Below, one piece after another: positions 1-64,000 of a stretch of DNA of 64,000 nt. Origin of the DNA: an uncultured Williamsia sp. (GTDB lineage Bacteria > Actinomycetota > Actinomycetes > Mycobacteriales > Mycobacteriaceae). The translations under genes and the position numbers were made by a program. Where the stretch lies: assembly GCF_947494875.1 (NCBI RefSeq), contig NZ_CANLWM010000009.1, positions 124,001 through 188,000 of the forward strand. The letters are read 5' to 3'. Within the stretch, counting starts at the first letter, position 1. Each line of letters starts with the position of its first letter. The notes beneath the pieces were generated by a model. It saw only the letters and a list, made by a program, of their open reading frames with translations, was not told the DNA's origin and searched no databases.

Positions 1-68
1 GGGTAGACGCGTGCGGCGGTGCCGTTCTCGGCGGACTCGTGGTCGGTGTGCTCCGGCGCGGTGGACAC
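1..68 (-). CDS. ileS: Isoleucyl-tRNA synthetase, N-terminal fragment (runs off the window)
   Basis: Only the first 22 codons are inside the window. The GTG start at 68 follows a strong GAGGGAGA ribosome binding site with a 5-nt spacer. The readable N-terminus begins VSTAPEHTDHE and ends ARVYP at the window edge. The identification rests mainly on the T-box leader directly upstream, which carries an ATC (Ile) triplet in its specifier region, and on my recollection that ileS lies beside wag31 in several Mycobacteriales. The product would charge tRNA-Ile in the cytoplasm. Too little of the protein is present to confirm the synthetase motifs. Confidence 0.75.
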   Translation of the reverse strand, partial: MSTAPEHTDHESAENGTAARVY

Positions 69-99
69 AATCTCTCCCTCGTGTGCGGACGGGCCGCGG

Positions 100-312
100 G
101 TGCGGCCGGCTCGGACACGGGGACGACGAGGATCTCGCCGCGGTACCACCCCGCTTGCACCGGTGTCCCGGTGCCTCTCGGTCCCGCGCCGCCGAGGCGG
201 TGCGGACGGCGGCTGTCTCGGGCCGCTCCCGTCCGGGTCTACTGCGGGCTCGGTGTCGGGTGGACACCGCCCGGTTCTTCCGGATGCTCCCCGGTGATGG
301 CCGGATCGATGC
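100..312 (-). promoter_or_regulatory. T-box riboswitch (Ile) upstream of ileS
   Basis: Read on the minus strand, the leader contains the T-box core GGGTGGTACCGCGG (plus positions about 138-152), the sequence that pairs with the acceptor end of uncharged tRNA. Near the 5' end it has GGCCATCACCGGGGAGC, then GGAAGAAC. This matches the short stem I of actinobacterial ileS T-boxes, with ATC as the Ile specifier. The T-box core lies about 70 nt before the GTG and there is no U-tract terminator, so control is probably translational (sequestering the GAGGGAGA ribosome binding site), as described for mycobacterial ileS leaders. Boundaries are approximate. Confidence 0.85.
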
Positions 313-318
313 GACGCC

Positions 319-349
319 AGTCTAGGTCAGCCGCGGCACGCCTCACCAA
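319..349 (-). promoter_or_regulatory. Candidate promoter for the ileS T-box transcript
   Basis: On the minus strand TTGGTG (349-344) and TAGACT (324-319) are separated by 19 nt, placing transcription start near 312, just ahead of the T-box stem I. The -10 fits the actinobacterial TAnnnT pattern. The spacer is slightly long, so the -35 is less certain. Confidence 0.5.
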
Positions 350-365
350 TCGGTTTCGCATGAGG

Positions 366-839
366 TCACTCGGATGTGCCGTGGCGCCCGTGTCGCGTCG
401 ACTCGGCGGGCGCTTCGTCGGCGGTCGTGCCGTCGACCGCCTCGTCCCCGACGGCCTCCTCGTCGAGGTCGGGCCGTTCGTGTCGGCCGTGCCGCGACGG
501 TGCTGCCGCAGGCTCGACGTGACGCTGTGCGGCGTCGGGTGCGGACTCGGGTTCGTCGTCGCCGAGGGTGACGACGGTGCCCTCGGTGATGCGCTCGAAC
601 TGCTCGGTGGGAGCGTCGTCGTCCGCGGGCGTCGACGGACTCCCCTCACCGCCGGGTTCCGGGGTCCGTGATCGCCGGGGCAACGACGGCCGGAGACCGA
701 GGGTGTCGGCGAGGAGGAGCACGGCCCCGGCGACGCAGATGGCGATGCACGCGATCGCGAGCCACAGCGTGCCCGTCGCCAGGGCGAGGACGAGCAGGGC
801 GAACCCGACCAGCGTCGCCCCGAGAGCCGACACGAGCAC
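366..839 (-). CDS. Small membrane protein with acidic tail (Rv2144c position)
   Basis: A 157-residue protein from a GTG at 839, preceded by GAAAGGG. Residues about 1-50 form two hydrophobic segments (LVSALGATLVGFALLVLALA and LAIACIAICVAGAVLLLADTL) joined by a very short turn. The rest is hydrophilic, acidic and low in complexity, with two RHGRHG-like patches near the C-terminus. It lies 50 nt downstream of wag31 on the same strand, where M. tuberculosis has the small membrane protein Rv2144c. A role beside Wag31 in polar growth is possible, but no function can be read from the sequence. Confidence 0.75.
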   Translation of the reverse strand: MLVSALGATLVGFALLVLALATGTLWLAIACIAICVAGAVLLLADTLGLRPSLPRRSRTPEPGGEGSPSTPADDDAPTEQFERITEGTVVTLGDDEPESAPDAAQRHVEPAAAPSRHGRHERPDLDEEAVGDEAVDGTTADEAPAESTRHGRHGTSE

Positions 840-889
840 GGATGGACCCTTTCAGTCACCCCTGGCGTCCCACGCGGACGCCGGCGGTC

Positions 890-1738
890 TCAGTTCGACG
901 GGTTGGCGAAGCCGCCCGAGTTGGTGAAACCACCGTTGCCGGGATCCGACGAGAAGGCGTCGCCGCCACGGGAGTTGTCGACCGGTGCCGCGCTCCCCCG
1001 CTGCTGCAGTTCCTCGAGCTGCGACTCCAGGTACGTCTTCAGTCGGGTCCGGTACTCGCGCTCGAAGGTCTTGAGCTGCTCGATCCGACCCTCCAGCACC
1101 GAACGCTGCTGGTTGATGGTGCCCATGATCTCGGTGTGCTTGCGCTCGGCGTCCGCCTGGAGGGCGTCGGCCTTCTCCTGCGCGGTGCGTGTGGTCGCCT
1201 CGGCGCGGGTCTGCGAGTCGGCGAGGATCGCCTCCGACCGCTGGCGGGCGTCGGCGAGCATCGTCTCGGACTTCTGACGGGCTTCCGAGACCATGGTGTC
1301 GGCGCGACTCCGCGCGTCGGCGAGCAGGCTCTCCGACTCGGTGCGCGCGTTGGCGGTCAGTCGGTCCGCCGTGTCCTGGGCGAGGCCGAGGACCTTGGCG
1401 GCGCGCACGTGCGCCTCTTCCGTGCTCGCGGAGGTCTCCTGCGCCGCGGGAGCAGCCGGAGCAGCGGGGGCCGCGGCCGCGAACGCCTGGGTCGGTGCCG
1501 GCGCGGGCTCCTCGGTGCGGGCGGGCTGCTGCGACGCCGCACCGGAGCGGGCCTGCTCGAGGTCACCCTCGAGTTCGCTCACGCGCTCCTTCAGCTCCGA
1601 GTTCTCCTCGAGCAGCCGGGCGAGCTCGGCCTCGACGAAGTCCAGGAACTGGTCGACCTCGTCCTCGTTGTAGCCGCGCTTGCCGATCGGCGGTTTGCTG
1701 AACGCGACGTTGTGCACATCAGCCGGTGTGAGCCGCAT
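890..1738 (-). CDS. wag31: DivIVA-family polar growth scaffold Wag31
   Basis: A 282-residue DivIVA homologue that marks poles and septa and organises apical cell wall growth on the inner face of the membrane. The N-terminus reads [20 protein letters not shown] then [15 protein letters not shown], the conserved DivIVA lipid-binding domain, followed by a first coiled coil (residues about 35-65). A Pro/Ala-rich linker (about 65-100) precedes a long heptad coiled coil (about 100-240) and a Gly/Ser/Asn-rich tail ending GGFANPSN. It has a GAAGGGG ribosome binding site. It stands at the end of the ftsZ-pgeF-yggS-sepF-yggT block, as in M. tuberculosis, where the paralogue is essential and phosphorylated by PknA. 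Its 310-nt upstream gap suggests its own promoter. Confidence 0.97.
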
Positions 1739-2048
1739 TGTCGGTCCCCTTCAACATCAATCATCGTGTGCCGTGTCGTGGTCTCGGTGCGGGCTGCTCG
1801 GGACCGGTCACCTGGCGCGATGGCGCGTGACGCCTCGCATCAGAGTAACTGGCGTCCCATCCTGTCACACGAGAACCGTTCGTCGCACCTTCCTGACACG
1901 ACGCCCACATTGTCGGGATTCGCGTCCGTCAGCACGGACGAGCGAGCCTCCTGTGCCAACGCACAACGAGTTCACCCTGCGGTCACAGTAACGACCCGTG
2001 CGCGGACGGCACAGGAGCGGGCGGTGATTCCGGCGCAGACGAGTCGGT
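1739..2048 (-). other. Intergenic region upstream of wag31
   Basis: This 310-nt stretch has no convincing gene. Read on the minus strand it holds the wag31 ribosome binding site (GAAGGGG) near 1747. A weak promoter-like pair, GTGACA then TACTCT with a 15-nt spacer, lies near 1850-1880. Its length compared with the tight spacing elsewhere suggests wag31 is also transcribed independently. No terminator-like stem was seen. Confidence 0.4.
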
Positions 2049-2336
2049 TCAGGGTCCCGGCGACACCAGTGCCATGGCGACCAACACCACGATCATCGTG
2101 ATCATCAGCGACAGGTCCAGGCGGACCGGACCGAGCGGGATCGGCGGCAGGACCTTGCGCAATGCCTTGATCGGCGGGTCGGTCGCGGTGAACACGCCCT
2201 CGATCACGACCACCGATGCGCCGGTGGGCCGCCACTCGCGGGCAAAGGATCGCACCAGCTCGATCACCAGCCGGCCGAGCAGCAGCAACCAGAAGAGGAA
2301 GAGCAGGTAGTAGATGACCTCACGGGCAACCGTCAC
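2049..2336 (-). CDS. YggT family membrane protein
   Basis: A 95-residue integral membrane protein. The first helix is at residues about 6-30 (IYYLLFLFWLLLLGRLVIEL) and the second near 75-92. Between them lies the family signature around DPPIKALRKVLPPIPLGPVRLDLS. YggT proteins sit between sepF and wag31/divIVA in many Gram-positive bacteria and are linked to division or envelope integrity, but their biochemical role is unknown. It starts 45 nt after sepF stops, so it is probably co-transcribed with sepF. Length and topology are normal. Confidence 0.92.
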   Translation of the reverse strand: MTVAREVIYYLLFLFWLLLLGRLVIELVRSFAREWRPTGASVVVIEGVFTATDPPIKALRKVLPPIPLGPVRLDLSLMITMIVVLVAMALVSPGP

Positions 2337-2381
2337 GCGATCAACTCTGCCTGATTCGCCCGTTCCTCGCCGAACCCGCTG

Positions 2382-3086
2382 CTAGCTCTGGTTGTAGAAG
2401 CCGGTCTCGGCCAGCTTGCGGCGGTCCTCGGCGGACACGTCGACATCGGCGGGCGAGAGCAGGAACACCTTGGTGGCGACCTTGTCGAACGCGCCGCGCA
2501 GCGCGAAGGCCAGGCCGGCGGCGAAATCGACGAGGCGCTTGGCATCCTCGTTGCTCATCTCGACGAGGTCCATGATCACCGGGTTGCCGTCGCGGAAGCG
2601 CTCACCGATCGTGCGTGCCTCGCTGTAGTCGCGGGGGCGCAGCGTGGTGATCTTGGCCAACGGACTGCCCTCCTCGAACACGCGCTCCACGGAGTCCATC
2701 GCGAGCGCGCCGCGCGTCATGCGGGCACCGCCGCCGCGTGCGACGCCCCGGGCGCCGAGCGGCTCGAGACGACCGCTGCGGCCCAGTCGTTCCATCGACG
2801 AACGCTCGAGGCCAGACCGCTCCACGCCCGCGAGCGGGCCGCGGACGGCGCCCGCGTAGGTGTAGTCGGGGACGCGGTCGTACTCGTACTCGAGGTCCTC
2901 GCCGTAGGCGTCGTAGCCGCGGCCGGCGTCGGGCTCGTAGCCCCGGGCGCGCGGACGCTCCTCGCGGGCCCACCGCTCGTCGTAGTGGTCGTCGCGGCGC
3001 GCCGGGCCGTCCTCGAGGTAATCGTCCTCGTAGTCGCCGGGCGGGACCATGCCGAAATACGCCTTGAACCGCTGCATGGTGGTCAT
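2382..3086 (-). CDS. sepF: Cell division protein SepF
   Basis: A 234-residue SepF that anchors FtsZ to the membrane. The chosen ATG at 3086 gives [13 protein letters not shown], the amphipathic membrane-binding helix typical of actinobacterial SepF; extending further upstream would add 47 unrelated residues. An acidic, Arg/Tyr-rich linker (about 15-130) follows. The C-terminal SepF domain contains [30 protein letters not shown] and a core ending in [18 protein letters not shown]. It belongs to the ftsZ-pgeF-yggS-sepF-yggT block. Actinobacteria lack FtsA and ZipA, so SepF is expected to be the main FtsZ tether here. Confidence 0.96.
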
Positions 3087-3172
3087 CGTGTGCCTTCCTC
3101 GCCATCGGCAGGTGCCGGGAGTCCCGTGTGAAAACTGGTGTCGCTGATCCGCATGGTGCTCATGTGATTTGG

Positions 3173-3928
3173 CTACGGCGAGCGTAACGGCCGGTCTCCG
3201 AGGATCGCGGTACCGACACGCACGCATGTCGATCCGTGTCGCACGGCGTCCTCGAGGTCGCCCGACATGCCCGCGGAGAACTCGGTCGCGTCGGGATGTG
3301 CGGCGACCAGACGTGCGTGCGCCGCCGCGGCCTGCTCCATCCAGTGGGCCGGGGTGTGCGACTGCGGCGCGATCACCATCGATCCACGCAGGCGCAGACC
3401 GTCGAGTCCGGCGACGTGATCGGCCAGCGCCCCGAGGTCGTCGAGCACGACTCCGCCGCGGTTCGGGTCGCCGTCGAGGTTGATCTGCACCAGCACGTCC
3501 AGCGGGCTGTCGCGGTCACCGTCCTCGCGGGCGGTCTCGACACCGCGCGCCAGAGCGTCGGCGACGGCGTCCCGGTCGAGTGAGTGCACGCGGTCGGCCC
3601 AGCGCGCCACCGACGTCGCCTTGCGGCGCTGCACCGTCCCGATCATGTCGACGCGGATCGGCTCGTCGACGGCCGCGCGGACCGCTGCGGCCTTGCGACC
3701 CGCCTCGGGTTCCCGGCTCTCCCCGAACGACCGGCAACCCAACTCGACCAACGCGACGACGTCGGAGGCCGGATGGAACTTGGTCACCACCAGCAACTCG
3801 ACCTCGGCGGGGTCGCGACCGGCGTCGCGGGCCGCGTCCCCGAGTCGCTGCCGCGCGGCGGCCAGGTTCTCGGTGAGTGCGGCGACGCGCTCGGGTGACG
3901 CGCCGTCGACGGTCTCGGGCTCGCTCAC
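3173..3928 (-). CDS. YggS/PROSC-type PLP homeostasis protein
   Basis: A 251-residue PLP-binding alanine-racemase-fold protein of the YggS family, involved in vitamin B6 and amino acid homeostasis. The PLP lysine is in LLVVTKFHP (about residue 46). Further signatures are [69 protein letters not shown]. The GTG at 3928 overlaps the pgeF stop as GTGA, arguing for translational coupling; longer upstream reading runs inside pgeF and is rejected. A typical position next to ftsZ and sepF. Confidence 0.93.
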
Positions 3929-4656
3929 TCCGGGGCTCCGTCGGGATCGATCCAGATCACCGACGCCAGGCGTCCGGTCGGTGCGCCGCGGCGATGGCTG
4001 AACAGGGTCGGGTCGGAGATGGTGCACCGCGGGTCGCTCGCGACCGCGGCGACACCCGCCGACAGCATCTGTCGGGCGAGTCCGGCGCGCAGGTCGAGCC
4101 CGCAGGTGCCCTGCCGGGTGCGAGTCGCGCTGCCCGGGAGGTGCTGTTCGACGTCGCGCTGCATCTCGGCCGGCACCTCGTACCGCGCTCCGCTCGCGGC
4201 CGGGCCGAGGAACGCACCGATCCGCCCGATCTCGGCGCCCATCCCGATCATGGCGTCGAGGACCCGCGGCACGATGCCGATCCGCGCACCCACTCGTCCG
4301 GCGTGGACGGCCGCGATGACGCCGGCCTCGTCGTCGGACAGCAGGACGGGCACGCAATCGGCGGTGAGCACGGCCAACGCCAGCCCCGGTGTCGCGGTCA
4401 CGAGTGCATCCGTGGCGGGGACGGCATCGGTCCGCGGCCCGTCCACGACGGCCACCGACCGGCCGTGGATCTGTTCCATCCAGACGAGGTGGTCGTCGGC
4501 GACGCCGATCCGCTCGGCCAGCCGGGCACGGTTGGCGGCGACGGCGGCGGGGTCGTCGCCGACGTGGTCGCCGAGGTTGAAGGAGTCGTACGGCGCGACC
4601 GACACCCCACCCGCGCGGGTGGTGGTGACCCGGCGCACGCGCCCGGGACCGGCCAC
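3925..4656 (-). CDS. pgeF: Laccase-domain (YfiH/PgeF) protein
   Basis: A 243-residue DUF152 (multicopper polyphenol oxidoreductase-like) protein. The zinc-binding residues of the family are visible: His in MEQIHGRS (about 65), Cys in LTADCVPVLL (about 100) and His in AAVHAGRVG (about 118). A later block reads FSHRRGAPTGR. Members act as broad purine nucleoside phosphorylase/adenosine deaminase-type enzymes or as N-acetylmuramic acid-peptidoglycan editing factors; which applies here cannot be decided. It starts 5 nt after ftsZ ends and overlaps yggS by 4 nt. Confidence 0.92.
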   Translation of the reverse strand: MAGPGRVRRVTTTRAGGVSVAPYDSFNLGDHVGDDPAAVAANRARLAERIGVADDHLVWMEQIHGRSVAVVDGPRTDAVPATDALVTATPGLALAVLTADCVPVLLSDDEAGVIAAVHAGRVGARIGIVPRVLDAMIGMGAEIGRIGAFLGPAASGARYEVPAEMQRDVEQHLPGSATRTRQGTCGLDLRAGLARQMLSAGVAAVASDPRCTISDPTLFSHRRGAPTGRLASVIWIDPDGAPE

Positions 4657-4661
4657 CGCGC

Positions 4662-5831
4662 TCAGCGCTTCATGAACGGCGGCACGTCGACGTCATCGTC
4701 GTCGTCGAGCTGGACCGCGTTGCGCCGCGGCGCCGGTGCCTCGGTGAAGGACTCACGACGCGACGGCTCGTTCGAGGAGAAGATCGCCTCCGACGCCGGG
4801 GCCGAGCCGCCGACCGTGCCCGCGGTGGCCGCCTCGACGGCCGACCGGCCGGCCGCGGCGGTGGCGGGACGCTTGCGCTGCGGGGTGCCGCCGTCGAACC
4901 CGGCTGCGATCACGGTGACGCGCACCTCGTCGCCGAGGTTGTCGTCGATGACCGTGCCGAAGATGATGTTCGCGTCCTCGTGCGCCGCCTCCTGCACCAG
5001 CGTGGCGGCGTTGTGGATCTCGAACAGACCCAGGTCGCTGCCACCGGCGATCGACATCAGCACACCCCGGGCACCGTCCATCGACGCCTCGAGCAGCGGC
5101 GAGTTGATGGCCGACTCCGCCGCCTTCTTCGCCCGGTCGTCGCCGCGCGCCGAGCCGATGCCCATGAGCGCGCTGCCCGCGTCCTTCATGACGCCCTTGA
5201 CGTCGGCGAAGTCGACGTTGATCAGGCCCGGGGTGGTGATGAGGTCGGTGATGCCCTGGACACCGTTGAGCAGCACCTCGTCGGCACTGCGGAACGCGTC
5301 CATGAGCGACACCGCGGCGTCACCGAGCTGCAGCAGACGGTCGTTGGGGATCACGATGAGGGTGTCGCAGGACTCACGCAGTGACGCGATGCCGGAATCC
5401 GCCTGTCCCCCACGGCGCTTGCCCTCGAACGAGAACGGACGCGTCACGACACCGACGGTGAGCGCACCCATCTTGCGCGCGATGCTTGCCACCACCGGCG
5501 CGCCCCCGGTACCGGTGCCACCGCCCTCACCTGCGGTGACGAAGACCATGTCCGCGCCCTTGAGCAGTTCCTCGATCTCGTCCTTGGCGTCCTCGGCCGC
5601 CCGACGACCCACCTCGGGGTCGGCGCCGGCGCCGAGTCCACGCGTCGAGTCACGACCGACGTCGAGCTTGACGTCGGCGTCGCTCATCAACAGCGCCTGG
5701 GCGTCGGTGTTGATGGCGATGAACTCGACGCCCTTCAGGCCCTGTTCGATCATGCGGTTGACGGCGTTCACGCCGCCACCGCCGATGCCGACGACCTTGA
5801 TGACGGCCAGGTAGTTGTGCGGTGGCGTCAT
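4662..5831 (-). CDS. ftsZ: Cell division GTPase FtsZ
   Basis: A 389-residue tubulin-like GTPase that polymerises into the Z-ring. [13 protein letters not shown] is at residues about 15-27, the tubulin signature GGGTGTG at 103-109 and NTDAQALL at about 41-48. Following the GTPase core is a low-complexity linker and the conserved C-terminal peptide [11 protein letters not shown], which binds SepF, FtsW and other partners in actinobacteria. Length is normal. Unlike most relatives, ftsZ does not directly follow ftsQ: a DUF222/HNH gene and a 244-nt gap intervene, so it probably depends on its own promoter. Confidence 0.99.
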
Positions 5832-6075
5832 GAGACTCGCCTTCTCCTCGGGTCATGCCCCCCGGTGGATGCCCGCCGGGAGTACGTCTCCACCCCGCCC
5901 CGACAAAAGTCTCAACCTCAACCACAGGTTCAGAGTTATGTCAAGTAGCGACGTGATGGGGGAAACGCTAGGCACGAGACCCGGTGTGGGCCAGGAGGCG
6001 CGCCGCGTGTCGCGCGTGTTCGGCGCAGATCCCCCAGCGGCCGCGACCGATCAGGTCACCGACGCCGGTGACCGG
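5832..6075 (-). promoter_or_regulatory. ftsZ upstream region with candidate promoter
   Basis: The 244 nt between the HNH gene and ftsZ contain no gene. On the minus strand a TTGACA hexamer lies at 5944-5939, followed by a run with the direct repeat GGTTGAGGTTGAG (about 5909-5921). A clear TAnnnT -10 at canonical spacing was not found, so the promoter is only a candidate. An AGGCGAG-type ribosome binding site lies just before the ATG. Confidence 0.35.
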
Positions 6076-7347
6076 TCACGCCGCGGTCGCGGATCCGTGC
6101 GCCGGCGCGCGGGAGCGGTGTTCGTGTCCGGTCGGTGTGCGGATCAGAGCTTCGTGGGTGCCGTCGTCGTCGATCGCTGGGGTGACCGCCCAACCGGGGC
6201 TCTCTTTCTGCCGGTTGTGCGTCCGACACTCCCCCAGCCCGTTCAGGGCGTCCGTCGGTCCGCCGTCGTGGTGCGGATTGGCGTGGTCGATCTCGGCGAT
6301 CGGGGCGTCGCAGTACGGGAACCGACATGACACATCCCGTCGGGTGATGAAACGTCGCAGCCCGGACGGGAAGATCCGGGCCTTCGACTCCATCGCGACG
6401 AGCGCACCGGAGTCCGGCGCCGCGAACAGACGGCGGAGTGTCACGAGGGCATCGGCGTCGAGGGCATCGGTGATCAGGTCCCGTGCCGTGTCGGCCGGGA
6501 TCGGCCCGTAGCCGGGTACCTCCGCCGCGGCGCTCGAGTCACCGACGAGGACATCCGCGCTGAGGACCACGTCGACGGAGACGGCGACATCCTCCGCGCG
6601 GGCTTTGCCGGTGAGCCGTTCGACAACGGTGTCGGCCATGATCTGCGCGTGGCTGCGGTCACCCTCGCCGACGAGCCCGTCCGCGTGCTGCTTGAGCGCG
6701 GCGTACGCGGCGATCCCCGCCTTCATCGGCAGTAGCGCCGAGAGCTGCACCATCGCATCCGGTTTGGGTCGCATCGACACACGACGATCCTTCGGCGCGG
6801 ATGCGTTGCGGTCCACCACCGCGTGCGGGTCGCGCTGGTAGGCGATCTGCTTCGCCAGCGCCTCCAGCGCCCGGTCACCGACCCCGTCGAGCGTCGCGGC
6901 ATCGGAACACAACGCGTGGTCGATCACACGCCGGTCTTCCAGCTGCAGGTAGCCGGTCTCGCGGACCAGAATCGTCGCCCGCCACTCCGAAAGGCTGCCG
7001 TCGCGCAGACGAGCGAAGGTGTTGGGCATCTCGCCCAAAGCGCGGGCGAACCCCAGATACCGGCCACCGGCGTTCCCGGAGACCCGCCGCGCCAACGCCA
7101 CCTCCGCCGACAACCCCCGGCACCGTCGCTCGACTGGCACGCCACGCTCGGCCTCCGCAGCGGACCGTAGCTCCTGCAACCGCAGAGTGTCCGCCGCCTG
7201 CCCCGCGGCACAGGCCGCTTTGATCGACTCCAACAGGGAAATCCGATCAACCGCCTCGACCTCATCACCGGCGGCGGGAATCTCAGCGAGCACAGCCATC
7301 ACCTCACGCAACGCGTCTCGCGCGTCGACGATGTCCGTGCCCTTCAT
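6076..7347 (-). CDS. DUF222/HNH endonuclease family protein (13E12-type)
   Basis: A 423-residue protein. The N-terminal two thirds match the DUF222 (13E12 repeat) architecture: an N-terminal helical region, AERGVPVERRCRGLSAEVAL, and MRPKPDAMVQLSALLP. The C-terminus carries an HNH nuclease domain with CRFPYC, IDHANPHHDGG, N-x-L-x-x-C and CRTHNRQK, so both putative metal-binding cysteine pairs and the His/Asn/His residues are present. The ATG at 7347 is chosen because the 25 upstream residues are not family-like. These genes are multicopy and mobile-like in Gordonia, Dietzia and mycobacteria, with no established function. Finding one between ftsQ and ftsZ interrupts a junction that is normally tight. 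Confidence 0.9.
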   Translation of the reverse strand: MKGTDIVDARDALREVMAVLAEIPAAGDEVEAVDRISLLESIKAACAAGQAADTLRLQELRSAAEAERGVPVERRCRGLSAEVALARRVSGNAGGRYLGFARALGEMPNTFARLRDGSLSEWRATILVRETGYLQLEDRRVIDHALCSDAATLDGVGDRALEALAKQIAYQRDPHAVVDRNASAPKDRRVSMRPKPDAMVQLSALLPMKAGIAAYAALKQHADGLVGEGDRSHAQIMADTVVERLTGKARAEDVAVSVDVVLSADVLVGDSSAAAEVPGYGPIPADTARDLITDALDADALVTLRRLFAAPDSGALVAMESKARIFPSGLRRFITRRDVSCRFPYCDAPIAEIDHANPHHDGGPTDALNGLGECRTHNRQKESPGWAVTPAIDDDGTHEALIRTPTGHEHRSRAPAHGSATAA

Positions 7348-7494
7348 GAGTACATGCGTACATGAGGGGTCCGACAACCCTGTACGAAAGTGGCCTGTGC
7401 ACAAGCTGATTCGGTACTGCACTGACTCGCGCTCGCATCGCGTCGTGCCGATCCGGCGTCACGTCTTACGGACGTGCGCGACAGCAGACGCCGA

Positions 7495-8253
7495 TCAGCG
7501 GAAGGTCGGGAAGAGTGGCGCCGACACGTTGTACTCGGTGCCGTCCTGGGTGAGGAGGTAGCCGAGGGTGCGGGCCTTTGCTGCGCCGTCCTCGTCGTCA
7601 CCCCAGATGACCTTCTTGCCGCCGGCCACCGTGAGGTGCACCCCGGCGATCCCGTCGGCGCCGACCTCGGTCACGCGGGCACGCAGGTCGGAGGGCAGTC
7701 CGGCGACCACCGACAGCGCCGCCCGGTCGGCGGCGGTGTCGGTGGAACGGTCGTCGGTGAGGCGTGGCAGCCGCGGCAGGGCCTTCTGCTGGGCGAAGTC
7801 GACCCCGTCGACGTCGACGAGATGCCACTGGCCGCCGCGGGCGACGAAGGCGACGGCGACCCGCTCCACGACGCTGACGTCGATGCCCGACGGGTACGAG
7901 CGCTGCACCCGCACGGACTTCACCCGTGGGATGGCGGCGATCCGCTGTGCGGCCGGGGTCGTGTCGACCTGCAGAAGCGGTGTGCCCATGCGGATCTGGG
8001 AGGTCGCGACGATCTGCGCGGGATCGAGGACCTGTGTGCCCGACACGTCGATCGAACGCACCGACATGATCGGGGTGAGGTACGACGCGAGCGCGGCACC
8101 GATGACCACGAGGATCACGACGATCGTCCAGATGAGCCGCTTGACGCCGCCGACCGGTCGTCGACCGCGTCGGTCCCGACGGTCGACCGGGCGACGATCG
8201 TCCCGTGCGTCCTCGCCGTCGAGGTCGCGGTCGTCGGTGAGCGATGCGGTCAT
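7495..8253 (-). CDS. ftsQ: Cell division protein FtsQ
   Basis: A 252-residue bitopic divisome protein. An acidic then Arg-rich cytoplasmic head (about 1-37) precedes a single membrane helix ([20 protein letters not shown]). The extracellular POTRA domain begins [20 protein letters not shown], followed by the FtsQ beta domain with [24 protein letters not shown]. The ATG at 8253 overlaps the murC stop as ATGA. FtsQ links early and late divisome proteins. It normally lies directly upstream of ftsZ; here 147 nt and the HNH gene separate them. Confidence 0.96.
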
Positions 8254-9761
8254 CGGTGGTCTCCCTGGTCCGGGTGGTCCGCGGTGCGGCGGTCGCGCTG
8301 CTCCAGCGCGGCGACGATCTCGGGGCCCTGCATGGTGATGTCGCCGGCACCGAGGGTGAGCACGACGTCGCCGGCCCGTGCGAGATCGGCCACGGTCCCG
8401 GCGACCTCGGAGAGATCGGCGACGTACGTGGTCGAGGTGCGGACCCGGTCGGCGATCGTGCGCCCGGTGACGCCGTCGAGCGGTTCCTCGCGGGCGCCGT
8501 AGACGTCGAGGACGACGACCTCGTCTGCGCCGTCGAGTGCCGCGGCGAACTCGTCGGCGAACGCTGCTGTGCGCGAGTACAGATGCGGCTGGAAGACGGC
8601 GACCACACGGCCGCCGGTCGTCTCGGCGGCCAGTTCCCGGGCCGCGGTCACCACGGCGGCGACCTCCGTGGGGTGGTGCGCGTAGTCGTCGTAGACCGTG
8701 GTGGTGCCGACGCGGCCGCGCAGCTGGAACCGTCGGTGCACACCGGTGAACGACTCGATCCCCGCGACGGCGCCGTCGACGGGTGCGCCCGAGCACACCG
8801 CCGCCGCGATCGCGCCGAGTGCGTTGAGCGTCATGTGGATGCCGGGGACACCGACGGTCACATTGTGCTCGGTGGCCGGGTCGGTGTCGGAGAGGTCGAT
8901 GACGACATGCCCCCGACCACCCGATCCGTGCGCACGCCAGTCCGACAGCCGCACAGCGTGATCGACGGCCGGGACACGGTCGGCGTGGAGTCCGCGCCCG
9001 TACCCGATCACCCGGACGCCGCGGTCGAGCAGGCGTCCCGCGGTCCGCTGCGCCAGCGCGACCGACCCCTCGTCGTCGAGGCACACCACCAGCACGCCGC
9101 CCGCGGCGAGCCGGTCGACGAAGGCGTCGAACACCGCGACGTAGGCGTCGACGGTGCCGAAGTGGTCGAGGTGGTCGGCCTCGACGTTGGTCACGACGAT
9201 CACGTCGGGCCGGTAGGCCAGCAGTGACCCGTCGCTCTCGTCGGCCTCGGCCACGAACACCTCGCCGGAGCCGTGGTGGGCGTTGGTCCCCGACTCGTTG
9301 AGTTCGCCGCCGACGGCGAACGACGGGTCGAGTCCGCAGTGCTGCAACGCGACGACGGTCATCGAGGTGGTCGACGTCTTGCCGTGGGTGCCCGCGATGA
9401 GCGTGGTCCGGTACGGCGCCATGAGGTCGGCCAGCACCTGCGGACGCAGGATGACGGGGATGCCACGCCGATGGGCCTCCACCAGTTCCGGGTTCGTCTT
9501 CGGGATCGCCGCGTGGGTGGTGACCACGACGGTCGGTCCGCCGTCGAGGAGGTCGAGCGCCGACGGGTCGTGCCCGACACGGATGACGGCACCGCGGGCG
9601 CGCAGCGCCATAACGCCGCGACCGTCCTTCGCGTCGGACCCGGAGATCTGCGCGCCGCGGGCGAGCAGGATGCGGGCCAGTCCCGACATCCCCGCTCCCC
9701 CGATGCCGACCATGTGGACGCGTCGCAACTGTTCGGGCAGCGGGGCGCCACCGGTGCTCAT
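8250..9761 (-). CDS. murC: UDP-N-acetylmuramate--L-alanine ligase
   Basis: A 503-residue Mur ligase that adds L-Ala to UDP-MurNAc in the cytoplasm using ATP. The N-terminal Rossmann motif is [17 protein letters not shown] (residues about 16-32), the P-loop is GTHGKTS (124-130), and downstream motifs include [21 protein letters not shown] and DDYAHHPTE. All three Mur domains are present and length is normal. It overlaps murG (ATGA at 9758-9761) and ftsQ (8250-8253), so the three are probably translated in a coupled way. Confidence 0.98.
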
Positions 9762-10882
9762 CGTCGGCCCCGGTGGGCGCGCGCCGCCTCCAGACCGGCC
9801 CGGGCCACCACCGCGGCGGCGTCCCGGTGGCCGACACCGGCTGCGGCGCGGGACATCTCGGCGAGGCGTGTCGGGTCGGTGAGGAGGTCGACGACCTGGG
9901 TGAACACCCGGTCGGTGGTGAGGTCCGCGTCGTCGACGAGCAGTCCTCCCCCGGCCTGTACGACGGGCAGCGCGTTGAGTCGTTGCTCCCCGTTGCCGTG
10001 GGGCAGCGGGACGTAGATCGCGGGCAGCCCGGTCGCGGAGATCTCCGCGACCGTCATCGCACCCGACCGGCAGAGCACGAGATCGGCTGCGGCGTAGGCG
10101 AGGTCCATCCGCTTGAGGTAGCCGACGGCGACGTACGGCGGGGCGCCGGCCGGTGACGTCGGGGACACCGTGTTCTTGGGCCCGTGCGCGTGCAGCACTC
10201 CGACACCCGCCCGGCCCAACGCCTCCGACGACGACGCCACCGCCTCGTTGATCGTCCGCGCGCCCTGGGACCCGCCGAAGACGAGGAGAGTGGGTGCGTC
10301 GGGATCCAGACCGAAGTAGTGCCGTGCCTGCGCGCGCATCGAGGCGCGGTCGAGGGTGGTGAGCGACCCGCGGACCGGGATGCCGACCACCTCGGCGTCC
10401 AGCCCGGAGCCGTCGACCGCCGCGAGCACCCGATCGGCCAGTCGGGCGCCCACGCGGTTGGCGATCCCGGCGCTCGCGTTCGCCTCGTGGACGACGACGG
10501 GGATGCGCGACCGTCGGGAGATCTTCTCGCGCGCGGCGATGTAGGCGGGCAGCGCGACGTACCCGCCGAACCCGATGACGACGTCGGCGTCGACTGCGTC
10601 GAGGACACGCCGCGTGGCGCGCACCGACCTGCGCAGGCGGGCGGGCACGGCGACGAGATCACGGGAGAGCTTGCGCGGCAGCGGGACCGGCGGGATCAGC
10701 TCCAGGGTGTAGCCGCGTTCGGGGACGATCGTGGTCTCGAGTCCACGAGCGGTGCCGAGGGCGGTGATCCGGGCGTCCGGCGCCAGCCGCCGGACGGCGT
10801 CGGCCACGGCCAGCGCGGGTTCGATGTGGCCTGCGGTCCCACCACCGGCGACCACGACCGACAGCGGACCGTCCGCGGTCAC
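9758..10882 (-). CDS. murG: MurG N-acetylglucosaminyltransferase
   Basis: A 374-residue GT28 enzyme that transfers GlcNAc to lipid I to make lipid II at the inner membrane face. Signatures: [20 protein letters not shown] (about 10-29), [35 protein letters not shown], and the C-terminal nucleotide site with [29 protein letters not shown]. The GTG at 10882 overlaps the ftsW stop as GTGA. A longer in-frame reading only translates the ftsW tail in another frame and is rejected. Confidence 0.97.
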
Positions 10883-12465
10883 CACCGGCTCCCCGGCGGT
10901 CCGGGCCACCGGTCGGAGCCGACCGACGAGCGGACACGGGCTCGCGGCACCGGCACCGGTCGCGACGACCGCCATCCGGGGTCGTCGTAGGTCGGAGCCG
11001 GGGCGGGACGACGCCGCCGTTCCGGCATGGGTGCCTGCTGTCCGAAACCGAAATACGCTGCGGGACCGCGGCGCCGGGCCTGCCCGCGGTCGCCGGGCGG
11101 CGGGTTCCGGCGACCGTCGCCGCGCGGGGCGCGCTGGTCGGCACGTCGCGCCGGACGGGCCGCCGGCCCGGACTCGGCGCGACGGGCACGCCACTGCTGC
11201 ACGCGCGGCGGGACATAGCTCTCGGGCTGCGGCAGACGCAGGAAACGACCGATCCGACCGTCGCCGGTCGCGGCGAGTGCGGCCACGGCCTCGGGCTCAT
11301 GACGGGCGGCGTTGGCCAGCAACCCCAGCATGACGAGGACGGTGAACGTGGACGTGCCGCCTGCGGACAGCAGCGGCAGCTGGATACCGGTGACCGGCAG
11401 CAGCCCGATGACGTAGCCGATGTTGATCAGCGCCTGCACGCTGATGAGCACCGTGATCGCGGCGGTCATCATCCGCAGGAACGGGTCCACCGCGCGCAGC
11501 GCGATGCGCAGACCGACGAACGCCAGCAGGACGAACAACGCGATGACGGTGAGTCCGCCGAGCAGGCCGAGTTCCTCGCCGATGATCGCGAAGATGAAGT
11601 CGTTGTGCGCGTTGGGAAGGTAGTTCCACTTCGCGCGACTCTGGCCGAGGCCCTGGCCGAAGAGTCCACCGTTGGCGAGTGCGTAGCGGGCCTGGCGGGC
11701 CTGGTAGCCGGCGCCCTGCGGGTCGTCGATGTTGCCCAGGAAGCTCTGCACACGCTGCGAGCGGTAGCCCTCGACGAGGGCGAGAACGACCGCGAGCGCG
11801 GCGCCGGTGACGACGAACATGACGAACACCCGGATGTGCAGGCCCGCGAACCACAGCAGGGTGCCGACGATGATCGCGATGGTGATCGTGGTGGAGAGGT
11901 TGGGCTCCAGGATGATCAGGGTGCAGACGAGGAACGCGACCGGCACCAGCGGCACCAGGAGTTCCTTGAGCGACGCCTGCTCCCGCAGCCGCGATGAGAG
12001 CAGGTGGGCACCCCACACGCAGAGGGCCAGCTTCACCAGCTCCGAGGGCTGGACGGAGAAGCCGGCGACGACGAACCAGCGCCGCGCGCCGTTGCTCAGC
12101 GTGCCGACGCCGGGGATGAGGACCAGCGCGAGCATCACGGTGGTGACGACGATCATCGGCGCGGCGAGCCGCCGGATGTGGCGGACGGGCACGCGCAGCG
12201 CGACGTAGAAGAGGATCGAGCCGAGGATCGCGAAGACGACCTGGGTGGCGAAGAGTCCGTACGCGGACCCGTCGCGGGAGTAGCCCTCCACCGACGAGGC
12301 CGACAGCACCATGATCAGACCGAACACGGTGAGGATCACCGCGAGCGTCACGATCAGGTGGAACGAGGCGAGTGGCCGTCGCAGGATCGGGTCGACGATG
12401 CCGCGCGGGATCTCCCACCAGCCGGCGACCCGCGAGGTGCGGCCCGACGCGGGGGTCGCGGTCAT
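10879..12465 (-). CDS. ftsW: Lipid II polymerase FtsW (SEDS family)
   Basis: A 528-residue septal SEDS glycosyltransferase with about ten membrane helices. Family motifs: [51 protein letters not shown]-like (here [14 protein letters not shown]) and [14 protein letters not shown]. The cytoplasmic C-terminal tail from about residue 410 is about 115 residues long and strongly Arg/Pro-rich, longer than in many families but typical of Mycobacteriales, where it can bind the FtsZ C-terminus. It partners the class B PBP encoded upstream (pbpB). It overlaps murG and murD by 4 nt each. Confidence 0.97.
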
Positions 12466-14018
12466 GCGCGGGCCTCCGGGGTGGCACCGGCGGCGATCGC
12501 GGCGGCGGCGAAGGCGTCGCCGCGCGCCCCGTACCCGGGGAACATGTCGAGAGATGCGGCCGCGGGTGCCAGCAGGACGGCGTCGACGGATTCGGGTGCC
12601 GATCCGACCAGGGAGTGGGCGGCGACGACGGCCGCGTCCATCACCTGCTCGGCGGGGGTCCGGGACTCGTCGGCCGGGAGTGCGGACGCCGCGACGGCGG
12701 CCCTCTCGGCGCGGTCGACGGCAGTGTCGTCGGCTCCCGAGACGACCGGCATGGCGTTCACCCGGCCATCGTCTCCTGTGAACAGTGTGACTGTTGGGAT
12801 TGCAGGGGCGTGTCGCGCGATCGCGCCGGCGATCACTTCCCGGTCGACCCCGAGCAGCACCGCACCGGCGACGCGATCGGCGACCGCGACGATCAGGTCG
12901 TCGACCGCCGCGCCCTTCAGCTGACCGCCGCCGACCAGGACCACCCGTCGCCGCGCGGCGATCGAGGCCTGGGCGGCGTGCGGGTTGGTGGCCTTGGAGT
13001 CGTCGACGGCGGCGACGTCACCCCACCGGGCGACGATCTCGCCGCGATGACGGCCCGGGATGAACCCCGACAATCCGGCGGCGACCGTGTCGGGGTCGAT
13101 CCCGATCCCGAGACACAGCGCGGCGGCCGCGGTCGCGTCGGCCATGCCGGGCGGGCCGGGGGGACGCAGCCCGTCGACGCCGACGACCCGCCGCGGGGCA
13201 CGGTCGGGACCGAAGGCGCGGTCGACGATGTGGCCGTCGAGAACACCCACCTCCCCGTCGGCGGGGGGACCCAGGCGGGTGCGGACGGTGCGCGCGTCGG
13301 GCGCCGCCCCCGACATCGACCCGGCGACCGGGTCGTCGCCGCCGACCACGGCGAGCGGACCCCGCAGGGCGCCGGCCTTGGCGGCGACGTAGGCGTCCAT
13401 CGACCCGTGCCAGTCGAGGTGGTCCTCGGCGATGTTGAGCACCACGCCGGCCGTCGGGATCACCGACGGCGCCCAGAACAGCTGGAACGACGACAGTTCG
13501 GCGGCGAGCACGTCGACCCGTGGCTCGGCGACGAGCGCGTCGAGCACGGGCAGGCCGATGTTCCCGCAGGCGGCGACGGTGCGGGGCGAGCGCTCGACGA
13601 TCGCCTCGACCATCGAGGTGGTGGTCGTCTTGCCGTTGGTACCGGTCACGACGATCCAGGTCCGCGCCGGGCCGAGCAGCCCGGAGGTGTCCACGTGCCA
13701 GGCGAGTTCCACCTCACCCCACACCGGCACCCCGGACGCGCGTGCCGCGGTGACGACGGCCGACTCCGGCCGGAACCCGGGCGACACGATGAGCAGGTCG
13801 ACGTCGTCGGCGAGTGCGCCGTCGCGGACCACGGCCGACGTGGGGACCACCTCCAGGCCGGGGAGGGCGGCACCGGCGCGGTCGTCGGCGACGGCGACCC
13901 GTGCGCCGCGATCGGACAGGAACCGTGCCGCCGACGCGCCCGCCGTCCCGGCGCCCGCGACGACCACATGCAGGGCGGCGATGTCGGTGAGCAGAGCCGC
14001 GTGCCGCACGTCAGCCAC
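12462..14018 (-). CDS. murD: UDP-N-acetylmuramoyl-L-alanine--D-glutamate ligase
   Basis: A 518-residue Mur ligase adding D-Glu to UDP-MurNAc-L-Ala. The N-terminal Rossmann strand is [18 protein letters not shown] (about 17-34), the P-loop GTNGKTT (126-132), then [21 protein letters not shown] and [11 protein letters not shown], the carbamylated-Lys and C-domain motifs. Length is slightly above the usual 440-490, mostly in an Ala-rich C-terminal part. It overlaps mraY by 8 nt and ftsW by 4 nt. Confidence 0.97.
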
Positions 14019-15108
14019 CGTTGGTGGTGAGGAACTCGCTGTAGAACAGGGACAGTCCGAGGGCGCAGGCGATGGCGGTCAGCAGCCAGAACCGGATGAT
14101 CACGGTCGTCTCGGCCCAACCACCGAGCTCGAAGTGGTGGTGGAACGGCGCCATCCGGAACACCCGCCGGCCGGTGGTGCGAAAGAACGCGATCTGCATG
14201 ACCACGGAGACGATCTCGGCGACGAACAGCGCGCCGAGCACGACGGCCAGCAGCTCGGTGCGTGTCGTGATCGACAGGCCCGCGAGCATGCCGCCCAGCG
14301 CCAGCGAGCCGGTGTCCCCCATGAAGATCTTCGCCGGCGCGGCGTTCCACCACAGGAACCCCAGGCAGGCGCCGCCCCCGGCCACCGCGATCAGCGCGAG
14401 GTCGAGGGGGTCGCGGACGTCATAGCAGCCGGAACTGACGTCGGCGCCGAGCTTCGGCCCACCCGAGCAGGCGTTGCGGTACTGCCAGAACGTCACGAGC
14501 ACGTAGGAACCCAGGACCATCGCCATGGATCCGGCGGCGAGCCCGTCGAGCCCGTCGGTGAAGTTCACGGCGTTCGACCAGGCGGCGACGACGAGCCAGC
14601 AGAAGATGACGAACGCGACCGAGCCGAGGGTGACGGCGTTGATGTCGCGGACATACGACAGCTTCACCGAGGCGGGTGCGTCGCCGTTGCCGTTGCGGAA
14701 CTGCAGCGCCAGCACGCCGAAGAGCAGTGCCGCGATGAGCTGGCCCACCGATTTCGCGGTCTTGTTCAGGCCCAGGTTGCGCTGCTTGCGGATCTTGATG
14801 AAGTCGTCGAGGAAGCCGACGCCGCCGAGGACGGTCGCGAGTGCGAGGACGAGCATGCCCGACGCGCTGGGGCCCTGACCGCCGTTGATCAGTCCGGTGA
14901 GGTGTGCGGCCCAGTAACCGGCCCAGAGGGCCGCGATGATCGCGACACCACCCATGGACGGGGTGCCGCGCTTGGTCTGGTGGCTCTGCGGTCCCTCGAC
15001 GCGGATCTCCTGGCCGAAGCCCTGCCTCGAGAAGACCTTGATCAGGACCGGGGTCAGCAGGATCGACACCGCGAGTGCGACCGCACCGGCCACCAGGATC
15101 TGCGTCAC
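14011..15108 (-). CDS. mraY: Phospho-MurNAc-pentapeptide transferase MraY
   Basis: A 365-residue polytopic membrane enzyme (about ten helices) that makes lipid I from UDP-MurNAc-pentapeptide and polyprenyl phosphate. Signatures: [17 protein letters not shown] (about 42-58), FLDDFIKI with the catalytic Asp pair, [24 protein letters not shown] and [13 protein letters not shown]. It starts from a GTG, with a 62-nt gap after the MurF-like stub. Normal length. Confidence 0.98.
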
Positions 15109-15170
15109 CTACGTCGTCCCCATCGTCGCCAGGCACCTCGCGGGTGCGGATCGGAGCCCACCACGAGGCG

Positions 15171-15653
15171 TCACGGCCGCGCCGTGCACCGTTGGTCATC
15201 CAACAATGTCCGCGCGAGGCGCGACAACTCGGCCCCACCCCCGGCCACCAGCACCACGTCACCGGCGGTGAGTTCGTCGTCCAGGGTCCGCCAGGCCTCG
15301 TCGGCGTCGGCCACCAGGCGCGCCTCGTCGCCCCAGGAACCCTCCATGACCGCGCCCTGGTGCAGCGCCCGCACCCACCGCGACTCGCCCACCGACACCG
15401 TGGTGTCGACGGCGAGGCGCACCGCGCGGCGTCCGACGCGATCGTGGGCGACGGCCCGGTCGGATCCGGTGGCGTCGTCGGACTCCGCCACGTCGAGCTC
15501 GCCCAGCACCGCCCACGTCCGGGCGGGTCCGTCCGGGACGACACGCGCACGCGCGGTGCGGACGAGGTCGGCGAGCCCGTCGGAGACGTCGTCGGGCCCG
15601 GCGGGTACGCCCGTCCGGTCGATCACCCAGACGGCGGTGTCCTCGGCGCTCAT
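15171..15653 (-). CDS. Stand-alone MurF C-terminal domain; ATPase domains absent
   Basis: A 160-residue protein in the murF position between murE and mraY. The ATG overlaps the murE stop as ATGA, exactly as a full murF would. It aligns by eye only with the C-terminal (domain III) part of actinobacterial MurF: TWAVLGELDVAESDD, DRVGRRAVRLAVD, LHQGAVMEGSWGDEA, VADADEAW, GDVVLVAGGGAEL and a tail ending DDQRCTARP. The first roughly 300 residues, including the GTxGKT P-loop, are missing. Conserved residues inside the domain are changed: the expected YNANP-type loop reads TGVPAGP, and the usual KGS/KAS after GDVVLV reads AGG. It cannot be a working ligase by itself. Either it is a relic or it has a new role, and a functional MurF must be encoded elsewhere. 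Confidence 0.8.
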   Translation of the reverse strand: MSAEDTAVWVIDRTGVPAGPDDVSDGLADLVRTARARVVPDGPARTWAVLGELDVAESDDATGSDRAVAHDRVGRRAVRLAVDTTVSVGESRWVRALHQGAVMEGSWGDEARLVADADEAWRTLDDELTAGDVVLVAGGGAELSRLARTLLDDQRCTARP

Positions 15654-17281
15654 GTGTCGTCCTCCTGTGGATCGAGCTCTGCCGCTCGCGCGTCGATGGC
15701 CTCGGCGACGACGGTCCGGTCGTCGAACGGCGTCTTCACCCCCGCCACCTCCTGACCGGTCTCGTGGCCCTTGCCCGCGACGAGCACGACGTCCCCGGTC
15801 CGCGCCCACCGCACGGCATGGGCGATCGCCGCGGCGCGGTCCCCGATCTCGACGACGTCCTGCGCACCCACGGGTCGCTCGTCGGCGTCGACGCCCTCTG
15901 CCCCGGCGCGGACCGCGGCGCGGATCAGGGCCGGGTCCTCGTCGCGAGGGTTGTCGTCGGTGACGACCACGAGATACGCACCTCGCGCGGCGGCCGCACC
16001 CATGAGCGGTCGCTTGCCCATGTCGCGGTTGCCACCGGCACCGACGACCACCGCCAGGCGGCCCGTCGCCTGCCCGCGCAGGGTCGCGATGACCGCGTCG
16101 AGGGCGGCGGGCTTGTGCGCGTAGTCGACGACGGCCAGGAAGTCCTGGCCGCGGTCGACGAGTTCGACACGCCCGGGCACGCGGACCTCGGCGATCCCGC
16201 GGGCGGCGTCGGGCACCGACACCCCTGCGGCGTCGGCGACGGCGAGCGCGGTGAGCGCGTTGGCGACGTTGTAGCGACCCGGCAACGGCACGGACAGGGT
16301 GTGGTTCTCCCCCATCGGCGCGCGCACGGTCACCGTCTGCGACCCGTCGTCGCGCAGGCGGGACGGCCCGGCGAACCAGGCCGCGGCGCTGTGGCGGGTC
16401 GACGTGGTCACCGCGCCACGACCGACCATGGCCGCGAGGCGTTCGCCCCACTCGTCATCGACGCAGATCACCGCGCGCGCAGCGTGTTCCGACGCCCCCG
16501 GCACGGAGTGCTCGGACGGCACGGGCACGAACAGACGCGACTTCGCCTCGAAGTAGTCGAGCATCGTCGGGTGGAAGTCGAGGTGGTCCTGCGACAGGTT
16601 GGTGAACGCGCCGATCGCGAAATGCGCTCCGCGGACACGTCCCAACGCCAACGCGTGGCTGGACACCTCCATGACCACGGTGTCGACGCCCTGCTCCACC
16701 ATCGCGGCGAGCATCGCCTGCAGCGACGGGGCCTCGGGCGTGGTCAGCGAACTGGGTTGCCGCTCACCGGCGATCCGGGTCTCGACGGTGCCGATGAGCC
16801 CGACCCGGTGTCCGGCCGCCATCAGCGCAGACTCGAGCATGTAGCTCGACGTGGTCTTGCCCGAGGTGCCGGTGATGCCGATCAGCCGCAGTCGTCGCGA
16901 CGGGTCCCCGTACACCCGGGCGCTCACCGCACCCAGGACGCTGCGCGGATCGGGGTGCACCAGGACGGCGACGGGTGTCCCCGGCGGCACCGAGGTCTTG
17001 AGCACCGATGCGCCGGCGCTGTCGGTGAGGACGGCCGACGCACCGGCGTCGATCGCGTCGACGGCGAACTGTGCGCCGTGCACCCGTGCCCCGGGCAGCG
17101 CCGCGAACAGGTCACCCGGGGTGACGTCCTGAGCACGCAGGGTGGCGCCGGTGACCGTGCTCGACGTCGTGGCCTCGCCGAGGAGGTCGAGGCGGGCGGA
17201 CACGGCCGTCGCGATCGCCTCGACGGCGACCGGGGTGACCGAGCGTGGTCGCAGCACCGATCGCGATGTCCCCTCGCTCAC
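15650..17281 (-). CDS. murE: UDP-MurNAc-tripeptide synthetase MurE (meso-DAP type)
   Basis: A 543-residue Mur ligase adding the third amino acid. The P-loop is GTSGKTTS (138-145), followed by TTPEAPSLQAML, EVSSHALALGRV, NLSQDHLDFHPTM, VVDYAHKPAALD and DDNPRDEDP. The DNPR motif indicates meso-diaminopimelate as substrate, as expected for Mycobacteriales. The GTG at 17281 is chosen because AGGAGT lies 9 nt upstream; a GTG at 17317 is possible. Its stop overlaps the MurF-like stub by 4 nt. Confidence 0.96.
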   Translation of the reverse strand: MSEGTSRSVLRPRSVTPVAVEAIATAVSARLDLLGEATTSSTVTGATLRAQDVTPGDLFAALPGARVHGAQFAVDAIDAGASAVLTDSAGASVLKTSVPPGTPVAVLVHPDPRSVLGAVSARVYGDPSRRLRLIGITGTSGKTTSSYMLESALMAAGHRVGLIGTVETRIAGERQPSSLTTPEAPSLQAMLAAMVEQGVDTVVMEVSSHALALGRVRGAHFAIGAFTNLSQDHLDFHPTMLDYFEAKSRLFVPVPSEHSVPGASEHAARAVICVDDEWGERLAAMVGRGAVTTSTRHSAAAWFAGPSRLRDDGSQTVTVRAPMGENHTLSVPLPGRYNVANALTALAVADAAGVSVPDAARGIAEVRVPGRVELVDRGQDFLAVVDYAHKPAALDAVIATLRGQATGRLAVVVGAGGNRDMGKRPLMGAAAARGAYLVVVTDDNPRDEDPALIRAAVRAGAEGVDADERPVGAQDVVEIGDRAAAIAHAVRWARTGDVVLVAGKGHETGQEVAGVKTPFDDRTVVAEAIDARAAELDPQEDDT

Positions 17282-17372
17282 CCGATCACCACTCCTGTCG
17301 ACCACACCGTCCCGCACCGGGTGCGGGCTCTCCCGAGCACGTCAGCCTACGCGGGCCGACGCGAGTCACCCG

Positions 17373-19433
17373 TCAGGTCGCCTGCAGGATCATCTCGGGC
17401 GCCGGCCGCGCCGACATCGGCACGTGCTCGCGCTGCAGCATCCACGACGCGATCGTCTCGAACAGCGGTGCCGCGGACTGGCCGCCGCTGCCGTCGCTGC
17501 TTCGTGACGGGTTGTCGAGCATGATGCCGACGACGAAACGCGGGTCGTCCGCGGGCGTGATCCCGGCGAAGGTGATGTTGTAGCTGGAGTTCGAGTAGCA
17601 GCCGCAGTCGGGATCGACCTGCTGGGCGGTGCCCGTCTTCGCGCTGACCTGGTAGCCCGGCACCGCACCCTTCGAGCCGGTGCCCTGCTGCTCGCCCATC
17701 GGGTCCTTCTGCACGATCGCGCGGAACATGTCCCGCACCGTCTGCGCGGTCTGCGGGCTCACGACGCGCACGCCGGCCGGCGGCGCCTGCGGGTCGTCGG
17801 ATCCGGTTGCCCGCACGATGCGCGGCGGCACTCGGACGCCGTCGTTCGCGATGGCCTGGTACATGCTCGTCATCTGCAGCAGCGTCATCGACAGGCCCTG
17901 CCCGATGGGCAGGTTCGCGAACGTGCCACCCGACCACTGGCTGCGGGCGGGTACCTCACCGGCGCTCTCGCCGGGCAGCCCGACCTGGGTGCGCTGACCG
18001 AGTCCGAACTTCTGCAGCAGGGCCGCGTAGCGGTCCTCGCCGACCTTCTGCGCGAGCATCAGGGTGCCGACGTTCGACGACTTCCCGAAGATGCCGGTCG
18101 TCGTGTACGGCGCGACGCCGTGCACCCACGCGTCGTGGACGGTGACGCCGGCCATCTGGATGCTGCCCGGCACCTGAAGCACCTGGGTCGGGGTCGTCAG
18201 GCCGTACTCGATGGCCGCGGACGCGGTGACGATCTTGTTCACCGAGCCGGGTTCGAAGGGCGACGTCACCGGCAGGTTGCCCAACTGGGCGTCCTGCTGC
18301 TGCCCCAGCGGCTTCGACGCGTCGAAGGTGCCGTCGTTGGCCATCGCGAGGACCTCGCCGGTGTGCGCGTCGAGCACGACCGCGGAGGCGTTCTTCGCGC
18401 CGGAGAGCTGCTTGGCCTTCTGCACCTGCGCCTGGACGAACCACTGCACGTCGGAGTCGATGGTGAGCTCGACACGGCTCCCGTCCACCGCGGGGTGCAC
18501 GTTGCGGGTGCTGCCGGGGATCACCGCACCGTCGCTGCCGCGGTCGTAAGTCTTCGACCCGTCCGTGCCGTGGAGCGTCGAGTCCATCGACGACTCGAGG
18601 CCGATGAGGCCGTTGCCGTCGAAGTCGACGTCGCCGACGATGTTGGCGGCGAGCGACCCGCCCGGGTAGAGCCGGATGTCCTGGCGCTCGGCGCCGACCT
18701 CCGGGAAGTCGTCGGTGATCTTCGTGGCCACCGCCATGCCCACGGAGCGTGCGAGGTAGACGAAGGGCTGATTGCTCGTCAGCTCCGACATGAGCGACTC
18801 GCGGGTGACCGCCCCGCCGAGGGCGGTGTAAATCCCGTCCGCGATCTGCCGGATGCGTGTCGACGCGTCGGGCGCGGCCGAGTCCTTGGCGTGCGCGGCG
18901 TCCATGGCCGCGCGTTCCTTCACCGGCTGGAACGTGAGGGCACGCGCCTCCTCGGTGTAGGCGATGGGCTTGCCGTTGCGGTCGACGATGGGGCCGCGCT
19001 TGGCCGCGAGCACCTCCGTCACCGCGCGCTGGTTCGCCGCCTGCGCCGACAGCGACGACGACTCGAAGACCTGCAGCGACACCAGCTTCCCGGCGACCAG
19101 CACGACGGCGAGACCGAGGACGAGCGCGCCGAGCCGTGTGCGGGTGACGAACTGCGGGACGCCGACACGTGTCCGCGCACCGGCGCTGACCCGTCCGTCA
19201 CCGCGGATGCTCCCCGAGTGGGGACGGCCGGCGCGCGGCGGGGCGTCGTCGCGGTTGCGTGCGCCCGACGTGGCCTTGCGCGCTCCGGACGGTGGGCGGC
19301 GGGTGCGCGTGGTGCTCATGTCGCCGGTGCGGCCGCGGCGTGCGGAACGGTCGGGATCCGGAACATGGGCCGAGTCTGCTCCGCGGAACGCGCTGCGTGG
19401 CGTACCGCGCCCGGCGTGGCGCCGATCCGTCAT
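17373..19433 (-). CDS. pbpB: Septal class B penicillin-binding protein (FtsI/PbpB)
   Basis: A 686-residue bitopic transpeptidase that cross-links septal peptidoglycan with FtsW. A basic cytoplasmic head (about 1-95) precedes one membrane helix (LGALVLGLAVVLVAGKLVSL, about 101-120). The pedestal includes AKRGPIVDRNG. The catalytic motifs are SVNK (397-400), SSN (452-454) and KTG (598-600). The ATG at 19433 overlaps the ftsL-like stop; an internal ATG at 19319 (MSTTRTRR) is an alternative start. Size matches M. tuberculosis PbpB. Confidence 0.96.
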   Translation of the reverse strand: MTDRRHAGRGTPRSAFRGADSAHVPDPDRSARRGRTGDMSTTRTRRPPSGARKATSGARNRDDAPPRAGRPHSGSIRGDGRVSAGARTRVGVPQFVTRTRLGALVLGLAVVLVAGKLVSLQVFESSSLSAQAANQRAVTEVLAAKRGPIVDRNGKPIAYTEEARALTFQPVKERAAMDAAHAKDSAAPDASTRIRQIADGIYTALGGAVTRESLMSELTSNQPFVYLARSVGMAVATKITDDFPEVGAERQDIRLYPGGSLAANIVGDVDFDGNGLIGLESSMDSTLHGTDGSKTYDRGSDGAVIPGSTRNVHPAVDGSRVELTIDSDVQWFVQAQVQKAKQLSGAKNASAVVLDAHTGEVLAMANDGTFDASKPLGQQQDAQLGNLPVTSPFEPGSVNKIVTASAAIEYGLTTPTQVLQVPGSIQMAGVTVHDAWVHGVAPYTTTGIFGKSSNVGTLMLAQKVGEDRYAALLQKFGLGQRTQVGLPGESAGEVPARSQWSGGTFANLPIGQGLSMTLLQMTSMYQAIANDGVRVPPRIVRATGSDDPQAPPAGVRVVSPQTAQTVRDMFRAIVQKDPMGEQQGTGSKGAVPGYQVSAKTGTAQQVDPDCGCYSNSSYNITFAGITPADDPRFVVGIMLDNPSRSSDGSGGQSAAPLFETIASWMLQREHVPMSARPAPEMILQAT

Positions 19434-20317
19434 CGGGGAACGGACGAGTCCGTCGACCCCGACCTCGCCTGCGGGGTACCCGAGGCGGGAGGAGTGGCCG
19501 AGGACGGTGCGGCGGTGGCGTTCGACGAGGGCGTGCTGTTCGTCGCCGTGTTCGGCGCTGCTGCGGGTGCGACCGCGGTCCCACTGCCGGGCAACACGTT
19601 CGGCGCAGGCGCGAGGGCGGGGTCGGTCGCCCCGGCCACGGCGCCCGACGCCGGCGCCGCGGCGGTGTTCCCGTCGGTCGACGAACCCGGTTGCGGCGCA
19701 ACGGTGCGCGGGGTGCCGTCGTTCAGGGCGGGTGCCGGCGCGCCCGACGCGGGCGTCGGGTCACCGACGATCCGGATCCGGTTGTCGGTACCGACGACCA
19801 TGCGGGCCACGTCCTTCGACGGGATGAGTCCCTGCTCGGCCGCCTTCTTCGCGAGTTCCGGTGCACTGTTGGCGAGTTCGTAGGACTTGTTCAACGCGTC
19901 GCGCTGGGCGCTCAGGGTCGAGTTCTGTTCCCGGGCGGCGGACAACCCGTAGGAGTCCTCGGCGGCAGTGGTCGACAACCACAGCGTGAGCGCGAGTCCC
20001 ACCGCGAGGATCGCCACGACGAGGACCGCGAAGGGCATGCGCCGCAGGGCATCCGCCGGCGAGGCGATCATCCGTGACCACCAGCCGCGCGAGCGGTCGC
20101 GCGCGCCGGTCAGCTCGGCGGTCGACCGCTGGACGGTCCGTCGGCGACGTCGGTCGAGCGCGCGTTGCGCGGCCGGCGACCGGGTCCCCCGGGTCCGCGT
20201 CGAGGCGGTGCGGTCCCGTCGACCGTCGGTCTGCGTGGGACGGTCGTCGGCGTCGAGGACAGTGGTGGCCCCTGCGGGGTCACGCAGGAGGCCGTCGTCG
20301 TGGGCGTCACCGGTCAT
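19430..20317 (-). CDS. FtsL-like bitopic divisome protein with Pro/Ala/Thr tail
   Basis: A 295-residue protein at the ftsL position between rsmH and pbpB (Rv2164c equivalent). A charged N-terminal part (about 1-100) is followed by one membrane helix (MPFAVLVVAILAVGLALTLWL, near 105-125). A short heptad region (SAAREQNSTLSAQRDALNKSYE) looks like the FtsL/FtsB coiled coil. Beyond it come LAKKAAEQGLIPSKDVARMVVG and an extracellular tail of about 110 residues made mostly of Ala, Pro, Thr and Ser. FtsL links FtsQ to the FtsW-FtsI pair. The long low-complexity tail is typical of this order but unexplained. Confidence 0.85.
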   Translation of the reverse strand: MTGDAHDDGLLRDPAGATTVLDADDRPTQTDGRRDRTASTRTRGTRSPAAQRALDRRRRRTVQRSTAELTGARDRSRGWWSRMIASPADALRRMPFAVLVVAILAVGLALTLWLSTTAAEDSYGLSAAREQNSTLSAQRDALNKSYELANSAPELAKKAAEQGLIPSKDVARMVVGTDNRIRIVGDPTPASGAPAPALNDGTPRTVAPQPGSSTDGNTAAAPASGAVAGATDPALAPAPNVLPGSGTAVAPAAAPNTATNSTPSSNATAAPSSATPPASGTPQARSGSTDSSVPR

Positions 20318-20381
20318 CGGCGGGTCTCCCTCGGGGTGCGGGCGGTCGATGGTGCGGGGCGGGAAGGGGTCCGGGTGTCGG

Positions 20382-21356
20382 TCACGCGGGTGCCGTGCGT
20401 TCGACGGCGCGCAGGCGCACGGGCGCAGACCGTGGGTTGCGGTCCAGTTCGTCCTCGTCGGCTCGCTCGGCACCGCGGGTCACGGCGACGAACGTGGGCG
20501 CGGTGCCGGGCAGGTCGAACGGGAGTCCCGGCGGCGTCGACGACGTGGTGCGACGGGCGAACTCGCGCTTGACGATCCGGTCCTCGAGTGACTGGTAGCT
20601 CATGACCACGAGGCGACCTCCGACAGCGAGGGCGTCGAGAGCACGCGGGATCGCGGCCTGCAGCGAGTCGAGTTCGCCGTTGACCTCGATGCGCAGGGCC
20701 TGGAAGGTCCGCTTGGCCGGGTGTCCCCCGGTGCGTCGGGTCGCCGCGGGGATGACGCGGTACAGCAGTTCGACGAGTCGGGCGCTCGTGGTGAAGGGTT
20801 CGACGGCCCGCTCGCGCAGCACCGCCGACGCGATCTTCCCCGCGAACCTCTCCTCGCCGTACGTCGAGAGCACGCGCGCGAGATCGCCGTGCTCGTAGGT
20901 GTTCAGGACATCGGCAGCCGTCGGGCCGTGCGACGTGTCCATCCGCATGTCCAGCGGGGCGTCGACCGAGTAGGCGAACCCCCGGTCGGCCTGGTCGAGC
21001 TGCATCGACGAGACACCGAGGTCGTAGAGAGCGGCGTCGACCGCGTCGATCCCGGCGTCGGCGAGGACCTCGTCGACGGCGTCGTACCGGGCGTGGGCGA
21101 TGGTCAGACGGTCGGCGAAGGGGGCCAGACGGTCCCGTGCCCCGGCGATGGCGGCACTGTCGCGGTCGAGGGCGACCACGCGGACGGCCGGGAAGGCCTG
21201 CAGGACGAGTTCGCTGTGTCCGCCGGCGCCGAGCGTCCCGTCGACGAAGATCGCGTCGTGACCGTCCGGTGCGACGCGTGTGAGCGACGGCGTGACCAGA
21301 TCGAGCATCCGCTGCGCCATGACGGGGACATGGCCGTGGTCGCCGGTGATGGACAT
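20382..21356 (-). CDS. rsmH: 16S rRNA (cytosine-1402-N4)-methyltransferase RsmH
   Basis: A 324-residue SAM-dependent methyltransferase (MraW) acting on 16S rRNA in the ribosomal P site. Signatures: [12 protein letters not shown] (about 11-22), the SAM site [73 protein letters not shown] and [13 protein letters not shown]. The ATG at 21356 has GAAAGG upstream; longer readings run into mraZ in another frame. It is the second gene of the dcw cluster, 176 nt after mraZ. Confidence 0.97.
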
Positions 21357-21532
21357 CCGCGACACCCTTTCGCGACGGCAGGCGGTCGTGACCCGCGCGG
21401 TGAGGCCGGGTCTCCGCCCGAGTCCGAACCTGGCGCTGGGGAAGTGCGTCAGGGTCGGGTCGGGCGAAGGCCTGGCCTCGCCGTGCGCGGTCGCGGTGCG
21501 TCCCGCCGTCGTCTCCGGTGGCGGGACCGTGG

Positions 21533-21964
21533 TCACAGGATCGATCCCAGTGCCGGGTTGTCGCCGCGCGAGTAGCTCTCCTCGTGCTGCGACTGGTAGT
21601 TCTCCCAGGCCTGGGAGTCCCAGACCTCGATGCTGTCGTAGTTGCCGATCACGGTGCATGCCTTCGACAGGCCCGCGTAGCGCCGATGCTCCACCGAGAG
21701 CGTGATGCGCCCCTGTCCGTCGGGGACCATCTCCTCGGTGCCCGACATGAGGGTGCGCTGGAACATCCGCGCCTTCTCGTCGACCTTGGACGCGGCGGCG
21801 GCACGCTCCGCGATCTCCGCGAACTTCTCCGGCGAGTAGATCGTGAGGCACCGGTCCTGACCGAGTGTCACCAACATCCCTCCCGCCAGCTGTTCGCGGA
21901 ACTTCGCGGGCAACGTGAGCCGCCCCTTGTCGTCCAACTTGTGCGCGTGGGTGCCGACGAACAC
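21533..21964 (-). CDS. mraZ: Transcriptional regulator MraZ
   Basis: A 143-residue protein with two AbrB-like (SpoVT/MraZ) halves. Half one reads [23 protein letters not shown] and half two [20 protein letters not shown], the DxxGR DNA-binding loops. MraZ binds direct TGGG repeats upstream of its own gene and represses the dcw cluster in E. coli. The GTG at 21964 is chosen because GGGAGG lies about 10 nt upstream and because the resulting length equals the M. tuberculosis protein. Suitable operator repeats lie 52 nt upstream. Confidence 0.96.
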
Positions 21965-22015
21965 GTCCGCCACACCTCCCGCCGGTGGAGGAAGGGGGTC
22001 CGGCACTCCCTGCCT

Positions 22016-22055
22016 CCGCGAGCCACATTACCCCACTTTGCCCCACTTGCCACCA
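22016..22055 (-). promoter_or_regulatory. MraZ operator: four 10-bp phased TGG repeats
   Basis: On the minus strand four consecutive decamers each begin with TGG: TGGTGGCAAG, TGGGGCAAAG, TGGGGTAATG and TGGCTCGCGG. The 10-bp phasing and TGGGG core match the MraZ recognition repeats known from E. coli and Mycoplasma (TGGGN with 5-nt spacers). A possible -10, TAATGT (22029-22024), is embedded in the array, so binding would overlap the promoter. The rest of the 365-nt gap (21965-22329) holds the mraZ ribosome binding site and a terminator palindrome. Confidence 0.75.
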
Positions 22056-22262
22056 TAAAGTTCCCCGGGGAGAGCAAGAGATGCGCAGAAACCATGCGTG
22101 AGCTGCAGTTTTTCAGGTGGGGAGATTTGCGGCCACGCAGTCGTCGTGGCGCGTCGTGCCGTGGCGAAATCGCAGGTCACGCATTGCCGCAACGTCACGG
22201 GAACCGGCCGGGGGCACAGAGTGGGTGGAAGTGGGGGCACGGGGAGGCGCCGGGAACGACGA

Positions 22263-22292
22263 AGGCCGCGCACCCAGCTGGGTGCGCGGCCT
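22263..22292 (-). terminator. 30-bp perfect palindrome, terminator of the DUF3040 gene
   Basis: AGGCCGCGCACCCAG is followed directly by its exact reverse complement, giving a 15-bp GC-rich stem with essentially no spare loop. It lies 38 nt downstream of the DUF3040 stop codon and isolates that gene from the mraZ promoter. There is no U tract, as usual in high-GC actinobacteria. Confidence 0.75.
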
Positions 22293-22329
22293 GTCGTGGA
22301 CCGACCGTCAGTGCGGTCGGATCACCATG

Positions 22330-22734
22330 TCACTCCTGTTCGAAACGGCGGTTGAACCGCTCCTCCATGCGCTCGCTGAACGACCGCGACGACCGGTTCC
22401 GACCGCGACGCGGCTGGCCGTCGCCGCCGCTGTCACCGGCGGGCGATGCCGGCGACGAACCCACGCCCCACAGCGCGAGCAGACCGGCACCGAACATCAC
22501 GAGGAATCCGATGAGGCTGAGGATCGGGAAGCCACCGACGGTCACGTCGACGACGACGCCACCGATCAGGAGGGCCAGACCGATCACGAAGACGACAGCC
22601 GCCTGCAACCGACGACGAGCCGCAGACCCGCCGAAGCGACGCCGACGAACGTTCGAGGCGAACTTCGGATCTTCGGCATAGAGCGCGTTCTCGATCTGTT
22701 CGAGCATCCGCTGCTCGTGCTCCGAGAGTGGCAC
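22330..22734 (-). CDS. DUF3040 domain membrane protein (Rv2169c type)
   Basis: A 134-residue protein beginning VPLSEHEQRMLEQIENALYA then EDPKFASNVRR, the DUF3040 signature. Two membrane helices follow (LQAAVVFVIGLALLIGGVVV and FPILSLIGFLVMFGAGLLAL) and a Gly/Arg-rich tail ends RFEQE. The GTG at 22734 is chosen because AGGAGG lies about 4 nt before it and because the family usually starts MPLSxHEQ. Function is unknown; in M. tuberculosis it also lies beside the dcw cluster. Confidence 0.9.
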   Translation of the reverse strand: MPLSEHEQRMLEQIENALYAEDPKFASNVRRRRFGGSAARRRLQAAVVFVIGLALLIGGVVVDVTVGGFPILSLIGFLVMFGAGLLALWGVGSSPASPAGDSGGDGQPRRGRNRSSRSFSERMEERFNRRFEQE

Positions 22735-22840
22735 CGCCCCTCCTAACAGCACTCGGTCCGGTGACCGGATTCGTTGCGAGTCGTCTGGCCCGTCTGACGT
22801 GTCCGAGCGGCTCGGGCCCGCGTCCCGGGCCAGTGAGCCA

Positions 22841-22869
22841 ATAGTACGAGGTGTTCGCCGATGCGACCA
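22841..22869 (-). promoter_or_regulatory. Candidate promoter for the DUF3040 gene
   Basis: On the minus strand TACTAT at 22846-22841 fits the actinobacterial -10, with TGGTCG about 17 nt upstream. Transcription would begin near 22834 and leave a leader of about 100 nt. Confidence 0.5.
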
Positions 22870-22899
22870 CCATTACCGACCGGACACCAGCCCACTGTG

Positions 22900-23352
22900 T
22901 CACGCCGTCCGCTTCTCGGGCGGCGACCACTGCTGAGGTGCGACATCGCCGCGCGCACAGGCGTCGACGAGAGCCTCCACGTCGGCGAGGAAGTCGACCA
23001 CGGCGACCCGGGTGCGGGAGACGGTCTCCGGCGGTACGTCGTGCACGACGCCGAGCTCGATGTCGGACCGGAGCCGGGACAGTCCGGCGAAGTGGGTGGC
23101 CCACCGGGTGAAGGCGGGAACGCTGCGCGGCAGTCGCGCCCAGGCGCTCGCCGAGCCCCGACGCCGGGACGTCGTCTCCCCGACGGCCAGGGCGGCGCCC
23201 GCGGCGCGCAACGCGGCCAGGTACAGGCCACGGACCTGTTCCGCGGCGTCGTCGACGTCACCGGCGTGCACGGCCATCGTGTCCGCCCGCGACAGCAGGT
23301 CGCGTGCTCGCAGGACGGCCCTCGGATCAGGTGTCGACCGTCGTGTCGTCAT
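22900..23352 (-). CDS. SAV_6107-type HEPN domain protein
   Basis: A 150-residue mostly helical protein. The block RAVLRARDLLSRADTMAVHAG then VRGLYLAALRAAGAAL matches the SAV_6107 HEPN family as I recall it. HEPN domains are often RNases or partners of nucleotidyltransferases in toxin systems. A spaced Arg/His pair (RADTMAVH, R-x6-H) is present, but I cannot say it is catalytic. The ATG at 23352 has a good AGGAGAGG ribosome binding site. It lies divergent from a GNAT gene across a LexA-type SOS box, with a 235-nt leader. No obvious antitoxin gene is adjacent. Confidence 0.75.
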   Translation of the reverse strand: MTTRRSTPDPRAVLRARDLLSRADTMAVHAGDVDDAAEQVRGLYLAALRAAGAALAVGETTSRRRGSASAWARLPRSVPAFTRWATHFAGLSRLRSDIELGVVHDVPPETVSRTRVAVVDFLADVEALVDACARGDVAPQQWSPPEKRTA

Positions 23353-23562
23353 CGTCGTCCCCTCTCCTGCGGCTCTGTCGTCTCGTGTCCGGTTCAACGT
23401 CGCGCGGGCGAGCATCCGTCCCGCGCCGCGTCGGCACTGTCGGTGATACCCGCCACCACCGACAACCGGCCCCGGGGCGGATCGGCCCGGCGGCAGACGC
23501 TTCCCTCGTCCACCACCGGGCCGACCGGAGGTCGCCGGGTGGGAAGTCACTCGTCGCGGAGG

Positions 23563-23623
23563 TTGAGCACTCGAACACCCGTTCGACCTATTCAATATAG
23601 GCCACCCCCCGCGCAGTGCTCAA
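23563..23623. promoter_or_regulatory. Symmetric divergent promoter region between the HEPN and GNAT genes
   Basis: A 9-bp inverted repeat, TTGAGCACT (23563-23571) and AGTGCTCAA (23615-23623), offers a -35-like TTGAGC on each strand. On the minus strand TTGAGC (23623-23618) is followed after 18 nt by a good -10, TATATT (23599-23594). On the plus strand the AT-rich CCTATTCAATATAG (from 23587) could supply the -10. The AT-rich centre is conspicuous in this GC-rich sequence. The remaining gap (23353-23562) holds the HEPN leader and nothing else recognisable. Confidence 0.6.
23571..23586. promoter_or_regulatory. Perfect LexA-type SOS box
   Basis: TCGAAC ACCC GTTCGA is a perfect match to the actinobacterial SOS box TCGAAC-N4-GTTCGA bound by LexA. 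It covers the start site of the minus-strand promoter and the spacer of the plus-strand one, so LexA could repress either the HEPN gene, the GNAT gene or both until DNA damage. Confidence 0.8.
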
Positions 23624-23640
23624 GAGGAGGCGCAGACCCC

Positions 23641-24225
23641 GTGCCGGTGCGACTCGTCGACCTGACCGTCGCTGACATCGACACGTGGTTGCCCGCCGCG
23701 CTGGACATCTACGTCGCCGCGATGGGCTATCCACGCGGCACGCAGGCGCACCGCGCGCCGCTCTGGTCCGACCACACGCGGCGTCCCGGCTGGCAGGCCG
23801 TCGGTGCGGTCGAGACCGACCCCGCCGGCGGCACCGATCGCCTCGTCGCCGTCGGGTACGGCTACCGCGGTGCGCCCGACCAGTGGTGGAACCAGCAGCT
23901 GTGCGCGGGCCTGCGGCTCGCCGGGTTCACCGCGCCCCAGATCACGGAGATCACCCGCGACTACTTCGAGCTCACCGAACTCCACGTCGACCCGGGCCAC
24001 CAGGGATCGGGGCTGGGCGAACGGGTCCTGGTGCGACTGCTCCGGGACCGGCTCGAGAGCAGCGTCCTGCTGTCGACGCCGGAGGTGCCGCGCGACGACA
24101 ACCGTGCCTGGCGGCTGTACCGACGCCTCGGCTTCGACGACCTGCTGCGTCATTTCAGTTTCACCGGCGACCCCCGGCCGTTCGCCGTCCTCGGTCGTCG
24201 CCTGCCGTTGCGCGGGGTCCGCTGA
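23641..24225 (+). CDS. GNAT family N-acetyltransferase (Rv2170 type)
   Basis: A 194-residue GNAT protein. The acetyl-CoA site is in LTELHVDPGHQGSGLGERVL (about residues 113-132, R/Q-x-x-G-x-G/A motif as HQGSGLG). The C-terminal DDNRAWRLYRRLGFDDL block is typical. The GTG at 23641 has AGAGGAGG 10 nt upstream. It matches the position of Rv2170 in M. tuberculosis (reported as a lysine acetyltransferase acting on isocitrate dehydrogenase); substrate identity here is not shown by the sequence. The SOS box upstream is unexpected for this family. Confidence 0.85.
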   Translation: MPVRLVDLTVADIDTWLPAALDIYVAAMGYPRGTQAHRAPLWSDHTRRPGWQAVGAVETDPAGGTDRLVAVGYGYRGAPDQWWNQQLCAGLRLAGFTAPQITEITRDYFELTELHVDPGHQGSGLGERVLVRLLRDRLESSVLLSTPEVPRDDNRAWRLYRRLGFDDLLRHFSFTGDPRPFAVLGRRLPLRGVR

Positions 24226-24271
24226 CCCGGCGTCGGGGTTCAGCCCGGTCGGGTGCGGGCACCATGGAGTG

Positions 24272-25918
24272 ATGCACACACCTCACGACGTGGTGGTGGT
24301 CGGCGCCGGACACAACGGTCTGGTCGCCGCCGCCCTGCTCGCGCGCTCCGGACTCGACGTCGCCGTCGTCGAGCGGGACACCGTCCCCGGCGGCGCGGTG
24401 TCCACCGTCGAGCGGTTCCCGGGCTACCGCGTGGACCGCGGCTCGAGCGCCCACATCATGATCCGGCACACCGGGCTCGTCGAACGGCTCGACCTGGCCC
24501 GGCACGGACTGCGCTACATCGACTGCGACCCGTGGGCGTTCGCGCCCGCGGTCGGCGACTCCCCCGCCATCGTCTTCCGTGTCGACGTCGACGCGACGTG
24601 TGCCTCCATCGAGGCGTCCTGCGGTGCCCGCGACGCGCAGGCCTACCGTGACTTCGTCGGCGTCTGGGGACCGCGATCGCAGGCCGTGATGCGGATGTTC
24701 GGGGCACGTCCTGCCCCGGCCTCCTTCGTGCGCGCGTTCTGGGGCATGCCCACCCGCGACGGCCGGTCGGGCCGGACCGCCGGACCCGAACTGGCACAGG
24801 AGTTCCTGCGATCGGGTGACGCACTGCTCGACAGCTGGTTCACCTCGGAGCGCCTCAAGGCGGCGCTGGCGTGGTTCGGCGCGCAGTCGGGTCCCCCGAT
24901 GAGCGAGCCGGGCACGGCACCCATGGTCGGCATCGCCGCACTCATGCACTCCGGCCCGCCCGGGCGCGCGGTCGGGGGCAGTGGTGCCCTCACCACCGCG
25001 CTCATCTCCTCGCTGGAATCCGACGGCGGCTCGGTGCATCTCGGTGACGCGGCCGTCGAGATCGCCCCCGACGGCGACCGCTGGCGTGTCCGGACGGCCT
25101 CCGGCGCCGAGCAAACCGCCACCCAGGTGATCGCCGCGTGCCACGTCCTCACCACGCTCGACATGCTCGCAGCGGGCGGTCACGACGGGGCCGCGGTCGA
25201 CCGGTGGCGGTCGCGGATCGACGTCGGACCCGGTGTCGGCAGCGCGATCCGCGTCGGCACGACGGCGCTGCCGCAGTACGCGAACCTGCCCGCCGGCCTG
25301 CCCGCGCACGGTGTGCACTCGGGTCTGGGACTGCTCGTCACCGATCGCGGGCACCTCGCCCGGGCGCACGGTGACGCCCGGGCGGGCGACCTGCCACGGC
25401 GGCCCGTCGTCCTGCCGATGGGCTTCTCCGCGATCGACCCGTCGCTGGCCCCACCGGACCGGCACATGCTGACGCTGTGGACGCAGTGGCACCCGTACCG
25501 GTTGTCGGGTGGACGGTCGTGGGAGTCGGTGCGCCAGGAGGCCACCGACGCCGTCGTCGCCGAGATGGATTCGTGGGCGCCCGGTTTCGCCGACAGCATC
25601 GAGCACGTGTACGCCCAGACCCCCGACCGCCTCGAGGACGAGCTCGGGCTGGTCGGCGGCAACGTGATGCACGTCGACATGTCCGCCGATCAGATGTTCG
25701 CCTTCCGACCGCATCCCGACCTCGGGGGTCACACCGTGCCGGGCGCCGACGGCCTGTTCCTCGCCGGCGCGTCCACCCACCCCGGTGGAGGCGTGTCGGG
25801 ACTGTCGGGCTCGATCGCGGCACAGGCGGTACTGGCGGCGCGGACCCGACCCGTCGACCGCGTGCGGTCGGTGATCGCGGGCGCACTGCCCGGCCTGCTC
25901 GGATCGGGACGACGGTGA
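24272..25918 (+). CDS. crtO: CrtO-type beta-carotene ketolase
   Basis: A 548-residue FAD-dependent oxidoreductase related to phytoene desaturases. The N-terminal dinucleotide site is VVVVGAGHNGLVAAALLARS (about 6-25). Blocks I recall from Rhodococcus CrtO are present: STVERFPGYRVDRGSSAH, WFGAQSGPPMSEPGTAPMVG, GGNVMHVDMSADQM and GASTHPGGGVSGLSGS. CrtO adds a keto group at C4 of the beta-ionone ring of carotenoids. The ATG has only a weak ribosome binding site. Its stop overlaps the start of the next carotenoid gene (GTGA), so the two are co-translated. It is not part of the corresponding M. tuberculosis locus. Confidence 0.9.
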   Translation: MHTPHDVVVVGAGHNGLVAAALLARSGLDVAVVERDTVPGGAVSTVERFPGYRVDRGSSAHIMIRHTGLVERLDLARHGLRYIDCDPWAFAPAVGDSPAIVFRVDVDATCASIEASCGARDAQAYRDFVGVWGPRSQAVMRMFGARPAPASFVRAFWGMPTRDGRSGRTAGPELAQEFLRSGDALLDSWFTSERLKAALAWFGAQSGPPMSEPGTAPMVGIAALMHSGPPGRAVGGSGALTTALISSLESDGGSVHLGDAAVEIAPDGDRWRVRTASGAEQTATQVIAACHVLTTLDMLAAGGHDGAAVDRWRSRIDVGPGVGSAIRVGTTALPQYANLPAGLPAHGVHSGLGLLVTDRGHLARAHGDARAGDLPRRPVVLPMGFSAIDPSLAPPDRHMLTLWTQWHPYRLSGGRSWESVRQEATDAVVAEMDSWAPGFADSIEHVYAQTPDRLEDELGLVGGNVMHVDMSADQMFAFRPHPDLGGHTVPGADGLFLAGASTHPGGGVSGLSGSIAAQAVLAARTRPVDRVRSVIAGALPGLLGSGRR

Positions 25919-26772
25919 CGGCCGCCGCGACGAGGTCGACGGCGACCTCCGCCCCGCACGCCCTGGCGCCCCTCGCCCTCGCGGCGGTCGGGGTGTCGAT
26001 CGCCGCGCAGATCGCCTACCCCCTGGCCGGTCCCGGCGTGCGCGACACGGTGACGATCGTCGTCCTCGCGTCCGCGGTGGTCGCCATGGCGGCCGACGCG
26101 CTCGTCGCACTCGGCGTCGCCCGCGGGCTGGTCGTGGTGGTCGGTGTGCCCGTGCTCGCCTACGCGGCGGAGTGGTCGGGGACGCACACCGGCTTCCCGT
26201 TCGGCACCTACGCCTACGCCGACGACCGGCTCCACCCGCACATCGCCGGGGTGCCGGTCTGGATCAGCGCGGCGTGGCTGATCGGCGTCTGGGCGGTGTG
26301 GCGCGTGGCCGGGATCGTCGTCGGTGACCGCGCCCTGCCCCGGGTCGCCCTCGCCACGGTCGGACTGATCGGGTGGGACCTCTACCTCGACCCGCAGATG
26401 GTGGCCGACGGGCTCTGGGCCTGGCGCAGCACCGACGCCGGACTGCCCGGCATGGAGCAGATCCCGCTGACCAACTTCGCCGGGTGGGCACTCGTCGGCG
26501 TCGTCGCGATGACGCTGATCGAGTTCTGCCGGCGTCCCGGCGCGCCCATGGACGCCGAGCCGAACAGTCGTGTCCCGCTCGTCGCCCTCGTCTGGGTGGT
26601 GTGGACGTGGATCGGGTCGGCGTTCGCGCAGGCCTTCCTGCTGCACGAGGGCGACCTGCGATCGGGACTGGGCTACGGCGTCGTCGTGATGGGTGTCCTG
26701 GCGGTGCCCGCGCTCGTCGTCGCGGCGCGTCCGCGACGACGGGTGGTGCGGGCTGGCACGATGTCCGCGTGA
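25915..26772 (+). CDS. Carotenoid biosynthesis membrane protein (CruF/DUF422 type hydratase)
   Basis: A 285-residue protein with about seven membrane helices. The family blocks AEWSGTHTGFPFGTYAY (about 84-100), WDLYLDPQMVADGLWAW and IPLTNFAGWAL are present. CruF-type proteins add water to the psi end group (1',2'-hydratase) of gamma-carotene, or act in C50 carotenoid synthesis. Beside CrtO and a glycosyltransferase, a 1'-hydroxylation step that provides the sugar acceptor is the natural reading. GTG start overlaps crtO by 4 nt; its stop overlaps lppM by 4 nt. Confidence 0.82.
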   Translation: MTAAATRSTATSAPHALAPLALAAVGVSIAAQIAYPLAGPGVRDTVTIVVLASAVVAMAADALVALGVARGLVVVVGVPVLAYAAEWSGTHTGFPFGTYAYADDRLHPHIAGVPVWISAAWLIGVWAVWRVAGIVVGDRALPRVALATVGLIGWDLYLDPQMVADGLWAWRSTDAGLPGMEQIPLTNFAGWALVGVVAMTLIEFCRRPGAPMDAEPNSRVPLVALVWVVWTWIGSAFAQAFLLHEGDLRSGLGYGVVVMGVLAVPALVVAARPRRRVVRAGTMSA

Positions 26773-27509
26773 CGTCCTCGCCGCTCCCGCGTCCGATCCG
26801 CCCCGCCCGCCCGCAGCGCGTCGCCCGCGCCGTCGTCGCGGTGCTCGTGCTGCTCGCGGCCTCGGCCTCCCTGACATCGTGCCTGCAGCGGTCGTCCTAC
26901 GTCGGTGACCGGCTGTGGGGTGACCTCATCGTGGCGCAGAAGTCGACCGGTGACGCCAACGGCGCCACCGGCTCCTCGAACGGTGTCCCCCGCATCGAGG
27001 TCCCGCAGTCGATGGCGGGCAACGTCGTCGCCGAGGACTACGACGCCGACGGGTTCCGCGGGACCCGGATCACCTACAGCGCACTGCCCGTTGGTGTGTT
27101 CAACCAGCTCGGCGACCTGCTGCTCGAGGCGTACCCGAACTCGTCGGTGAGCATGCAGCTGTCGACGAAGCGCAGCGGCGACGTCGTGCGGCTGCGGGCG
27201 TCGGCCGACCTCACACCCCTCACCGCGGGCCGCGACCTCATCGTCATGACGGTGCGGTTCGCGGGGTCGATCTCGGCGACCAACGGTCAGCAGACCGCGG
27301 ACGACACGGTTCGTTGGACGCCCCAGCCGGGGACCACCTCGGACCTGTCCGCCGAGGCCGACTACCCCGACCCGGGCACCGCGGCCTTCGACGACTGGAC
27401 CTGGCTGCTCGTCGGCATCACGATCGCGGTCGTCCTGATCGTCGGCGGCATCGCCTACCTCGCCCGGGACACGAGCCCCCGCCTGACCGCAACACCCCGC
27501 GACTCCTGA
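26769..27509 (+). CDS. lppM: LppM-family lipoprotein
   Basis: A 246-residue lipoprotein. After a basic head, a signal peptide ends in the lipobox LTSC (Cys about residue 37). The mature part has VGDRLWGDLIVAQKS, YSALPVGVFNQLGDLLLEAYPN and a C-terminal helix (WLLVGITIAVVLIVGGIAYL), so it is tethered at both ends. M. tuberculosis LppM (Rv2171) binds phosphatidylinositol mannosides and affects phagosome maturation. Here it is embedded between two carotenoid genes with a GTGA overlap, although mycobacterial synteny places it beside Rv2170. Confidence 0.9.
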   Translation: MTSSPLPRPIRPARPQRVARAVVAVLVLLAASASLTSCLQRSSYVGDRLWGDLIVAQKSTGDANGATGSSNGVPRIEVPQSMAGNVVAEDYDADGFRGTRITYSALPVGVFNQLGDLLLEAYPNSSVSMQLSTKRSGDVVRLRASADLTPLTAGRDLIVMTVRFAGSISATNGQQTADDTVRWTPQPGTTSDLSAEADYPDPGTAAFDDWTWLLVGITIAVVLIVGGIAYLARDTSPRLTATPRDS

Positions 27510-27514
27510 CCCCT

Positions 27515-28699
27515 GTGAGCGCATCCGCGCGCCCCGGCGGTCTGCCCGCGTGGGTCGCCGTCACCGTGCTGGCGCAGCTGTCGATCGCCGCGGTCAACCG
27601 ACTCACCGTCGGCGGCCTGTCCGCCCCGGCCGTGCCCCGTCCCGAGGTCGCCGACCCGGTCACCGCGTGCGTCCCCGCCCGTGACGAGGCCGACCACATC
27701 GCCGACGTGGTCGGCGACCTGCGCGCGCAGCGCGGTCTGTCCGCGCTCCGGATCGTCGTGCTCGACGACGGATCGGCCGACGGCACCGGCGATCTGGCCC
27801 GCGCGGCCGCCGACGGAGACCCTCGTGTGGAGGTGCTCGACGGCGGTGATGACCCGCCGCCGGGCTGGACCGGGAAGGCGTGGGCGATCGAACGGATGAC
27901 GCGAGGTCACCTCACCGATCCGCCGGCCGAGGGGTGGTTGTGCCTGGTGGACGCCGACGTGCGCCTGCGTCCCGACGCGATCGCCTCCGCCGTCGCGCTC
28001 CTGCAGGACGAAGACCGTCGCCGACCGGGTGGCCGCTCCGTCGGACTGCTCAGCCTGTGGCCACGTCAGGAGGTCGGGTCACCGGCCGAGACCCTGCTGC
28101 AGCCGCTGCCGTGCTGGTCGTGGTTCACCACGGTGCCGATCCGGCTCAGCGAGCGACGACCGTCGGCCGCGACCGCGCTGGCCAACGGCCAGTTCCTGCT
28201 GATGCCCACCCGTGTGCACCGGCTCGTCGGCGGCCACCGCAGCGTGGCCGGATCTCCGGCCGACGACCTCGCGCTCGCCCGGAGGGTGCGCGACGTCGGC
28301 CTGGCGGCGATCATCCGGCTCGGTCGCGACGAGGTCAGCTGTCGCATGTACACCGACGGCCGATCCCTGGCCGGTGGCTATCTGCGGTGGCTGGGCACGG
28401 AGTTCGGTCGGCCGGGGGCCCTGGCCGCGGTCGTCGCGACCGGCGTCGCACAGGCCGCCCCCACCGTCGCCGTGATCCGGCGCCCCCGCGACGCGAGGGC
28501 CTGGCTGCTGTACGCCGCGACCGTCGCCACACGTCTGCTCGCACGGTCCGCCGAGAGTCCACGCCTGACGGTTGCCGACGTCGGATCAGCAGTCGCTCAC
28601 GGGCCCGCGGTCACGGCCGCGGTCGGACTCGTGGTCGAGTCCGTCCGGCGCACCCGCAGCGGCACGCTGCGGTGGAAGGGGCGTCGTCTGGGTGGGTGA
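27515..28699 (+). CDS. GT2 glycosyltransferase, probably carotenoid-specific (CruG-like)
   Basis: A 394-residue membrane-associated family 2 glycosyltransferase. An N-terminal hydrophobic segment precedes the GT-A core: VTACVPARDEADHI, IVVLDDGSADGTGDLA (DDGS, sugar-nucleotide binding) and LCLVDADVRL (DxD). Next come PPPGWTGKAWA and the acceptor-side ADDLALARRVR. C-terminal hydrophobic stretches suggest membrane docking. The arrangement resembles CruG, which glycosylates carotenoids hydroxylated by CruF. It starts 5 nt after lppM and ends 7 nt from the convergent metF. Confidence 0.78.
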   Translation: MSASARPGGLPAWVAVTVLAQLSIAAVNRLTVGGLSAPAVPRPEVADPVTACVPARDEADHIADVVGDLRAQRGLSALRIVVLDDGSADGTGDLARAAADGDPRVEVLDGGDDPPPGWTGKAWAIERMTRGHLTDPPAEGWLCLVDADVRLRPDAIASAVALLQDEDRRRPGGRSVGLLSLWPRQEVGSPAETLLQPLPCWSWFTTVPIRLSERRPSAATALANGQFLLMPTRVHRLVGGHRSVAGSPADDLALARRVRDVGLAAIIRLGRDEVSCRMYTDGRSLAGGYLRWLGTEFGRPGALAAVVATGVAQAAPTVAVIRRPRDARAWLLYAATVATRLLARSAESPRLTVADVGSAVAHGPAVTAAVGLVVESVRRTRSGTLRWKGRRLGG

Positions 28700-28706
28700 G
28701 GCCCGC

Positions 28707-29642
28707 TCAGGCGACGAGTGCGTCCATCCCGAGGCGCTGGAGCACCTCGCCGGTGGCCTTGGCGAAGTTGAGGCTGCAGAAGTGCAGGCACGGCGCGCCC
28801 TCGGCGATGAGCCGCTCGGCGATCTCGGTGGCGATGTCGATGCCGACAGCGCGGATCGCGTCCCGGTTCGCGGCCTCGTCGTTCCCCGCGGCCCGCGCGA
28901 GACGCTCGTCGAGGTCCGGCGGCATCGTCGACCCGGACAGCTCCATCATCCGCCGCACCGACGCCAGCGAGGTGATCGGCATGATGCCCGGGATGATCGG
29001 CTTCGCGCCCTGCTCGGGGTCGGCGGCGGCGACACGGTCCCGCAGGCGCAGGTAGTCGTCGACACGGAAGAACATCTGGGTGATCGAGTACTCCGCACCC
29101 GCTCGCAGCTTCGCCACGAGATTGCGCGTGTCCTCCTCGAGGTCGGGCGCGCGGTGGTGTCCCTCGGGGAACGACGCCACACCCACCTCGAACTCGCCGA
29201 GCTCGTCGACGAGACGCACCAGCTCCTCCGCGTACGCGACGCCCTCGGGATGCTTGGTCCACTCCCCCAACGGGTCTCCCGGCGGATCGCCACGGAGCGC
29301 GAGGATGTTGGTGATGCCCTGGTCGGCGTACGAGCCCACCAGCGCGCGCAGTTCGTCGATGCTGTGGTTGACCGCCGTGAGGTGCGCGACCGTCGTGAGG
29401 GTGGTCTCACGGGCCATCTCTCCCGCGATGCGCACGGTGCGGTCACGGCTCGTGCCGCCGGCGCCGTAGGTCAGCGAGGCGAAGGCGGGGCGCAGCTGTT
29501 CGAAGACGCGCACCGCGCGCCACAGGCGCTCCTCGCCGGCCTGATCCTTCGGCGGGAAGAACTCGACGGAGAACGGCACCGGGCCGGCGTGCGGCGCCGA
29601 CAGCCGTGCGATGACGGACTGCGCTGCGGTCGGTGAGGTCAC
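28707..29642 (-). CDS. metF: 5,10-methylenetetrahydrofolate reductase (Rv2172c type)
   Basis: A 311-residue TIM-barrel flavoprotein reducing methylene-THF to methyl-THF for methionine synthesis. Signatures: FSVEFFPPKDQAGEERLW (about 24-41), FASLTYGAGGTSRDRT, TVAHLTAVNHS, ILALRGDPPGD, ITQMFFRVDDYLRL and IPGIMPITSL. It corresponds to Rv2172c, which was described as an unusual mycobacterial MTHFR. The GTG start lies only 6 nt after a TATGCT -10, so the mRNA is probably leaderless. Confidence 0.92.
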   Translation of the reverse strand: MTSPTAAQSVIARLSAPHAGPVPFSVEFFPPKDQAGEERLWRAVRVFEQLRPAFASLTYGAGGTSRDRTVRIAGEMARETTLTTVAHLTAVNHSIDELRALVGSYADQGITNILALRGDPPGDPLGEWTKHPEGVAYAEELVRLVDELGEFEVGVASFPEGHHRAPDLEEDTRNLVAKLRAGAEYSITQMFFRVDDYLRLRDRVAAADPEQGAKPIIPGIMPITSLASVRRMMELSGSTMPPDLDERLARAAGNDEAANRDAIRAVGIDIATEIAERLIAEGAPCLHFCSLNFAKATGEVLQRLGMDALVA

Positions 29643-29654
29643 CCGCCCAGCATA
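29643..29654 (-). promoter_or_regulatory. Leaderless promoter of metF
   Basis: On the minus strand TATGCT (29654-29649) is followed by 6 nt and then the GTG at 29642. Transcription would begin at or next to the start codon. Confidence 0.55.
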
Positions 29655-29725
29655 GAGGGGTGGACGGCCGGACCATCGGCCGTGGTGAGGAACACCGCAG
29701 ACACGCCCGGGCGTCGAGGCGTCGG

Positions 29726-29737
29726 TAGTCTCGTGGG
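29726..29737 (+). promoter_or_regulatory. Leaderless promoter of the prenyl diphosphate synthase gene
   Basis: TAGTCT (29726-29731) is a good TAnnnT -10. The GTG start at 29738 follows after 6 nt, predicting a leaderless transcript for the crtE/idsA2-crtI-mptA-crtB operon. It is back to back with the metF promoter. Confidence 0.6.
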
Positions 29738-30820
29738 GTGCTGCCGGCCACCATCGACGATGTCCCCGCTGCCGTCGGTCGCCTCCTCGCCGACGTCTTC
29801 ACCGAGCGTCGGTCGGCGACGGCCGCCGTGTCCGACAGCGTCGCCGACCTCACCGACCTCATCGGCGATTTCGTCATGGGCGGTGGGAAGCGGGTCCGCC
29901 CCACGTTCGCGTGGGCGGGCTTCCGTCTGACCGGGGGCCGTACCGACGACGGCGACGCCGCGACCGCGTTCGAGGTGTGCGCCGCCCTCGAACTGATCCA
30001 GGCGTGCGCACTCATCCACGACGACGTCATCGACCGCTCGGACACCCGACGCGGACGACCGACCGTGCACCGGGCAGTCGCGCAGCGCCACCGAGAGCGC
30101 GGCTGGCTCGGCGACCCCGATCACTTCGGCACGTCGACGGCGATCCTCCTGGGTGACCTCGCGCTCAGCTGGGCCGACGACATCGTCGCGCGGGCACCGC
30201 TGCACCCGGCCGTCCGCGATCGCGTCGTGGGTGTCTGGACCGCGATGCGCACCGAGGTGCTGGCCGGGCAGACCCTCGACATCGTGACCGAGGCGGCGGC
30301 CGACGAGTCCGTCGACGCGGCCTACCGCGTGATGCGTTTCAAGACGGCGGGATACACCGTCTCCCGACCGCTGCAGCTCGGAGCGTCCCTCGCGGGCGCG
30401 GGCGACGGGACCGTGGAGGTGCTCGGCCGCGTCGGTGACGGACTCGGCATCGCGTTCCAGCTTCGCGACGACATGCTCGGAGTGTTCGGCGACCCCGCCG
30501 TGACCGGCAAGCCGTCCGGCGACGATCTCGTCGCCGGCAAGCGCACCGCGCTCCTCGCCGTCGCGCTGCGCCGCCTCGACGCCGACGACCCCGCCGCCGC
30601 GGCCCGCCTCCGCGGGCTCGTCGGCCGGTCGCTGACACCCGCCGAACTCGACGACGCCCGCGCGCTCCTCGTCGACTGCGGTGCCGCCGCGGAGATCGAG
30701 GAGGAGATCGGGCATCTCGTCGACGGCGCACTCGCGGTCCTCGACGGACTCGACGCCCCGGCCGACGCCCGCGCCGACCTCACCACCGTCGCCCACGCCC
30801 TCACCCGGAGACGCTCCTGA
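29738..30820 (+). CDS. crtE: Polyprenyl (probably geranylgeranyl) diphosphate synthase
   Basis: A 360-residue trans-prenyltransferase. The first Asp-rich motif is LIHDDVIDRSDTRRG (about 91-105), followed by GRPTVHR. Conserved GGGKRVRP lies at about 47-54, and the second Asp motif region is FQLRDDMLGVFGD. Two residues before the first motif is a bulky Ala/Leu pattern, but chain length cannot be fixed by eye. It is at the Rv2173 (idsA2) position and heads an operon with crtI and crtB, so GGPP for carotenoids is the likely product. Its stop overlaps the crtI start (TGATG). Confidence 0.88.
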   Translation: MLPATIDDVPAAVGRLLADVFTERRSATAAVSDSVADLTDLIGDFVMGGGKRVRPTFAWAGFRLTGGRTDDGDAATAFEVCAALELIQACALIHDDVIDRSDTRRGRPTVHRAVAQRHRERGWLGDPDHFGTSTAILLGDLALSWADDIVARAPLHPAVRDRVVGVWTAMRTEVLAGQTLDIVTEAAADESVDAAYRVMRFKTAGYTVSRPLQLGASLAGAGDGTVEVLGRVGDGLGIAFQLRDDMLGVFGDPAVTGKPSGDDLVAGKRTALLAVALRRLDADDPAAAARLRGLVGRSLTPAELDDARALLVDCGAAAEIEEEIGHLVDGALAVLDGLDAPADARADLTTVAHALTRRRS

Positions 30821-32358
30821 TGGCCTCGCCGATCCCCGTCCCCCGCCCCTCCCGCGCCCGCCGCGTCCCGGGCCCCGTGCGCCGCGTCGTCGTCGTGGGC
30901 GCCGGACTCTCGGGCCTCGCCGCGGCACTGCACCTGCGAGGCTCGGGCCTCGACGTCACCGTCGTCGAGGCGGCCGCGACACCCGGCGGCCGGGTGCGCA
31001 CCGAGGTGATCGACGGTGTCCCCTTCGACACCGGCGCCTCCGTGCTGACGATGCCCGCGCTCATCACTCGTCCGATGGGCGCCGTCGGCATCGACCACGA
31101 CGAGGCACTGCGCCGGCTGGACCTGCGGCCCCTCGACCCGACGTACCACATGCGCTACGCCGACGGCGTCGAGTTCGCGGTGCGCCGAGGGCTCGAGGAC
31201 CGCATCGTCGAGATCGAACGGACCTTCGGGGCGGCGTCGGCCGACGGCTATCGCCGCTACGACCAGTGGCTGAAGCGGCTCTACGACGTCGAGTTCGACC
31301 GCTTCCTCGACCGCAACCACGACTCCGTCCTCGACTACGTCGCGAGCGGCGAGATGCGCTCGGGCGTCAAGGATCTCGTGACGATGGGCGCCGTGCGAGG
31401 ACTCACCGCGGCCGTCAACCGGTACATCGGTGACGAGCGGTTGCAGCGGGCGGTGACCTTCCAGGCCCTCTACGCAGGCGTGCCGCCGAGTCAGGCCCCG
31501 GCGATCTACGCCGTCATCGCGCACATGGACGTCGGCCTCGGCGTCGAGTACCCGATCGGCGGCATGGGACGGGTGGGTGCCGTGATGGCGCAGGCCCTCA
31601 CCGAGGCCGGCGGCGAGGTTCGCTACGGCGAGCCCGCGACGTCGGTGCGCCTGGCCGGCGGCCGGGCCGTCGCCGTGCAGACCGACGCCGGCGAGATCCC
31701 CTGCGACGCCGTCGTCGTCACCACCGACACCCCGGTGACCCGGCGTCTGCTCGGCGAGACCGGACGCACCCGCGCGGTGCGGCACTCGCCGAGCGCGGTG
31801 GTCGCGCACATCACGGTCGACGCCGACATCGCCGCCGGATGGCCCGGCGGGCACCACACGATCGACTTCGGTGCGGCCTGGGCCGAGACCTTCCGCGAGC
31901 TGACCGCTCGCCGCGGCCGACTGATGAGCGACCCGTCGATCCTCATGAACCGTCCGGCGGTCACCGATCCCGACCACTTCGTCACCGATGGAGCGGAATC
32001 GGTGTCGGTGCTCGCACCGTGCCCGAACCTCGACTCCGCCGACCTCGCCTGGGACGACATCGCGGCCCCCTACGTCGCCGAGTACCTCGGCGTCCTGGAG
32101 GAGCGCGGCTACAAGGGCATCACCGACGCCCGGGTGCACCGCATCGACCACCCGGGGAGCTGGGCGGCCGACGGCATGTCGGCCGGGACCCCGTTCGCCG
32201 CCGCGCACACGCTGGGCCAGACCGGGCCGCTGCGCACCCCGAACCTGTGGCGCGGTGCCGAGAACGTGGTCCTCGCGGGCAGCAGCACCGTCCCCGGCGT
32301 GGGGATCCCGCCGGTGCTCATCTCGGGCCGACTCGCAGCAGATCGGATCACCGCCTGA
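30820..32358 (+). CDS. crtI: Phytoene desaturase CrtI
   Basis: A 512-residue FAD-dependent desaturase converting phytoene to lycopene (or a neighbour). The N-terminal site is VVVVGAGLSGLAAALHLRGS (about 24-43), with TPGGRVRTEVIDGVPFDTG. The bacterial phytoene dehydrogenase signature region near the C-terminus reads LAGSSTVPGVGIPPVLISGR. It follows the GGPP synthase by a 1-nt overlap. The TGA stop lies within CTGA at the start of the next gene, mptA. Confidence 0.92.
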   Translation: MASPIPVPRPSRARRVPGPVRRVVVVGAGLSGLAAALHLRGSGLDVTVVEAAATPGGRVRTEVIDGVPFDTGASVLTMPALITRPMGAVGIDHDEALRRLDLRPLDPTYHMRYADGVEFAVRRGLEDRIVEIERTFGAASADGYRRYDQWLKRLYDVEFDRFLDRNHDSVLDYVASGEMRSGVKDLVTMGAVRGLTAAVNRYIGDERLQRAVTFQALYAGVPPSQAPAIYAVIAHMDVGLGVEYPIGGMGRVGAVMAQALTEAGGEVRYGEPATSVRLAGGRAVAVQTDAGEIPCDAVVVTTDTPVTRRLLGETGRTRAVRHSPSAVVAHITVDADIAAGWPGGHHTIDFGAAWAETFRELTARRGRLMSDPSILMNRPAVTDPDHFVTDGAESVSVLAPCPNLDSADLAWDDIAAPYVAEYLGVLEERGYKGITDARVHRIDHPGSWAADGMSAGTPFAAAHTLGQTGPLRTPNLWRGAENVVLAGSSTVPGVGIPPVLISGRLAADRITA

Positions 32359-33878
32359 GCGGGTCCGACGGCGGCGCACGCACCGGCGTCGTCGTCCTCG
32401 GCGTCGTCGGGGCCGTGCTCGTCACGCTCGGCAGCGTCGGCGTCGGCGACATCCCGCGCGCGCAGATGTGGCTGCAGGACGCCGACATGGCGTGGATCAC
32501 CTACGGGCACGGGAAATCGCTGTCGGCGCTGCTGTTCTGGGGCGGTGTCACCGCCATGATCGTGGCCTGGGTGTGGCTCGGTCGCCGGATCCTCACCACC
32601 CCGCGCACCGCCGACGACGTGCACCGCCTGCGGTGGGCGGCGGTCGGGTGGTCGGCGCCGCTGCTGCTCGCGGTACCGGTGTACAGCCGCGACGTCTACG
32701 CCTACCTGGCCCAGGGCGCGTTGCTGCGCGACGGGTTCAACCCCTACGCGGACGGCCCGGCCACGAACCCCGGCCCGTTGCTGGACTCGATGGCACAGGT
32801 CTGGGCGACGACGAGCGCCCCGTACGGCCCGCTGTTCATGACGATCACCCGCTGGGTGACCGAGCTGACCGGCGACGACCCCATCACCGGTGTGCTCGCG
32901 ATGCGCGCGGTGATGCTGCCCGGGTGGGCCCTCGCGATCTGGGCGGTCCCCCGCCTGGCGACGGCGCTGGGACGCGACCCGCGGATCGCGCTGTGGCTCG
33001 CGGTGCTCAACCCGATGCTGCTCATCCACCTCGTCGGTGGACCCCACGTCGAGATGCTCATGGCGGGGATGCTCGTCACCGGTGTGACGCTCACCGTGCT
33101 CCGCCACCACGTGTGGGGCGTCGTGGTCCTCGCCCTCGCGGTCGCGGTGAAGATCACCGCCGGCATCGCCCTGCCGTTCGTCCTGTGGATCTGGTGGGCG
33201 CACGCGCGGGAACGCGGCAGGGTCGGTGCGCGTGCCGTGGCCGGGATGCTCGGCGCGATCGTGGGCATCAGCCTGGTGATCTTCGGTGTGTTCACCGTCG
33301 TGGTCGGACACGGGCTCGGATGGCTGACCGGACTCGGCTACGCCGACCGGATCATCAACTGGCTCACCCTGCCGACCGCGATCGCGCATCTGGTCACCCT
33401 CGTCGCCGCGCCGTTCGTCGCGCTCCCGCTGCCCGGCGTGCTCGCGACGGTGCGCTTCGTCGGGGCGGTCGTCCTCGCCGTCACACTGGTCGCCGTCTGG
33501 TGGCGGTCCCGGGCCGACGTCACCTCCGCGGTGGTCGGGATCGCCGTGGCGATGGCCGCGGTGCTGCTGCTCGAACCCTCCACGCTCCCCTGGTACTACA
33601 GCTGGGCGCTGGTGGTCGCCGGCGCCGCCGTCATCGGTCGACGCGGCCTCGCCCTGATCGCCGGGGCGTGCGTGTACCTGCTCCTGGTGTTCCAACCCGA
33701 CGACTCGATCCTGCTCTACGAGCCCGTCGACGCGATCCTCTGCCTCGTCCCGGCGATCGCCGCCGGGATCGTGTTGTGGCGCACGCGGACTCCGCATCGC
33801 CCCGCCGACCACGTCGACACGACCCGACCGTCGACCACCACATCCGCCCCCTCACCCGCGACGGAGGCCGCACCATGA
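32355..33878 (+). CDS. mptA: Alpha-(1->6)-mannopyranosyltransferase (MptA-like, GT-C fold)
   Basis: A polytopic membrane glycosyltransferase (about 507 residues) using polyprenyl-phosphate mannose outside the membrane to extend the lipomannan backbone. GT-C hallmarks: an early loop VPVYSRDVYAYLAQGALL with the catalytic Asp, DGFNPYADGPA, and later LLEPSTLPWYYSW. Its order after the prenyl synthase matches Rv2173-Rv2174. The start is uncertain: there is no ATG/GTG/TTG before the first helix (VVVLGVVGAVLVTLG). A CTG at 32355, overlapping the crtI stop as CTGA, gives a complete N-terminus; the next GTG (32415) would cut into the helix. Confidence 0.88.
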   Translation: MSGSDGGARTGVVVLGVVGAVLVTLGSVGVGDIPRAQMWLQDADMAWITYGHGKSLSALLFWGGVTAMIVAWVWLGRRILTTPRTADDVHRLRWAAVGWSAPLLLAVPVYSRDVYAYLAQGALLRDGFNPYADGPATNPGPLLDSMAQVWATTSAPYGPLFMTITRWVTELTGDDPITGVLAMRAVMLPGWALAIWAVPRLATALGRDPRIALWLAVLNPMLLIHLVGGPHVEMLMAGMLVTGVTLTVLRHHVWGVVVLALAVAVKITAGIALPFVLWIWWAHARERGRVGARAVAGMLGAIVGISLVIFGVFTVVVGHGLGWLTGLGYADRIINWLTLPTAIAHLVTLVAAPFVALPLPGVLATVRFVGAVVLAVTLVAVWWRSRADVTSAVVGIAVAMAAVLLLEPSTLPWYYSWALVVAGAAVIGRRGLALIAGACVYLLLVFQPDDSILLYEPVDAILCLVPAIAAGIVLWRTRTPHRPADHVDTTRPSTTTSAPSPATEAAP

Positions 33879-34894
33879 CCCGTTCGTCCACCCTGGAGGT
33901 CGTCGACGACCTGCACCCGTCCGATCGCGCCCGCGTCGAACGCGGGTACGCCGTCGCCGAACGGGTGACCGCCGAACACGGCCGGACCTACCACCTCGGG
34001 ACGCGCCTGCTCCCGCTGCGTCGTCGGCGCGCGGTGTACGCCCTGTACGGCTTCGCCCGGCTCGTCGACGACGTCGTCGACGTCGACCCCGACTCCGCGG
34101 TGACCGACGGTGTCCTCGACGCGAGCGAGTCCGTGTGGTCGGTCGACGGGTCGGACACGCTGGACCCGACGACGGTCGTGAACGCTCTCGACGACAGCCT
34201 CCGCGACGCGCTGGCCGCCCGCCGGACCCCCGGCGCCCGCCTCCCGGAGCACGCCGACGACCGCATCCTCGCCCTCGCCGACACGATCGTCGAGTTCGAC
34301 ATCCCCGAGGACCACTTCCGCGCGTTCATGACCTCCATGCGGATGGACCTGCCGGGCGACCCACTGTTCACCACCCGCTACGCGACGTTCGAGGAGCTCG
34401 ACGTCTACATGTACGGGTCGGCGTCGGTCATCGGCCTGCAGATGGTCCCGATCCTCGGATCCAGCGACCCCGATGCCGCACTGCCGCTAGCGGCGGCGCT
34501 CGGCGAGGCGTTCCAGCTGACGAACTTCATCCGCGACGTCGGCGAGGACCTCGACCGGGGCCGGATCTACCTGCCCGCCGAGGAACTCGCGGCGTTCGGC
34601 GTCGACGAGGACATGCTGGCGCAGGCACGGCGTACCGGCATCAGCCCACCGGAGCTGCAGCGGGGACTCGCCCACTGCATCGCCGTGACCCGCGCCCGAT
34701 ACCGCGTCGCCGAGCCGGGGATCGCACTCCTCGACCGGCGCAGCCGACCCGCGATCCGGGCCGCCTTCGAGCTGTACCGCGACATCCTCGAGCAGATCGA
34801 GGCGGCCGACCACCACGTGCTGGGTCGTCGAGTGGTCGTCGGGGGCCCGCGCCGGGCGCGCCGGGCCGCGGCCGCCGTCGTCCGCGGCGGCTGA
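33875..34894 (+). CDS. crtB: Phytoene synthase CrtB
   Basis: A 339-residue squalene/phytoene synthase family enzyme condensing two GGPP. Asp-rich substrate motifs: FARLVDDVVDVD (about 60-71) and TNFIRDVGEDLDRGRIYLP. Other family blocks are YMYGSASVIGLQM and ELYRDILEQIE. The ATG overlaps the mptA stop as ATGA, so a carotenoid gene is translationally coupled to a mannosyltransferase gene. The C-terminus is Arg/Ala-rich, and its last codons are part of a small tandem duplication. Confidence 0.93.
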   Translation: MTRSSTLEVVDDLHPSDRARVERGYAVAERVTAEHGRTYHLGTRLLPLRRRRAVYALYGFARLVDDVVDVDPDSAVTDGVLDASESVWSVDGSDTLDPTTVVNALDDSLRDALAARRTPGARLPEHADDRILALADTIVEFDIPEDHFRAFMTSMRMDLPGDPLFTTRYATFEELDVYMYGSASVIGLQMVPILGSSDPDAALPLAAALGEAFQLTNFIRDVGEDLDRGRIYLPAEELAAFGVDEDMLAQARRTGISPPELQRGLAHCIAVTRARYRVAEPGIALLDRRSRPAIRAAFELYRDILEQIEAADHHVLGRRVVVGGPRRARRAAAAVVRGG

Positions 34895-34933
34895 GCCGCC
34901 CGACCGTACGGCGGCTGAGCCGCCCGACCGCGC
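34886..34933 (+). repeat. 24-bp tandem duplication across the crtB stop, each copy a hairpin
   Basis: Two copies (34886-34909 and 34910-34933) agree at 22 of 24 positions. Each begins GGCGGC TGA GCCGCC, a perfect 6-bp stem with a 3-nt loop that contains the TGA stop. The duplication therefore provides a second in-frame stop and two stacked hairpins, possibly acting as a weak terminator for the carotenoid operon. Confidence 0.7.
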
Positions 34934-34960
34934 AGCGGACCGCTCGTCACGGCCGATTTC

Positions 34961-35329
34961 TCAGAGCGCCAGAGCCTGTGCGCGCCGGATCATCTCGCGT
35001 GCGGAGTGTCCGTGCAGAGCCCGCGCGGGGTACTCGCCGAGATCGTCCTGCACGGTGAACATCCACTCCATCGCCTCGTCGCGGCTGAACCCTCCGTCGA
35101 GGAGGACGCCGATGAGACCCGTGAGGTGCTTGGCGATGCCGTGATCGTCGAAGAAGACCTCGGGGACCACGGGTTCGCCGTCACGGGACACCGCGAGGAC
35201 GTGGTGTTCGGCGACGAGGGTGCGGATCCGGCCGACCGAGACGCCGAGCCGGCGGGCGACGGCGGGGAGATCGAGGACGGGCTCGTCGGCGGGCAGGACG
35301 TGGTCGTCGGTGAGAGGCAGTGTGGCCAC
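34961..35329 (-). CDS. Rv2175c-type winged helix-turn-helix DNA-binding protein
   Basis: A 122-residue protein. The core reads LDLPAVARRLGVSVGRIRTLVAEH (helix-turn-helix, about 17-40), followed by VPEVFFDDHGIAKHLTGLIGVLLDGGFSRDEAM-type blocks and ALHGHSAREMIRRAQALAL at the end. In M. tuberculosis Rv2175c binds DNA and is phosphorylated by the neighbouring kinase PknL; the same divergent arrangement is present here. The GTG at 35329 is chosen as the first plausible start before the conserved part; no clear ribosome binding site precedes it. Confidence 0.82.
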   Translation of the reverse strand: MATLPLTDDHVLPADEPVLDLPAVARRLGVSVGRIRTLVAEHHVLAVSRDGEPVVPEVFFDDHGIAKHLTGLIGVLLDGGFSRDEAMEWMFTVQDDLGEYPARALHGHSAREMIRRAQALAL

Positions 35330-35451
35330 GGGAGGACACGGTACCCGCCGTGCGCGGCCGGGCCCCGCGTGTCCGGGCACGACTAGGCTTGCCCGGCAGG
35401 GTGCGTCGCGGTCCGCGCGACGCACCTCTCTCGCCGGAAGGGGTCGACGAC

Positions 35452-38726
<3,275 letters not shown>

Positions 38727-38758
38727 CCACCGAGCGTAGGCGTCGGGGGTCATGCGCG

Positions 38759-40081
38759 ATGATCGCCGTCATGTCCACGCTTCGTCCGCCGGTCGCGACC
38801 GCGTCCGCCCGACCCCTTCTCACGGGCTGGTCCCCGTCGCGGGGGGTCGTCGCCACCATCGTGGTGGCCTTCGCGGTGACCGCGATGATCCGCGTGACCG
38901 GCACCCCGTTCACGCACTCCTTCGGGCGTTTCGACCGCATCGACATCGACGTCTACCGCCTCGGTGCGCAGATGTGGCGCAACGGCGGGTCGCTGTACGC
39001 CTCCGGGTCGATGCCGTTCACCACCGACGGCATCTGGCTGCCGTTCACCTACCCACCGTTCGCGGCGCTGTCGTTCCTGCCGTTCACCGTGGTCCCCCTC
39101 GTGGTGGCCGGGACGGTGATGGCGGTGGTGACGCTGATCGCGACGGTGATCGGGATCGCGATCGTCCTGCGCGCGCTCCGGATCGGGTCGGACGGGAACC
39201 GGACCTGGATCGTCCTCGCGGTGTCGACGGTCGCGCTCTGGACCAACCCCTACTGGATGACGCTGGGCTTCGGGCAGATCAACGTGGTCCTGCTCGTGCT
39301 CGTCGCCGTCGACCTGTTGGTCCTCGGCCCGCGAGGGTCGCGATGGCACGGTGTCCTGATCGGCGTCGCCGCGGCCATCAAACTGACGCCGCTGGCGTTC
39401 GTCCTGTGGCTCGTCGTCCGCCGTGACCGGCGTGCGGTGCTGCGCGCCGTGGGCACGTTCGCCGCAGCAGCGGCGATCGCGCTCGTCTGGGCCCCGTCGG
39501 ACTCGTCCCGGTACTGGAGCCACACCGTGTTCCACACCGACCGGATCGGTGACCTCGCGGGCGGCATCAACCAGAGCGTCAACGGTATGTGGATCCGTCT
39601 GCTCGGGTCGGGTGGCGGCGAACAGCTCGTCTGGGCGGCATCGGTGCTGGTGCTGACCGCGCTCGCCTGGGTCGCCATCTCACGCGCACGGACCGTCGGC
39701 GGCGACGTCCTCGGAGTGTGCGTGACCGCGGTCTGGGCGGTCATGGTCTCGCCGACGTCGTGGGCGCACCACTGGGTGTGGTCGGTGCCCGCCGTGCTGG
39801 CGCTCGCGGCCGCGGCGTGGCGGAGCGATCGCGCGCGGACGCGACGGGCACTACTCGTCACCGCCGGTGCCGGACTCGTCGTCGTCGGCGTCGCGCCGTT
39901 CCAGTTCTTCCACGGCGACCCGACGCGGTGGTCGGTGGTGCAGACCGTGCTGGGCAACGCCTTCTGCCTGTGGGGCCTCGGCCTGCTCGTCGTGATGGTC
40001 GTGCTCGGCCGCGTGCGGCCGACCGCGCCGCCGGACCGTCAGGCGGCGGGCTCGGACCGCACGGTCGTCGCCGGCGGCTGA
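38759..40081 (+). CDS. GT87 polyprenyl-phosphate-mannose mannosyltransferase (Rv2181 type)
   Basis: A 440-residue membrane protein with about ten helices. The N-terminal extracytoplasmic loop contains FDRIDIDVYRLGAQMW with the GT-C catalytic Asp, then PFTYPPFAAL. Further along are GFGQINVVLLVLVAVD, AIKLTPLAFVLW and SPTSWAHHWVW, typical of GT87. In M. tuberculosis Rv2181 adds alpha-1,2 mannose branches to lipomannan/lipoarabinomannan. It is divergent from the RNase gene and overlaps the end of the convergent acyltransferase gene by 43 nt. Confidence 0.9.
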   Translation: MIAVMSTLRPPVATASARPLLTGWSPSRGVVATIVVAFAVTAMIRVTGTPFTHSFGRFDRIDIDVYRLGAQMWRNGGSLYASGSMPFTTDGIWLPFTYPPFAALSFLPFTVVPLVVAGTVMAVVTLIATVIGIAIVLRALRIGSDGNRTWIVLAVSTVALWTNPYWMTLGFGQINVVLLVLVAVDLLVLGPRGSRWHGVLIGVAAAIKLTPLAFVLWLVVRRDRRAVLRAVGTFAAAAAIALVWAPSDSSRYWSHTVFHTDRIGDLAGGINQSVNGMWIRLLGSGGGEQLVWAASVLVLTALAWVAISRARTVGGDVLGVCVTAVWAVMVSPTSWAHHWVWSVPAVLALAAAAWRSDRARTRRALLVTAGAGLVVVGVAPFQFFHGDPTRWSVVQTVLGNAFCLWGLGLLVVMVVLGRVRPTAPPDRQAAGSDRTVVAGG

Positions 40082-40764
40082 GCGTCCCCGTCGGCGGCCT
40101 TCTTCAGGCTCGCGGCGTAGATGTCGACGTACTGCTGACCGGACAGGCGCATCAGCTCGTACATGATCTCGTCGGTGACCGCCCGCTCGATGAAACGGTT
40201 GCCGTTCATGCCCTCGAAGCGCGAGAAGTCCAGCGGCTTGCCCACTCTGATGGTCACGCGGCACGGACGCGGCAGCACGGTGCCGGGCGGGTTCAGGTGG
40301 TCGGTGCCGATCATCGCGACCGGGATGACCGGCACCCCGGTCTCCATGGCGATGCGCGCGAGGCCGGTCTTGCCCTTGTACAGACGGCCGTCCGGCGAGC
40401 GGGTGCCCTCGGGGTACATCCCCATCAGCTCGCCCTCCTCGAGCTTGCGACGGGCGGCGATGAGGGCGCCCGCGGCCGCGTCGGCGCCGGTGCGGTCGAT
40501 GGGGATCTGGCCCGAGGCGGTGAAGAACCACCGCTGGAACGCGCCCTTCGGCCCTGTGCCGGTGAAGTATTCGCTCTTGGCGAGGAAGTAGATCCGCCGC
40601 GGCACCTTGAGCGGCAGGTAGAAGCTGTCGACCACGGCCAGGTGGTTGCTCGCGAGGATCGCCGGACCGCGGGTGGGGATGTTCTCGACACCTTCGATGC
40701 GCGGTCGGGCCATCAGCTTGAGTCCCGGTCCCATCAGCACGTACTTGAACAGCCAGTACCACAT
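40039..40764 (-). CDS. 1-acylglycerol-3-phosphate O-acyltransferase (PlsC family)
   Basis: A 241-residue acyltransferase. The catalytic NHLAVVDSFYLP (H-x4-D) is at residues about 39-50, the second motif FLAKSEYF, the third YPEGTRSPDG and the fourth VPVIPVAMIG. An N-terminal WYWLFKYVLMGPGLKL hydrophobic segment likely associates with the membrane. The ATG at 40764 is selected because the 20 upstream residues are Cys/Arg-rich and not family-like. It corresponds to Rv2182c; phospholipid or PIM acylation is the expected role. Confidence 0.93.
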   Translation of the reverse strand: MWYWLFKYVLMGPGLKLMARPRIEGVENIPTRGPAILASNHLAVVDSFYLPLKVPRRIYFLAKSEYFTGTGPKGAFQRWFFTASGQIPIDRTGADAAAGALIAARRKLEEGELMGMYPEGTRSPDGRLYKGKTGLARIAMETGVPVIPVAMIGTDHLNPPGTVLPRPCRVTIRVGKPLDFSRFEGMNGNRFIERAVTDEIMYELMRLSGQQYVDIYAASLKKAADGDAQPPATTVRSEPAA

Positions 40765-40867
40765 CGCCCGACTCCGATCCTCGCTCTGCCCCGCCGCAAC
40801 CGTGTCGCAGCCGACACACCGCACACCGATGTCGTGTCCGACACCCGCGCGACGACTCTACTCACCC

Positions 40868-41839
40868 TCAGCGGGTGGCGGGCACCGATGACAGGTCGCT
40901 GCGGGCGATCGCCGACGCGCCGATCACACCGGCCGCCTCGCCGAGCTGCGTGGCGCGGATCCGTGCGAGTCGACGGTGACCGCTGCCGGTGAGCAGCGCG
41001 CCGTAGTGGTCACGCGCCTCGTCGAGGAACAGACCGCTCGACGCGCCGACGCCGCCCGCGAGCACGATCAGATCGGGGTCGAAGACGTCGGCGATCAGCG
41101 CGAGCCCGTAGCCCAGCCATCGGGAGAAGTCGGCCACGGCCGCGAGTCCCATCGGATCACCGTCGTGGGCGGCCGCGGCGACGCGACGACCTGTCAGGGA
41201 CCCCGGGTCCTCCGCGGTCTCCCGCGCCAGCGGACTCGTCCGGTGTCGTCCGGCGGCGACCAACTCGACGACGTTGTCCACCAGAGCCGTCCCGCTGCAA
41301 TAGCGTTCCCAGCACCCACGCTTGCCGCAGGGACAGGGACGCCCGTCGGGGACGACCGGGAGATGACCCAACTCCGGTGCGACGCCGTTGCTCCCCCGGA
41401 ACAGCTCACCCTCGAGGAGCAGTCCGGCGCCGATGCCGGTGCCGATCGCCAGGACGAGGGTGGTGTGCCCCCCGGCGGCCGCGCCGAAGCGTCGTTCGGC
41501 GACCGCCGCGGCGTTGGCGTCGTGCTCGCAGGACACCGGCAGTCCGATCCGTTCGCTCATCTGCGCCGCGACGGGCACCTCCCGCCAGGGCAGGTGTGGG
41601 GCGAAGCGGACGACGGAGCGGTCGGGGGTGACGAACCCTGCGACGGCGAGCCCGACGGCGGCCACCTCGTACCGCTTCCGGAGATCGGTGACGAGCCAGT
41701 CGAGGCACTGCTCCAGCGCGTGGGCGGTGGTCGGGGTCTGGGCCCGTCGCGAGTCGTGGATCTGGCCGCGATCGTCGACGACGGCGGCGCGGATGCTGGT
41801 GCCCCCGACGTCGATGCCGATGGTCAACGGTCCGCTCAC
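40868..41839 (-). CDS. glk: ROK-family glucokinase
   Basis: A 323-residue sugar kinase. The phosphate-binding IGIDVGGTSIRAAVVD is at about 7-22, then the sugar-binding EHDANAAAVAERRFG, LAIGTGIGAGLL, ELGHLPV and the ROK zinc motif CPCGKRGCWERYCSG. It is probably a glucokinase using ATP. The GTG overlaps the stop of the preceding small gene as GTGA. In M. tuberculosis no such gene lies between Rv2182c and Rv2183c, so this is an insertion relative to that order. Confidence 0.88.
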   Translation of the reverse strand: MSGPLTIGIDVGGTSIRAAVVDDRGQIHDSRRAQTPTTAHALEQCLDWLVTDLRKRYEVAAVGLAVAGFVTPDRSVVRFAPHLPWREVPVAAQMSERIGLPVSCEHDANAAAVAERRFGAAAGGHTTLVLAIGTGIGAGLLLEGELFRGSNGVAPELGHLPVVPDGRPCPCGKRGCWERYCSGTALVDNVVELVAAGRHRTSPLARETAEDPGSLTGRRVAAAAHDGDPMGLAAVADFSRWLGYGLALIADVFDPDLIVLAGGVGASSGLFLDEARDHYGALLTGSGHRRLARIRATQLGEAAGVIGASAIARSDLSSVPATR

Positions 41840-42219
41840 GTGGGGTGCACCTCGACGGTGATCGGCTGGAAGGACCCGCCGCGTCCGGCCGGGCCACGGC
41901 TGTCGGGCCGGACGCGGGTCCGGCGGGCGCGATCACCACCGACCTCGTCGAGCGCCGCCGAGATCGCCTGCAGCGCGGCGATGAGAGCCGTGATGACGCG
42001 GTTCACCAGTTCGGTGACCTCCACGACGATCGCGTCGACCGCGGCGCGGACCGCCGGACCCATGTCGACGGGCGGGCGGGCCGGGTCGCGCGCCTCGACG
42101 TTGTCCCCGATCACGGTGGTGGCGAAGTGCTCGACCCGGTCGAGCATCGCGAGGACGAGCGCACGCAGCGGATCGGTGTCCGCGGCGTCGCGACGCCCGT
42201 CGGCACCCGAGCTGTCCAT
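41836..42219 (-). CDS. Small protein of unknown function (Rv2183c position)
   Basis: A 127-residue protein without recognisable domain. The middle is an amphipathic helical stretch (AVDAIVVEVTELVNRVITAL then IAALQAISAALDEVGG), which could be membrane-associated. Both ends are charged. It lies between the ArsA-like ATPase and glk, and its stop overlaps the glk GTG by 4 nt. Same-strand placement with the ATPase suggests they share a transcript. Confidence 0.7.
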   Translation of the reverse strand: MDSSGADGRRDAADTDPLRALVLAMLDRVEHFATTVIGDNVEARDPARPPVDMGPAVRAAVDAIVVEVTELVNRVITALIAALQAISAALDEVGGDRARRTRVRPDSRGPAGRGGSFQPITVEVHPT

Positions 42220-42288
42220 GCGTTCTGTCTCCCTGGCGATCGATGTCGACGTGGTCGGGTACGGGTGGCGTACCGCGGTCGTCGGGCC

Positions 42289-43479
42289 TCAGTCGTCGGC
42301 GTGACCCGCCCGCGGCCACACCGCGGGGTCCGGGCTGAACCGCACACTCAGCGTCCCATCATCCCATCGGGCGTCCAGGACCGTACACCGGCGCAACACC
42401 GAGGGGAGGGTCACCCGGTGCCGGACGCCGCTGAGGGTCACCAACAGGTCGTCACCCGACCGGCCCAGCGCGAGCGTCTCGGGATCGGGCAGGGGCTGTC
42501 GCCACGAGAGGCGGTACACCGACGACAGTCCCGTGCCCGAGACGTGCTCGACCTCTGCCGCGGACGAGCCGGCGGGCGCGGGCACGCCGTCCGGGACCTC
42601 GATGCCCAGGCGACGCAGCGCGGCGACCGTGCGCGGCTCCACCGACAGCTCGTGGGCGACGGACACGGGCAGGGCCGGACCGCGATGCGTCGGCACGATG
42701 TCGTGTCCGTCCTCGCGTCCGCGGTTCACGACGACGCCGCACGTGCTGATGCCCATGAGGTCGAGCGCGGCGAGCAGTCGGTGGGTGGCCTCGCGTCCGT
42801 GGTCACCGGCCGGGGTCACGATGTGGGCGCGGGTCACGCTGGGGTCGACGAGGAGCCCGGCGATGTCGGCGCAGTCGGCGGCGAGTTGGTCGACGACGCC
42901 CGCCCCACCCGCGAGACGCGGTGTCTCCGCGGCGCCGGCGAGCCGCCGGTGCCGCGGCCAGATCCGTTCGAGGTAACCCGCGACGAGCGCGGGCACGCCG
43001 AGGAACCCGATCGGGTCGATGCCACCCGAGCAGTCGACGACCACCCGGCGCCACCGTCCCGAGACCGCCTCGTCGCGGATGCGGCGCCACGCGAGCATCT
43101 GCTCGACACCGGGCATGCCCGCCAGTTCCTCGGGGTCGATCGCGGCGACGTCGGCCGCGAGCCCACCCGCCAGCGACACCGGTCCCCGCAGGATCGCCCA
43201 CGTGTCACCGAGCATGGCGAGGGTGTCGAGCTCGAGCAGGTGCGCCTGCTGGGAGACGGCCACCGGCGCCCCGGGGGTCGAGTACACACCGAACACCCGC
43301 GACGCCGTCCGGAAGCGGTCGAGGGTGACCAGGAGTGTGCCGCCGGCGTCGGTACGGCGCGAGACCGCCTGCCGCACAGAACGACCCGACGCGGCCCCGA
43401 CGGCGACGGCAGCGGCGACGGTCGAGACGCCCGCGCCCCCCGGGCCGAGCACGACGTGGACGGGTACGACGTCGATCAG
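42289..43479 (-). CDS. ArsA/GET3-like P-loop ATPase (Rv2184c type)
   Basis: A protein of about 396 residues. The deviant P-loop GPGGAGVST lies near residue 11, followed by TLLVTLD, LAMLGDTWAILRG, VVVDCSGGIDPIGFLGVP, TPAGDHGREATHRLLAALDLMG and CGVVVNRG. The C-terminal part carries a small Hsp20-like fold (LLVTLSGVRHRVTLPSVLRR), as in several actinobacterial ArsA-related proteins. There is no ATG/GTG/TTG before the P-loop strand. A CTG at 43479 overlaps the upstream SRPBCC stop as CTGA and gives the N-terminus (M)IDVVPVHVVLGPGG, so CTG initiation is inferred. Function is unknown. Confidence 0.82.
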   Translation of the reverse strand: MIDVVPVHVVLGPGGAGVSTVAAAVAVGAASGRSVRQAVSRRTDAGGTLLVTLDRFRTASRVFGVYSTPGAPVAVSQQAHLLELDTLAMLGDTWAILRGPVSLAGGLAADVAAIDPEELAGMPGVEQMLAWRRIRDEAVSGRWRRVVVDCSGGIDPIGFLGVPALVAGYLERIWPRHRRLAGAAETPRLAGGAGVVDQLAADCADIAGLLVDPSVTRAHIVTPAGDHGREATHRLLAALDLMGISTCGVVVNRGREDGHDIVPTHRGPALPVSVAHELSVEPRTVAALRRLGIEVPDGVPAPAGSSAAEVEHVSGTGLSSVYRLSWRQPLPDPETLALGRSGDDLLVTLSGVRHRVTLPSVLRRCTVLDARWDDGTLSVRFSPDPAVWPRAGHADD

Positions 43480-43925
43480 CCTTCCACCCTCTTCTTCAGT
43501 TCCTTCAGCGCCGCGTCGGTGATGGCCTTCTCCGCCCGGCGTTTCAGGGCGCCGATGATGGGGATCGCGAGGTCGACGGTCAGCTGGTAGGTGACCTTCG
43601 TCGACCCGGATGCCTGCTGCACCAACGTGTATCGGCCGTGCTGGGCCGTCTGCAGCTCGCTGCTGACCAGCTCCCACTCGACCGAACGGCCGTCGGGTGC
43701 CCACGTGTAGGCCAGCTCGTAGGTGTCGCGCAGCACGCCGGCGTCGAGACGGAAGCGCACGCGTCGGGGGCGGGCGGACCCGTCGGAGCCGGCACCGGGT
43801 TCGGTCACGGTCACCTCGTCCGCGGCCGACACCCACTCGGGATAGCGGTCGAAGTCGGCGATCACCGCCATGACGGCATCCGGGTCGGCGCTGATGACGA
43901 TGGATTGCTCTGTGCTGTCGGCCAT
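43476..43925 (-). CDS. SRPBCC superfamily protein (Rv2185c/TB16.3 type)
   Basis: A 149-residue START/Bet v1-like protein with a hydrophobic ligand cavity. It begins MADSTEQSIVISADPDAVMA and continues VIADFDRYPEWV, then VRFRLDAGVLRDTYELAY and the C-terminal long helix IIGALKRRAEKAITDAALKEL. The ATG at 43925 follows the previous stop by 1 nt. The fold suggests binding of a lipid or polyketide-like ligand, but no substrate is known. In M. tuberculosis it lies beside the same ATPase and PimB. Confidence 0.9.
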   Translation of the reverse strand: MADSTEQSIVISADPDAVMAVIADFDRYPEWVSAADEVTVTEPGAGSDGSARPRRVRFRLDAGVLRDTYELAYTWAPDGRSVEWELVSSELQTAQHGRYTLVQQASGSTKVTYQLTVDLAIPIIGALKRRAEKAITDAALKELKKRVEG

Positions 43926-43926
43926 C

Positions 43927-44349
43927 TCACACGCCTCCTGTCGTCGCCGCGGCGTCCGCCCCGTCGGCCCGTGCGACCCCGGCCGCGGGGTCACCCGCGG
44001 CTCTGCCCGCCTCCAGTCGCCGCTTCACCTCGGTGGACATCCGACGCCCGGCGACGCGGCGCCGGTGGTTCTCCGCGCCCGGCCGACCTCTCTCGTCGGC
44101 GGCCGGCTCGGCATGGAGGAAGTAGTGCAGGACGAAGCCGTCGAGCAGCGGTTGACACCAGATCTCCATGGTGCCGGTGAGGGCTCCCCCCACACGCCAC
44201 CGCACGCCCTGCTCGGCACGGTCCTCGACCACCTCGAGCCGCAGGTCGGGCCACCAGCGGGACCAGCGACGGAGGTCTCCGACGACGGCGGCGACCGAGC
44301 CGGGCGACGCGGCCACGAAGGTCTCGTCGGCCACCTGGACGCTGTTCAC
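43927..44349 (-). CDS. Second SRPBCC protein (Rv2186c type)
   Basis: A 140-residue START-like protein starting VNSVQVADETFVAASPGSVA and containing VVGDLRRWSRWWPDLRLEVV, RWRVGGALTGTMEIWCQP and FVLHYFLHAEPA. A basic and Ala/Gly-rich tail ends the protein. The GTG at 44349 is preceded closely by an AT-containing TAGACC, so the transcript may be leaderless. It is one nt upstream of the other SRPBCC gene. The fadD15 gene that lies between this gene and pimB in M. tuberculosis is missing. Confidence 0.82.
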   Translation of the reverse strand: MNSVQVADETFVAASPGSVAAVVGDLRRWSRWWPDLRLEVVEDRAEQGVRWRVGGALTGTMEIWCQPLLDGFVLHYFLHAEPAADERGRPGAENHRRRVAGRRMSTEVKRRLEAGRAAGDPAAGVARADGADAAATTGGV

Positions 44350-44411
44350 CGGTCTAGCTTCACATACCCCGTCGCCGGTCCCGACCCCACCGTGGCGCGC
44401 GGCGGTCACCG

Positions 44412-45545
44412 TCACCTCGGCCCTCCCGCCAGCAGTCGACGCATGCGGTCGGCGATGCCGTCCCATTCCCACGACCCGGTCGCCCAGTCACGCCCGGCGC
44501 GGCCCATCCGCGCGGCCCGACCCCGGTCGGCGAGCAGTTCCCCGACCGCCGCGGCCACCGCGGACGGGTCCCGACCGTCGACCACATGGCCGGTGCGCCC
44601 GTCGACGACGGTCTCCGGTGCACCCCCGGACTGCCCGGCGACGACGGGGACGCCGCTGGCGGACGCCTCGAGGTAGACGATGCCGAGCCCCTCGACGTCG
44701 AGCCCACCTCCCCGGGTCCGTGCCGGCATCGCGAAGACGTCGGCCGCCGCGTGGTAGGCGGGGACGTCGGCGACGTCGACCGACCCGGTCAGCACGATCC
44801 GGTCCCGCGCCGGTGACGCGGACCGACGGCGCTCGAGGGCGTCCCGGTGGGGCCCGCCGCCGACGAGGAGGAGGCGCGCGTCGGGCTCGCGGCGCAGCAC
44901 CTCGTCGAACCCGTCGATGAGGACGTCCTGTCCCTTGCGGGGAACCAGGCGCGACAGACACAGCACGACCGGCGCGTCACCGAGGCCGTGACGGTCCCGG
45001 ATCCGCGCGCGGGCGACGTCGTCGGGGGCGAAGCGGGTGGTGTCGACACCGGGCGGCACGTGCTCCAACGCCGCCCGGGCACCGAACGCCGAGGCGAAGC
45101 GACCCCGGGTGTACCGGCTGACGAAGGTGACGACGTCGGTGTGGGTCCCGATGTGCCGCAGCGTCTGTCGCGCCGCCGGGAGCATCGACCACCCGACCTC
45201 GTGCCCGTGGGTGCTCGCGACGACCCGCCGCGCGCCGGCCCGTCGGACCACCGGCGCCAGCACCGCGAGAGGCGCGGCGGCACCGAACCACACGGTCTCG
45301 ATCTCGTGACGGGCGACGAGGTCGGCCGCACGGCGGGCGACCCCGGGTGTCGGCAGCATCAATCCCGTGGGGTGCCGGTGGACCCGATACGACGCACGCG
45401 CGTCGAAGGCGGCGTCGTCGCGCCACCGTGGCGCGTAGACGACCACCTCGTCGGACGGCAACCGGTCGACGATGTTCTGCAGATAGGACTGGATGCCGCC
45501 CGGGCGCGGCGGGTAGTCGTTGGTGACCAGCAGGGTGCGGGGCAT
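44412..45545 (-). CDS. pimB: GDP-mannose-dependent PIM mannosyltransferase PimB
   Basis: A 377-residue GT4 enzyme adding the second mannose to phosphatidylinositol mannoside. The N-terminus is MPRTLLVTNDYPPRPGGIQS then YLQNIV; next come STHGHEVGW, VPPGVDTTRF, LCLSRLVPRKGQDVLIDGF and the donor site GLGIVYLEASASGVPVVAG. The ATG at 45545 is chosen by comparison with the M. tuberculosis start; a GTG three codons upstream is possible. It is preceded by the lipoprotein gene with a 37-nt gap. Essential for PIM/lipomannan anchors in mycobacteria. Confidence 0.93.
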   Translation of the reverse strand: MPRTLLVTNDYPPRPGGIQSYLQNIVDRLPSDEVVVYAPRWRDDAAFDARASYRVHRHPTGLMLPTPGVARRAADLVARHEIETVWFGAAAPLAVLAPVVRRAGARRVVASTHGHEVGWSMLPAARQTLRHIGTHTDVVTFVSRYTRGRFASAFGARAALEHVPPGVDTTRFAPDDVARARIRDRHGLGDAPVVLCLSRLVPRKGQDVLIDGFDEVLRREPDARLLLVGGGPHRDALERRRSASPARDRIVLTGSVDVADVPAYHAAADVFAMPARTRGGGLDVEGLGIVYLEASASGVPVVAGQSGGAPETVVDGRTGHVVDGRDPSAVAAAVGELLADRGRAARMGRAGRDWATGSWEWDGIADRMRRLLAGGPR

Positions 45546-45582
45546 CACGCCCACCCGGGGCGGGAGCCGGCGACCGGACCGG

Positions 45583-46965
45583 TCATCGCGTGACGGCCGC
45601 CGTCAGCCAGGCGCGCCAGCGGTCGATCACCGCGTCACCGGGTGCGCCGAGCGTCGCGGACATGGCGTCGGACTGCGCCTGGGCGGTGCTCGGACCACCG
45701 GCAAGTCGGAGGTAGAGCGCGCGAAGACGCTGTGGCGAATAGGACTCCGCGGCGAACGCCGCGAACGACCACGCGGTCTGATAGGCGACCCGGGCGTCGG
45801 GTCCCGCGACGTCGAAGGCGGCGTCGTCGGGCAGAGCGGTCGGGACCTGGCCGGCACGGACGCGATCGGCGAGGTCGGGCGCCGCGTCGGCGAGGACCCG
45901 ATACGTCCCCCGACGGCCGACGTACTCCGCGACACCCTCGGTGAGCCACTTCGGCGCGCTGTCGGAGGTCCGCGGCCGGGCGGCGACGTGGGTGAGCTCA
46001 TGGCGGAGGACGACGTCGAGCGCGGGTCCGGGGAGGTCGGTGATCGCGCCCGGCGTGAACACGACGCGCTGGCCCAGTGCGCTTGAACCGGTGTCGTCCC
46101 CGGACACGGTGGCGGCGGCGGCGGACGCGGTGTCGCCCTGGGTACGGGCCAGACCCGCGAAGGCGGATGTGGAGTCGGTCGCGATCACGACCGCCCGACG
46201 CGGCCACTGTCCACCCCAGAAGGCGGTGACGGCGCCGACCGCTCCCGGCAACGCCGCCCGGATCCGATCGCCGAGACCCCGGCTGCCCGGGTAGTCCAGG
46301 ACGACCGAGGTGCCGCCGCCCGTCGACACGCGCTGCGCGCGGACGTCGGGGAAGTCCCAGAACTGCGGTCGCACGGTGCCCGTCCCGAGCAGGGGGCCGG
46401 CGTCACCGACCACGGTCCAGCGGTCGTCGTAGCGGGCCATCACCATCGGACGCAGCACGGTCGTCGGCGCCTGGTCCACTCCGGCGAACTGGTACCGCAG
46501 GGCCACGGGGACCACCCACGAGTCGGAGCTGCCCTGGGTGTCGAGACGCTGCTGCAGCGCCGCCGGGACGGGCATTTCCCCCAGCTGACCACTGTCGCCG
46601 AGCTGCCCGGAGGCGTCGCCGTCGCCGGTGTCGCGCTGGACGCGGTAGTCGAGGGTGCCGATGCCCACGGCCGCGAAGGCCTGCGCCGTCCGAGCGATCG
46701 ATGCGCGGAAGTCGGGTGTGGCGGCGGGGTCGACCAGCGCGGTCGCCGCGGACACGTCCCCGCTGCGTTCGGCCCGGGCGAGTGCACCGAGCGTGGCCAG
46801 GACACCCTGCTCCCGGTCGGCCTCGTAGACGTTCTGCGACGAGGACGACGCCCCCGTGGGGCCCGGGGCGTCGGAACCGCACGCCGCCACTCCGACAGCA
46901 CAGACCGTGACGACGACTGCGGCCACGACGCGCGCGCGGATGCCGGTTCCGATCGGGCGGCGCAC
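45583..46965 (-). CDS. Lipoprotein with HExxH metallopeptidase-like motif
   Basis: A 460-residue secreted lipoprotein. The signal sequence RARVVAAVVVTVCAVGVAAC ends in the lipobox GVAAC (Cys about 28). A NTF2-like N-terminal region (about 40-200) precedes a gluzincin-like region with VVLRHELTHVAARP (HELTH) and KWLTEGVAEYVG, the downstream Glu of zinc peptidases. The GTG at 46965 begins one nt after the NlpC/P60 stop. The exact family is not recognised; location beside a peptidoglycan hydrolase suggests a cell envelope role. The substrate cannot be inferred. Confidence 0.8.
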   Translation of the reverse strand: MRRPIGTGIRARVVAAVVVTVCAVGVAACGSDAPGPTGASSSSQNVYEADREQGVLATLGALARAERSGDVSAATALVDPAATPDFRASIARTAQAFAAVGIGTLDYRVQRDTGDGDASGQLGDSGQLGEMPVPAALQQRLDTQGSSDSWVVPVALRYQFAGVDQAPTTVLRPMVMARYDDRWTVVGDAGPLLGTGTVRPQFWDFPDVRAQRVSTGGGTSVVLDYPGSRGLGDRIRAALPGAVGAVTAFWGGQWPRRAVVIATDSTSAFAGLARTQGDTASAAAATVSGDDTGSSALGQRVVFTPGAITDLPGPALDVVLRHELTHVAARPRTSDSAPKWLTEGVAEYVGRRGTYRVLADAAPDLADRVRAGQVPTALPDDAAFDVAGPDARVAYQTAWSFAAFAAESYSPQRLRALYLRLAGGPSTAQAQSDAMSATLGAPGDAVIDRWRAWLTAAVTR

Positions 46966-46966
46966 C

Positions 46967-48010
46967 TCAGTAGCGCCGGGCGGCCTTGTAGGGCCCCGCG
47001 TCGTCGATCGGGACCACCTTGACCGGGACCCCGAACGTCGAGGCGTGCACCACGTATCCGTCACCCACGTACATCCCGACGTGGCTCGCGTCGTCGTAGT
47101 AGATGATCAGGTCGCCGGGGCGCAGGTCCTTGCGGTCGACCGGTGTACCGCCCGACAGCTGCGCCTCGCTCGACCGCGGCAGAGTCTCCCCCGCCTGCTT
47201 GTAGGCCCACACCATGAGGCCCGAGCAGTCGAACTGCGCGGGACCGGTGGCGCCCCACACGTACGGGTCCCCGATCCGTGTGAGCGCGGCCTGGACGGCG
47301 ACGACCCAGCGAGCGGTGCCCTTCGGGATCAGCGCCGGGTCGAAGGTGATGTCCGGCCCACGCAACGCCGCGAGCTGCTTGCCGGTGAGTGACTCGTACA
47401 CGGCCTTGACCTGCGCGATGTTCAGCTGCAGATCACTCTGCTTCGCCTGTAGCCCCGCGCGGGTGGCGTCGACCGCGGCGACCGCTTTCGCCGCGGTGTC
47501 GCGTGCCTGCTGTGCGGAGGCCTTCGCCTCGACGGCGTCCGCCGAGGCCGCCCGGTAGGCCCGGACGTCGGCCGCGGTCTGACGCGAGAGCATCTCCAGA
47601 CCGGACATCTGATCGAGCAGCGACTGTGGCGAGTCCGACACCAGCACCGCGTAGAGACGATTCACCCGGGCGCCGCGATAGGAGGCGCGCACCAGGGTGT
47701 CGACGCGCGACTGCAGAGCGTCGAGCCGACCCGACAACGCGGCGAGCTGCTTGTCCGCTGCGGCCACGGCGGCGTCGGCGGCGCGGACCTCCGCCTGGCG
47801 TCGGTCGAGGTCGATCTGCGCGTTGTGCATCGCCTCGGACGCCTTCTCGGCGTCACGGCCCAGCGAGGTGTAGCGGGCGAGGAGCTGATCGGGGTTGCGC
47901 GTCACCGGGTCGGCTCCGACAGGTCCGGCCGAGCACAGCACGACGACACCGACGATCAGGGTCGCGATGCACGAGACGACGCCGCGCGCGACACGCTCTC
48001 CCACCATCAC
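46967..48010 (-). CDS. NlpC/P60 endopeptidase with coiled coil (Rv2190c type)
   Basis: A 347-residue exported D,L-endopeptidase. The signal peptide ends near GPVGA (about residue 33). Residues about 40-190 form a long coiled coil like RipA/RipC. The NlpC/P60 domain begins VQAALTRIGDPYVWGATGPA; the catalytic Cys is in FDCSGLMVWAYKQAG, His in DASHVGMYVGDGYVVHAS. The product cleaves D-Glu-meso-DAP bonds in stem peptides. In M. tuberculosis Rv2190c affects cell wall and virulence. A 155-nt gap with no clear element separates it from the second hydrolase gene upstream. Confidence 0.93.
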   Translation of the reverse strand: MMVGERVARGVVSCIATLIVGVVVLCSAGPVGADPVTRNPDQLLARYTSLGRDAEKASEAMHNAQIDLDRRQAEVRAADAAVAAADKQLAALSGRLDALQSRVDTLVRASYRGARVNRLYAVLVSDSPQSLLDQMSGLEMLSRQTAADVRAYRAASADAVEAKASAQQARDTAAKAVAAVDATRAGLQAKQSDLQLNIAQVKAVYESLTGKQLAALRGPDITFDPALIPKGTARWVVAVQAALTRIGDPYVWGATGPAQFDCSGLMVWAYKQAGETLPRSSEAQLSGGTPVDRKDLRPGDLIIYYDDASHVGMYVGDGYVVHASTFGVPVKVVPIDDAGPYKAARRY

Positions 48011-48165
48011 GAGTACTGGTTCACCTTCGAATCCGTTCGTCCCCCGGCAGACGCGCCGGGGCCGACTCGCGACCGTACCCCTCGGGCGTCCCGGGGAACG
48101 ATACGGCCACCACCACGTCCGTGATCACGCTTCTCCCGAACCACGGCCACCGCACACCAGGTCGG

Positions 48166-48750
48166 TCAGTACCGCCGTGCCGCGTAGAAATCGATGCTCT
48201 TCAGGCTGGCCTTCGACACCGGCACACCCTCGGTCAGCGAGTGCACGATCGTGCCGTTGCCGATGTAGATGCCGGCGTGCGAACCGCCGTTCATGATGAT
48301 GACGTCGCCGGGCTCGAGATCCTTCTCCGCGACCGGGGTGCCGCCCCCGAGCTGGCCGTAGCTGTCGCGGGGGATGGTCTTGCCGGCCTGCTTGTAGGAC
48401 CAGTAGACGAGGCCGGAGCAGTCGAACGCGCTCGGACCCGCCGCGCCGTAGACATACGGCGACCCGATCCGGGTGACGGCCGCGGACGCGGCGCGCTGGC
48501 CGATCGCGCGGGTCGGCGCGAGGTTCGGGGCGGTACCCGGGCCCTTCGGCTTCGCCTTGAACTGCGGCGGGATCTGGTTCTCGGTCACACCGGGGATCTC
48601 GAAGGTGCCGATGCCCGGCACGGTGATCGGCGCCGCGAGGGCGGGACCCGCTCCGGTCGCCACGGCGCCCAGGGTGATCGTGCCGGCGAGAACTGCTCCT
48701 CGCGCGGTCTTCAGACCGGTGTTCGTGCTCTGTGCGCGGTGTTTCGCCAC
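48166..48750 (-). CDS. Small NlpC/P60 cell wall hydrolase
   Basis: A 194-residue secreted protein. A basic head and signal peptide (about 1-39, ending GPALA) are followed by a short linker with GIGTFEIPGVTENQIPPQFK. The catalytic domain reads AAVTRIGSPYVYGAAGPSAF, DCSGLVYWSYKQAGK (Cys) and GGSHAGIYIGNGTIVHS (His). It resembles the second NlpC domain gene downstream but lacks the coiled coil. A ydaO-type c-di-AMP riboswitch lies directly upstream, so expression is likely tied to c-di-AMP, as for other actinobacterial resuscitation and wall hydrolase genes. Confidence 0.93.
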   Translation of the reverse strand: MAKHRAQSTNTGLKTARGAVLAGTITLGAVATGAGPALAAPITVPGIGTFEIPGVTENQIPPQFKAKPKGPGTAPNLAPTRAIGQRAASAAVTRIGSPYVYGAAGPSAFDCSGLVYWSYKQAGKTIPRDSYGQLGGGTPVAEKDLEPGDVIIMNGGSHAGIYIGNGTIVHSLTEGVPVSKASLKSIDFYAARRY

Positions 48751-48782
48751 GTACGCGTTCTCCTCGGTTCTTCCTCGACCGC

Positions 48783-48970
48783 CGACCGGGTTAGCTGTCG
48801 GATTCGGGCCGGAAGAATGGCCCTACGCGCTGCCCGCCATGGCTGTCGGACGCCGCGATTCACCCCGAGTCGGACTCGCGTCCGTCAATGGTGGTTCCCC
48901 GGTTCACCCCGTGGGGCGATTGAGCGGTGGCCCGGCGGTCCGGCTCGGTGTGAGACAGGGTGCCCGCCAG
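48783..48970 (-). promoter_or_regulatory. ydaO-type c-di-AMP riboswitch upstream of the NlpC/P60 gene
   Basis: Read on the minus strand, the leader has the conserved ydaO blocks in order: GGGGTGAACC then GGGGAACC (about 48910-48893), GGGGTGAATCGCGG (about 48867-48854), and at the 3' end CCGAATCCGACAGCTAACCC (about 48808-48789). These match the pseudosymmetric c-di-AMP aptamer (Rfam ydaO-yuaA as I remember it). The aptamer ends about 33 nt before the ATG. In actinobacteria such elements control cell wall hydrolases and Rpf proteins. Boundaries are approximate. Confidence 0.9.
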
Positions 48971-48979
48971 GTCTCGGAA

Positions 48980-49009
48980 AGGTTACGAAACCGTACGTCG
49001 ATCTGTCCA
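48980..49009 (-). promoter_or_regulatory. Promoter of the riboswitch-controlled NlpC/P60 gene
   Basis: On the minus strand TGGACA (49009-49004) and TAACCT (48985-48980) are separated by exactly 18 nt, placing transcription start near 48973, just before the riboswitch. This is one of the best sigma-A-like promoters in the window. Confidence 0.65.
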
Positions 49010-49050
49010 CCGCGACACACGACCATGTGGACAGATCGCGGAGCGCTGCG

Positions 49051-49320
49051 TCAGCCGGCCCTTCGGGACGCGAGATCCGTTACCCGCGAACGCTTCTCGG
49101 TCACGATGCGGGACCGTCGGGCGGACGGCGGGGCGAGGCCCGCCTCCACCAGCACCTCGATCGCGGCACGGATGTCGTCGACCTCGCCGATGGTCGGGTC
49201 GACGCCACCGTCGAGGTCGTCGTCGCTGATCACCGTGCCGCGCACCGGGATCAGGACACTCATGATGCAGCCGTCACAGGCCCGGCCGCGGCCGGGGCAG
49301 GTGGCACAGTCGATCCGCAT
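49051..49320 (-). CDS. Small Cys-rich protein of unknown function
   Basis: An 89-residue protein beginning MRIDCATCPGRGRACDGCI. The two CxxC pairs in the first 19 residues suggest a zinc site. The centre reads VDDIRAAIEVLVEAGLAPP, likely one or two helices, and the end is basic. Its own start is 140 nt from the divergent nuclease fusion gene. Similar short Cys-rich proteins occur at this place in other actinobacteria as far as I recall, but no function is known. Confidence 0.75.
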   Translation of the reverse strand: MRIDCATCPGRGRACDGCIMSVLIPVRGTVISDDDLDGGVDPTIGEVDDIRAAIEVLVEAGLAPPSARRSRIVTEKRSRVTDLASRRAG

Positions 49321-49447
49321 TGTGATCTCCGTCTCAGTCGGGAACTCGGACGTCGGCCTCGGGAGGCGGCTCGACGTCGCTCGTCGGGGACGCTAGACAC
49401 CCCCACCGACAGACTCGCTGCGCGTCGGCGATGTCCGACGGTCGAAC

Positions 49448-49460
49448 TAGCGTTCGCCTC
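49448..49460 (+). promoter_or_regulatory. Leaderless promoter of the DEDD nuclease gene
   Basis: TAGCGT (49448-49453) is followed by 7 nt and the ATG at 49461, predicting transcription start at or within a base of the start codon. No separate ribosome binding site is visible. Confidence 0.55.
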
Positions 49461-51290
49461 ATGCGTCACGCAGACCACACGAGTCCGTCGACAGCGCCGA
49501 TCGCGGTGCAGCTCACGCTCGACGCCGAGGTACCGCTCATCGCCGAGACGTTCGTGATCGTCGACCTCGAGACGACAGGCGGCAGCCCCGGACGTGACCG
49601 CATCACGGAGATCGGCGCGGTGAAGGTGCGTGGAGGCGAGGTGCTGGGCGAGTTCGCGACACTCGTCGACCCCGGGTGCGCGATCCCGCCGCACATCGTG
49701 CGACTGACGGGCATCACCGAGGCGATGGCCTACGCGGCTCCACCGATCGAGGAGGTGCTGCCGGCTTTCCTCGAGTTCGCCCGCGACGCGGTGATCGTCG
49801 CGCACAACGCCCGGTTCGACACCGGGTTCCTCCGGGCCGCCGCCGTCGCCACAGGTCACACGTTCGCCGCCCGACGCGTCCTGTGCACGGTCAAGCTCGC
49901 CCGGCGTGTGCTGACGAAGGACGAGGCCCCGACGGTCAAGCTGTCGGCGCTCGCGCGTCTGTTCGCCGTCTCGACGACGCCCACCCACCGGGCACTCGAC
50001 GACGCGCGGGCGACGGTCGAGGTGATGCACGCGCTGTTCGAGCGGGTCGGCAACCTCGGGGTCGGCACCTTCCGTGAACTCGTCGACTTCCTCCCCGGGA
50101 TCCCCGCGGCCCACCGGGCGAAGCGGTCGATGGTCGCGGGGCTGCCCACCCGACCGGGTGTCTACCTCTTCCGCGGCCCCTCCGAGGAGGTCCTCTACGT
50201 CGGGACCGCCACCGATCTGCGACGTCGCGCCGGGCAGTACTTCACCGGGGCGGAGACACGCACCCGCATGCGCGAGATGATCGCGCTGGCCACCCGGGTC
50301 GACCACGTCGAGTGCGCCCACCGCCTCGAGGCCGGCGTGCGGGAACTCCGTCTGCTCTCCGCCCACCGACCGGCCTACAACCGCCGCTCGAAGACCCCGC
50401 ACGTCGGATGGTGGGTGACGCTCACCGACGAGCCCTTCCCGCGACTCGCCGTCACCCGGACACCCCGCGCCGTGGCCGTCGGACCGATCCGGTCCCGGGC
50501 CGACGCCCGGGACGTCGCCGACCTGATCGCCGGCTGCTGCGGTCTGCGGACCTGTCGACACCGGATCGCGGCCTCCCGCCGACACGAGTGCGCCACGACC
50601 GCCGACGGCCGGATCCCGGTCGGGGGGTGTCAGGCCGCCGGTGTCCCGACCGACGTCGAGCAGTACCGACCCGCGGTGGACCGCGCGCGAGACCTCATCA
50701 CCGGCGTCGACGACGCCCCGCTGCGCGCGGTGCTCACCCGCATCGACCACCTCGCGGGCGTCGAGATGTTCGAGACCGCCGCGCGCGTCCGCGATCGCCT
50801 CGCCCTGACCCTGGGGGCGCTGGAGCGGTGCCAGCGTCTCGCGTCGTTGTGCGCGGTGGCCGAGATCGTCGCCGCCCGGTCCGACGGCGCGGGCGGCTGG
50901 CACCTCGCGGTGATACGCCACGGCCGGTTGGCCGCTGCCGGGGTCGCCGGCCTCGGAGTCCCGCCGGTGCCCGTGGCGGAAGCCCTCTGCGCCTCTGCGG
51001 AGACCGTCGTCCCCGAGGTCGGCCCGCTCGGCGGGGCGCCGTCGGAGGAGGTGGCGCTCGTCTACCGGTGGTTGACCGAGTCCGGTGTCCGGATCGTCTG
51101 CGGCACAGCAGGTCTCGCGTTGCCGGCCAGGAGTGCTGCGCGATGGTCGGGATGGCGGGACACCGTCGCGGTGGCCCGCGACCGCGCCCGCGAGCTCCGC
51201 GGCGCCGACGAGGCCGTCCGCGACGCGAGCGGCACCCCGGCTCCGCTCACGCCGACGCCGGCCCCACGCCGCCTAGAGTTGACCGGGTGA
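49461..51290 (+). CDS. DEDD exonuclease / UvrC-like GIY-YIG fusion (Rv2191 type)
   Basis: A 609-residue two-part nuclease. Part one (about 25-205) is a DnaQ-like 3'-5' exonuclease: FVIVDLETTGGSPGRDRITE (DxE), AHNARFDTGFL and HRALDDARATVEVM. Part two (about 230-330) is a GIY-YIG nuclease: LPTRPGVYLFRG and VLYVGTATDLRRR. A UvrC-type Cys-containing region follows (GCCGLRTCRH). Such Cho-like fusions are presumed to act in DNA repair. The ATG at 49461 fits the leaderless -10; ten extra upstream codons are possible. Its stop overlaps the next gene as GTGA. Confidence 0.9.
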   Translation: MRHADHTSPSTAPIAVQLTLDAEVPLIAETFVIVDLETTGGSPGRDRITEIGAVKVRGGEVLGEFATLVDPGCAIPPHIVRLTGITEAMAYAAPPIEEVLPAFLEFARDAVIVAHNARFDTGFLRAAAVATGHTFAARRVLCTVKLARRVLTKDEAPTVKLSALARLFAVSTTPTHRALDDARATVEVMHALFERVGNLGVGTFRELVDFLPGIPAAHRAKRSMVAGLPTRPGVYLFRGPSEEVLYVGTATDLRRRAGQYFTGAETRTRMREMIALATRVDHVECAHRLEAGVRELRLLSAHRPAYNRRSKTPHVGWWVTLTDEPFPRLAVTRTPRAVAVGPIRSRADARDVADLIAGCCGLRTCRHRIAASRRHECATTADGRIPVGGCQAAGVPTDVEQYRPAVDRARDLITGVDDAPLRAVLTRIDHLAGVEMFETAARVRDRLALTLGALERCQRLASLCAVAEIVAARSDGAGGWHLAVIRHGRLAAAGVAGLGVPPVPVAEALCASAETVVPEVGPLGGAPSEEVALVYRWLTESGVRIVCGTAGLALPARSAARWSGWRDTVAVARDRARELRGADEAVRDASGTPAPLTPTPAPRRLELTG

Positions 51291-51562
51291 TCACGGCCAT
51301 CGTCCTCATCTCCGCCGACGTCCACGCCATCGACGAGACGGCTCAGGCGGTCGCCGACGTCGACGGTGTCCGCGAGGTGTTCTCGTGCGCCGGCGACGTC
51401 GACCTGATCGCGATCGTCGCCGTGCGCGACCACGAACGCGTCGCCGCCGTCGTCACCGGCACCATCAACAAGCTGCCCGGCGTGCGCCACACGGCCACAC
51501 ACATCGCGTTCAAGGCCTACTCCAGCGCCGACGTCGACGCGGGGTTCGCGATCGGCGAGTGA
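51287..51562 (+). CDS. Stand-alone Lrp/AsnC ligand-binding (RAM) domain protein
   Basis: A 91-residue protein consisting only of the AsnC C-terminal alpha/beta domain: VITAIVLISADVHAIDETAQ, DGVREVFSCAGDVDLIAIVAV and ALPGVRHTATHIAFKAY-like (here KLPGVRHTATHIAFKAY). No DNA-binding helix-turn-helix is present. Such stand-alone domains bind amino acids and form oligomers. The GTG overlaps the nuclease stop by 4 nt. It is convergent with trpD, which may be suggestive, but no link is shown. Confidence 0.88.
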   Translation: MITAIVLISADVHAIDETAQAVADVDGVREVFSCAGDVDLIAIVAVRDHERVAAVVTGTINKLPGVRHTATHIAFKAYSSADVDAGFAIGE

Positions 51563-51581
51563 CGCCGCGGGCGGTGTGGGC

Positions 51582-52658
51582 TCAGGCCCGGAACGCCGCC
51601 CACCGCTCGAGCAGCGCCGCCGCCGAGCCGTCGTCCACCGCGGTCGCGGCACGCGTGATCGCGGCACCGAGTCGCTCCTCCAGGTCCGCCAGGGGGTCGC
51701 CGGTGTCGAGGGAGGTCCCCGCGAGCGCCAGATCGTGCGCGACGGACGCACCCGCCGCGTTCAGCAGCACGGCGTCGCGGACCGGGCCGCGATCGCCGGC
51801 GAACACCGACCGTGCGACCGCCGCGTTCACGTCGGCGTCGCCGCCCCGCAGGGCGCCGGGATCGCAGAACTCGATGCCGAGGCGCCGGGGGTCGAGGTGC
51901 AGTTCGACGACGTCCCCGGCCGCGGCCACCCATGTCGTCGACGTCGTGGTGACGGTCAACTCGTCGAGGCCGTCGTCGCCGCGGGCCACGATGACGCTGT
52001 CGCCGCGGTCGGCGAACGCCTGGGCGACCACCGGCGCGAGGTCGTCGAACGCGCAGCCGACGAGTCCGGCGCCGGGACGCGCCGGGTTGGTCAGCGGCCC
52101 GAGGACGTTGAACACCGTCGGGATGCCCAGTTCCTTGCGCGGCGCCGACGCGTAGCGCAGCGCAGGGTGGAACACCGGCGCGAAACAGAAGCCGATCCCG
52201 ACCTCCGCGACACAGCGCGCGACGCCGGCCGCGTCGAGGGTGATGTCGACGCCGAGGCTCTCGAGGACGTCGGCCCCGCCGCTGCGCGAGGTCTGGGCAC
52301 GGTTGCCGTGCTTGACGACGGGGATTCCCATCGCGGCGACGATCACCGACGCCATCGTGGAGATGTTGACGGTGTGGGCACGATCACCACCGGTGCCGAC
52401 GATGTCGACCGCCAGCCCCTCGACGGGCACCTCCACCGAGTGCGCGAGCATCTCGGCGGCGAACGCGGTCAGCTCCGTCGGCGCGGGCCCCTTGATCTTG
52501 ACCGCGATGCCGAACGCGGCGATCTGCGCCGACGTCGCGGCGTCGGACATGATCTCGTTCATGGCCCACCGCGCGTCGGTCGGCGACAGGTCCTGTCGCT
52601 GCGCGAGCGTGCCGAGGACGGCCGGCCAACTCGTGGCGGCGCTCTGCGCGGTGCTCAT
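51582..52658 (-). CDS. trpD: Anthranilate phosphoribosyltransferase
   Basis: A 358-residue enzyme of tryptophan synthesis joining anthranilate and PRPP. Signatures: LAVDIVGTGGDRAHTVNIST (PRPP site, about 83-102), VVKHGNRAQTSRSGGADVLE (about 115-134), FCFAPVFHPALR, FNVLGPLTNPARP and DELTVTTTSTTW. All motifs and length are normal. It stands apart from other trp genes, as Rv2192c does in M. tuberculosis. Confidence 0.97.
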   Translation of the reverse strand: MSTAQSAATSWPAVLGTLAQRQDLSPTDARWAMNEIMSDAATSAQIAAFGIAVKIKGPAPTELTAFAAEMLAHSVEVPVEGLAVDIVGTGGDRAHTVNISTMASVIVAAMGIPVVKHGNRAQTSRSGGADVLESLGVDITLDAAGVARCVAEVGIGFCFAPVFHPALRYASAPRKELGIPTVFNVLGPLTNPARPGAGLVGCAFDDLAPVVAQAFADRGDSVIVARGDDGLDELTVTTTSTTWVAAAGDVVELHLDPRRLGIEFCDPGALRGGDADVNAAVARSVFAGDRGPVRDAVLLNAAGASVAHDLALAGTSLDTGDPLADLEERLGAAITRAATAVDDGSAAALLERWAAFRA

Positions 52659-52680
52659 GGCACGTCAGCGTAGGCGGGGG

Positions 52681-53154
52681 TCACCGGGGCGGTCGTTGCC
52701 GTACCTGCCAGCCCAGGACGGTCCCCTCGTGCCGCGCGCCGAGCCCGGCCATCCGCGACCGCTCCTGCGAGAGGTGCAGCGCGTCGAGCAACTGGGGACG
52801 GGCCAATGCGACAATCACCGAGTCCTCCGAGACCGCGTCGCGGACGACGTCGGGGACGTCATGGGGCTCGACACGCCGATACTCGTCCTGCGCCGCCGTC
52901 GACTCCACCTCACCCTCCCGGCTTGCCGGTACAGCGATGAGATGCGTCACCACCACCTCGTCGGACTCGCGCCACGACGAGTCGGCGAGAACCGTCGAAC
53001 TCGCGGCGGCGTCGTCGAAACTCTGCGCGACCAGCACGAGTGCGGAGTCGTCGACCTCGGTCTCCGCACCGCCGGCACCCCGCCCGGTCAGACGGCCCAG
53101 CACCCGCCGCACGGTCCCGTTGCGGACGGGTCTGCCGTTGAGGTCTCGGGTCAT
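52681..53154 (-). CDS. Conserved-looking protein of unknown function between trpD and ctaE
   Basis: A 157-residue protein from an ATG at 53154 with CAGGAG 8-9 nt upstream; the 17 extra codons of the longer frame overlap the ctaE promoter and lack a better start. It reads LVLVAQSFDDAAASSTVLAD, DEVVVTHLIAVPA, SEDSVIVALARPQLLDALHL, suggesting a small alpha/beta fold. No family is recognised. Divergent from ctaE with an 81-nt gap. Confidence 0.7.
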   Translation of the reverse strand: MTRDLNGRPVRNGTVRRVLGRLTGRGAGGAETEVDDSALVLVAQSFDDAAASSTVLADSSWRESDEVVVTHLIAVPASREGEVESTAAQDEYRRVEPHDVPDVVRDAVSEDSVIVALARPQLLDALHLSQERSRMAGLGARHEGTVLGWQVRQRPPR

Positions 53155-53235
53155 GACCAGCGCTCCTGACACATCGGCGACATTTTCGGTGACCCAGGTG
53201 GTCACGGGATACTACGAACCGTCATACTTCAGTCT

Positions 53236-53847
53236 GTGACTAGCGTTGCAGGGACCCAGGGCACAGCCATCACCTCGAGGGTGCACTCGCTGAACCGCCC
53301 GAACATGGTCAGCGTCGGCACGATCGTCTGGCTGTCCAGTGAGTTGATGTTCTTCGCGGGCCTGTTCGCGATGTACTTCGTGGCCCGCGCCAACTCGGGT
53401 GGCAACTGGCCGCCGGAGCCCACGAAGCTGAACCTCTTCCTGGCGATCCCCGTCACCACCGTCCTGGTGTTGTCGTCGGTGACCTGCCAGATGGGCGTCT
53501 TCGCCGCCGAACGCGGTGACGTGTTCGGCCTGCGCCGCTGGTACATCCTCACCTTCGTCATGGGCGCGTTCTTCGTCGCCGGCCAGGGTTACGAGTACTT
53601 CCACCTCGTGGAGGAGGGCACCACCCTCTCCTCGAGCGCCTACGGCTCGGTCTTCTACATGGCGACCGGTTTCCACGGCCTGCACGTCATCGGCGGTCTC
53701 GTCGCGTTCATCTTCCTGCTCATCCGCACGAAGTTGAGCAAGTTCACGCCCGCCCAGGCCACCGCGGCGATCGTCGTCTCGTACTACTGGCACTTCGTCG
53801 ACATCGTCTGGATCGGCCTCTTCGCCACCATCTACTTCATCCGGTGA
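53236..53847 (+). CDS. ctaE: Cytochrome aa3 oxidase subunit III
   Basis: A 203-residue membrane protein with five helices, the short actinobacterial form of subunit III. Signatures: [53 protein letters not shown] and [14 protein letters not shown]. The GTG at 53236 is 7 nt after CATACT, so the mRNA may be leaderless. It heads the ctaE-qcrCAB operon encoding part of the obligate bc1-aa3 supercomplex. Confidence 0.97.
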
Positions 53848-53911
53848 TCGCGGTCCGCACAGCCACGGTCCGCGTCACCCGCTCCATTCGTCACGACCAG
53901 AGAGAGCAGAG

Positions 53912-54823
53912 ATGAGTTCTTCTCACCCGCCCGAGCAGACCGACGGGACCACCCCGTCGCGGACGCGGGCGACCGACGCCAAACGGGCGAAGGCTCGTCG
54001 CAAGCTCCGCCGCCGGGCCAGCGGTGCGCTGCTGCTGCTCGCGGGACTCGTCGTCGCGGGCGGCCTCGCCACGGCGATCACACCGACGCCCCAGGTCGCC
54101 ACGGCCGACGTGCAGACGAACGCCGCCCTCATCCAGGACGGCAAGAAGCTCTACGAGACCGCCTGCATCACGTGCCACGGCCGGAACCTCGACGGCGTCC
54201 AGGACCGCGGTCCGTCGCTCGTCGGTGTCGGCGACGCCTCGGTCTACTTCCAGGTGTCCTCCGGGCGCATGCCCGCCGTCCGCGGTGAGGCCCAGGCGGC
54301 ACGGAAGCCACCGAAGTTCACCGAGTCCCAGGTCGACCAGCTCGGTGCGTACATCCAGTCGATCGGTGGCGGCCCGACGGTCGTCTACGAGAAGAACCCC
54401 GACGGCACCGTTAAGATGGAGAACGGCTACCCCGTCAAGGCGCAGGGATCGTTGCGCGGCAACGACGTCGGCCTCGGCAGTGAGCTCTTCCGCCTCAACT
54501 GTGCGTCCTGCCACAACTTCACCGGTCGTGGTGGCGCGCTCTCGTCGGGCAAGTACGCCCCGAACCTCGACCCGGCCAACGAGCAGCAGATCTACACCGC
54601 CATGCTCAGCGGCCCCCAGAACATGCCGAAGTTCTCCGATCGCCAGCTCACGCCGGACGAGAAGAAGGACATCATCGGCTACATCAAGTACGCAACCACG
54701 ACCAACCCGCAGGGTGGGTACGCACTCGGCGGCTTCGGTCCCGTGTCCGAGGGCATGGCCATGTGGGTCATCGGCGTGATCGCCGTGGTCGCTGCCGCGA
54801 TGTGGATTGGATCCCGTTCATGA
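53912..54823 (+). CDS. qcrC: Diheme cytochrome c subunit of the bc1 complex
   Basis: A 303-residue membrane-bound cytochrome. After a basic head a helix ([18 protein letters not shown], about 34-51) anchors it. The two heme c sites are CITCHG (about 81-86) and CASCHN (about 195-200), each followed by a Met ligand region. A second helix ends the protein ([17 protein letters not shown]). QcrC carries electrons directly to CtaC, replacing a soluble cytochrome c. It has a GAGAGAGCAGAG purine tract before the ATG. Its stop overlaps qcrA (ATGA). Confidence 0.97.
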
Positions 54824-56025
54824 GCGACGAGACGACGACACCGGAGAACCCGGAGGGCACCAACCACCCTCCGACGTTCACCAAGGACCAGCTCGACACG
54901 ATGAGCAACGACGAGCTCGTCAAACTGGGTACGAACCTGGACGGCGTCGAGATCATCCACCGCCGTGAGCGTTTCCCGACCCCGGGGACGAAGGCGGAGA
55001 AGCGCGCCGAGCGGTCGGTGGCCTTCTGGTTCGCCCTCGCCGGCATCTCGGCGCTGGCCTGCTTCGTGATCTTCGCGTTCAACCACTGGCAGTTCGTCCT
55101 CCCCGAGGGCAAGAACTACCTGCTGTACACGCTCAACACACCGCTGCTGGGCATCACCTTCGGCCTGTCGATCCTCGCGGTCGGCATCGGACTGGTGCAG
55201 TACACGAAGAAGTTCATCCCCGAGGAGATCTCGGTGCAGGACCGCCACGACGGCGGTTCGACCGACGTCGACCGGGCGACCACCTCGGCCCTGCTGTCGA
55301 ACGCCGGCACCACGTCGACGATCGGTCGTCGCAAGATGATCATCGGCTCGGCCGCGTTCGGACTCGGCGCGTTCGCCTTCACCGGCGTCGTCGCGCTGCT
55401 GGGCGGCATCGTGAAGAACCCGTGGGCCAAGGGCAAGGACTCCGATCTCTGGCACACCGGGTGGTCGCCGATCTACAACGACCCGAAAAGCCCGAACGAG
55501 ACGGTGTTCCTCCGTCGCGACACCGGTGACCCGTCGCAGGTCGTCCTGGTCCGTCCCGAGGACCTCGACGCCGGCGGCATGGAGACCGTCTTCCCGTGGC
55601 GTCTGTCCGACGGCTTCGGTGAGACCGAGGAGTCGCGCGAGAAGCTCAACCAGGGCCTCAAGGCTGTCCGCAACCCTGTGATGCTCATCCGACTCCGCCC
55701 CTCCGACACCGCGAAGGTGATCAAGCGTCAGGGGCAGGAGAGCTTCAACTACGGCGACTACTTCGCCTACACCAAGGTCTGCTCCCACCTGGGGTGCCCG
55801 TGCTCGCTCTACGAGCAGCAGACCAACCGCATCCTCTGCCCGTGCCACCAGAGCCAGTTCGACGCACTGGAATTCGCGAAGCCGATCTTCGGCCCCGCTG
55901 CCCGGGCACTGGCACAACTCCCGATCACGGTGAACAATCAGGGATACATGGTCGCGGCGGGCGATTACATCGAGCCGGTCGGACCTGCATTCTGGGAACG
56001 CGGCCAAGGAAAGGACAGGCCATGA
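54820..56025 (+). CDS. qcrA: Rieske iron-sulfur subunit
   Basis: A 401-residue protein with three N-terminal helices (about 65-190), as in other actinobacterial QcrA. The [2Fe-2S] domain is C-terminal: [16 protein letters not shown] (Cys, His) and [12 protein letters not shown] (Cys, His), spaced by 12 residues. The ATG at 54820 overlaps qcrC. It transfers electrons from menaquinol to QcrC. Confidence 0.97.
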
Positions 56026-57647
56026 GTGCCATCGCGGACCGCGCGGCAGCACAGGCGAACGAGGTCGACTCGCGATACCACGTCGCAGCGGGCCTGCGTC
56101 GGCAGATCAACAAGGTCTTCCCGACGCACTGGTCGTTCCTGCTCGGTGAGATCGCGCTCTACAGCTTCGTAATCCTGCTCATCTCGGGCGTCTACCTCAC
56201 GCTGTTCTTCGATCCGTCGATGGCCGAGGTCGTCTACCACGGGTCGTACCAGCCCCTGAACGGCGTCCCGATGAGCAAGGCGTACGCGACGGCGCTCGAC
56301 ATCTCGTTCGACGTCCGCGGCGGGCTCTTCGTGCGACAGCTCCACCACTGGGCCGCACTTCTCTTCGCCGCCGCGATCATCGTGCACATGGCGCGCATCT
56401 TCTTCACCGGTGCGTTCCGTCGTCCGCGCGAGGCGAACTGGGTCATCGGCTGCCTGCTGCTGATGCTGGCCATGTTCGAGGGCTTCTTCGGTTACTCGCT
56501 CCCCGACGACCTGCTCTCCGGCACCGGCGTCCGCGCGGCCATGTCCGGCATCGTCCTGGGCATCCCGGTCGTCGGGACGTGGCTGCACTGGGCACTGTTC
56601 GGCGGGGACTTCCCCGGTGAGATCATCATCCCGCGCCTGTACATCCTTCACGTGCTGCTGTTCCCGGGCATCATCCTGGCCCTGATCGGCGCCCACCTGG
56701 CGCTGGTCTGGTACCAGAAGCACACGCAGTTCCCCGGCCCGGGTCGCACCGAGAAGAACGTCGTCGGCGTGCGGATCCTCCCGGTGTTCGCGGTCAAGTC
56801 CGGTGCGTTCTTCGCCGTGACGTTCGGTGTGCTGGCCATCATGGCCGGTGTCCTGCAGATCAACCCGATCTGGACCATCGGCCCGTACAACCCGGCCCAC
56901 GTCTCCGCCGGCTCCCAGCCGGACATCTACATGATGTGGACGGACGGTCTGGCACGACTGATGCCTGCCTGGGAGATCTACTTCGGCAACAGGTACATGA
57001 TCCCGGCGATCTTCTGGGTGGTCGCGATCATCGGCGTGGTGGTCGTCGCGATGATGGCCTACCCGTGGATCGAGAAGAAGCTGACCGGTGACGACGCGCA
57101 CCACAATCTGCTGCAGCGTCCGCGGGACGTCCCGGTGCGCACGGGCATCGGCGCGATGGCTCTGTCCTTCTACGCGGTCCTCACGCTCTCGTGCATGAAC
57201 GACATCATCGCGCTGAAGTTCCACATCTCGCTGAACGCGACGACGTGGATGGGCCGCATCGGACTGATCGTCGTGCCGCCGCTGGCGTACTACATCGCGT
57301 ATCGATGGGCACTCGCCCTGCAGCGCAGTGACCGTGCGGTGCTCGAGCACGGCATCGAGACCGGCATCATCAAGCGGATGCCGCGCGGTGAGTACATCGA
57401 GGTGCACCAGCCGCTCGGCCCGGTCGACAGCCATGGACACCCGATCCCGCTCCCCTACGAGGGTGCGGCGCTGCCGAAGCGCATGAACAAGCTCGGTTCG
57501 GCGGGTTCGCCGGGTACCGGTTCGCTGATGGTGGCCGATCCGCTGGAGGAGCAGAAGCTCAACCGCGAGATCGAGCACGAGAACCATCGTGCCGAGCACG
57601 AGGCCCTCTCGAACCTGCAGTCGAAGGGCGGGCGGATGCTCGAGTGA
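56022..57647 (+). CDS. qcrB: Cytochrome b subunit of the bc1 complex
   Basis: A 541-residue cytochrome b with eight or nine helices. Heme His ligands lie in [20 protein letters not shown] (about 105-124) and the [20 protein letters not shown] block. The quinol site region includes the PDDLLSGTG motif. The C-terminal 130 residues form a hydrophilic extension typical of actinobacteria, ending in [17 protein letters not shown]. It overlaps qcrA by 4 nt. QcrB is the known target of imidazopyridine-type inhibitors in mycobacteria. Confidence 0.98.
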
Positions 57648-57672
57648 CCTGACGGTCACCGAACGACACCGG

Positions 57673-57702
57673 AGGCGGCGGATCCACACGGATCCGCCGC
57701 CT
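57673..57702 (+). terminator. Terminator of the ctaE-qcrCAB operon
   Basis: AGGCGGCGGATCC, a 4-nt loop ACAC, and its exact complement GGATCCGCCGCCT form a perfect 13-bp stem, followed by TCGTCGTC. It lies 25 nt after the qcrB stop. Confidence 0.82.
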
Positions 57703-57785
57703 TCGTCGTCTGCACTCTCTGTGCCGCACACCAGGTCTCGTGACCACTCCCCTCCCCCACCCGACACACCTGACCCCACGCCATT

Positions 57786-57932
57786 CGTCGGACATCTGGA
57801 GCCACTCGTTGGGCACGCGGAGCCACTCGTCGGCCACCAGAAGCCGTTCGTTGGGCAGTAGGAACCGTTCGTTGGGCAGTAGGAACCGTTTGTGGGGCAC
57901 GCGGAGCCACTCGTCGGCCACCAGAAGCCGCT
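57786..57932 (+). repeat. Array of seven 21-bp direct repeats
   Basis: Seven consecutive 21-bp units, phased at CGTYGGNCA and ending in CCACT or CCGTT, fill 57786-57932. Units 4 and 5 are identical over their GTTGGGCAGTAGGAACCG core, and units 2-3 are nearly repeated as units 6-7. There are no spacers, so this is not CRISPR. The 21-bp period would give 7-residue peptide repeats in any frame (for example NRSLGSR), but no credible gene covers it. It sits in the 438-nt gap between qcrB and the convergent AAC(2')-type gene. Confidence 0.85.
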
Positions 57933-57986
57933 CCATCGGTCGATGCCGGACGTCGACGAGACCACCGACGAACATGTGACCAACTG

Positions 57987-58070
57987 GGCATCGCCAACCG
58001 CCCAACGAACGGTTCCTGGCGCCCAACGAACGGTTCCTGGCGCCCAACGAACGGCTGCTGGTGCGCGACG
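57987..58070 (-). repeat. Same 21-bp repeat in inverted orientation (about 3.5 units)
   Basis: Two full units (58008-58028, 58029-58049), a diverged one to 58070 and a partial one before 58008 carry CGCCCAACGAACGG, the reverse complement of the CCGTTCGTTGGGC junction found in the first array. The two arrays are separated by about 54 nt (57933-57986) without repeats, so the whole can fold into long alternative stems. Confidence 0.82.
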
Positions 58071-58085
58071 GGCGGGAGTGGGTGA

Positions 58086-58667
58086 CTACCAGGGGTCGCC
58101 AGGGCGGTCGTCGACGACGAGGACGGCGGTGTCGTCGGCCGCTCGGGACAGCAGGTGTGCGTCCCCGATCACCATCACGGCCCCGCGGTCGTCGGGGGTC
58201 CCTCGTATGGAGCCGTCGGTCACCCGGACCGACAGCTCCCCCGCCCACGTCGTCCACCCCATGCCCGCGTAGAGGGGCGCGCCGGCGTCGGTGGCCGCGA
58301 GAGCCCCCAGATCGTACGAGGCGAGGAGGTCAGCGATCTCCCGCATCAGGGTCACCCCCACGCCTCGACGGCGGGCAGAGGCCGCGACGGCCACCGCCTC
58401 GACGTAGCCGCACGAGCGTTCGTCGCCGTCGAACCACACCCGGCGCGGTACGACGGCCGCGTGTCCGACGAGGACTCCGTCGACCTCGGCCAGGACGTGC
58501 ACGCCGCCGAGGGCGTGATCCCAGTCGTCGTCGGTGAAGTCACCGTCGAACGCGTCGTCCAGCACCGACCGCAGCCGTGCCCGCAGATCGTCGCCCAGCT
58601 CGGCACTCCGGAGACGACGAAGGGCAGGTGCCGTGGCACCTGCCCTTCGTGAAGCGTCTGCGCTCAG
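58086..58667 (-). CDS. AAC(2')-type aminoglycoside 2'-N-acetyltransferase family protein
   Basis: A GNAT protein of about 193 residues matching mycobacterial AAC(2') in several blocks: AFDGDFTDDDWDHALGGVHV (about 40-59), GHAAVVPRRVW, CGYVEAVAVAASARRRGVGV (acetyl-CoA loop), DLGALAATDAGAPLYAGMGW and a C-terminus ending DDRPGDPW. Chromosomal AAC(2') enzymes acetylate aminoglycosides, though their natural substrate may be a cell wall or metabolic amine. The start is unclear: no ATG/GTG/TTG lies upstream of the conserved ALRRLRSAEL block. A CTG at 58667, overlapping the ctaF stop as CTGA, gives the expected length. The first codons are covered by a strong hairpin. Confidence 0.8.
   Translation of the reverse strand: MSADASRRAGATAPALRRLRSAELGDDLRARLRSVLDDAFDGDFTDDDWDHALGGVHVLAEVDGVLVGHAAVVPRRVWFDGDERSCGYVEAVAVAASARRRGVGVTLMREIADLLASYDLGALAATDAGAPLYAGMGWTTWAGELSVRVTDGSIRGTPDDRGAVMVIGDAHLLSRAADDTAVLVVDDRPGDPW
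58618..58649 (-). terminator. 15-bp perfect hairpin just after ctaF, inside the start of the AAC(2')-type gene
   Basis: CGAAGGGCAGGTGCC and its exact complement GGCACCTGCCCTTCG are separated by 2 nt. It lies 14 nt after the ctaF stop on the minus strand and looks like an intrinsic terminator or attenuator. It overlaps codons about 7-17 of the acetyltransferase frame, so readthrough would be needed to express that gene from the ctaC-ctaF promoter. Confidence 0.7.
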
Positions 58668-59080
58668 TGCTTCTCGGGTCCGACGTGGTACTCCATGACC
58701 AGGCCACCGACCGTCGCGATGATCGCCACGGCGCCGACGGCGACGAGCCAGAAGTTGGTCGTGGCCATCGCGACACCGATCAGCGCGGCGCTCGCGGCCA
58801 TGGCGATCGGCCACCAGCTGCCGGGGCTGAAGAAGCCCAGTTCGCCTGCGCCGTCCTCGACCTCGGCCTCCTCGTAGTCCTCCGGGCGGATGTCGACGCG
58901 GCGGGCGACGAACCGGAAGTAGGTGCCGATGATCAGGGTCAGACCACCGGTCATCACCATGCCGGTGACGCCGACCCACTCAACGTTCTTGCTCGACAGA
59001 CCCGAGGAGATGCCGTAGATGATCGAGGCACCGAAGAAGAAGACGGTCAAGACCTCGAAGAGCCGGGCTTCGATCTTCAC
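58664..59080 (-). CDS. ctaF: Cytochrome aa3 oxidase subunit IV
   Basis: A 138-residue actinobacterial subunit IV with four helices in two pairs: LFEVLTVFFFGASIIYGISS, VGVTGMVMTGGLTLIIGTYF, and near the end WPIAMAASAALIGVAMA and FWLVAVGAVAIIATVGGLV. The conserved RRVDIRPEDYEEAEV and ELGFFSPGSWWP loops are present. The GTG at 59080 overlaps the ctaC stop by 4 nt (GTGA). Confidence 0.95.
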   Translation of the reverse strand: MKIEARLFEVLTVFFFGASIIYGISSGLSSKNVEWVGVTGMVMTGGLTLIIGTYFRFVARRVDIRPEDYEEAEVEDGAGELGFFSPGSWWPIAMAASAALIGVAMATTNFWLVAVGAVAIIATVGGLVMEYHVGPEKH

Positions 59081-60213
59081 GATTGCGCTCCTACCGTGCA
59101 GCCGGGGATGGCGGTGTTCGACGAGGACCCACCGGTGGCGACGGCCTCGGCGGTCCCGTTGGTCGCGCGACGGGTGTCGAACGGACGTGTCGTCACCGAC
59201 ACCGGCGTCTCACAGATGCTCTGCAGCGCCTGCGCGTTGGTGGCGTTCGGGTTCGCAGCGCGGTAGGCGATGTACCGATCGAAGTTCTCCTTCGACACGG
59301 CGCGGACCTCGAAGTTCATCATCGAGTGGTACGTGCCGCACATCTCGGCACAGCGCCCGACGAACGCGCCGGTCTTGTCGATGGAACTGACCTGCCACCG
59401 GTTGTCGGTGTGGTTCTGCTTCGGGAACGGGAACACGTCGCGCTTGAAGAGGAACTCCGGCACCCAGAACGAGTGGATGACGTCGGCCGAGGCCTGCTCG
59501 AACTCGATCCGCTCGCCCACCGGCAGGACGAGAACCGGGATCTCGGCGGACGTGCCGACGGTCTCGATCCGGTCGAACTTGAGGTAGTTGCGGATGTCGT
59601 CGTCACGACCGTTGGCGGGGCCGGGGATCTCCTCGCCCTCCTTGTTGAGCTCCTTCTGCTGGAGCTCGTAGGGGCTGCCGTCACGCAGGAAACCGTTGTA
59701 GGTGGTGCCGTCGGCCATCTGCACCGTCCGGTAGCCGAACTTCCAGTTCCACTGGAACGCGGTGATGTCGACGACGACCTTGGGATCGGACTTCTTCGTC
59801 TCGACGCCGTTCTGCACGATGATCGTGAAGTAGAAGAGCACCGCGATGATGACGAACGGGATCGCCGTGTAGGTCAGCTCCAGAGGCACGTTGTAGGCGG
59901 TCTGACGCGGGAACTCGTCCTCCGCGGTCGCCGGCGAGTTCCGCTTGCGACGGTGGAACGTGATCGTCCAGAACGTCAGCCCCCAGACGATGATGCCCAT
60001 CACGAGCGCCGCGATCACCGACCACGTCCACAGGTGCCGCATGTCCTCGGCCTCGGGGGTGATGCCCTCGGGCCACCCGAACCGCATCGCCTCCTGAGCG
60101 GAGCACCCCGACATCAGCAGGGCGGTCAGCCCGAGCGCGACGACGGCCCCGATCTGCTTGAACCGGCGGCGGCCCGAGGCGTTCGCCTGCCGGGACCGAT
60201 CTCCGTGAGTCAC
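59077..60213 (-). CDS. ctaC: Cytochrome aa3 oxidase subunit II
   Basis: A 378-residue lipoprotein subunit. The signal peptide ends in lipobox LMSGC (Cys about residue 32), followed by two helices (about 55-75, 98-118). The cupredoxin domain carries the CuA site: IHSFWVPEF (His), then CAEMCGTYHSMM (Cys-x3-Cys-x3-His, Met). The GTG at 60213 has GGAAGG 8 nt upstream and matches the start of the M. tuberculosis protein; ATG codons 1 and 6 codons upstream are alternatives. CtaC accepts electrons from QcrC. Confidence 0.95.
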   Translation of the reverse strand: MTHGDRSRQANASGRRRFKQIGAVVALGLTALLMSGCSAQEAMRFGWPEGITPEAEDMRHLWTWSVIAALVMGIIVWGLTFWTITFHRRKRNSPATAEDEFPRQTAYNVPLELTYTAIPFVIIAVLFYFTIIVQNGVETKKSDPKVVVDITAFQWNWKFGYRTVQMADGTTYNGFLRDGSPYELQQKELNKEGEEIPGPANGRDDDIRNYLKFDRIETVGTSAEIPVLVLPVGERIEFEQASADVIHSFWVPEFLFKRDVFPFPKQNHTDNRWQVSSIDKTGAFVGRCAEMCGTYHSMMNFEVRAVSKENFDRYIAYRAANPNATNAQALQSICETPVSVTTRPFDTRRATNGTAEAVATGGSSSNTAIPGCTVGAQS

Positions 60214-60291
60214 CATCCACGCCTTCCGCATGTGAAACCACCACTGCCGTGGGCAGACGCCACCCGTCGCCGGGGACGCGCCACCCATGTA

Positions 60292-60304
60292 CTACGCAGC
60301 GTAG
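60292..60304. promoter_or_regulatory. 13-bp palindrome in the ctaC-asnB intergenic region
   Basis: CTACGCAGCGTAG is a perfect inverted repeat with a 1-nt centre, about 80 nt upstream of ctaC and 136 nt upstream of asnB. It could be an operator. On the minus strand it also contains TACGCT, a possible -10 for ctaC. CATACT at 60378-60383 is a candidate -10 for asnB. Nothing else is recognisable in the 226-nt gap. Confidence 0.4.
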
Positions 60305-60439
60305 ACCAACCTGGGCCGCGTTTCGTGATCGGGGTTTGACGCGCCCGCGGGAGTCGAGAGCCCCCGTCGCCGTGGGGCATACTCGACGACCGGCGGCGGT
60401 CGGACGACGCAGCCTGACGACGAATCGGAGGACGCGCCG

Positions 60440-62368
60440 ATGTGTGGCCTGGTGGGTCTGCTGACGAGCGACGGGTCCGGCGCGACACCCCGCGACGAGT
60501 TCTCCGCCGCCGTGCACTGCATGCGCCATCGCGGCCCGGACGAGCCCGGCGGCACCTGGAGCGACGACGACGTCGTCGTCGGCTTCAACAGGCTGTCCTT
60601 CATCGACATCGAGCACTCCCACCAGCCCCTGCGGTGGGGTCCGCCGGAGTCGCCCGAGCGGTACGCGCTGGTCTACAACGGCGAGGTCTACAACTACCTC
60701 GAGCTGCGCGAGCAGTTGCAGCGGGACGAGGGCGCGGTGTTCCGCACCGAGGGCGACGGCGAGGCCGTCGTCGCCGCGTTCCACCACTGGGGTCCCGACA
60801 GTGTCGCCCGCCTACGGGGCATGTTCGCGTTCGCGATCTGGGACACCGAGGCCCGCAGCCTCTTCCTCGCGCGGGACCCGTTCGGCATCAAGCCGCTGTT
60901 CCTGGCGACCGGCCCGGGTGGGACGGTGTTCGCGAGCGAGAAGAAGAGCGTCCTGGACCTCCTCGAGACGGTCGGGCTGGGCACCGACCTCGACCTGCGG
61001 GCCGTCGAGCACTACACGGTGCTGCAGTACGTGCCGGAGCCCGAGACGCTGCACCGCGACATCACCCGCCTGGAGTCGGGGTGCCACGCCACGGTCACGC
61101 CGGGCGGCTCGCCGAGCATCCACCGCTACTTCACCCCGCAGTTCGTCGCGAGTCCGACGCCGGCCGCCGGGCCGCAGGGCTGGTACGACGAGATCGCCGA
61201 CGTGCTCTCGGACTCCGTCGCCAAGCACATGCGCGCCGACGTGACCGTCGGGTCGTTCCTGTCCGGCGGCATCGACTCGACGGCCATCGCCGCCCTCGCG
61301 ATCCGGCACAACCCGGACCTCATCACCTTCACCACCGGTTTCGAACGCGAGGGCTACTCCGAGGTCGACGTCGCCGCGGAGTCCGCCGCGGCGATCGGCG
61401 CCCGGCACGTCGTCAAGGTCGTCAGCCCGGCCGAGTTCGCCGCGTCGATCCCCGAGATCGTCTGGTACCTCGACGATCCCGTCGCCGACCCTGCGCTCGT
61501 CCCGCTCTACTTCGTGGCCAAGGAGGCCCGCAAACACGTCAAGGTGGTGCTGTCCGGGGAGGGCGCCGACGAGCTCTTCGGCGGTTACACGATCTACAAG
61601 GAGCCGCTCTCGCTCGCCCCGTTCGACAAGCTGCCGGGCGGTCTTCGTCGGGCCGCAGGCCGGCTGTCGGAGCGGATCCCCGAGGGGACGCGGGGCAAGA
61701 GCCTGCTGCATCGGGGGTCGATGACCCTCGAGGAGCGCTACTACGGCAACGCCCGCAGCTTCGACGACGCCCGGTTGCGCGCGGTCCTGAAGACCTACCG
61801 CCCCGAGTGGACCCACACCGACGTCACCGCCGACATCTACGCCACCACGGCGGGCTGGGACCCGGTGGCGCGCATGCAGCACATCGACCTGTTCACCTGG
61901 CTGCGCGGCGACATCCTCGTCAAGGCCGACAAGATGACCATGGCGAACTCACTGGAACTGCGGGTGCCCTTCCTCGACCCCGAGGTGTTCGACGTGGCCC
62001 GCCGGCTGCCGACCGAGGAGAAGATCTCCCACGGCACCACCAAGTACGCGCTGCGGCGGGCGCTCGAACAGATCGTCCCGGCGCACGTGCTGCACCGCAA
62101 GAAGTTGGGTTTCCCCGTCCCGCTGCGACACTGGCTCGCCGGGACCGAACTCCACGACTGGGCGCGCGAGACGATCGCGGCGTCGGGCGCGGGCCACATC
62201 GTCGATCTCGCCGCCGTCGGCCGGATGCTCGACGAGCACCGCGCGGGCACCGTCGACAACAGTCGTCGCCTGTGGACCGTGCTGGTGTTCCTGGTGTGGC
62301 ACGGCATCTTCGTCGAGGGCTCGATCGTCCCCGACATCGCCGACCACACCTACCCCGTACGGCTGTAG
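60440..62368 (+). CDS. asnB: Glutamine-dependent asparagine synthetase (AsnB family)
   Basis: A 642-residue amidotransferase. Cys2 is the nucleophile of the class II glutaminase domain (MCGLVGLL), with MRHRGPDEPGG and YNGEVYNYLELRE. The synthetase domain has the PP-loop VGSFLSGGIDSTAIAALA (about 265-282), GEGADELFGGY, and a C-terminal ALRRALEQIVPAHVLHRKK block. In M. tuberculosis the homologue Rv2201 lies beside ctaC. Related enzymes can amidate the meso-DAP of peptidoglycan (LtsA), so that role is a real alternative to free asparagine synthesis. Good ribosome binding site CGGAGGA. Confidence 0.93.
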   Translation: MCGLVGLLTSDGSGATPRDEFSAAVHCMRHRGPDEPGGTWSDDDVVVGFNRLSFIDIEHSHQPLRWGPPESPERYALVYNGEVYNYLELREQLQRDEGAVFRTEGDGEAVVAAFHHWGPDSVARLRGMFAFAIWDTEARSLFLARDPFGIKPLFLATGPGGTVFASEKKSVLDLLETVGLGTDLDLRAVEHYTVLQYVPEPETLHRDITRLESGCHATVTPGGSPSIHRYFTPQFVASPTPAAGPQGWYDEIADVLSDSVAKHMRADVTVGSFLSGGIDSTAIAALAIRHNPDLITFTTGFEREGYSEVDVAAESAAAIGARHVVKVVSPAEFAASIPEIVWYLDDPVADPALVPLYFVAKEARKHVKVVLSGEGADELFGGYTIYKEPLSLAPFDKLPGGLRRAAGRLSERIPEGTRGKSLLHRGSMTLEERYYGNARSFDDARLRAVLKTYRPEWTHTDVTADIYATTAGWDPVARMQHIDLFTWLRGDILVKADKMTMANSLELRVPFLDPEVFDVARRLPTEEKISHGTTKYALRRALEQIVPAHVLHRKKLGFPVPLRHWLAGTELHDWARETIAASGAGHIVDLAAVGRMLDEHRAGTVDNSRRLWTVLVFLVWHGIFVEGSIVPDIADHTYPVRL

Positions 62369-62378
62369 CCGCACGGGG
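62353..62378. terminator. Bidirectional terminator between asnB and adoK
   Basis: CCCCGTACGGCT, loop GT, and AGCCGCACGGGG form a 12-bp stem with one A-C mismatch. It spans the asnB stop codon and lies 10 nt from the convergent adoK stop. Confidence 0.55.
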
Positions 62379-62387
62379 CGGGGAGGG

Positions 62388-63362
62388 TCAGGGGACGATC
62401 GCGCCGATCTCCTGCGCGGCGTCGGCGCCGTAGGTCTCCTCGAGGCGGGCGAGGGCGGTCTCCCGGTTCCACGTCCAGTCCTGCGGGGCGACGGTCTCGA
62501 GCACGGACGTCGCGATGAGCGCGCCGAGCTGCGCGCTGCGCTCGAACGACAGGCCCTTCTGCTGCGCGAAGAGGAACCCCGCACGGAAGCCGTCGCCGAC
62601 ACCCGTCGGGTCGACCTTCTCGGTGGCCGGGACGACGTCGACGTGGACGGTCTGGCCGTCCTTGCCGACGATGTCCGCGCCGTCGCCGCCGAGCGTCGTG
62701 ACGCGGGTGGTGACCATCCCGGCGATCTCGTCGGCGCTCAGGCCCGTCTTCTTCTGCAGCAGGCCCCACTCGTACTCGTTGGTGAGCAGGTACTCCGCGC
62801 CGTCGATCAGGGTGCGGATCTGGTCACCGTCGAGCAGCGCGAGCTGCTGGGACGGGTCGGCCGCGAACGGGATGCCCAGGTCGCGGCAGGACTGGCTGTG
62901 CTGGGTCATGGCGACGGGGTCGTCGGCACCGATGAGCACCAGGTCGGGCTGTCCGTACTCGTCGGCGAGGTCGGACAGGGAGATCTGTCGCGCGTCGGCC
63001 ATGGCGCCGACGTAGAAGCTGGCCAACTGGGCCATGTCGTCGTCGGTGGTGCACATGAAGCGCGCGGTGTGCTTGGACGTCGAGGTGCGCACACCGCTGC
63101 AGTCGACACCGTTGGAGGTGAGCCACTCGCGGTAGTCGTCGAAGTCGGCGCCGACCGCACCGACCAGCATCGGCGACGCGCCGAGCAGACCGAGGCCGTA
63201 GGAGATGTTGCCGGCCACGCCGCCCCGCCGGACGACGAGGTCCTCGACCAGGAAGCTGAGGGAGATGTGGTGCAGGTGCTCGGCGAGGAGCTGCTCGCTG
63301 AACTTGCCCTTGAACCGCATCAGATGGTCGGTCGCGATCGAGCCGCAGATGGCGATGGCCAC
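62388..63362 (-). CDS. adoK: PfkB-family nucleoside kinase, adenosine kinase type (Rv2202c)
   Basis: A 324-residue PfkB kinase. The start reads VAIAICGSIATDHLMRFKGK and the N-terminal signature is RRGGVAGNISYGLGLLGA. The anion hole/catalytic Asp motif is DPTGVGDGFRAGFLFAQQ (about 251-268), with LTNEYEWGLL upstream. Mycobacterial AdoK is a ribokinase-like adenosine kinase with this arrangement. GTG start with GAAAGGG upstream. It has its own promoter region after the terminator of the preceding gene. Confidence 0.92.
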   Translation of the reverse strand: MAIAICGSIATDHLMRFKGKFSEQLLAEHLHHISLSFLVEDLVVRRGGVAGNISYGLGLLGASPMLVGAVGADFDDYREWLTSNGVDCSGVRTSTSKHTARFMCTTDDDMAQLASFYVGAMADARQISLSDLADEYGQPDLVLIGADDPVAMTQHSQSCRDLGIPFAADPSQQLALLDGDQIRTLIDGAEYLLTNEYEWGLLQKKTGLSADEIAGMVTTRVTTLGGDGADIVGKDGQTVHVDVVPATEKVDPTGVGDGFRAGFLFAQQKGLSFERSAQLGALIATSVLETVAPQDWTWNRETALARLEETYGADAAQEIGAIVP

Positions 63363-63412
63363 GGTGGGGGAACCCTTTCGTCGGGATCGGTCGACCGCTC
63401 ACGCTACTGCAA

Positions 63413-63451
63413 CGACCGTGGCCCCCACCGTCACGGTGGGGGCCACGGTCG
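63413..63451 (-). terminator. 18-bp perfect hairpin terminating the HesB/ErpA gene
   Basis: CGACCGTGGCCCCCACCG, loop TCA, then the exact complement form an 18-bp stem, the longest perfect stem seen in the window. It lies 39 nt downstream of the HesB-type stop and 51 nt before the adoK start on the same strand. Confidence 0.85.
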
Positions 63452-63489
63452 TGAACCCTGGGACCCGTCACAGACGGGCCCTCGTCAGA

Positions 63490-63864
63490 TCAGTTGAACG
63501 AGTCGCCGCAGGCGCAGCTGCCGGTCGCGTTCGGGTTGTCGATGGTGAAGCCCTGCTTCTCGATGGTGTCGACGAAGTCGATCGAGGCGCCCTGCACGTA
63601 CGGGGCGCTCATGCGGTCCACAGCCAGCTTCACGCCGCCGAAGTCGGCGGTGAGGTCACCGTCGAGGGAGCGGTCGTCGAAGAAGAGCTGGTAGCGCAGG
63701 CCGGCGCAGCCACCGGGCTGGACGGCGATGCGCAGGGCGAGGTCGTCGCGACCCTCCTGGTCGAGCAGGGCCTTCGCCTTGCCGGCCGCGGCGTCGGTCA
63801 GGATGACGCCGGTCGCGGGGGCGGTGGTCTCGGTGTCGGCGGTGACCTGGTTGTCGACGGTCAT
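63490..63864 (-). CDS. erpA: HesB/IscA-type iron-sulfur insertion protein (ErpA-like)
   Basis: A 124-residue A-type carrier protein. The three conserved cysteines are present: QPGGCAGLRYQLFFDD (first Cys, about 53) and SCACGDSF (last two, near 117-119). The body reads LTDAAAGKAKALLDQEGRDD and DFVDTIEKQGFTIDNPNATG. It corresponds to Rv2204c and delivers Fe-S clusters to apoproteins. The ATG at 63864 has GAGGAGA 5 nt upstream. Nearness to the Rieske and oxidase genes fits but does not prove a link. Confidence 0.94.
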   Translation of the reverse strand: MTVDNQVTADTETTAPATGVILTDAAAGKAKALLDQEGRDDLALRIAVQPGGCAGLRYQLFFDDRSLDGDLTADFGGVKLAVDRMSAPYVQGASIDFVDTIEKQGFTIDNPNATGSCACGDSFN

Positions 63865-64000
63865 GCGTTCTCCTCGTGTTCTCGTGGCCCGCGATGTGCT
63901 CGCGGTCCGACGATCTCTCGTCGTGTCGACGTGCATGCTTCTTCGGCGGTGTCGCGTCGATCAGGTGCCTGAGAGGACAACGGTACTCCTGTCGGCGCTG
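63865..64000 (-). other. Upstream region of the HesB/ErpA gene at the window edge
   Basis: These 136 nt contain no gene. On the minus strand they include TCCTCTCAGGCACC (near 63965-63978), reminiscent of the 3' end of a glycine riboswitch, and later CACCGCCGAAGAAGC. The order and spacing do not fit an aptamer and the upstream part is outside the window, so no call is made. Confidence 0.25.

Follow-up and report, generated by a model that had tools for sequence, protein, structure and literature searches.

A retained MurF C-terminal domain coupled to murE in Williamsia, Gordonia and relatives, and a probable import of the ddl and murF genes

In a Williamsia-like genome, the gene between murE and mraY encodes the C-terminal domain of MurF alone, and the only full MurF found in that genome is a protein of another type, encoded on another contig. 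The explanation we favour, with moderate confidence and from sequence comparison, is that a divergent ddl-murF pair was imported, and that the retained C-terminal domain of the native MurF now serves as a non-catalytic adaptor of MurE. Displacement, selection and fusion are each evident in the sequences, and it is from these that we infer the partner and the function of the retained domain. Import of murF together with ddl, loss of the native ddl, and confinement of the kept residues to one non-catalytic block all go beyond the original prediction made for this locus.

A MurF C-terminal domain between murE and mraY

The gene, hereafter the stub, was analysed within a 64,000-nucleotide stretch of DNA (the window), in which the following features were located:

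15171-15653, minus strand: the stub, a stand-alone MurF C-terminal domain of 160 aa (open reading frame, domain matches and homologues)
15650-15653, minus strand: ATGA, where the end of murE and the beginning of the stub overlap, read in the sequence
15650-17317, minus strand: murE, the upstream coupled gene, fused to the stub in some Gordonia
14011-15108, minus strand: mraY, the downstream gene
15594-15614, minus strand: TGVPAGP, stub residues 14-20, replacing the YNANP loop (Y, N, N and S of YNANPDS each kept in 0 of 24 stubs)
15321-15365, minus strand: LHQGAVMEGSWGDEA, stub residues 97-111, a retained native motif with residues (named below) that are kept in 24 of 24 stubs
15237-15245, minus strand: AGG, stub residues 137-139, at the KAS site of native MurF (K kept in 0 and S in 1 of 24 stubs)

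As the original prediction had stated, the sole gene between murE and mraY corresponds to the last domain of MurF only. The frame read from the window sequence comprises 160 codons and a stop, and matches the murF profile TIGR01143 over positions 325-412 of 418 only (30.3 bits, cut-off 288.6), and, slightly short of the curated cut-off, Pfam Mur_ligase_C (PF02875) over residues 26-139 (E 3.9e-6, 28.1 bits, cut-off 28.4). The stub is not a full three-domain protein scoring above the TIGR01143 cut-off: no Mur_ligase_M match was found in it with Pfam, and the ATP-binding GTxGKT domain and the N-terminal domain are missing from the gene, as had also been claimed. A profile search of the PDB with the stub returned weak matches only, the best (E 0.037) being to MurE C-domains. 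The predicted ATGA coupling to murE is present, and a four-base overlap with the murE stop recurs in 19 of the 20 unfused stubs from named loci, taking as the start of each the start codon closest to that stop.

Named relatives place the window's genus in Williamsia, the stub of W. serinedens being 91% identical to that of the window. Occurrence in sister species, raised in the original prediction, was borne out, in that the stub lies between murE and mraY in 8/8 genomes of the window's genus; the domain stands beside murE and mraY in 26/26 genomes of five other genera. It is accordingly found, either as the gene that separates murE from mraY or as part of a murE fusion, in 34/34 sampled genomes of six genera, where matches derived from alignment A1 are true by construction in four genomes because these supplied four of its 12 rows, the gene neighbourhood having been checked separately. 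Among named loci, 23/23 from Williamsia and Gordonia carry the stub, which in three cases is joined to MurE, and the other 57 have a long MurF frame in that place (Nocardia, Rhodococcus, Prescottella, Tomitella and others; at least two of these loci are cut by a contig end), in a set of 80 that is biased toward stub-like sequences because it holds the best-scoring of 314 loci. In a tree of C-domains, all 26 stub rows from the six genera form one group (support 100/99) beside native Mycobacteriales C-domains, and a single origin is therefore the simplest reading, with the caveats that the natives do not form one group and that two long stub branches meet. The tree also establishes the descent of the stub from a Mur ligase C-terminal domain, for which the Pfam score alone is borderline. 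This agrees with the proposal that the event is old.

Three named species, Gordonia malaquae, G. spumicola and G. liuliyuniae, have the stub domain as an in-frame C-terminal extension of MurE. The same was seen in 6/26 genomes of the other five genera, all within genus g9 (6/14). With G234, which is the G. liuliyuniae genome (identical sequence), counted once, the natural MurE-stub protein occurs in eight distinct Gordonia genomes, and EGSWG is present in 8/8. An alignment in which the fusion was set against MurE and the stub as individual rows (A3) misplaced part of each stub row on MurE, and was left unused.

The replacement MurF and its neighbour ddl

The prediction that a catalytic MurF is encoded elsewhere is consistent with a complete gene at G000:C1:172889-174118, on another contig of the window's genome. 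Its product matches TIGR01143 over positions 1-418 (388.5 bits, cut-off 288.6) and carries three Pfam domains; no other full MurF was found in the genome, and ligase activity is predicted for this one. Because this MurF has all domains, we rejected the reading in which a split MurF has its missing domains encoded elsewhere. Each of the eight genomes of the genus has one MurF above the cut-off, outside the dcw cluster, and exactly one MurF match (E 1e-40 or better) was found in each of the 29 genomes behind 30 named loci, comprising 23 of Williamsia and Gordonia and six others with MurF between murE and mraY. Among 201 genomes drawn from the family, a MurF match at that threshold occurs in 199, one each; two full MurFs in one genome were not found among the 201. 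Separately, Mur-ligase-like frames of 554 and 567 aa occur at G002:C2:457728-459017 (L054, L060) and G006:C1:1549046-1550200 (L055, L061); their similarity to MurF is weak (about 50-60 bits per piece), and the same search returned none in the window's genome.

The short type of MurF, defined by a match of E 1e-120 or better to that of the window's genome, is present in 34/201 genomes. These are every sampled genome of six of the 31 genera, and the same 34 that carry the stub. It is divergent to ddl in 25/25 Williamsia and Gordonia loci (the 23 named loci, the window's genome and G015), and a divergent ddl-murF pair is also present in 11/12 loci of families f43, f58 and f84, which belong to another class of the same phylum; the other 16 loci of the phylum that were examined have the order murE-murF-mraY. 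At L199 (G498:C1:79074-83345), the twelfth locus of f43, f58 and f84, there is no ddl-like match in the stretch examined. In a MurF tree of 59 rows, the 25 short MurFs form one group (99/95) beside f58, f84 and f43, apart from native Mycobacteriales; the deep split between imported-type and native proteins has support of 86/98, below the 95 mark, and the placement of L210 (f37), a long branch, is uncertain. The Ddl tree (41 rows, one G. jinhuaensis protein having been entered twice) separates 9/9 native Ddl of the family from 21 rows of the stub clade and 11 of f43, f58 and f84, with support of 100/100. The donor class may be Acidimicrobiia, to judge by a single donor-side genome that is putatively that of Ilumatobacter coccineus.

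There is one ddl in the window's genome, and likewise in the other seven genomes of the genus. In a native relative, gpsA is followed by ddl, by one more frame, and then by an AIR-synthase-type gene that is probably thiL, judging by gene order. In the window's genome, gpsA and the AIR-synthase-type gene are approximately 700 bases apart, and a native ddl query gave no match in 5.5 kb at this gpsA-thiL site; judging by this comparison, the native ddl is deleted from its old place. The trees, together with the loss of ddl at gpsA-thiL, therefore indicate that an imported ddl-murF pair displaced both native genes. One genome of genus g11 has, besides the ddl next to murF, a second Ddl-like gene (G017:C26:617231-618235, 271.6 bits, above the cut-off), which may encode a D-Ala-D-Lac ligase, given that vanHAXRS is reported in Williamsia marianensis (PMC8698665).

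Selection and retained residues

Over eight species pairs, dN/dS was 0.10-0.25 for the stub, compared with 0.07-0.21 for murE and 0.00-0.07 for mraY, which indicates purifying selection, a point that the original prediction had left to such an estimate. Between the window and W. serinedens, pN is 0.020 in the middle of the stub and 0.064 and 0.068 at its ends. Stub frames are open in all loci examined, and these open frames, the dN/dS values and the conserved block described below led us to reject a pseudogene.

Among the 77 positions at which 90% or more of 18 native C-domains agree, 26 are kept in at least 90% of the 24 stubs, and another 26 are kept in 25% of them or fewer. The predicted alteration of normally invariant loops is apparent at the YNANP and KAS sites listed above, and the E, L and G that follow GEM are likewise lost (kept in 3, 2 and 6 of 24 stubs); a C-domain with conserved YNANP and K-(A/G)-S, as expected of MurF, is thus not what the stubs have. 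The YNANP loop and KAS residues are catalytic and ligand positions of the MurF C-domain. Kept in stubs are HDxxGRxAVRxxV, VGxxR and QGAVMEGSWGxE, and in the last of these Q, G, A, M, E, G, S, W, G and the next E are retained in 24/24. When secondary-structure elements are matched in sequence through an alignment with E. coli MurF, the lost loops would fall on the active face and the kept block away from it.

In the set used for the MurF tree, EGSWG is present in 6/6 native Mycobacteriales MurFs and 6/6 MurFs of f18, a group of the same class as the window's genome and outside its order, and is found in 0/25 replacement MurFs and 0/12 MurFs of f43, f58 and f84. A pattern search of further natives detected EGSW or EGSF in 17/17 longer stretches and 13/20 short ones; the seven short stretches in which it was not found are those of G009, G011 and five members of the order. 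G009 and G011 (L274, L275) are small-genome members of the family, and the motif's binding partner may therefore be missing or changed there. When the PDB was searched with a native MurF, 20 distinct sequences were listed, including MurF structures of several bacteria, and among these listed matches the EGSWG stretch is missing from both chains that were aligned. That EGSWG might dock NamH, and so be special to organisms with NamH, was considered because the NamH homologue of M. tuberculosis, like DdlA, paired with MurF and with no other Mur ligase in a fragment-complementation assay (PMC3605390). The occurrence of the motif in f18 means that it is not specific to the order, and this candidate was dropped.

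Proposed mechanism, alternatives and known systems

The sequences show that the common ancestor of Williamsia, Gordonia and relatives (six GTDB genera sampled) gained a divergent ddl-murF pair from another class of Actinomycetota. The imported genes took over both enzymes; the native ddl was deleted from its old place and the native murF dropped its first two domains, its C-terminal domain staying as a selected gene that overlaps murE. We propose that the stub is now non-catalytic and serves MurE as an accessory subunit, or adaptor. Its HDxxGRxAVR and GAVMEGSWG stretches could then be a retained docking surface, missing from the imported MurF, that once let native MurF hold the cytoplasmic ligases together, or tie them to the division and elongation machinery. 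In part of Gordonia, the subunit would have turned into a domain of MurE itself. As DdlA of M. tuberculosis pairs only with MurF, Ddl and MurF may be exchangeable only as a pair. The same study also reports pairing of Mur ligases with FtsZ, FtsW, FtsQ, Wag31 and the SepF ortholog, and no pairing among the Mur ligases themselves (PMC3605390); contact with MurE is on this account unsupported for a native relative, and is favoured here because of the natural MurE-stub fusions. Also weighing against the proposal are the seven short native stretches in which EGSWG was not found, and the 86/98 support of the deep MurF split. These fusions lend support, short of proof, to the original suggestion of a MurE partner. 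If the whole is correct, then an essential enzyme has been split, with catalysis passing to the imported Ddl-MurF pair and docking remaining on the old C-domain, as a clade-wide and probably important subunit or domain of MurE; this broader statement we put forward only tentatively.

The stub could instead be an adaptor for a foreign enzyme, binding the imported MurF (alone or paired with Ddl) and bringing it to MurE and MraY. The imported MurF lacks EGSWG, which the stub could provide in trans, and short MurF and stub co-occur in 34/34 genomes; however, common descent alone would explain this co-occurrence, and in the fusions seen the stub is joined to MurE and never to MurF, such that we regard this alternative as unlikely. 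Somewhat less likely still is a ligand-sensing regulator that binds UDP-MurNAc-peptide or a nucleotide and tunes MurE. Descent from a substrate-binding ligase domain, and the tie to MurE, would suit such a role, yet the native YNANP loop and KAS residues on which ligand binding might be expected to draw are those that have been lost.

The near-universal overlap of start and stop codons, and the greater variability of the N- and C-terminal thirds of the stub relative to its middle, might also be expected of a decaying relic kept only for translational coupling of murE and mraY. Such a relic is very improbable when dN/dS is like that of murE, when a block of identical residues extends across six genera, and when in-frame fusions retain the motif although coupling is unneeded there; moreover, the native ddl was deleted without leaving a comparable remnant. 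An assembly error in the window, which the original prediction had argued against, has a negligible probability and was rejected, since the same arrangement recurs in every one of the 34 sampled genomes across six genera, and a complete MurF of another type is encoded elsewhere.

Two reports (PMC6420597, PMC3605390) treat as an open question whether the cytoplasmic Mur ligases physically assemble into a complex, and which surfaces would hold it together. Retention of the stub as a putative MurE adaptor would represent a natural domain-deletion experiment, in which one block of the old MurF was kept, tied to MurE, after a foreign MurF took over catalysis. The kept residues are likely to mark a non-catalytic interface, relevant to native MurF too, and if this is true, then MurF may have a hidden non-catalytic role in those Actinomycetes with the EGSWG motif. 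In addition, two successive steps of an essential pathway have here passed from one class of a phylum to another, carried by a single divergent gene pair.

The displacement of native genes by transferred ones is a known kind of event, as is the repurposing of enzyme remnants. In open-licence PMC papers we found no report on the stub, on murF of Gordonia or Williamsia, or on transfer of ddl with murF; as far as this literature search shows, a free-standing, conserved Mur ligase C-domain that is also found as a domain of MurE is a new variant. The nearest likeness is to the C-domain of native Mycobacteriales MurF (PF02875, TIGR01143), with which the stub shares gene place, the HDxxGRxAVR and QGAVMEGSWG block and, probably, fold family, and from which it differs in standing alone or fused to MurE, in having no N-terminal or ATPase domain, and in its loss of YNANP and of the K and S of KAS. 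In the plastid polymerase complex of plants, a MurE-like protein (PDB chain 8w9z_N) resembles the stub as a relative of Mur ligases within a larger assembly, but it retains all domains, is located in plastids, and arose from an unrelated event. Actinobacterial murF-like genes beside vanHAX (PMC8698665) lie away from murE-mraY and near a Ddl-family gene, as here, but go with glycopeptide-resistance genes, whereas the ddl-murF pair described here is the only housekeeping copy, and a Pfam scan of 11 neighbouring frames revealed no van-type gene. Finally, the MurE-MurF fusion of Bordetella pertussis joins MurE to MurF sequence as the eight Gordonia fusions do; the Bordetella protein has both activities (PMC6420597), whereas the Gordonia fusions carry only the C-domain of MurF, and are predicted to be non-catalytic in that part.
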